Source: a virus. From it: a DNA stretch of 25,234 nt. Below the pieces are notes generated by a model that searched no databases, had not been told where the DNA came from, and saw nothing but the letters and a program-made list of their open reading frames with translations. The translations under genes were made by a program, and so were the position numbers. Of this stretch, positions 1 to 25,234 are shown piece after piece. The first letter of the stretch is position 1, and the number at the start of each line of letters is the position of its first letter. The DNA lies in the IMG/VR virus record IMGVR_UViG_3300025853_000596, positions 1 to 25,234 of that record. One strand, given 5' to 3'.

Positions 1-395
1 ACTGGTCTTGTAGGATCAAACTTGTAACCTGGAACTCTATCCGCAGCAATTACCTCTCCGGTAAAATCTGCTCCGGTTGTCATATCCGCTTTCAATTCAA
101 AAGATGCACTTCTTGAATTACCTTTTGAAAGGCTTTCAATTGCGCCATTATCTAAAGCGTCTTTTAAAGCACTTTTAAAAGTTACTTTTTTGTTGCTCTC
201 GAATCTTTTTTTGTTTGCTACTTCCATAGCGTCTAAACGCTCATTTAATTTAGTAGCCATTCCGCTAACCTCTGATTTTACAATCTCGTTAGCTTTTTCA
301 ACAACGTTGTTTACAACGTCTGAATTAGATTTTTCAATCTTTGCATCAATTGACTTACTTATTCCGTCTAATTGATCTTTTAATTTTTCGTCCAT
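1..395 (-). CDS. Major capsid protein, HK97-like, N-terminal part (3' end cut by window edge)
   Basis: The reading frame is open from an ATG at 395 to the window edge, giving about 131 residues and no stop. The first ~70 residues are charged and helix-prone (starts MDEKLKDQLDGISKSID), as in the scaffold-like delta domain of HK97-type capsid proteins that the prohead protease removes. After it comes a stretch with SFELKADMTTGADFTGEVIAADRVPGY broken here as SFELKADMTTGA and then DRVPGY, which fits the start of the mature coat protein. It begins 3 nt after the prohead protease stop, the standard order. The assignment rests on position and N-terminal architecture; the HK97 core itself is outside the window. 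Confidence 0.8.
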   Translation of the reverse strand, partial: MDEKLKDQLDGISKSIDAKIEKSNSDVVNNVVEKANEIVKSEVSGMATKLNERLDAMEVANKKRFESNKKVTFKSALKDALDNGAIESLSKGNSRSASFELKADMTTGADFTGEVIAADRVPGYKFDPTRP

Positions 396-398
396 TTT

Positions 399-1088
399 TT
401 ACGAATTTAAAGAATTTAATAAATAGTTATACACTTCGGAATCATTGTTTTTTACCTCAATATTCGGCGAAGTGATAATTTCATTCGGCTTCGTGAACTC
501 AATAAATAATGATTTTAATTTTAATATTTCTGCTTCAATAGCGTAACCCATTTCGTCTGAAATTTCGCCCTTGCGCAATAGTTTTGATAGGTTATCGTAT
601 CTTTTAGAAACTTTCTCTAAATCTACGTTTCCTTTAACATCTAGTATTTTAGCTTGATCGTTAGCGGCCAAAGTAACGGCGCTAATTTCATATAATTTAA
701 CCTCATTGATTTCTCTATAATCTCCCCTGTCTTGCTTTTGAATTGGCAATATACCTACACTATTTTCAGTTATTACTCCGCTTTTCATTAATTCAACAAC
801 ATCTTTTCCTAGTTGCGTTTTAGCAATCTCTGCAACAAAAACTAAACCTTTTTCATCTTCATAAAGTTCAGTCATTTTACCGATAGGTTGATTCATATCG
901 TGTTGATATAAATATTTAACCCTAGAGCCATTCTCTGCAATTGTCTTTTTGTATGCGCCTTTCATAATTATATCAGAATCAGAATCTTTGTTTCCAAAAT
1001 AACTTCCGTACCCTTTTATGATTCCGGCCTTTTCATCCGCATCAATTAACTCACCAACTGGAGCCGCTTTATAAAGAATTGTATTCAT
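399..1088 (-). CDS. Prohead maturation protease (HK97 / peptidase S78 family)
   Basis: This 229-residue protein would cleave the capsid delta domain and scaffold inside the prohead. Visible family features are the N-terminal GIIKGYGSYFGN strand, a YLYQHDMNQPIGKM segment with the probable catalytic His at about residue 63, ITENSVGI with the probable catalytic Ser at about 110, and YEISAVTLAAN near 133-143, where the family has its third conserved region. The ~80-residue C-terminal tail is charged and helical. It sits between the portal/MuF genes and the capsid gene, as expected. A motif shared with two other structural genes lies just upstream at 1102-1114. Confidence 0.92.
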   Translation of the reverse strand: MNTILYKAAPVGELIDADEKAGIIKGYGSYFGNKDSDSDIIMKGAYKKTIAENGSRVKYLYQHDMNQPIGKMTELYEDEKGLVFVAEIAKTQLGKDVVELMKSGVITENSVGILPIQKQDRGDYREINEVKLYEISAVTLAANDQAKILDVKGNVDLEKVSKRYDNLSKLLRKGEISDEMGYAIEAEILKLKSLFIEFTKPNEIITSPNIEVKNNDSEVYNYLLNSLNS

Positions 1089-1101
1089 ATAGAAAAATTT
1101 T

Positions 1102-1114
1102 TGTAAATATACGA
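1102..1114 (-). promoter_or_regulatory. Shared TCGTATATTTACA motif upstream of the protease gene
   Basis: The 13-mer is identical at 22545-22557 (upstream of the tail tube gene) and a close form, GTATTTTTACG, lies at 4656-4666 upstream of the portal gene. It lies 13 nt before ATG 1088. It may be a phage promoter box (TAnnTTTA, near TAnnTTTG) or a translation leader. Confidence 0.35.
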
Positions 1115-1125
1115 TTTTTTAAATT

Positions 1126-1317
1126 TTAGTTTTGATTAGGCAAACCTCTCTCAAATACTATATTGTTTTTTTGTGCCGGTATTGGTTTGTTGTGTTCGTG
1201 TAATGTGCCAACTCCGTAAGGAATACCATCAGGAAAGGCTAAACAATTTCCTTGAAACTCATTAAAATTTTTACAATTAAAACAGTTGTTTTTGTTTTCT
1301 TCTTTTAGTGTTGCCAT
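1126..1317 (-). CDS. Small Cys-rich protein with CxxC and AFPDGIP motifs
   Basis: A 63-residue protein encoded 6 nt after the MuF-like gene. It carries NCFNCKNF, then GNCLAFPDGIP, then LHEHNKPIP. Three cysteines plus a histidine could form a small zinc or iron knuckle. Small proteins with this C-x-x-C...C-x-A-F-P-D-G-I-P pattern occur beside head genes of other tailed phages, from my memory of such families, but I know no defined function. Its place in the head operon suggests a role in head assembly. Function is unassigned. Confidence 0.75.
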   Translation of the reverse strand: MATLKEENKNNCFNCKNFNEFQGNCLAFPDGIPYGVGTLHEHNKPIPAQKNNIVFERGLPNQN

Positions 1318-1323
1318 TTTTTG

Positions 1324-2904
1324 TTATTTTTTTAAATATTGGTCAATAATTTCTCCAATTAGCTTAGCGTATTTTGAAGGATTTGAATTTAAAGTATATT
1401 CTGTAAATGCTTCAGCAATAAATTCATCTAAAGAATGCATTGCATATCTACCAATATAAATGTCGTTATACTTTTTTATATTGTTTGAATTTCTTAAAGA
1501 CCTAATTTCTTCATAGTATTTTTTTCTTATTTCTCTAATTTTATCTAAAGCTATTTTTTGATTTCCTGACTTCATAGAACTATGCAGTAAAACGTGCGTC
1601 ATTTCGTGAACTGGCGTTGATAAAAACATTTTATCTTTGTCAATTGCTGAAAACCATCTAGTAGTAAATTTATTTTCAATTACTTTAATTCTTGAATCTA
1701 AATTTCGTTTTAAATCTCCTAAATTTATTCTAGTTAAATTACCACTAACAGAATAACGCTCGACAAATCCATAAGTTCTAGCGCCACTTTTAAAAGATAA
1801 TTTTACTGTTTGTTGATTCTCTAATGCTCCAAAATTATATTTAGAAAATAAATTACCAAGTAAACCATCAATTTTATTATAATCATCAATTGATAAACTT
1901 CTTGACGTTCTTATTGAGTTTACTTTTATATTAAATTGAGAAAATTTATTTATTAACTCATCTTTAAATTCTTTAATACTCTTTAAACTAGATTGCGCTA
2001 TTGCAGAAATATTCTCAACACCTGAAACAACAGTCGCTCCTATATCTGCAACAAAATCTCCTAAACCATAACCAGTTCTAGTTCCGCCACCTAAACCAAA
2101 GTTAATATCAGTAATTTCTCCTGTCGCTTGGGCAGTTTCTTTTGGAAATACTGCAATAGAACAACGGCAGTTAATTACCTCACTTGATGGGCCACTTGGA
2201 TCTCCTGGGTACATCATTAAAGAACCTCCAACCATAAAAGGCTCATTCTGAGGAACAGGATCACTTGCACCGGCTTCGGCGTGAGTAGACCTTGTTCTGT
2301 CGTCAAAAGAAGCAATCCACTCTTTCATCATATCAGCCGCCGGAAATATTGTGTTTGCAGATTTTAATGTTGCAAAGTTAGCGGCGTTTGTTGCCTCTGT
2401 TCTGACAAGTCTTTGTGCCTGAAATGTAGAATACTTTGTAAATTGGCTTCTTAATACTCTAGTTTTTTCGTCAATACCTGAATTTTGAAAATCAATATCA
2501 GTAAGTAGATTTTGAGTAACCTTTACAAGCGTTGCTTTTGCCGTTCCGCTTACTAAAGTAACCCTTTCAGCGCCTACGGCAGAGCCTAAAGATGCAAATG
2601 TATTTGACCATTGATCAATAAATTGGTTTGGATTTACGCCCTTTTTAATATACTTGTCAAAATTTCTTGCGTACCATTTGGCAAATTGTAAACCGATATC
2701 CTCGTATAAATCACGATATATTTTTATAATATCACTTGTATCAAATAATAATTGAAAGGTTGTTTGGTTTGCAGATAAAAAAGAATTTACGCCTCTAAAA
2801 TATTGCTCTTTATAGTATCGCCTTACTTTAGATAATTGTTTTTTTTCGGCCTTGTCTAATTGCTTTTCAAAAGCCTTTTGCCATTTGTCTTTATCTAACC
2901 TCAA
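1324..2904 (-). CDS. MuF-like head morphogenesis protein fused to a zincin metallopeptidase-like domain
   Basis: This 526-residue protein has at least two parts. Residues ~1-260 resemble phage Mu gpF / SPP1 gp7 minor head proteins: a basic helical start, RLVRTEATNAANFAT, then KEWIASFDDRTRSTHAEA and the terminal SEVINCRCSI motif near 240-250. These proteins bind portals and are often ejected with the DNA. A linker of ~170 residues follows. Residues ~425-526 contain PVHEMTHVLLH (HExxH at 433-437) and SLDEFIAEAFTEY (493-505), which matches gluzincin-type zinc peptidases with a downstream Glu ligand. It starts one base after the portal stop. MuF proteins commonly carry C-terminal enzymatic or toxin domains; a peptidase is the best reading here. 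Confidence 0.87.
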   Translation of the reverse strand: MRLDKDKWQKAFEKQLDKAEKKQLSKVRRYYKEQYFRGVNSFLSANQTTFQLLFDTSDIIKIYRDLYEDIGLQFAKWYARNFDKYIKKGVNPNQFIDQWSNTFASLGSAVGAERVTLVSGTAKATLVKVTQNLLTDIDFQNSGIDEKTRVLRSQFTKYSTFQAQRLVRTEATNAANFATLKSANTIFPAADMMKEWIASFDDRTRSTHAEAGASDPVPQNEPFMVGGSLMMYPGDPSGPSSEVINCRCSIAVFPKETAQATGEITDINFGLGGGTRTGYGLGDFVADIGATVVSGVENISAIAQSSLKSIKEFKDELINKFSQFNIKVNSIRTSRSLSIDDYNKIDGLLGNLFSKYNFGALENQQTVKLSFKSGARTYGFVERYSVSGNLTRINLGDLKRNLDSRIKVIENKFTTRWFSAIDKDKMFLSTPVHEMTHVLLHSSMKSGNQKIALDKIREIRKKYYEEIRSLRNSNNIKKYNDIYIGRYAMHSLDEFIAEAFTEYTLNSNPSKYAKLIGEIIDQYLKK

Positions 2905-4632
2905 TTAATCTTCTTTTAACTTGTTTACTTCTCTTATTGCCCAATCAACACCGGCAGTTCCTCCCCATAAGTTCCAGGCAACGTAACCGTTGTCTTTCCA
3001 AGGCTCTCCTTTATATTTAGGATCTATTTTTGCGTTTTCTCTGTGGCGGTTGAATTGTGCCATTCTTTTAACAACATCTAAGGAAATGTTTTCTCTGTTT
3101 GCAAGTTGCGAAGCTCTACGCCAACCAACATCAGTTCCGGCAGTAACAACATCACGCCCATACTTTTCACGCCATTCAATCATCCTTTTAGCGTTGTTGG
3201 TTGCAGATTGAGGATAATTGTTAAACGTTTCGGCTTTCTCTAAATTAGTTTTTTTTTTGCTTAAAAACTTATTTACATCAACATCTATTGCGTCAATAGG
3301 CAAATCAATTTCGCTTGGATTTGTAGGAATTAAATTAGCCGGTATAAAGTAATCGTCTAACGTTGTATTTTCTTCATCCTTTCCGTAATTCATTGCAGCA
3401 CGTTTTTCATTTGGAGTAATCCACCAAGCCTTAGATAATTGATCAACCACCTTGTCCGTTTCCTCTTGCAATTCAGGAATAACAGAAAAATCAAATTCAA
3501 TACAAAGTTTGTCACCATATTTAGGCGCCAACCATCTGTTTAATTCGTCTTTAATTTTTATCAGTTCCGGAATAACTGCGTTTTGATACAATGCTTTTTT
3601 TGCCTCTTTCATATTGTTATATGAAGAAGAATCTGTATTGTTAAGTAATTGTACTGGCACATTGTAAATGTTACATAAATCTTTTATTGAGGCGTTGTAT
3701 TGTGCTATTAAAGAAATATCTGAAGCGTTTAAACCAAAATTAATCCAAGACATTTTATTTGGAGTTATAATAATATCTCCGGCATTGTCCGAGCCTTGGT
3801 GCTGACGTCTAAATTTATCTTTTAATTGTTGCGCTTGTACTTCGTTTATATCGCCCATTTCAGAAGTTAATAACCCTCTTGCAGTTTGGTTTTGTAAATA
3901 TTTTACTCCTGTTTGTACCGCTTCATTGTTTGTTGTTAATGAACGTAAACCGGCTTGTAATGGGGATTGTCCGTACAAATGTGATCCAGTACCATCATAG
4001 TAAGGATTGAAGTCTTTAATATGACATATCTCTGAGGCGTCAATATATTTTGTACCGTTGTATTCTAATTTGTATTGAGAAACCGGCTCCATAATTCCGT
4101 TGGATATTATTTCCATCACTTGCGACGGCATAACATACAACTCTGTAAATTTACCAACATTTGCACCGGTATCGGGGCCAATTCCGTAAATGTATCTGTT
4201 ACCGGTTAATTTACCAAAAGCAATTAATTCAGTTAGCCAAGCGTTATAAGATTGTGCCGGGTTTGGGCGCTCTAATATTTTATGTAATTCAGTATCTTGT
4301 AATTCAACCAATGCTTTTTTTTGCAAAATTGACGCCTTTTGTATAGACGCTGCATCCATTATTCCGGAGGTTAAAGCCTTATATCTTTTATAGTCGTTTT
4401 CGCTTGTCTTTTCATAAACCTGGAAAGGAATTGTTGATGCTGCTTTTGTGATTAAGTTAATTAGCGAGTAAATTGTTGCGTTTTTTTGATAACCTTGCGT
4501 AATATAGGAATCGTCATTTTCTCTATTCCATAAAACAGAATTACCTAACCAATTGTAAATTGCGTTGTTATATTCCTTATTTGTATTTTGATTTTTTTTT
4601 GAAAAATTGAATCGGTCAAAGAATGAGGCCAT
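2905..4632 (-). CDS. Portal protein with an extra C-terminal domain
   Basis: The product is 575 residues. Residues ~1-450 look like an HK97/SPP1-type portal: YSLINLITKAASTIPFQVYE near the start, HKILERPNPAQSYNAW, GQSPLQAGLRSL, and LCNIYNVPVQLLNN followed by SSYNNMKEAKKALY, which is typical of the portal crown and stem region. The portal is the dodecameric DNA channel at one capsid vertex. Residues ~468-575 form a separate basic domain with GTDVGWRRASQLANREN, VKRMAQFNRHREN, DPKYKGEPW and GYVAWNLWGGTAGVDWA. I recall this appendage from other phage portal and head proteins, with no known function. The start is 51 nt downstream of the terminase stop. Confidence 0.92.
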   Translation of the reverse strand: MASFFDRFNFSKKNQNTNKEYNNAIYNWLGNSVLWNRENDDSYITQGYQKNATIYSLINLITKAASTIPFQVYEKTSENDYKRYKALTSGIMDAASIQKASILQKKALVELQDTELHKILERPNPAQSYNAWLTELIAFGKLTGNRYIYGIGPDTGANVGKFTELYVMPSQVMEIISNGIMEPVSQYKLEYNGTKYIDASEICHIKDFNPYYDGTGSHLYGQSPLQAGLRSLTTNNEAVQTGVKYLQNQTARGLLTSEMGDINEVQAQQLKDKFRRQHQGSDNAGDIIITPNKMSWINFGLNASDISLIAQYNASIKDLCNIYNVPVQLLNNTDSSSYNNMKEAKKALYQNAVIPELIKIKDELNRWLAPKYGDKLCIEFDFSVIPELQEETDKVVDQLSKAWWITPNEKRAAMNYGKDEENTTLDDYFIPANLIPTNPSEIDLPIDAIDVDVNKFLSKKKTNLEKAETFNNYPQSATNNAKRMIEWREKYGRDVVTAGTDVGWRRASQLANRENISLDVVKRMAQFNRHRENAKIDPKYKGEPWKDNGYVAWNLWGGTAGVDWAIREVNKLKED

Positions 4633-4683
4633 ATTTTAAAGTAATATAAAATTTTCGTAAAAATACAAAATTTAAAATTGTTT

Positions 4684-6039
4684 TTAAACTACAAAAAAGT
4701 TGTTAATTAGATTCCTTTCAATAGCGTAGGAAGTTACGTCAATATGCTCGTCGTGTTTTGCGTTTGGAAATGTGCTAACTTGTTGCAAAAAAGCGTCATT
4801 CCAGGTATCTTTAACAAGATAAACCCTACCCCCCTCAATAAATGGAGACGATGCCCTTGCACGTTCAATTTTAGAGTACCTAACAAAGTTTGTTTTTATT
4901 TCTGATACATTGTATCTAGTTTCACGCCTTAACAGTTGTACAAGCGATTTTCCGGATGCTTTAGGCTCCACTAATATTTGAGATATTGGAACGCCACAAG
5001 ATTGAACAAAGGCAGAAACAAAGTTTTTTAGTTCAGGCATTTCTAAATATTTGTCTATGCTTTTAAATATGTAAAGGTTATCGCCACTTTTACCGCTTAT
5101 TTGTATTCCGGTAGGATCGTTTTTTGTGTCTTTAGTATAAGCGCCATCAATATACATTTCAAAAGATATATCGCTTGGCAGTTCGGCTCTGTTTATAATA
5201 TTAAACCAATCTTTGCGCCATTCACCACCCTCTGGAGGTGATGGAATTTGTAAATACTGACCGCTAAAGGTATATCTGTCCGCTTGGCGTATTGCTTCAA
5301 GTTCATCAAAAGAATGTTTCTCAGGCCATAGCGCATTGTTTTCGTCATCCAATGCTGCTAACTTTAAATGATGCCATTGTTCACCACTTCCGCCGTCTAA
5401 CAAATAACCGCTCAAATCATCTTCGTGTAACCTCTGCATTATTACGATAATTGGAACGTCTCTATCATTAACCCTTGAACGAATAGTTGTATTGTATCGA
5501 TTGTTTATAAAAGAACGCCTAACGTCAGATAAAGCGTCATCAGGCTTTAAAGGATCATCAATTATAATTGCTCCACCACTACCGGCACCAAAACCAGTAA
5601 TTGCACCTCCTGAAGATGTTGCATAAACTCCACCACCTTGCGTTGTGTACCATTTTTTTTGGCTTTGCGAATCCTTTTTTAGTTGTAGATCCCAAATACT
5701 TTGAAAAGCATCTGAATTAATATATTCTTTTGTCATTGAACTATTATCAAGCGCCAACGAATCAGAATAAGATAAATGAATAAATTTTGCCATAGGATTT
5801 TTTGCAAGTGTCCAGGCAATAAACATTTTAACGGCTAATTCAGTTTTTCCGTATCGTGGGGGTATGTTTATTATTAAGCGTTTTATTTCGCCGTTATGAA
5901 CTTTGTGTAATGTGTTGGCTAATGTTTTATGAAACTCTGCTGCCTCGAATTTATTTCCGGTATTCTCTTTGAAAATATAACGAGTAAAAAACAAAAGCGA
6001 ATCTTCACATTTTTGTTTAATTATTTCGTTAATATTCAT
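4684..6039 (-). CDS. terL: Terminase large subunit
   Basis: The 451-residue protein is the packaging motor ATPase and nuclease. Walker A is INIPPRYGKTE (about 57-67), Walker B is GGAIIIDDPL (155-164), and a C-motif/coupling region reads VIMQRLHEDDLSGYLL (199-214). The C-terminal RNase H-like nuclease shows EMYIDGAYT (Asp ~298), ILVEPK (Glu ~358) and EHIDVTSYA (Asp ~434) as candidate metal ligands. Length is typical of a complete TerL. Its start overlaps the preceding small terminase gene by 11 nt, which suggests translational coupling. Confidence 0.96.
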   Translation of the reverse strand: MNINEIIKQKCEDSLLFFTRYIFKENTGNKFEAAEFHKTLANTLHKVHNGEIKRLIINIPPRYGKTELAVKMFIAWTLAKNPMAKFIHLSYSDSLALDNSSMTKEYINSDAFQSIWDLQLKKDSQSQKKWYTTQGGGVYATSSGGAITGFGAGSGGAIIIDDPLKPDDALSDVRRSFINNRYNTTIRSRVNDRDVPIIVIMQRLHEDDLSGYLLDGGSGEQWHHLKLAALDDENNALWPEKHSFDELEAIRQADRYTFSGQYLQIPSPPEGGEWRKDWFNIINRAELPSDISFEMYIDGAYTKDTKNDPTGIQISGKSGDNLYIFKSIDKYLEMPELKNFVSAFVQSCGVPISQILVEPKASGKSLVQLLRRETRYNVSEIKTNFVRYSKIERARASSPFIEGGRVYLVKDTWNDAFLQQVSTFPNAKHDEHIDVTSYAIERNLINNFFVV

Positions 6040-6403
6040 TGTTTAGAATGTCGTCAATCTTTTTTCTTGCTTCGTCAGAGATTTTACTTGTGCTTACTTG
6101 CGCAGTCATTTCAACTTCTTTTCGCTCTACATAGCCACGCTTTTTCCCTTTGGTTTTTAAATAGAATATTGTTGCCGTTGTGTTTCCGTCTTTTATTTGC
6201 TTATGTAATTGTGATTCAGCAAAATCTAAAGTTAGGTTTTGTAATTCATCAACAGACGCTTTAAAATCCTGGTCGTTATTGTAAAACTTATAAAAGGTTG
6301 ATCTATGACAATCAACTATTTTACAAGCGCTTGTAACTACTCCTAATGATTTTTCTAACGCTTTTAAAAGATTATTTTTTAATATGTCGGTTTTTGTTGC
6401 CAT
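6029..6403 (-). CDS. Terminase small subunit (HTH)
   Basis: This 124-residue protein directly precedes and overlaps terL. Residues ~10-45 (KALEKSLGVVTSACKIVDCHRSTFYKFY) form a helix-turn-helix of the kind that small terminases use to recognise packaging sites; shown here in pieces, the recognition helix is probably CHRSTFYKFY. The middle part (QLHKQIKDGNTTATIFYLK) resembles the oligomerisation region of the family, and the tail is charged. TAACTTTG at 6415-6408, just upstream, could be its promoter box. Assignment rests mainly on position, size and HTH. Confidence 0.85.
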   Translation of the reverse strand: MATKTDILKNNLLKALEKSLGVVTSACKIVDCHRSTFYKFYNNDQDFKASVDELQNLTLDFAESQLHKQIKDGNTTATIFYLKTKGKKRGYVERKEVEMTAQVSTSKISDEARKKIDDILNNEY

Positions 6404-6407
6404 AACG

Positions 6408-6415
6408 CAAAGTTA
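6408..6415 (-). promoter_or_regulatory. Candidate -7 promoter box for the packaging/head operon
   Basis: The minus strand reads TAACTTTG, an exact match to the Bacteroidota TAnnTTTG box, directly after a terminator and 4 nt before the small terminase ATG. I see no clear TTG at the -33 position; only a T-rich tract is there. If it is used, the transcript would be leaderless or nearly so. Confidence 0.4.
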
Positions 6416-6430
6416 AAAAAATATAAATAC

Positions 6431-6459
6431 ATAAAAAAACCTCCTATTTCTAGGAGGTT
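6431..6459 (-). terminator. Intrinsic terminator between the cassette gene and the terminase operon
   Basis: On the minus strand AACCTCCTA and TAGGAGGTT form a 9-bp perfect stem with a GAAA tetraloop, followed by seven Ts. It ends transcription of the gene at 6482-6850. Its 28-bp core (6431-6458) is identical to 6944-6971. Confidence 0.88.
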
Positions 6460-6481
6460 ATTTAGTTAGTTATTATTTGTT

Positions 6482-6850
6482 TTATTTATTTAGTATTGTT
6501 TCAACTGAATTAATCATAGATTTAACTTTTTTAATTTCATTTGCGTACCAAGTATGTTTTCCTATAATTAAAATTTCCCTATCATCATTTTCTTGTAGAG
6601 CTTTTTTATTTGATTCTGCACCCTCTTTTGTCCATAATGACGGTAGTTCTTGAAATCTATAATCTAATATTTTAGATCCATCTTTTTTTAATCCGATTGT
6701 TAAAACACCACCTACTGAAATTACATAATTGTGTGACAAGATACTGTTTCTGTACATTTCTTTTTGAAAAGTTAATCTTTCTAAATAATCTTTTGATCTT
6801 TCTAATCCTGCTTGTAATTCGTTTTTAAATTCTGTTGTTAAATTTGCCAT
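6482..6850 (-). CDS. Unknown protein in a moron-like cassette
   Basis: The product is 122 residues and I do not recognise it. Residues ~1-45 are helical and charged, the middle (VISVGGVLTIGLKKDG) looks like beta strands, and the end (ANEIKKVKSMINSVETILNK) is an amphipathic helix. There is no signal peptide, membrane segment or obvious catalytic motif, so it is probably a small cytoplasmic protein. It has its own promoter candidate (6888-6918) and own terminator (6431-6459), unlike its neighbours, and is bounded by two identical terminator repeats. That arrangement is typical of accessory morons; a role in host takeover or counter-defence is only a guess. Confidence 0.8.
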   Translation of the reverse strand: MANLTTEFKNELQAGLERSKDYLERLTFQKEMYRNSILSHNYVISVGGVLTIGLKKDGSKILDYRFQELPSLWTKEGAESNKKALQENDDREILIIGKHTWYANEIKKVKSMINSVETILNK

Positions 6851-6887
6851 TTGTTTAATATTTTAAGTTTAGTTTGTAATTATACAC

Positions 6888-6918
6888 CAAAATTAAAAGA
6901 ATTTTTTCAATTACACAA
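6888..6918 (-). promoter_or_regulatory. Promoter candidate for the cassette gene
   Basis: The minus strand has TTG at 6918-6916, a 20-nt spacer and TAATTTTG at 6895-6888, fitting the Bacteroidota housekeeping promoter (TTTG...TAnnTTTG). It lies just after one terminator and about 38 nt before the ATG at 6850. Confidence 0.55.
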
Positions 6919-6943
6919 GAAAAAACAAAAAAATTTTTAAAAA

Positions 6944-6971
6944 ATAAAAAAACCTCCTATTTCTAGGAGGT
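6944..6971 (-). terminator. Intrinsic terminator upstream of the cassette gene
   Basis: An 8-bp stem (ACCTCCTA / TAGGAGGT) with a GAAA loop on the minus strand, followed by seven Ts. It would stop transcripts arriving from the methyltransferase region. The interval 6972-7083 between it and the next small gene holds no convincing gene, only T-rich DNA and a possible small stem. Confidence 0.85.
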
Positions 6972-7083
6972 ACAAACTCAAATTTTTATGAAAAAAGGAT
7001 TTTTTACTTGGCAGTTTAAATCCTCTGCTAAATTATAATTTTTTTTTTAATTGTACAAACTATTTTCCACACAATTCGCAAAC

Positions 7084-7224
7084 TTATTTTTTATATGATT
7101 TTTTTGCGTCATTATAGGCTTTTAATCTACTTTTTTCGTTTTTATTAAAAGTATAACAATAACCATCTAAACCTTTTTTATAGGCCATTTTCCCATTTAT
7201 TTCAGTTAGATATATTTTTTCCAT
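7084..7224 (-). CDS. Small unknown protein, 46 residues
   Basis: An ATG at 7224 opens a 46-codon frame ending in TAA at 7084. The peptide is basic and Tyr/Lys-rich (MEKIYLTEINGKMAYKKGLD at the start, KAYNDAKKSYKK at the end). Codon use matches the neighbouring phage genes, and it fills most of an otherwise empty gap. I know no family. The upstream 100 nt contain two inverted repeats, so it may be a separate transcription unit. Confidence 0.55.
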   Translation of the reverse strand: MEKIYLTEINGKMAYKKGLDGYCYTFNKNEKSRLKAYNDAKKSYKK

Positions 7225-7240
7225 TTTAATTTGTTAAAGT

Positions 7241-7308
7241 AAAAACAAAGAACTAACAAACTTTGTTTTTTTTTGTAATTAAAGAATAAGTATTGACTGG
7301 TACTTATT
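7241..7308 (-). terminator. Two AT-rich inverted repeats after the ParB-methyltransferase gene
   Basis: AATAAGTA (7285-7292) pairs with TACTTATT (7301-7308) around an 8-nt loop, and AAAAACAAAG (7241-7250) pairs with CTTTGTTTTT (7261-7270) around a 10-nt loop. The second ends in Ts on the minus strand and could be a weak terminator; the first could be a terminator stem or an operator. Stems are poor in GC, so neither is certain. Confidence 0.4.
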
Positions 7309-7325
7309 AAAATTTAAAGAACGTT

Positions 7326-8408
7326 TTAGTTTTTAATGTATTTTTTTCCGTTTATTTTAACTTCTAAATTTTCATCAAGTTTTAACATTCTATCAATTAT
7401 AACTTGGCAATATTTTGGATCAAGTTCCATTCCATAGCATTTGCGATTAAGTTGATGTGCTGCTACCATTGTTGAGCCTGATCCGAGAAAAATGTCTAAA
7501 ATTGGATTTTTGTTATCTATTAGATTTATGCACCATTCAATTAATTTTACTGGTTTCATTGTAGGATGCAATTTTGATTCCCTACCCCAATGATGTGAAA
7601 ATATTCTTGTATTTTTTCCTATATTACTCCAAGCCAACTCAAACTCACTAAAACTTAAACCATCATTTTTTTTATACCAACAAAGCCAATCGTTATTAAT
7701 TTCTAATTTATCAGCAAAATAATTTCCACCCCATACAATTGCTTTATCAACAAGTGATATTATATAATAAAAATCAGGAACTTCTTTGTCCCAATTATTT
7801 CCTCTATAAAAATCTTTTTTACCTGTTCCTAAAGTTTGTTTATTAGCATTAATACCATAAGGAGGATCAGTAATTAAATTTACAACACTTTTATTGATTA
7901 ACTTCGCCACTTGGTCTGAATCCGTACTATCGCCACATAGTAAACGATGCTCACCAATCTCTATTAAATCACCAAGCACAACATCAACTTGCATATCTTC
8001 AGGCTCAGAATAATCATCTTCTTCAGCTTCTAAAACTTCTTCTTCAAAAGGAAAACCATCTAAACCCCATTCTTCTAATTGCTGAACATCCCATTCATTC
8101 GCTAGTATGTCCCAATCCCATTCACCAAAGCCAACATTGTCTTTAACAATAAACTCTCTTTTTTGTTCTTCTGTCCATCCCTCAGCAATATCAATCCAAA
8201 CCTCAAACAACCCGGCAGACTTACACGCCTTTAAACGCATATTTCCGCCAAGAACAACCATATTCTCATCAACTACTATTGGCCGTTTCTCTAACATCTC
8301 AGGAAACGCCTTAATTGACTTGACTAATTTTTTAAATTTGGAATCTTTTATAAATCTAGGATTGTCCGGATTTTCTTTTACCGAAGCAATATTTACTTTT
8401 TGTTTCAT
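7326..8408 (-). CDS. ParB-like domain fused to a DNA amino-methyltransferase
   Basis: The 360-residue protein has an N-terminal ParB/sulfiredoxin-like domain (NPDNPRF at 13-19, KRPIVVDENMVVLGGNMRLK at about 41-60), an acidic linker (~120-140), and a C-terminal SAM-dependent methyltransferase. Motif IV is TDPPYG (180-185), then SKLHPTMKP (279-286) and motif I DIFLGSGST (305-313). DPPY marks N6-adenine or N4-cytosine methylation and the order IV before I marks the beta class. No restriction partner is adjacent, so it is probably an orphan protecting phage DNA. The recognition site cannot be read from sequence. Confidence 0.93.
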   Translation of the reverse strand: MKQKVNIASVKENPDNPRFIKDSKFKKLVKSIKAFPEMLEKRPIVVDENMVVLGGNMRLKACKSAGLFEVWIDIAEGWTEEQKREFIVKDNVGFGEWDWDILANEWDVQQLEEWGLDGFPFEEEVLEAEEDDYSEPEDMQVDVVLGDLIEIGEHRLLCGDSTDSDQVAKLINKSVVNLITDPPYGINANKQTLGTGKKDFYRGNNWDKEVPDFYYIISLVDKAIVWGGNYFADKLEINNDWLCWYKKNDGLSFSEFELAWSNIGKNTRIFSHHWGRESKLHPTMKPVKLIEWCINLIDNKNPILDIFLGSGSTMVAAHQLNRKCYGMELDPKYCQVIIDRMLKLDENLEVKINGKKYIKN

Positions 8409-8423
8409 TTGTAATTTAATTTG

Positions 8424-8609
8424 CTACTGATCCTGTGTAAACCAAACAAAAGAAATTCCAACTACCGCAATAAAGAATTGTAAACAATGTTCTGTTTCTC
8501 CGGTTAAATCTGTTTCTCCAAAATCGTCATCCATATTGGAATTCCAATAATTAGCACCAAAGCAAATTCCAAAAATTGCAAAAATTGTTGTGTTAAAGTT
8601 TATGTTCAT
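8424..8609 (-). CDS. Small membrane protein, unknown
   Basis: A 61-residue product with two hydrophobic segments, about residues 5-20 (NTTIFAIFGICFGANYW) and 44-57 (LQFFIAVVGISFVWF), separated by an acidic loop (MDDDFGETDLTGETE). It overlaps the previous gene by 4 nt as ATGA, which suggests coupled translation. The topology would suit an inner-membrane hairpin. No family is recognised. Confidence 0.6.
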   Translation of the reverse strand: MNINFNTTIFAIFGICFGANYWNSNMDDDFGETDLTGETEHCLQFFIAVVGISFVWFTQDQ

Positions 8610-8842
8610 ACTTGCCAGTATTTTTTGTAAATATACAAATATAATTCAATTACTTTTTTTTGAGCTTCCTCTTGCGTGTATATTTTTGGAGATACTTTAT
8701 TATCTCCATTTTCGTTTATTTCAACTTTCAAACCTTTTTTTGTAGGTAAAACGCCAACTGTAATATTGTTTTTTATGCACCATTGCATTGCCTTTCTGTG
8801 ATCGTCTGTTTGCGGTATGTTTATTTTTTTCTTTTTAGGCAT
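8606..8842 (-). CDS. Small unknown protein, 78 residues
   Basis: The gene begins directly after the cytosine methyltransferase stop and ends in an ATGA overlap with the next gene. The product begins MPKKKKINIPQTDDHRK, has a central beta-rich part (NITVGVLPTKKGLKVEINE) and a helical, aromatic tail (ELYLYIYKKYWQV). The beta-helix pattern hints at a small nucleic-acid-binding fold but no motif proves it. Function unknown. Confidence 0.65.
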   Translation of the reverse strand: MPKKKKINIPQTDDHRKAMQWCIKNNITVGVLPTKKGLKVEINENGDNKVSPKIYTQEEAQKKVIELYLYIYKKYWQV

Positions 8843-9487
8843 TTAAAAAAGAGTTGTTTGTTTTAAAATTTCATAACAAAGTTCTTTAGGTACTTTTGAT
8901 CTTTCATAATTATTTTTTAAACCTTGAGTACCAGTTCTGCTTCCTCTTGGTGCTGCTTCGTGATGGCATTTAGTATTTCCGTTAAAACACATTGCTCTTG
9001 GTTTCCATCCTTTAGGATTAAATAAATCCCTAATGTTATTTGAAAAAATATCAGTAGGCTTCATTCTTGTATCACCATAACTGCAATAAGTAACAGTTGT
9101 TCTATCCATTCCTTTCATAAAATACATTTTTCTAAGCATAGCTCTAGGATTTTCTATATAATAAATACAATTCCACTTCTCATAAAGATTATTAAGTTTT
9201 ATATTCATTCTATCACATTTAGCAGCAAAGTCAGTTTTAGGTTTACCATCATTATATCTATGATAAGATATTGCCGCCATAGAATAAGTTGTACAAGGTC
9301 TGCCATCAATAACAACATCCGGAATCCAAGGAAGCATATCTTCTGTTAAATATTCAATATCAATTACTAAATCTATTCCATCAAATTTTTTCCAATCTAC
9401 ACTAAAAACTTCATAGTTTAATTCTTCTGCTATTTTTCCCCAGGAACGACTACCGGCAAATAACTCCAATAATTTAATTTTTTTCAT
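8843..9487 (-). CDS. Small C5-cytosine DNA methyltransferase
   Basis: At 214 residues this is much shorter than typical Dcm-type enzymes (about 330-450). Motif I is LLELFAGSRSWG (6-17), motif II contains FSVDW (28-32), and motif IV is IDGRPCTTYS with the probable catalytic Cys at about 65. Motif VI appears as YIENPR (110-115) in place of the usual ENV. A separate target-recognition domain is not obvious, so specificity may be low or supplied otherwise. Together with the amino-methyltransferase two genes downstream it forms a DNA-modification island. Similar short ENPR-type enzymes occur in other phages, as I recall. Confidence 0.85.
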   Translation of the reverse strand: MKKIKLLELFAGSRSWGKIAEELNYEVFSVDWKKFDGIDLVIDIEYLTEDMLPWIPDVVIDGRPCTTYSMAAISYHRYNDGKPKTDFAAKCDRMNIKLNNLYEKWNCIYYIENPRAMLRKMYFMKGMDRTTVTYCSYGDTRMKPTDIFSNNIRDLFNPKGWKPRAMCFNGNTKCHHEAAPRGSRTGTQGLKNNYERSKVPKELCYEILKQTTLF

Positions 9488-9498
9488 TTTTTTTATTT

Positions 9499-11175
9499 TT
9501 AAAATGGTACATCGTCATCGGTAACAACTTCAAACCTTTTTGTATTTAAATCAACATCTCTGTAAACACCGCCGTTTTTAAAATCAGGAGCAATGTCAAA
9601 GTCTCCAAGCTGTCCGTTTTCCTTACGCTTTACCTTTTCAACATACATTTTTACAATATCTGAATTAAATTTAGTGCGTTGGCCGATACATCTATAAACA
9701 ATTAATCCGTTGTAGGCCTTATTAAAAAAGTCAGCAGAGCCACTAATATCATATAAAGTTGGCTTTTTATAGTTTCCGTTTTCGCTTTCTATTTTTCTAG
9801 GATGCGCCACTAAAAACAAATGAGTATTTGTTTGCTGACAAAATTGAGTAATTTCTGATAATACTTTTCCAATATAGGAATGGTCTCTTTGTGCTGAATG
9901 GTCGAGCATATTCCAAGGATCAATAACACAAACATTAATTCCTTTTTGAAATACCAACTCTTTAAAATGGTTTAATATTGCTTTTAGAGTTAGATTTTCT
10001 AAATCTATTTTTACCCAATAAAAATGATCTTCAATAAAATCTTTTGTGTTGTTTAGTTGGTTACTATCGCAATTAGTTTCGTTTAACTTGTTTGCAATTC
10101 TTTTTATATGGCCCTCATAAGGAAAAGATTCAGGAGCAAAAATTGCGCATCTCATATCGTAGGTTGTCGCCAGGTTGCAAAATATTTGATCCATAACGTC
10201 AGACTTTCCTGAATTTGGAATACCAGTAACAACTGTCCACTCTCCTAAAGACATTTTAAAATAGTTATCAGAATTAGGTAAACCAATTGAATAGTTTTTA
10301 ACTCCGGCCTCATTATAATTTAAAACAGATTGCCAAATATCATCAACATTTAAAACACCCTCTAAAGGAAAGTTTTTAGCACCTTTAATTACGTTTCTTA
10401 ATGTTTCGGCTCCCTTAGATATTAAAATTTCGTTAGCGTCGTTATAATCGCCAAAATCAACGTATTTGCAACGATAGGCTCCAAATCTTCTAGCAAGTTC
10501 TTTTCTGAGTTCAATTCCCGGATTGTCATTATCTGTACAAAGTATTATTTCTTTTTTATCTTTAAAATACTGCCAACAGTTATCCAAGTATTCAAGTCTT
10601 TGGCTACCTTTAGACGCACCATTTGGAACAGAACAAACGGAATAAATACCAGCTTCGTGTAAAGTTAAAGCATCCATTTCACCCTCGACAATATAAATTT
10701 TGTCCATTTCTTTAATATTGTCAAGGCCATAAAATATAAGTTCCGCACCTGAAACCATTTTAAAATTCTTTTGTGCGTCTCTATATTTTACGTTTACTAA
10801 TTGATTTTCTCTGTAATAATTAAAATTTACGGCTCTACGCTTTGCGTTTACTTGTGGAAAATATTCCATTGATTGCCCTACTTTCCAATGTTTTAAAGTT
10901 GGCTCTGTGATGCCTCTATTTTTAAACCATTCAATTACTGGTGCCGATAAATCTAATTTTATTTTTTGAGGAACAATATATTCTTGTTTTTTCTCAAATT
11001 TTGTTGTGCCTCCCCAACCACAGTTGTGGCAATTCCAAAGGCCCTTGTCAAGATCAACAGACAAACATTTATCACGTTTGTTTTTTCTTGTTTGGCTACA
11101 TTTTGGGCATTGTGTTTTAATTTTGCCGGTCGTTTTATTGCCGACATCAATATTGAAGTCCTGAAATGTTTTCAT
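9499..11175 (-). CDS. DNA primase-helicase (T7 gp4 / Twinkle-like)
   Basis: The 558-residue protein combines primase and hexameric helicase. An N-terminal zinc ribbon has CPKC (23-26) and CHNC (49-52). A Toprim domain follows with YIVEGEMDAL (161-170) and LCTDNDNPG (212-220). The RecA-like helicase has GIPNSGKS (318-325) as Walker A, INVCVIDPWN (~413-422) as Walker B and HLFLVAHPRK near 455. The last residues are TDDDVPF, an acidic tail ending in Phe that resembles the SSB C-terminal tip. No DNA polymerase gene is in the window, so it may work with the host replicase. The 11176-11215 leader has no Shine-Dalgarno sequence. Confidence 0.94.
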   Translation of the reverse strand: MKTFQDFNIDVGNKTTGKIKTQCPKCSQTRKNKRDKCLSVDLDKGLWNCHNCGWGGTTKFEKKQEYIVPQKIKLDLSAPVIEWFKNRGITEPTLKHWKVGQSMEYFPQVNAKRRAVNFNYYRENQLVNVKYRDAQKNFKMVSGAELIFYGLDNIKEMDKIYIVEGEMDALTLHEAGIYSVCSVPNGASKGSQRLEYLDNCWQYFKDKKEIILCTDNDNPGIELRKELARRFGAYRCKYVDFGDYNDANEILISKGAETLRNVIKGAKNFPLEGVLNVDDIWQSVLNYNEAGVKNYSIGLPNSDNYFKMSLGEWTVVTGIPNSGKSDVMDQIFCNLATTYDMRCAIFAPESFPYEGHIKRIANKLNETNCDSNQLNNTKDFIEDHFYWVKIDLENLTLKAILNHFKELVFQKGINVCVIDPWNMLDHSAQRDHSYIGKVLSEITQFCQQTNTHLFLVAHPRKIESENGNYKKPTLYDISGSADFFNKAYNGLIVYRCIGQRTKFNSDIVKMYVEKVKRKENGQLGDFDIAPDFKNGGVYRDVDLNTKRFEVVTDDDVPF

Positions 11176-11215
11176 AAAGTTTTGTTTGTTTTGCTAAATT
11201 AGAAAAAATATTTTA

Positions 11216-11377
11216 TTATTTCAACTCTAATATTTCTTTTTTTAACTGATCAATTTTTTGTTGCTTTAATTCTGCTAAAAATTTAAGCCTTAAAATTTCT
11301 AATTTACCTGGCAAAAACCAGTCATCAGGATAATTTACTTCAATGTAATTTTGAATTTCTTTTAATGTTTCTTCCAT
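11216..11377 (-). CDS. Small coiled-coil-like protein, 53 residues
   Basis: The frame opens at ATG 11377, overlapping the end of the preceding 44-codon gene by 16 nt, and ends with TAA at 11216. The peptide begins MEETLKEIQNYIEVNYPDDW, continues FLPGKLEIL and ends in a Leu/Lys/Glu-rich helix (KQQKIDQLKKEILELK) that could form a short coiled coil. It shares a D-W-F-x-P element with its upstream neighbour. No function is known. Confidence 0.6.
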   Translation of the reverse strand: MEETLKEIQNYIEVNYPDDWFLPGKLEILRLKFLAELKQQKIDQLKKEILELK

Positions 11378-11496
11378 TTTTTACGTTTTTTTTTGTTTTT
11401 AATTCTTGTTTCTTGTTTTGGTAAAGGCGTTTTATATTTTTTAGGAAAAAACCAATCAGTAAATCCTAAAATTGTATCATAATTAATTTTTATCAT
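11362..11496 (-). CDS. Small basic protein, 44 residues
   Basis: ATG at 11496, 1 nt after the upstream gene's stop, and TAA at 11362. The N-terminal half is MIKINYDTILGFTDWFFPKK and the C-terminal half is very basic (KNKKKRKKWKKH), which suggests nucleic-acid binding. Its PLPKQETRIKN stretch resembles PLPKTTEFKN near the end of the nuclease encoded just upstream, and its DWFFP resembles DWFLP in the next gene, so parts of these genes may be related by duplication. Confidence 0.55.
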   Translation of the reverse strand: MIKINYDTILGFTDWFFPKKYKTPLPKQETRIKNKKKRKKWKKH

Positions 11497-11497
11497 T

Positions 11498-11908
11498 CTA
11501 CTTTAATTGTTTTGATTTATTAATATTTATTGTTGCTATTTCCTTACTAATATAATTATTGTTTTTAAACTCTGTTGTTTTTGGTAGAGGTTTTTTAAAC
11601 CATTCTAACTTTAGATCCTTTAAATTAAATAAATAAATTCCTTTCGGTGTGCTATTTATGTAAATTGGAACGTCGCCATACTTTTTTGATTCTTTTATTA
11701 AATATTCGTATTTAGGTTTTTCAATAATTAGTTTGTCATAATGAGCAGCTCTGCATTTAAGTTCGATTCTGTTTTTTGTTTCAATATCGTAACAATCAGA
11801 TTTTGAAAAATTTTTACTTGTATCAACTAATAAATTATAATAGTTTTCTGATAACCATTCAAACAAATCAGATTCACGCCATTTGGATAAGCATTTACTT
11901 ATTGCCAT
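11498..11908 (-). CDS. Probable PD-(D/E)XK-type nuclease, 136 residues
   Basis: The middle of the protein has the strand pattern DCYDIETKNRIELKCRAAH, with an acidic residue near 38-41 and E-L-K at 49-51, then YGDVPIYINSTPKGIYLFNL. This alternation fits the core of small restriction-like or Holliday-junction-resolvase-like nucleases. The N-terminal helix contains KWRESDLFEWL. It overlaps the initiator gene by 14 nt and lies in the replication module, so processing of replication or recombination intermediates is plausible. The catalytic assignment is by pattern only. Confidence 0.65.
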   Translation of the reverse strand: MAISKCLSKWRESDLFEWLSENYYNLLVDTSKNFSKSDCYDIETKNRIELKCRAAHYDKLIIEKPKYEYLIKESKKYGDVPIYINSTPKGIYLFNLKDLKLEWFKKPLPKTTEFKNNNYISKEIATININKSKQLK

Positions 11909-12785
11909 TTATAACGTATTTTTTAAGTTCCTGGAACTCGTTTGTTTGTAATGTTTGTTTAATATTAAACTCATATAATTCACCGCCTTTTGTTTTTGCG
12001 CCTAATTCTTTTTGTCCAGTTGCCGGAGAGGTATAAATATAATATTCAACAATCCCTTTTATTTTATTGTAGCCTATTGGCTTAGTCTTAGAACGATAAT
12101 CCTCCATAAAACGATCAATATACTTAATCCCGTTTTTATCTGTGTTTCTGAGTTTTAAAATGCTTAAAAAGTTTTTTGACCAAAATTGGTCATTTCTTAA
12201 ATCTTTTGCCACGTTGTAAACATCTCGTAAATTGTATTTATCTATGCGCTGAATTTTATTCAAACAGTCTAGCCATTTATTTTTTTGTGTTTCTGTTTTC
12301 GGTCTATAATTTAAAGGAAAAAGACTTATAAAATGTGGAAACGCCTTAATAGTAACTTCATCAAATATTGGCGCTTTTACATTTTGTACATTATTCTTTT
12401 TTATATTATTATTATTGTTATATGTATATATAACCTTGCGCTTTTCGTCAATAGGGGTATTGACTTTTTCGTCAATAGGTATTGCGTTTTTTGTCAATAG
12501 GGTAGAAATATAAATTCTACGCTCTTTAATCTGTTTTGTACCTTTTTCATAAATCATTTTTAACTTTATAAATTTATTTCGATCCAGGTTTGCAATCCAT
12601 CTTGAAACGGTAGATTTTGAAACATTATAGAGTTGAGAAAAATAGTCATTAGAGGCGAAGCAATAGCCTTTTTCATTTGCCAAGGCGGTCAATTCGCCGT
12701 ACATTAACTTTTCGTTTGCTTTTAAATTTTTAGCGTATCTGACCTCTGCCGGTATTACGGCATAATAGTTTTTTTTGTTTTCCAT
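11895..12785 (-). CDS. Replication initiator-like protein (winged HTH), origin inside the gene
   Basis: I chose ATG 12785 (MENKKNYYAVIP) because the in-frame ATG at 12833 would overlap the preceding gene. The product is 296 residues. Residues ~1-90 form a winged HTH common in phage and plasmid replication proteins (KLMYGELTALANEKGYCFAS, then STVSRWIANLDRNKFIKL). A low-complexity linker with PIDEKVNTPIDEKRK and NNNNNIKKNN follows, then a conserved C-terminal part. The linker DNA carries three iterons and an AT-rich tract, as in lambda gene O. The primase-helicase lies downstream, so the protein probably opens the origin and recruits it. Confidence 0.8.
   Translation of the reverse strand: MENKKNYYAVIPAEVRYAKNLKANEKLMYGELTALANEKGYCFASNDYFSQLYNVSKSTVSRWIANLDRNKFIKLKMIYEKGTKQIKERRIYISTLLTKNAIPIDEKVNTPIDEKRKVIYTYNNNNNIKKNNVQNVKAPIFDEVTIKAFPHFISLFPLNYRPKTETQKNKWLDCLNKIQRIDKYNLRDVYNVAKDLRNDQFWSKNFLSILKLRNTDKNGIKYIDRFMEDYRSKTKPIGYNKIKGIVEYYIYTSPATGQKELGAKTKGGELYEFNIKQTLQTNEFQELKKYVINGNK
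12382..12502. other. Candidate replication origin: three iterons plus AT-rich tract
   Basis: On the plus strand GTCAATAGG occurs at 12447-12455, 12471-12479 and 12493-12501, each preceded by a T-tract (TTTTCGTCAATAGG twice, TTTTTTGTCAATAGG once), with spacings of 24 and 22 nt. Directly beside them, about 12382-12434 is almost pure A/T and contains the inverted repeat GTTATAT / ATATAAC (12417-12423, 12428-12434). Iterons next to an unwinding element inside an initiator gene is the lambda-type origin layout. Confidence 0.65.
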
Positions 12786-12799
12786 TTTCAAAAAAATTT

Positions 12800-13045
12800 T
12801 TACAAATTTAGCTGATATTTTACTGAATCGCAAAATTTTCTTAGTTCTTCAAAAATCTTTTTAAAATCTTCTAAAGAAATTTCAGTATCCTCGTACTTGT
12901 ACCAAAGCAACTCAATAAGTAAATCAAATTCAACTCTTGTCGATTCGCCAATGTAATTGTAATTTACTGATTCATCAATTGTTTTGCTTTGCGTGTACCT
13001 TACCTTTTGTAAATCAGGATTAAAATAAATAATTTTGTACTTCAT
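12800..13045 (-). CDS. Small unknown protein, 81 residues
   Basis: The gene lies 2 nt after the VRR-NUC gene. The product begins with beta-like segments (MKYKIIYFNPDLQKVRYTQS) and continues with an acidic helical half (LLIELLWYKYEDTEISLEDF, then ELRKFCDSVKYQL). I do not recognise the family. Position between a nuclease and the initiator suggests an accessory replication or recombination protein, but this is only context. Confidence 0.65.
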   Translation of the reverse strand: MKYKIIYFNPDLQKVRYTQSKTIDESVNYNYIGESTRVEFDLLIELLWYKYEDTEISLEDFKKIFEELRKFCDSVKYQLNL

Positions 13046-13047
13046 TT

Positions 13048-13422
13048 TTATACGCTTTTAAAATAATTATCAATAGTTTCTTTGCAATCTTCAAAGTTAT
13101 TTAACCAAATAGCCTCCCAATTGCATTTTTTAAGCCATTTAAGCCATTCTTTTTGCTTTGGGGTAGGCTTATTGTATTTATATTTTAATTCTATCGCTAA
13201 ACCGCTTCTTTTTGCGTTTGGTGTAAAAATTAATAGATCCGGAATACCTGGCTTAGTGCCAAGATATTTTAATTTGTATTGTTCAAAAGGCGATCTTTTA
13301 CCCTCGTTCATTGGGTGCGTAAAAATTGCATTCGGATATTGCATCTGAATATAATTAATTACAGCCCTTTGGAGTAAATCCTCGCCTTTTAAATACTTTT
13401 GGTATGGGTTTGCTCTAGCCAT
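13048..13422 (-). CDS. VRR-NUC domain nuclease
   Basis: A 124-residue stand-alone VRR-NUC protein. The family pattern is visible as an N-terminal EDLLQRAVINYI helix, KPGIPDLLIF (Asp ~62), GLAIELKYKYNKPTPKQ with E78-L-K80 as the catalytic core and Gln ~90, then KEWLKWLKKCNWEAIWL. Phage VRR-NUC proteins are thought to resolve branched DNA during replication or recombination. Its ATG shares one base with the TAA of the upstream small gene (TAATG). Confidence 0.9.
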   Translation of the reverse strand: MARANPYQKYLKGEDLLQRAVINYIQMQYPNAIFTHPMNEGKRSPFEQYKLKYLGTKPGIPDLLIFTPNAKRSGLAIELKYKYNKPTPKQKEWLKWLKKCNWEAIWLNNFEDCKETIDNYFKSV

Positions 13423-13565
13423 TAAATTGCATTGTCTAAAACTCCTATAATGTGCCTAATCTCAGAACGTTCTAATTCTGAAAAAAATAACTTTCCATCT
13501 TTGTAAATTGTTACTTTGTAATAATCTTTTTGTGTTTGTTCTATTTTTACTTCTAGTTCATCCAT
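13422..13565 (-). CDS. Small unknown protein, 47 residues
   Basis: ATG at 13565 overlaps the end of the DnaA-like gene by 13 nt; the TAA at 13422 overlaps the VRR-NUC ATG by one base. The peptide begins MDELEVKIEQTQKDYYKVTI and ends SEIRHIIGVLDNAI. The pattern looks like a two-stranded sheet followed by a helix. Tight packing on both sides supports it as a real gene. Function unknown. Confidence 0.6.
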   Translation of the reverse strand: MDELEVKIEQTQKDYYKVTIYKDGKLFFSELERSEIRHIIGVLDNAI

Positions 13566-13990
13566 ATTAATGGCTTTTTTTGTTGGGTTAATGTTTCAGG
13601 TTTTTCTTCGTTAGCTAAATATTTTTCTCTTTTCTCTTTTAACTTATTTAGCCTAAAAAGTAAAATGTGTATTTCGCTTTCAATATCAGTTATTAATACC
13701 TCTTGATTTTCCATAAAAAAATTATTTTCAATCAGCTTGTATTTTTCTTTAAAATAAGGATCGTAATTTAACAAGTCCTTTGCGCTTTTAACGTGGTGAA
13801 CTATTGTTGCGTGATTCATATTTAAAAATTTACCTACTTGAACGTATCTAAATCCTTTAACTTCATTAAAAGCAACTAAGCAAAATATTTTTTTTGCATC
13901 TACAACCTCACGCAAACGACTTTTTTGCCTTGGATCTTGTTTTAAATGCCTAATAACTAAATTTCTCAACAATTCTAATTGCTCTAACAT
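13553..13990 (-). CDS. DnaA domain IV-like DNA-binding protein
   Basis: The 145-residue product resembles only the C-terminal DNA-binding domain of DnaA. EVVDAKKIFCLVAFNEV (28-44) matches the first helices, and VGKFLNMNHATIVHHVKSAK (52-71) matches the DnaA signature around H-A/S-T-V/I-x-H. The AAA+ ATPase domain is absent. Residues ~75-145 are charged and helical (ITDIESEIHILLFRLNKLKE), possibly a partner-binding part. It may bind DnaA boxes or related sites to divert or regulate replication initiation. It is an intact small protein, not a visible fragment. Confidence 0.8.
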   Translation of the reverse strand: MLEQLELLRNLVIRHLKQDPRQKSRLREVVDAKKIFCLVAFNEVKGFRYVQVGKFLNMNHATIVHHVKSAKDLLNYDPYFKEKYKLIENNFFMENQEVLITDIESEIHILLFRLNKLKEKREKYLANEEKPETLTQQKKPLIWMN

Positions 13991-13993
13991 ATA

Positions 13994-14122
13994 CTATTCC
14001 TTTTCTTCAATTTTATTTAATACGCTATAAAGCAATTCAATTTCTTTGTCTAAAAATGGCAGCTTTTCCATTCTTTGTGCCATTTCGTAAAGTGTTTCCA
14101 ATTTTTTAATTTTTAATTTCAT
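13994..14122 (-). CDS. Small helical protein, 42 residues
   Basis: ATG 14122 to TAG 13994, filling the space between the RecE-like gene and the DnaA-like gene with 3 and 11 nt to spare. The peptide (starts MKLKIKKLETLYEMAQRMEK, ends VLNKIEEKE) is a continuous charged helix with hydrophobic residues at heptad-like spacing, so a coiled coil is possible. No family recognised. Confidence 0.55.
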   Translation of the reverse strand: MKLKIKKLETLYEMAQRMEKLPFLDKEIELLYSVLNKIEEKE

Positions 14123-14133
14123 TTTTGTTTTTT

Positions 14134-14916
14134 TTATAATATTAAACTTCCATCTTCTGAAAACTCGTTCCAGTTGTAACCCGAAATAATTCCGGTATCT
14201 TTATATATTTTCCAATCGCTAAACGCTCTTTTCCAAGCTCTGCGGCCTTGATTAATCATTTCTTCACTTAATCCGTAAACCTCTACTGAAAAAGGATAAT
14301 TAGTTTCAACCGCTATAAATCTAAAATTTTCAGCCGGTATTCCTAACATATCCGAATAAAAAGCACATTGTAAATGATAGCCGTATTTATAAATATCTCT
14401 TTTAAACGCCATTGGCGTATTGTTTTGGCAAGTTTTAACGTCGCTAATAAAGTTTTCAATTTTGTTTAGGCAATCAGGCCTTACACGAACTTGCAAACCC
14501 TCGTGTTCTAAGTAATGCGACAATTCAATTTCGCCTTTGCAATATTTTTGTGCTAAATCGTGATTCCTAAAGTTGTTAAGAATCGCAGTAATTTTTTGGT
14601 GATCGTCAAAGGAAACAATTTGTTTTCCCTCTGCTTTTTCAATTTCAATAGCATATTGTTTTTTTCCTGGAGTTGTTCTTCTATCTATTTTTGGTAAAAC
14701 GTGAAAATCTTTGTAATACAATTCCGGTTCTAGCATTGCACAATGCACCGCAGTTCCTAAAGCCATTGCAGAAGATTCAAAAGGCTTTTGATTTATAAAA
14801 TGATAAACCGATTTTTCAAATATTTTTTTTAAACCTGAAGCGCTTATTCCAGGTGATGAATGATATTTTTCATTACTATCAAATAACGCTTTTATTTCTT
14901 TTTGTTTTGTTTGCAT
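14134..14916 (-). CDS. RecE-like exonuclease (PD-(D/E)XK, exodeoxyribonuclease VIII family)
   Basis: The 260-residue protein has the family layout: ISASGLKKIFEKSVYHF (24-40), GTAVHCAMLEPE (54-65, His ~58), VRVRPDCL (143-150, Asp ~148), ISDVKTCQ (157-164, Asp ~159 and Lys ~161) and YGYHLQCAFYSDM (178-190, Gln ~183, Tyr ~187). These are the metal-binding and catalytic positions of RecE/lambda-exo-type nucleases, which degrade one strand of duplex DNA to expose 3' tails. The Rad52-like protein encoded upstream would anneal those tails, giving a two-component recombination system. Length suggests the isolated nuclease domain. Confidence 0.9.
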   Translation of the reverse strand: MQTKQKEIKALFDSNEKYHSSPGISASGLKKIFEKSVYHFINQKPFESSAMALGTAVHCAMLEPELYYKDFHVLPKIDRRTTPGKKQYAIEIEKAEGKQIVSFDDHQKITAILNNFRNHDLAQKYCKGEIELSHYLEHEGLQVRVRPDCLNKIENFISDVKTCQNNTPMAFKRDIYKYGYHLQCAFYSDMLGIPAENFRFIAVETNYPFSVEVYGLSEEMINQGRRAWKRAFSDWKIYKDTGIISGYNWNEFSEDGSLIL

Positions 14917-14918
14917 AT

Positions 14919-15035
14919 CTATTTGTTTTCTATATATTTAATACAATCTAATTTACTACCTTGAAACAATACGGTTGTATTTTCGTCTATAACTTGATAT
15001 ACGTCATTAAATTCATATAAACCTACTATTTCCAT
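14919..15035 (-). CDS. Small unknown protein, 38 residues
   Basis: ATG 15035 to TAG 14919, 2 nt before the RecE-like start. The peptide begins MEIVGLYEFNDVYQVIDENT and ends KLDCIKYIENK. It is acidic with alternating hydrophobic residues. The 16 bases at its start (15033-15048) are repeated exactly at the start of the next gene (14914-14929). Very short; accepted because of tight packing and shared leader. Confidence 0.5.
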   Translation of the reverse strand: MEIVGLYEFNDVYQVIDENTTVLFQGSKLDCIKYIENK

Positions 15036-15047
15036 ATCTATTTGTTT

Positions 15048-15245
15048 TTAAAGGTTAATGTACCATCCACTATTCAACTCTTTGTTTAATCTTTCTTCAC
15101 CCTTTTTTGTGAAAAAGTTTCTCTCAAATTCCCCAAAGGTGTGATAGTCTTTTAATTTGTCAATACATTCTTTGACTGTTTCCCCACTTGTGAAAGTCTC
15201 ACGCTGACCGCAGTCACTTTCAATGCGTAATTGATACTTTGCCAT
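15048..15245 (-). CDS. Small unknown protein, 65 residues
   Basis: The product starts MAKYQLRIESDCGQRETFTS and continues GETVKECIDKLKDYHTFGEF, ending in NSGWYINL. A beta strand, helix and strand order is likely. It lies 3 nt from the upstream small gene and 12 nt from the next. No family is recognised; position within the recombination module suggests an accessory role. Confidence 0.65.
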   Translation of the reverse strand: MAKYQLRIESDCGQRETFTSGETVKECIDKLKDYHTFGEFERNFFTKKGEERLNKELNSGWYINL

Positions 15246-15248
15246 AAT

Positions 15249-15368
15249 TTATAAATTATTTTCGCAGATGTAATCTGTTTGTTCTTTTAAAATTTGTTGA
15301 AGTTTTTCGTTTTGTTGTCGTAATGCCTCAACTTGCATTGTTAAAAATTCAATAAGTTTGTTTTCCAC
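15249..15368 (-). CDS. Small coiled-coil protein, 39 residues, probable GTG start
   Basis: From GTG 15368 to TAA 15249. The peptide contains NKLIEFLTMQVEALRQQNEK followed by LQQILKEQ, with hydrophobic residues at a/d-like spacing that would make a short leucine-zipper coil. A later ATG at 15338 would give 29 residues. It is the first frame after the terminator at 15437-15470, so it would begin a new transcription unit. Start choice is uncertain. Confidence 0.45.
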   Translation of the reverse strand: MENKLIEFLTMQVEALRQQNEKLQQILKEQTDYICENNL

Positions 15369-15436
15369 TTTTTTAAAATTTATTGTTAATATTCGCCTAA
15401 ATTAAAAAAATACTTTCAATTAAAAAAATAATTTAT

Positions 15437-15470
15437 AAAAAAAAGCGATTCCAATTTGAAACCGCTTTTT
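15437..15470 (-). terminator. Intrinsic terminator after the SSB-like gene
   Basis: On the minus strand AAAAAGCG (15470-15463) pairs with CGCTTTTT (15447-15440), with an inner TTC/GAA pairing, and the stem runs into further Ts. The symmetric A and T runs would let it work in both directions. The remaining 15369-15436 is AT-rich without a gene; TAATTTAG there is a weak -7-like box. Confidence 0.8.
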
Positions 15471-15489
15471 CTTTTTGTTTGTCAATTAC

Positions 15490-15759
15490 CTAAAAAGGCA
15501 AATCATTTTTTGGCTGACTTGGTGCCTCTTGCTCAGTTTGGGCCTCAGGCTTCCAGGTATTCACAGAAACAGAAACGTCTTTTCCGTATTGATCCGCCTC
15601 TTTTTTATCGCTAATATTTAGCTTTATGTACTTTTTACCCTCATATTCAAAAATATGTTCTTCAGGTAGATTTGAGAGATTAATTGTTACGGCTCTAAAA
15701 GTTCCAAACTCTCCCTTTACTTGTTTACCGCCTCCACAGTAGATTGTTTCTTTACTCAT
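15490..15759 (-). CDS. Probable single-stranded DNA-binding protein with SSB-like C-terminal tip
   Basis: The 89-residue product has a beta-rich core (GTFRAVTINLSNLPEEHIFE, then KYIKLNISDKKEAD and VSVSVNTWKPE), a Gln/Pro/Glu-rich flexible tail (about 72-85) and ends in NDLPF. SSB proteins end in an acidic, flexible tail with a final Pro-Phe that binds partner proteins, so the ending is informative. It is shorter than bacterial SSB and I cannot show an OB fold. It lies 7 nt after the Rad52-like gene and is followed by a terminator, placing it in the recombination unit. Confidence 0.6.
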   Translation of the reverse strand: MSKETIYCGGGKQVKGEFGTFRAVTINLSNLPEEHIFEYEGKKYIKLNISDKKEADQYGKDVSVSVNTWKPEAQTEQEAPSQPKNDLPF

Positions 15760-15766
15760 TGTTTTA

Positions 15767-16390
15767 CTATTTTAAATTAAACTTATTTACTATTTGATCC
15801 TTATAAACCTTTTTCATTTTAAAAGTTTTTAAAACTTGTTCGGCTTGTTCTTTTGTGGCTTTCAATGTTGCATTGAATTGCGATTCTGTTAGCCATTTTC
15901 TGTCGTCAGTTGGCGCCGGTTGAGTTGGCTGATTGTTAAGCTGATTAATATGCTTTGTTATATCCCAAACCTTTTGACCATTATTATCAACAACATTTGG
16001 ATAATTATTTGAAGTCTTTACTGCATCCGCCTTTAAGTAAACCATTTTTTTAGAATACAAAAATCTACCAATGCCGAATTTAACTGCTGCCCTTTTAAAA
16101 GCGTCTGAGCTTTGACCTTTTTGTGCTTCAACGTTACTTTCACTTCCGGCGTCAGATCTTTTATACTCAATACCATCTGCATAAATTGTAATCTCACAAA
16201 AAAGCATACCATTTACGGAATAATACCTATCTGACCAAATACAATGTTTATCAAGAACATCTTGAACGTCTCGACTATCAATATAAGCCACGCAAGTTGC
16301 CTGGGGCTTATGCTTACTAAAACTTTGCACCCTCCACTTGTAGGGTATTTCTTTTTTTAATTCCTGTTGAATTTGTTTTAATTCTTTCAT
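15767..16390 (-). CDS. Rad52-like single-strand annealing protein (Sak-type)
   Basis: The 207-residue protein matches the phage Rad52/Sak group: IPYKWRVQSFSKHKPQATCV at 15-34, AYIDSRDVQDVLDKHCIWSD (35-54), GMLFCEITIYADGIEYKRSD (61-80), then GQSSDAFKRAAVKFGIGRFL (92-111), which is the most diagnostic segment. The last ~70 residues are a Pro/Gln/Thr-rich linker and a basic helical end. These proteins form rings that anneal complementary single strands. It would work with the RecE-like exonuclease and SSB-like protein encoded downstream. Confidence 0.9.
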   Translation of the reverse strand: MKELKQIQQELKKEIPYKWRVQSFSKHKPQATCVAYIDSRDVQDVLDKHCIWSDRYYSVNGMLFCEITIYADGIEYKRSDAGSESNVEAQKGQSSDAFKRAAVKFGIGRFLYSKKMVYLKADAVKTSNNYPNVVDNNGQKVWDITKHINQLNNQPTQPAPTDDRKWLTESQFNATLKATKEQAEQVLKTFKMKKVYKDQIVNKFNLK

Positions 16391-16396
16391 AAAAAT

Positions 16397-16594
16397 TTAA
16401 AAATTTAAGGTTAATTCTATTCCTTGCAAATTAAATTCAGCGCCTTGTAAAATTTGCACTTCTTTAATTGTAAAGGTTTTTGGGTTTTGTAAACGTGATT
16501 TTAATGTTGGCATTGTGCAATTTAGCAATTTGCAAACATCATAACGCTTTAAATTTAGCCGTTTCATTTCGGCTTTGAAGTTGTTTTCAAACAT
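16397..16594 (-). CDS. Small HTH protein, possible Cro-like regulator
   Basis: A 65-residue product with RYDVCKLLNCTMPTLKSRL at about 17-35, which has the shape of a helix-turn-helix, followed by FTIKEVQILQG. Size and fold suit a Cro/XRE-type DNA-binding protein. It is the first gene after the tail-operon terminator and carries a promoter-like box upstream, so it may regulate the early operon it heads. No integrase or second repressor is visible, so a lysogeny role cannot be claimed. Confidence 0.7.
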   Translation of the reverse strand: MFENNFKAEMKRLNLKRYDVCKLLNCTMPTLKSRLQNPKTFTIKEVQILQGAEFNLQGIELTLNF

Positions 16595-16617
16595 ATTTCT
16601 TTTAGTTTTATTCTACG

Positions 16618-16625
16618 CAAAAATA
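16618..16625 (-). promoter_or_regulatory. Candidate -7 box for the early operon
   Basis: The minus strand reads TATTTTTG, an exact TAnnTTTG match, 24 nt before the HTH-gene ATG at 16594 and just after the terminator at 16655-16693. A TTG lies 13 nt further upstream, closer than the usual spacing, so the -33 element is weak. Confidence 0.45.
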
Positions 16626-16654
16626 AAAAAAATTTTTCAAATAAAAAAATAATT

Positions 16655-16693
16655 TAAAAAAAACCGCCGAGTAGCAAAGCTGCTAAACGACGG
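16655..16693 (-). terminator. Intrinsic terminator closing the tail operon
   Basis: On the minus strand CCGTCG (16693-16688) pairs with CGGCGG (16669-16664) with one T-G wobble, and inner AGCAGC / GCTACT pairing extends the stem. The wobble would be a C-A mismatch on the plus strand, so the hairpin fits minus-strand transcripts. Nine Ts follow. It is GC-rich against an AT-rich background. Confidence 0.88.
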
Positions 16694-16720
16694 CTGACAA
16701 ACAAAACAAAAGAAAAAAGT

Positions 16721-19027
16721 TTAATTTATTATGCTAGTTGTAGGAGTATCGTCATCATTATTTGGTAAGTGTGATTTAACTTGAAACTCTGCATTTTTAA
16801 TATTATAAGTCAATCCGTCAATTATTGTAGATTGTGGATCATAATTATTAGCAGAAAAATAAAACCATATTTTATTGTGAATAGATAAAGGCTCCCTTTT
16901 TAAATTTCTGAAAGTTCCAGTATATCTTGTTAAATACTCCCTGTAATCGTTAGAAATATTTTTTCCTAAAACTTTCATTAAATCAATACTATTTGGTTTA
17001 AATGTTATGGCTGGATAATCTTCTCGAGTTCTAAAATATCCTGATTTTTGGTCAGGTATTCTTGTTACCTTTTTAATATTTGTATTTACTCCGGTATTAG
17101 TTAATTTTGATATAAAAGTTTGATTTGATTCATCCGCTGAAGTTTTAGATTGTAATACTTGCATATTATCATAATACGTTGTATTGTAATCCGTATCGGA
17201 ACATTTAGTGTTAGATACTACAAATCTAATAATTGCCGTTGTATCTGAGCCAATATTTAAGTCAGTATCATTTAAAGCAATGTTTAAATCAACCCACTTA
17301 TTTGGCGTTGTCGTAGTTATTAAATTTGTACCTCCATAAGTTGAAGAAAATTTTCCGGTTGCAGCATCCCAAAAATACCCAACACTGCCTAGAGTTGTAG
17401 TAATTGAATATTGAAAAGTTGCTGAAACATCTGAGTTTTGTGAGTTTAAAAAGTTAAAATAGTATTTTAGTTTACAAGTAAAATCAGAATATTTTACCTC
17501 TTGCGGATTAAATACTTCAGTTTCAAATCTAAACATTTCAACAAAACCAGTTGTTGGCGCAATGCTAGTTAATTTCATTGATCTTCTACCCTTATATGAA
17601 ATTTCATCTGTTGCAATTTCTGCATAATATGGAACGTATGTTAAATCAAAAGTACAATCTACTCCAAAAGTATCTTGAAAAGGAATAGTAAGCGTATCGC
17701 CAACTAAATAGTTTTGTCCGTTGCTAGTTATTACTAAAGATTGAACGCTTCCACCTGATATTGTAGCGCTAACGGTTAAACCCGTACCGCTTCCGCCACT
17801 AGGAGAAAAACTTGTAGTTCCGTCAAAAAAACCACTTCCGGGATTGGTTATTGTAAAACCTATTGAAATAGAACTATTTTCTTGAATTTCAAAACCATAA
17901 TCGCCATATTCAAAACCTGAATTATAAAAAGCATTTTTTGTCTTTAAATAATTTCCAACAATATGAACTTGCGAGGCTGGTTGCAAATACTCTTTTGATA
18001 AACTATTTCCGGTTTCTTTTAAATCGCTTTCATTACTAAAAAGTATTTGTTTTCTGACATTTCCAATACTAGCGCCTAAATAATCATATTTTCTAAAATC
18101 AACATATTCTTTTGAGGTACTTTCATATTGAGTGGTAATTTGGTTTCTGATTCCTGTTGGCGTTCCACCTTGTTGTAATTCATTATAAATTAAATCTTTA
18201 ACGTAATAATCAAAAATATTTGTTACCTCAACAATATACCATTTGTTATATGATTGAAAAATTCTTAAATTAAATTGCTTTAGTAAAAGCTCTAATTGTT
18301 GTTTTGCGTTTAATAAAGAAAAGTCTCCAGTCATTTCATCATAACCAAAATCCAACGTTATTAAGTTTTCAAATTCAGTTGTTGTTACTGGGCCAAAAGT
18401 TCTGTATTTTATATCTGAGGCAATATAAATATCTAAGTCTAAATCTAAGTTTTGAAGTATTTCGCTAATACGTTCAAGGTTTGTGATATTTATTGGCGCA
18501 TTGTTGTTATTGTAGCCTATTGTGCTATTGAAATTGTTTAAAGTACCTAAACCATCAAAAGCGTTAAAACTAACCGCAAAAGGAGTTGAAATCATTTTTT
18601 CTTTATAACGATCATTAACTAAAAAACCCGACCAATAAATTGCCCAAACATCAGAATCGGAATAGTTATCAATAATACTTTCTAGGCAGTTAATGCTTTC
18701 AACTTGTCCGCCGTCTGAAATTACTCGGTCATTGTATTCGTCTGATTGCGTTTGCTTATAATAAACAACTACTTTGTATTCTCTTTCGTCAAACTTATAA
18801 AAATCGTCATAAGTTACGTCGTCGGTAACAAATAAATTTAATTGACATTTTGAGCCAATTATAGGATCATAAAAATTGTTAGAGGATTGCCAAGATATTG
18901 AAACCGGATTTGCGCCTCCTACCATTGGAAGTACGTCTCCGGTATAATCCTTTTTTAATATTTCAACTTTTTTTCCATATCCTAAAACATCGGAAAACTC
19001 TAGTCTATATTTTACGCCGTATGCCAT
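16721..19027 (-). CDS. Large tail tip / baseplate protein with binding modules
   Basis: A 768-residue protein encoded after the tape measure, where siphophages encode distal tail and tip proteins. The N-terminal ~350 residues (starts MAYGVKYRLEFSDVLGYGKK) are beta-rich and may form the hub-like part. From about 365 a jelly-roll-like carbohydrate-binding module seems to begin (NAFYNSGFEYGDYG) and end near TTYYDNMQV. Inserted in it at ~395-450 is a Gly-rich repeat-type unit (GGSGTGLTVSATISGG, VGDTLTI) like those in phage fibre proteins. The C-terminal ~140 residues are again beta-rich. Host-surface binding is a reasonable inference; no enzymatic motif is seen. Confidence 0.8.
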   Translation of the reverse strand: MAYGVKYRLEFSDVLGYGKKVEILKKDYTGDVLPMVGGANPVSISWQSSNNFYDPIIGSKCQLNLFVTDDVTYDDFYKFDEREYKVVVYYKQTQSDEYNDRVISDGGQVESINCLESIIDNYSDSDVWAIYWSGFLVNDRYKEKMISTPFAVSFNAFDGLGTLNNFNSTIGYNNNNAPINITNLERISEILQNLDLDLDIYIASDIKYRTFGPVTTTEFENLITLDFGYDEMTGDFSLLNAKQQLELLLKQFNLRIFQSYNKWYIVEVTNIFDYYVKDLIYNELQQGGTPTGIRNQITTQYESTSKEYVDFRKYDYLGASIGNVRKQILFSNESDLKETGNSLSKEYLQPASQVHIVGNYLKTKNAFYNSGFEYGDYGFEIQENSSISIGFTITNPGSGFFDGTTSFSPSGGSGTGLTVSATISGGSVQSLVITSNGQNYLVGDTLTIPFQDTFGVDCTFDLTYVPYYAEIATDEISYKGRRSMKLTSIAPTTGFVEMFRFETEVFNPQEVKYSDFTCKLKYYFNFLNSQNSDVSATFQYSITTTLGSVGYFWDAATGKFSSTYGGTNLITTTTPNKWVDLNIALNDTDLNIGSDTTAIIRFVVSNTKCSDTDYNTTYYDNMQVLQSKTSADESNQTFISKLTNTGVNTNIKKVTRIPDQKSGYFRTREDYPAITFKPNSIDLMKVLGKNISNDYREYLTRYTGTFRNLKREPLSIHNKIWFYFSANNYDPQSTIIDGLTYNIKNAEFQVKSHLPNNDDDTPTTSIIN

Positions 19028-19036
19028 TTTTTTATT

Positions 19037-21274
19037 TTAGTAAACTCTACCCGCCGTTTCGTTTGCTCGTTCTATTGCAATTAAAAGATCCTGACCATCA
19101 ACTCTAACCTCACCGGTAACGTTTATATTTCCTCTATTGTTTGATTTGCCTATAATAGATTGTAGTTTATTTAAAGGCGCTATAACTTCAGGATTTTGCC
19201 TTGCTCCTGGATATTCACCAACCAATCCCATTGTTGGGCCACTAATAATTCCACCATTTGCGAATGCAGTTGCACCTCCGGCAGTATTTCCTCCTGTGTA
19301 ACTACCTCCACTTCCTCCGCTACCTCGACGACCACCTCCGCCGCCGCCACTACCAATTCTTGCAGCTCCAGCCCTAAACAAACTACCTAATGCAATTAAG
19401 GCAACACCCGCAGCAATTGCAACACCAGGTGCTAAAGATTTAAAAGCAACTTTAATTTTTTTCAATGTTATACCTATTCCAATAGCTAATTTTCCTAATT
19501 GAATAGCCATCCCTCCAATACTTCCAAGAATAACATTTGATAGTTTACCCGCTAAATTGCCACCTGAAGATATTGCACTTCCTAAAGCAGCCGCCATTCC
19601 TGACGCTAAATTTTGCAATCCTCCGGTTATAACTTGTCCAACTCTTTCGTTAAATTGTGCCGTTTGTTGTAATGCGTACAATCTTGCCTCTGCTAACTTG
19701 GCTTGTTGCTCTGCCATAACAGTTGGAATTCTTTGTGTATCTGCTGCAATCATATCGCTTACAGGCGTTTGTATTCCCGCACCGGTTACTCCTGATAATG
19801 CAGAAGTTGCCATTGGTCTTGTTGAAACACCACCGCCTCCACCAACATCTGTTGTTGCGTCAGTTCCACCTCCGCTAACAGACATTTCAACCGGAACAAC
19901 AATTTTTGCGATTGTTTTTTGTTGTAAAGATTCATTAAAATTATCTACAACGGAACTACCTAAAATTGAGGCGTCTGTTTTAATTGCATCAAATGCAGCG
20001 GTAACATTATTTTTTAGGCCATCTGCTAAGTCTGAAAAGCCTTGAACAATTTTATCTTTATCAAAAGTAAAAACACCCATAATAATATCGCCAATACCCT
20101 TAAATAAAGTGATAAAATTATTTGCAAAAGTTTTTATAATAGTTGAAAAAGTAGAAAAAACAAACTTTCCAATTGCTAACATATTCTTAAAATTGGCAAT
20201 TAAAGAGTTTACTGCTAATTGTATAGGTAAAGAATTATTATATAAGTCAATAAAATAGTTTCCTATTTTTACTAAAGCGGATTTTATACCCGCCCAATTT
20301 TTATAAATTACAACTGATATTGCAGTTAATCCGGCAACTATTAAACCAATAGGCCCCATCATAACTGTTAAAGCCGTACCGATAGCCGGAGCCAAAGTAA
20401 CTAAAGTTCCTAAAACATAAAGTACTGGCCCTAAAGCCGCAGCCACACCCGCAAAAATTACAATTAGTTTTTTTGTTGTTGGACTTAGTTCTGAAAATTT
20501 TTGCAATAAGCCGTTGGCAAATGTTACTAATTTAGTAAATACCGGTAATATGATTTGACCAAACTTTGCAGATAGTTCTTTTAAAGATTCCTGAAATATT
20601 CTCATTTGGTTTGCAGCACCCCCGCTTGTTCTGCTAAAATCTCCCTGAGCGTTTGAGGTTGCTTCCATTATGAACTTATAACGCAACGCAACTTTTTGCG
20701 CTTGTGTCATTGTTTTTATATTGGCGTTCATTCCTCTCTCCATAGCAAAACTTTTTAAGTTTGCCTCAGTCATAACAATACCTAATCTTTTTAAAGATTC
20801 TGTTTCTCCGGTAAAAACACCGGCTAATGCGGTTGTTGCCTGATCAATACCTATATTTTTAAAAGACGCTAAATCTCCGGCCAAACCAACTAAAGACGTA
20901 CTCATATCAGAAGCAGCGCTTTGATTTAATCCCATTGAAGTAGCCATATCTCCAAACAAGGCGGCCATATCCAAGGCGCTACCCTCCGCAATACCGAATT
21001 GCTTTAAAGTAGTTTTTGCAAAGTCTTTAACCTCTTTTTTAGATTTACCAAAGGCAACATCTACTTTGTTCATTGATTCTTGAAAATCACTTGCAAATTT
21101 AACCGCCGCACCACCTGCAACGGCTAAAGGCAGAGTTAATCTTGTTGTTAATGACTTTCCAACGCTTTGCATTTTTGAGCCAAATTTTGATAATTTAGAA
21201 CTCGCAGAACTTAGCGCATTTGATAGCTTTGAAGAATCTCCGGTAATATTTATTTTTAAATTTTGTTCAGGCAT
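19037..21274 (-). CDS. Tape measure protein
   Basis: I use ATG 21274 (MPEQNLKINITGDSSKL); an earlier in-frame ATG at 21304 lies within the terminator region. The 745-residue protein has the expected order: N-terminal SKLSNALSSASSKLSKFGSK, the TP901-like core (ALDMAALFGDMATSMGLNQS, then LGIVMTEANLKSF), long hydrophobic helices (~265-330), and a Gly-rich stretch near 665-690. The end has FANGGIISGPTMGLVGEYPG and EVIAPLNKL, very typical of tape measures. By the usual rule of about 0.15 nm per residue the tail would be near 110 nm, which fits a siphovirus. Confidence 0.94.
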   Translation of the reverse strand: MPEQNLKINITGDSSKLSNALSSASSKLSKFGSKMQSVGKSLTTRLTLPLAVAGGAAVKFASDFQESMNKVDVAFGKSKKEVKDFAKTTLKQFGIAEGSALDMAALFGDMATSMGLNQSAASDMSTSLVGLAGDLASFKNIGIDQATTALAGVFTGETESLKRLGIVMTEANLKSFAMERGMNANIKTMTQAQKVALRYKFIMEATSNAQGDFSRTSGGAANQMRIFQESLKELSAKFGQIILPVFTKLVTFANGLLQKFSELSPTTKKLIVIFAGVAAALGPVLYVLGTLVTLAPAIGTALTVMMGPIGLIVAGLTAISVVIYKNWAGIKSALVKIGNYFIDLYNNSLPIQLAVNSLIANFKNMLAIGKFVFSTFSTIIKTFANNFITLFKGIGDIIMGVFTFDKDKIVQGFSDLADGLKNNVTAAFDAIKTDASILGSSVVDNFNESLQQKTIAKIVVPVEMSVSGGGTDATTDVGGGGGVSTRPMATSALSGVTGAGIQTPVSDMIAADTQRIPTVMAEQQAKLAEARLYALQQTAQFNERVGQVITGGLQNLASGMAAALGSAISSGGNLAGKLSNVILGSIGGMAIQLGKLAIGIGITLKKIKVAFKSLAPGVAIAAGVALIALGSLFRAGAARIGSGGGGGGRRGSGGSGGSYTGGNTAGGATAFANGGIISGPTMGLVGEYPGARQNPEVIAPLNKLQSIIGKSNNRGNINVTGEVRVDGQDLLIAIERANETAGRVY

Positions 21275-21293
21275 AGTATTAAATAAGTTGAAA

Positions 21294-21301
21294 CAAAAAT
21301 A
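21294..21301 (-). promoter_or_regulatory. Possible -7 box upstream of the tape measure gene
   Basis: TATTTTTG on the minus strand matches TAnnTTTG, 19 nt before ATG 21274 and directly after the hairpin at 21307-21336. No -33 TTG is seen because the hairpin occupies that place. In such AT-rich DNA the match could be chance. Confidence 0.3.
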
Positions 21302-21306
21302 CAAAA

Positions 21307-21336
21307 AAAAAGACGCTTTTATTTTAACGTCTTTTT
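21307..21336 (-). terminator. Terminator-like hairpin between the chaperone and tape measure genes
   Basis: AAAAAGACG (minus strand 21336-21328) pairs with CGTCTTTTT (21315-21307), a 9-bp stem and 12-nt loop, followed by Ts. The TAA of the chaperone frame (21321-21319) lies in the loop. It may reduce read-through into the tape measure gene and so set protein ratios. Confidence 0.7.
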
Positions 21337-22028
21337 ATTGGTCATTGATTGATATTTTACCATAAAAGCATCCATTTGCTCCTTTGTGGATTTAGGCTCT
21401 GCCCTTTTCTTTTTTCTTGCAATATCACTTGGCAATTCAAATAAATCTTCAGGCTTTAACATTTGAGATTTTTTCTCACATTGCACGTTGTGAATCATTA
21501 CTGCAATATAGCGTGTTTGCTCCCAATTTAAATTTATATTGTTATGATAGTGTTGAGCCATTAAAGCATTTTCTCGCCAGGTTTGCCGCCAAAAATCGTC
21601 AGGCTTTATTCCAACTAAACCAATATAATGGTCAGTTAAACTTTCAAAATTTACTTCTTCTTTGACGGCTGACGCTTTCCCTTGGCTTCTGTTTCGCCAT
21701 TTAAACTATTACCTAAAATTTTAGATTGCAACATTACCTCAACAATTTCATTTATTTTTTCTGCGTCTAATTCATCGAGCCAGGCGCCAACAGTAAATAA
21801 ATTGTAATCAATTTCGTTTCCTTTTTCTTGATCGTTTGCCAGGATTGCAGAATAAACTAAGGCTCTCAAACCCTTGATTGATATTCCGTTTTGAAAAGCT
21901 CCGCCTATTTCGGCTAAACTTATTCCTAATTGCTCGGTAAATTCCGACCAAAAATTCATTGAGAAATGTAGTGTTCTGTTTTTGTTACCAACTTTGATGT
22001 CAATGTAACCTCTTTTTTTGTTTGTCAT
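21319..22028 (-). CDS. Tail assembly chaperone GT-type fusion made by -1 frameshift
   Basis: Ribosomes that slip at GGGAAAG (21681-21675) leave the shorter chaperone frame and read 38 codons with no stop into the frame that continues to 21319, giving about 236 residues. The added part contains HYIGLVGIKPDDFWRQTWRE followed by NALMAQHYHNN, a typical T-domain segment (GL-G-x-x-P-D-x-F-W-x-x-T-W). By analogy with lambda gpGT it would bring tail tube subunits to the tape measure. The internal ATG at 21561 lies within this conserved segment, so an independent start there is unlikely. Confidence 0.85.
21651..22028 (-). CDS. Tail assembly chaperone, G-type (zero-frame product)
   Basis: The 125-residue product of normal termination. 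It starts MTNKKRGYIDIKVGNKNRTL, followed by LHFSMNFWSEFTEQLGISLA and helical segments (IKGLRALVYSAILANDQEKG, WLDELDAEKINEIVEVML). The C-terminus GETEAKGKRQPSKKK is basic and contains the slippery site. Position between tail tube and tape measure, size and helical content match lambda gpG-like chaperones. These coat the tape measure during tail assembly and are absent from the mature virion. Confidence 0.88.
   Translation of the reverse strand: MTNKKRGYIDIKVGNKNRTLHFSMNFWSEFTEQLGISLAEIGGAFQNGISIKGLRALVYSAILANDQEKGNEIDYNLFTVGAWLDELDAEKINEIVEVMLQSKILGNSLNGETEAKGKRQPSKKK
21675..21681 (-). promoter_or_regulatory. Programmed -1 ribosomal frameshift site GGGAAAG
   Basis: The minus strand reads G GGA AAG in the chaperone frame, a perfect X-XXY-YYZ heptamer and the same heptamer used by the lambda G/T genes. 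It lies 24 nt before the zero-frame stop (21651-21653). The -1 frame is open from here to 21319. Confidence 0.85.
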
Positions 22029-22051
22029 TTTTTAAGGTTTAAAATTAATGT

Positions 22052-22080
22052 AAAAAAAGCCGTCGCCAAATATTGACGGC
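22052..22080 (-). terminator. Intrinsic terminator after the major tail protein gene
   Basis: On the minus strand GCCGTC (22080-22075) pairs with GACGGC (22064-22059) around a 10-nt loop, followed by seven Ts. It lies between the major tail gene and the chaperone gene, where partial termination would favour high tail-tube expression. Confidence 0.85.
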
Positions 22081-22107
22081 GGCCCTGTATAAATAAACTA
22101 AAGTTAA

Positions 22108-22515
22108 TTAGTTAGTTGATTTTGTGATTGCTCCTGTAATTGTTAAAGATCCGCTATAAGTTACGGCAGCTTCCATTTCAGCAGACATTTCAACACTTGA
22201 TAAAAACGCCTCAGCAGTATAAATTGCGTCTCCAGTTTCAGCAGTTCCAAAAACACAAGTTAATTGCGTTCTTGCTAAAAGATAATCAGCCATTTCGATA
22301 GCGTTTGCCGTATCGTCATAAACTACTAATCCCTCAAAAGATATTTCACCACCTTTTACGCCTCCGATATACTCAGAAAACCCGTTTGAATCTTTTGTTG
22401 TAGCTTCAGGAGTGTCCATTGATAAAGACATTGAACAACTTGTAGTATGCCCAACTGTAGTTCCCTCTACTGTTAAAATTAAGTTAGTTCCGTTAAATAC
22501 TCCGGTTGTAGCCAT
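22108..22515 (-). CDS. Major tail (tube) protein, TP901-1-like
   Basis: The 135-residue protein starts MATTGVFNGTNLILTVEGTT and shows the tube-protein pattern: MDTPEATTKDSNGFSEYIGG, KGGEISFEGLVVYDDTA and a final beta part (AVTYSGSLTITGAI). Its size and location just before the tail chaperones fit the tail tube subunit of TP901-1-like phages. It has a long leader (22516-22575) with a motif shared with the portal and protease genes, and its own terminator, consistent with high expression of a structural subunit. Confidence 0.9.
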   Translation of the reverse strand: MATTGVFNGTNLILTVEGTTVGHTTSCSMSLSMDTPEATTKDSNGFSEYIGGVKGGEISFEGLVVYDDTANAIEMADYLLARTQLTCVFGTAETGDAIYTAEAFLSSVEMSAEMEAAVTYSGSLTITGAITKSTN

Positions 22516-22575
22516 TTATATAATTTTTAATGTTATTAATTTTGTGTAAATATACGAAAATATTTAATTATAATT

Positions 22576-23703
22576 TTACGAGGTTAAAGCAACTAAATCG
22601 TCTGTTGATCTAAGTGTATTAAAAACTGCAATTCTATGAATATTAATATTATTCATAGTTGTACTAATATTGTAAATATTGTCAATAATATTTAAAACTC
22701 CTGTTGGTGCATTTAGTCCAACACTTGTGCCATTAATATAAACGTAAGTGTTTGACGTATCATAAGCTATTGCCATTTTGCAAAGTGTTCCAGGTTGTAA
22801 GGTAAATCCTCCATTTATTAATCCTGATCCACTTATATTGTCGCCAAATATATTTATTAAATTATTTGAATAAGTTTCAAGGCGCATTGAATTACCTCCG
22901 GAATGGTCTTTAAATCTTAATAGTTTATTAAACTCTCCGTCTTTACCATTATAAGAAAACCACAATACGAAAGTTGAGGTATTTGCCGGAAAAGTTGTCG
23001 AGGTTGAAAAATTAGAACTAAAAGCACCCTCTGTTAATCTTGAAGATGCAGCACCCTCATTTGATTTAATATAAGAAGATGCAAAGCTAGAATTTTCGGC
23101 TTGTGCCTGAGCTACATAAATTGTTGCAGCATCGTTACACAAAACCCTTGGAGTAGATCCCGATGCGCTTGTGTGTGAAAACCTTTGCCATTGGTTTGTT
23201 AAGGTTACAACTTTTAAATCAGTTGAAACGCATCCAATGCTAACGTCTTGAGTTTCGGCCTCTGATTTTAAATAAATTGATTGTGTAATTTGTCCGGTTG
23301 ATGTAACTGCTATCTCAATTCTTGCGTTTGATGTTCCGTCAAAAACAATTTTAGCTCCGTTTTTTGTACCATCAGGCGAAGCAATAAAGTTATCTGTTAC
23401 AACTGCATTTCCAACGCTAGTCCACTCGCTAAAACTTTCAGAATATGTAATTAAATTTGTAGATTGTGCCTCTAATGCAATATGTGGGCAACCATTAGAA
23501 ACTCCACTTATTGTTTTATATGAAAGGCTTGGAATGTTTTGTTGTACCTCTGTAATATATCCATTTTGCGCAATTCTATTTTTTAATGAATTTCTTGAAA
23601 AAGTAAAATCCCCATCGCCGTTTGTTGGAAATGTAGAATAAATTTTACTTTCCTTTACTCCAGTTGGCTGTAATAAAAAAACAGAATCATTTAAAATAGA
23701 CAT
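22576..23703 (-). CDS. LamG/jelly-roll surface protein
   Basis: A 375-residue protein of a common phage structural type. The N-terminus has GDGDFTFSRNSLKNRIAQNG, then CPHIALEAQSTNLITYSESF and W, a module seen before lectin-like domains. The middle carries LTNQWQRFSHTSASGSTPRV, then YVAQAQAENSSFASSYIKS. The C-terminal ~150 residues look like a concanavalin-like LamG domain (VYINGTSVGLN, HRIAVFNTLRSTDDLVALT). It is clearly related to the protein encoded at 24585-25234. It probably binds glycans on the cell surface or decorates the virion; which part of the particle carries it cannot be told. Confidence 0.8.
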   Translation of the reverse strand: MSILNDSVFLLQPTGVKESKIYSTFPTNGDGDFTFSRNSLKNRIAQNGYITEVQQNIPSLSYKTISGVSNGCPHIALEAQSTNLITYSESFSEWTSVGNAVVTDNFIASPDGTKNGAKIVFDGTSNARIEIAVTSTGQITQSIYLKSEAETQDVSIGCVSTDLKVVTLTNQWQRFSHTSASGSTPRVLCNDAATIYVAQAQAENSSFASSYIKSNEGAASSRLTEGAFSSNFSTSTTFPANTSTFVLWFSYNGKDGEFNKLLRFKDHSGGNSMRLETYSNNLINIFGDNISGSGLINGGFTLQPGTLCKMAIAYDTSNTYVYINGTSVGLNAPTGVLNIIDNIYNISTTMNNINIHRIAVFNTLRSTDDLVALTS

Positions 23704-23705
23704 AT

Positions 23706-24038
23706 TTATTTCTTTTTGTGTACTTCGTCAAAATCTTTTAAAACTTTGTTTACCTCTTTTAAATCTTCAAGATGCGTTTTTTTGCTTAGTAGATCTTGTT
23801 CTTTTAATTCGTTTTCTAGTTTGTTAAATTTATGCTTTGATATTAATTCCATTATTTTAAAAGGCAATTGAATAAGCAAATAAACAAAACCAACAATTCC
23901 AAATAATGTTTTTAAGTTTCCGTCTATATTATTAAAAAAATCAATATTAGAAATTGCTAATATATCCATAAGGTTTAACCCCCATATTGCAAGGCTGAAT
24001 TTTTCCAAATAACTTAAAAATAATCTTATATTAAACAT
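23706..24038 (-). CDS. Membrane protein with coiled-coil tail, possible holin
   Basis: I prefer ATG 24038 (MFNIRLFLSYLEKFSLAIWG), which overlaps the upstream gene by 8 nt; an in-frame ATG at 24092 would overlap by 62 nt. The 110-residue product has hydrophobic segments near residues 14-30 and 48-66 (LFGIVGFVYLLIQLPFKIME), and then a charged cytoplasmic helix (HKFNKLENELKEQDLLSKKT, ending DEVHKKK). Small size, two membrane segments and a charged tail suit a holin, but no endolysin gene is adjacent, so this is a guess. Confidence 0.65.
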   Translation of the reverse strand: MFNIRLFLSYLEKFSLAIWGLNLMDILAISNIDFFNNIDGNLKTLFGIVGFVYLLIQLPFKIMELISKHKFNKLENELKEQDLLSKKTHLEDLKEVNKVLKDFDEVHKKK

Positions 24039-24279
24039 AACAATTAATAATGTGCAGCAAACAAGGCACAATGGTATAAATAAAATCTTCAACTTCGGGC
24101 GTTCCTTTTGCTAAAAAATCGTCATAAATAATTTCCTTTAAAGCTGCTATAACAACAACAATACTAACTGAAATTAATGTGTTGAAAAACAACAATGATA
24201 AAAATAAAATACAACTGCCTACAAAGAAGTGTAATAATTTATCTTTTTGAATACTTGTAATTATATCTTTATTTATCAT
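24031..24279 (-). CDS. Small integral membrane protein
   Basis: ATG 24279 (MINKDIITSIQKDKLLHFFV) gives 82 residues and an 11-nt overlap with the preceding gene; a start at 24321 is possible but overlaps more. The sequence has DKLLHFFVGSCILFLSLLFF and ISVSIVVVIAALKEIIYD, then EVEDFIYTIVP. The order D-K-x-x-H-F-x-x-G, K-E-x-x-Y-D and later D resembles a group of small membrane proteins in Bacteroidota and their phages whose function I do not know. It may act with the neighbouring membrane protein in lysis or superinfection exclusion. Confidence 0.65.
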   Translation of the reverse strand: MINKDIITSIQKDKLLHFFVGSCILFLSLLFFNTLISVSIVVVIAALKEIIYDDFLAKGTPEVEDFIYTIVPCLLHIINCYV

Positions 24280-24583
24280 CGTCTCTTTTATAACCATAAA
24301 ACATATGTGCAGCAGATCCATTTGGATAAACTCTGTATTGTTCTAATTCTAATTCATCTGTACTCATTACGTCATAAGCGTAACCAGGATAATAAATAGG
24401 ATGCTCTGGGTCTGTTGTCGCTTGTGGATTAATTACTTTTCCAATATTTACAACACCTTTTGTTCCGTTAATATATTGCATTGTTGTAACACCCTCTATT
24501 GTTATTTCTTCCCAAACGTTGTTATCTATTAAGACTTGTTTGCCTTGTTGTTCTGTATCAAAAACTAATTTGTATATGTGCAT
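24269..24583 (-). CDS. Unknown protein, 104 residues
   Basis: The product begins MHIYKLVFDTEQQGKQVLID and has NVWEEITIEGVTTMQYINGT, HPIYYPGYAYDVMSTDE and HMFYGYKRDDDK. It is beta-rich and aromatic with no membrane segment. It lies 1 nt after the LamG gene and overlaps the next gene, so it belongs to this structural operon and may be a small virion or assembly protein. No family assignment. Confidence 0.75.
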   Translation of the reverse strand: MHIYKLVFDTEQQGKQVLIDNNVWEEITIEGVTTMQYINGTKGVVNIGKVINPQATTDPEHPIYYPGYAYDVMSTDELELEQYRVYPNGSAAHMFYGYKRDDDK

Positions 24584-24584
24584 T

Positions 24585-25234
24585 TTATATTGTTGTTAAA
24601 GATTGTAATTCTGCATCTGTTAATGCTTCTTTGTAAACTGCTAGTGCTTTTGTGTTTCCGTAGAAAGGAAAACTACCACTACCTTGGTCAAAGTTTAATT
24701 TATCAAGTGTATTTTCTGAATATGTAGAGCCACTTAATTGCTCTGTTTCTTTTATTCCGTTAATCCAAATTGCAAAATCATTTTCTTTATATTTTAAAGC
24801 TATTTTATTATAGGCTACAATATCTGATAATGTTATTGTATCATCAAATACATTAGAATTATTAACCCTTACAACAAACTTTACTTTATTAGAGCCAGAC
24901 GTATAAAATATGTTTACCCTATTACCTATGTTTCCATTCTCTGATAAACTTATAATCCTATTTGTGCCATCATCAGCCAAAGCTGCTATCTCTGCATACA
25001 ATACACCCTCTGTACTATTTATCAAAGTAGAGTTCCCACTATTAGTTGCAATATCTTGTAGCCTAGTGTTTGTTGCTCCGTTAGTTGGAATGTATGAGGT
25101 TGCGTAGGATAAGTTTTCTACTTGTGCGCCCCAAATTTCAATATCTCTAGCGGTTGCGCCTCCATAAGTACTTATGCTTATTGCAAAGCTATAAGGACTC
25201 ACACTTCTTGTTATTGATAACCTTTGCCAAGTAC
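24585..25234 (-). CDS. LamG-domain surface protein, C-terminal part (5' end cut by window edge)
   Basis: The frame stays open to the window edge, so the first visible codons (TWQRLSITRSVSPYSFAIS) are internal and the GTG at 25202 is not a start. At least 216 residues are seen. IEIWGAQVENLSYATSYIPT followed by NGATNTRLQD is the linker pattern typical before lectin-like domains. The C-terminal LamG/concanavalin-like domain ends with AIWINGIKETE and ALAVYKEALTDAELQSL. It is a paralogue of the 22576-23703 protein in its middle part. Role is probably glycan binding on the virion surface. Confidence 0.8.
   Translation of the reverse strand, partial: TWQRLSITRSVSPYSFAISISTYGGATARDIEIWGAQVENLSYATSYIPTNGATNTRLQDIATNSGNSTLINSTEGVLYAEIAALADDGTNRIISLSENGNIGNRVNIFYTSGSNKVKFVVRVNNSNVFDDTITLSDIVAYNKIALKYKENDFAIWINGIKETEQLSGSTYSENTLDKLNFDQGSGSFPFYGNTKALAVYKEALTDAELQSLTTI

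Follow-up and report, generated by a model that had tools for sequence, protein, structure and literature searches.

A probable accessory-gene slot with composite terminator-promoter elements at both ends, beside the terminase genes of a small phage

A segment bordering the terminase operon of a small phage is probably an accessory-gene slot of the moron type, which possesses composite terminator-promoter elements at both ends and whose guest genes are exchanged by homologous recombination. The DNA analyzed (the window) is a 25.2-kb virus record, with which it is coextensive. Presence and absence of a cassette in the slot, differing contents, exact junctions, and shared modules at both ends were observed in the window and in related contigs. 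The segment in the window would be one filling of this slot, which lies between a putative non-coding RNA (ncRNA) gene and the terminase operon. The positions of the features are listed in Table 1.

Table 1. Features of the slot and of its surroundings (positions in the window)
Feature	Position	Strand	Basis
Terminase large subunit (TerL)	4684-6039	-	PHROG 38, E 1.9e-97
Terminase small subunit (TerS), first gene past the slot	6029-6403	-	PHROG 309, E 2.5e-9
Right module, terminator + TerS promoter, ~59 nt	6401-6459	-	-7 box TAACTTTG at 6415-6408; common to occupied sites
Downstream repeat, predicted guest-gene terminator	6431-6458	-	Fold; 28/28 match
Guest gene, 122-residue protein	6482-6850	-	ORF; relatives at 79-100%; without family; weak model
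Predicted cassette promoter	6888-6918	-	-33 TTG (6918-6916), 20-nt spacer, -7 TAATTTTG (6895-6888)
Left module, terminator + cassette promoter, ~84 nt	6888-6971	-	Alignment of nine cassettes; pattern in 20 contigs
Upstream repeat, predicted terminator of the unit before the cassette	6944-6971	-	28/28 match, fold, covariation; stem 6971-6952, GAAA loop, T tract
513-bp unit present in the window, absent from L180	6459-6971 (equally 6431-6943)	-	Pairwise alignment
Putative ncRNA, ~80 nt, ends in the upstream terminator	6945-7023	-	Conserved in related sites
Exonuclease VIII-like PD-(D/E)XK nuclease, candidate partner	14134-14916	-	PHROG 412, E 4.4e-65; DUF3799, E 5.7e-26
Erf-like/Rad52-type ssDNA-annealing protein, candidate recombinase	15767-16390	-	PHROG 1097, E 6.7e-28; Pfam Rad52_Rad22, E 4.9e-9

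Upstream of the slot, a ParB-like/methyltransferase gene (7326-8408) and a small ORF were found, and both terminase subunits are encoded downstream. As the preliminary description of this DNA had stated, the phage carries genes for an annealing protein and an exonuclease. The putative ncRNA is predicted to form two hairpins (z -2.71), and no ORF is present in the region 6945-7059. Its putative promoter is composed of TTTG (7059-7056), N20 and TAATTTAG (7035-7028) on the minus strand, and its upstream hairpin, AGGATT...AATCCT, contains one covarying pair. An Rfam search, which included the putative ncRNA, gave nothing at gathering thresholds.

A second mosaic joint was observed at 7060-8046 (minus strand). 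The ParB-like gene of the relative L180, and of further relatives, has the C-terminal sequence ...KEVCELCGK. In this region the window possesses a methyltransferase part and a gene for 46 residues, and a remnant of the KEVCELCGK tail is left.

The phages bearing the slot are small, come from marine and estuarine settings, and probably have Bacteroidota hosts. The host was deduced from the promoter type; a host search on genome contigs returned mostly contigs of metagenome-assembled genomes (MAGs). The closest TerL match among genome contigs was 86%, in a contig binned as Woesearchaeota, and a match at 68% was found in a Lutibacter MAG contig. The former, a 35.8-kb contig in a Candidatus Woesearchaeota MAG bin (L191), is probably a stray phage contig inside an archaeal bin. 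DNA searches for near and distant matches in 50,697 phage records gave no match for the window or for the site.

The two 28-bp repeats are identical at all positions and the match extends no further on either side. No longer exact direct repeat exists in the window, and no other one reaches 20 nt; in 100 dinucleotide shuffles of the window, the longest repeat had a mean of 16.2 and a maximum of 19. On the minus strand, which is also the direction of the neighboring genes, both copies read ACCTCCTAGAAATAGGAGGT-TTTTTTAT. Each copy folds as an intrinsic terminator, as described previously, with a hairpin followed by a T tract, and this structure is kept among relatives. The stem is 8 bp (9 bp in the downstream copy) with a GAAA loop, and the predicted energy is -11.9 kcal/mol. 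Sixteen hairpin variants from relatives, including distant ones, were compared; these were selected for the GAAA loop, which is therefore constant by choice. Standard pairs occupied 99.3% of the pair cells, and five of the nine pairs were altered on both sides. Based on these two observations, the terminator hairpin is judged to be a conserved RNA structure, kept by compensatory changes. The perfect identity of the two repeats, however, holds for the window and not as a rule: in most relatives, the two terminators of a genome are alleles.

The promoter candidate within the segment fits the Bacteroidota-type motif, and a near-identical sequence precedes different genes in relatives. The consensus of Bacteroidota promoters is of the type TTG-N-TAnnTTTG. 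Together with the upstream terminator, this promoter makes up the left module, which is common to cassettes with different genes and precedes six unrelated first genes. Similarity between cassettes ends at or shortly past the -7 box of this module, which is slightly diverged in L154. In 20 of 20 contigs, the cassette-promoter pattern lies 40-47 nt past the stem start of the terminator of the site. The right module is near-identical from the downstream terminator to the TerS ATG, with the exception of the cassette that carries an 83-residue gene, and the same terminator-to-ATG arrangement is found at empty sites. The hairpins would terminate transcription and the -33/-7 motifs would initiate it.

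The TerS -7 box (TAACTTTG) stops 4 nt before the TerS ATG (6401-6415, minus strand) and is kept in relatives. Thus, the TerS mRNA would be leaderless or almost so. Moreover, the TerS type changes directly after the start codon (MATKTD, MAHDTK, MTTNSY), while the preceding promoter is constant (position 6401 of the window; L159, L088, L091 and L089).

IMG/VR contigs were searched for the site. The pattern of the upstream terminator and its flank gave 46 contigs, of which 26 were empty (one terminator, then the TerS promoter) and 20 possessed a cassette. The cassette-promoter pattern gave 20 contigs, identical with the occupied set; in the other 26, the TerS ATG lies 55 or 56 nt past the stem start. 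The TerS-side flank, used as a third pattern, brought in one further empty contig and three further occupied ones (27 empty, 23 occupied). The scan showed one slot site per contig. Close TerS/TerL relatives possess mostly a single hairpin ~55 nt before the TerS start, and some possess two with variable spacing. Many of the contigs are near-copies, and the distinct forms amount to 11 complete inserts and 19 empty sites.

The complete inserts have eight contents with six unrelated first genes. These are the 122-residue gene; the 122-residue gene (121 residues in L157) with a 50-residue gene; a 62-residue gene; the 62-residue gene with a 73-residue gene; a 95-residue gene; a 76-residue gene; the 83-residue gene; and an 88-residue gene with the same 50-residue gene. 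For the cassette genes, no annotated family was found and there were weak sub-threshold matches only. One guest was detected with more than one TerS type behind it, and one TerS type with more than one guest. Homologues of the 62-, 76-, and 95-residue proteins (53-76% identity) are encoded at the corresponding place in front of TerS genes that are 71-81% identical. Thus, the slot is old. The preliminary description had viewed the repeats as a natural plug-in site for accessory genes, for which empty one-repeat sites and different genes between two repeats were to be sought in relatives. Both kinds of site were detected, and together with L180 they strongly support this view. The opposite outcome, the same gene in every relative, was not observed.

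All but one of the contents end in the terminator and TerS-promoter module. The exception is the 83-residue cassette (L154, L169 and L274), which is without the downstream terminator copy and has another downstream end. In L154 and L274, the 83-residue gene is bounded by GTTGTTGGGTTTAG ... AACCCAAC, which appear attC-like by eye (unscored). This gene was possibly captured from an integron array.

The relative L180 is near-isogenic with the window, being 99.86% identical over 3,452 nt and 99.25% over 3,198 nt (~6.6 kb), and lacks exactly the 513-bp unit. It had been predicted that recombination between the repeats would delete promoter and gene and leave one terminator, and L180 has this form. 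Its flanks are identical at the joint, including the last 112 nt, and the contig ends 112 nt past the stem start. L180 is also without the methyltransferase insertion. Therefore, L180 represents a separate strain rather than an assembly variant of the genome in the window.

Probable traces of recombination were also found in the terminator alleles. Among the upstream copies of occupied sites, the flank TAAGTTTGT is accompanied by one terminator allele (17/17) and the flank TGAGTTTGT by another (4/4). Three groups, with six empty contigs in all, pair an upstream flank with an allele that is elsewhere found only in downstream copies. This combination is the one predicted for a crossover inside the repeat; the positions concerned are few and belong to the stem, in which such changes may also arise by compensatory mutation. 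In L011, nine bases from the beginning of the empty-site flank separate the upstream terminator from the cassette promoter, a trace expected of a cassette entering an empty site. On the terminase tree, 11 changes of content and nine of presence or absence were counted; since the well-supported branches force just two of these nine gains or losses, the number of independent events is uncertain.

An alternative which we consider unlikely is illegitimate mosaicism, in which joints arise anywhere, survivors lie between transcription units, and terminators are conserved for termination alone. The structural conservation of terminators in single-copy relatives is consistent with this explanation, as are the different downstream end of the 83-residue cassette and two nearby joints outside terminators, namely the methyltransferase insertion and the TerS allele switch after the ATG. 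However, the slot has base-exact joints, one ~84-nt module stands before six first genes that are unrelated, and the empty sites show the flank and allele combinations expected from a crossover in the repeat.

Loss only, that is, a full ancestor from which empty forms arose by deletion between repeats while guests were never exchanged, is improbable. The comparison of L180 with the window is equally readable as a deletion, and a tail similar to a guest-gene 3' end is retained in single-terminator outgroups. Six unrelated first genes in the same position, one guest beside different TerS types, and the insertion trace in L011 argue against it. We rejected it in view of the different guests behind one promoter module.

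Site-specific mobility, by an integron-like or recombinase-driven cassette, is highly improbable. Interchangeable small genes occupy a fixed place, and the ends of the 83-residue cassette are attC-like by eye (unscored). However, Phage_integrase (PF00589) gave no match in the window and seven related records (some of them fragments), no recognisable recombinase is encoded by a cassette among the inserts examined, terminators form the usual joints, and the promoter moves with the gene. An integron was rejected as the general mechanism.

That metagenome assembly made the second repeat, a doubt already raised in the preliminary description, or the empty form, is scarcely credible: these are metagenome contigs, exact repeats can cause misassembly, and the L180 contig stops close to the joint, but three other contigs match the arrangement of the window at 99.99-100% identity, many contigs share the architecture with diverged terminators and other genes, and L180 differs also by substitutions and a second insertion.

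We therefore retain the reading as an accessory-gene slot with exchange by homologous recombination. The composite element at the left end (hairpin, then promoter) would drive the guest gene, and the one at the right end would drive the terminase. A guest would come as promoter, gene and terminator, with no added read-through on either side. Since the terminator is common to both ends, and phages with different guests have ~84 nt in common at the left end and ~59 nt at the right end, homologous recombination could swap guests, fill an empty site or remove a cassette. The crossovers would occur within the terminator elements through the Erf/Rad52-type annealing protein and the exonuclease of the phage. 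Recombination by the annealing protein had been proposed before; the presence of its gene stands, and we infer its part. The likeliest role of the arrangement would be insulation and exchange, so that gain, loss or exchange of a guest would leave the preceding unit and the terminase operon undisturbed. It is possible, and we suggest it tentatively, that the slot is dedicated to exchange and long-lived, with composite elements kept by selection for both recombination and transcription; the phages of a population would then trade small genes from a common pool as one insulated unit beside the terminase.

The preliminary description had placed one gene for a 122-residue protein between the repeats, and the ORF confirms this. 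It had further proposed that the protein is a host-interaction factor. This proposal gained no support: no annotated family was found, and structure prediction gave a weak fold model (pLDDT 68.8, pTM 0.53) with long terminal helices flanking a short sheet. A Foldseek search with this model (pLDDT 68.8) gave no significant match in the PDB, and its best viral matches (E 0.009 and above) were unnamed or uncharacterized phage proteins. The protein had no match in 50,697 phage records, weak sub-threshold matches only in Pfam and PHROGs, and none in PADLOC. A search of 2.9 million viral contigs detected just six related loci, of which three belong to the same phage, and an alignment-based rescan returned the identical six. 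The protein is most likely a dispensable small accessory (moron) protein of the phage. One relative, in L007, is 79% identical and lies in its own unit with its own promoter, in a phage with an unrelated terminase. The adjoining gene (L007 4926-5705) is 41% identical over 78 residues to a gene of the TerS slot in L042. Thus, L007 and the TerS-slot contexts draw on a common gene pool.

Gain and loss of accessory genes are known in phages, but the joints are seldom caught. For the present slot, public data contain empty and filled forms side by side, together with forms of other filling and hybrids, and a near-isogenic pair is among them. Gene exchange mediated by terminators is therefore directly testable outside the T4-like phages. 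The ~84-nt module is a sequence handle with which small phage genes can be collected from metagenomes, and the guest genes are a shortlist of small proteins worth screening.

By sequence, the arrangement would count as a moron (definition in PMC6316719; an example with its own promoter and terminator in PMC3918226). A small extra gene lies between conserved genes and is absent from close relatives (L180 and 25 other empty contigs versus 20 occupied). It possesses its own predicted promoter (TTG-N20-TAATTTTG) and a covarying hairpin with a T tract, also predicted, and its relative in a phage with an unrelated terminase (L007) speaks for a horizontal origin. However, the slot terminator is present at both ends and is common to different guests, so that the slot is a recurrent unit. 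A further mark of morons is expression from a prophage, apart from the phage programme, with a benefit for host or lysogen; for the slot phages, no integrase (PF00589) was found in eight records, fragments among them. As in integron cassettes, small genes are interchangeable at a fixed site. Unlike integron cassettes, no integrase was found for the slot in these records, no attC occurs at the general joints, and the promoter accompanies the gene.

Promoter-early stem-loops (PeSLs) of T4-like phages have reportedly been described by Arbiol et al. (2010; doi 10.1093/gbe/evq006) and Comeau et al. (2014; doi 10.1093/gbe/evu129). Both ends of the slot resemble them in that a terminator stem-loop is joined to a promoter beside small accessory genes. 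PeSLs are composite promoter-terminator motifs of T4-like phages, reported to mediate gene shuffling, with the composite as the probable homology by which small genes are shuffled (PMC4503421). However, the slot phages are small and of Bacteroidota type, as is the promoter, and are not T4-like; the terminase of the 25-kb record is unlike T4-like ones in its best matches. PeSLs are many and spread over a hypervariable region, whereas here one slot lies beside the terminase, with two repeat copies in the window. Moreover, empty and filled near-isogenic forms were seen for the slot. By analogy, the slot would work most like PeSL elements, although it is not a PeSL by membership.
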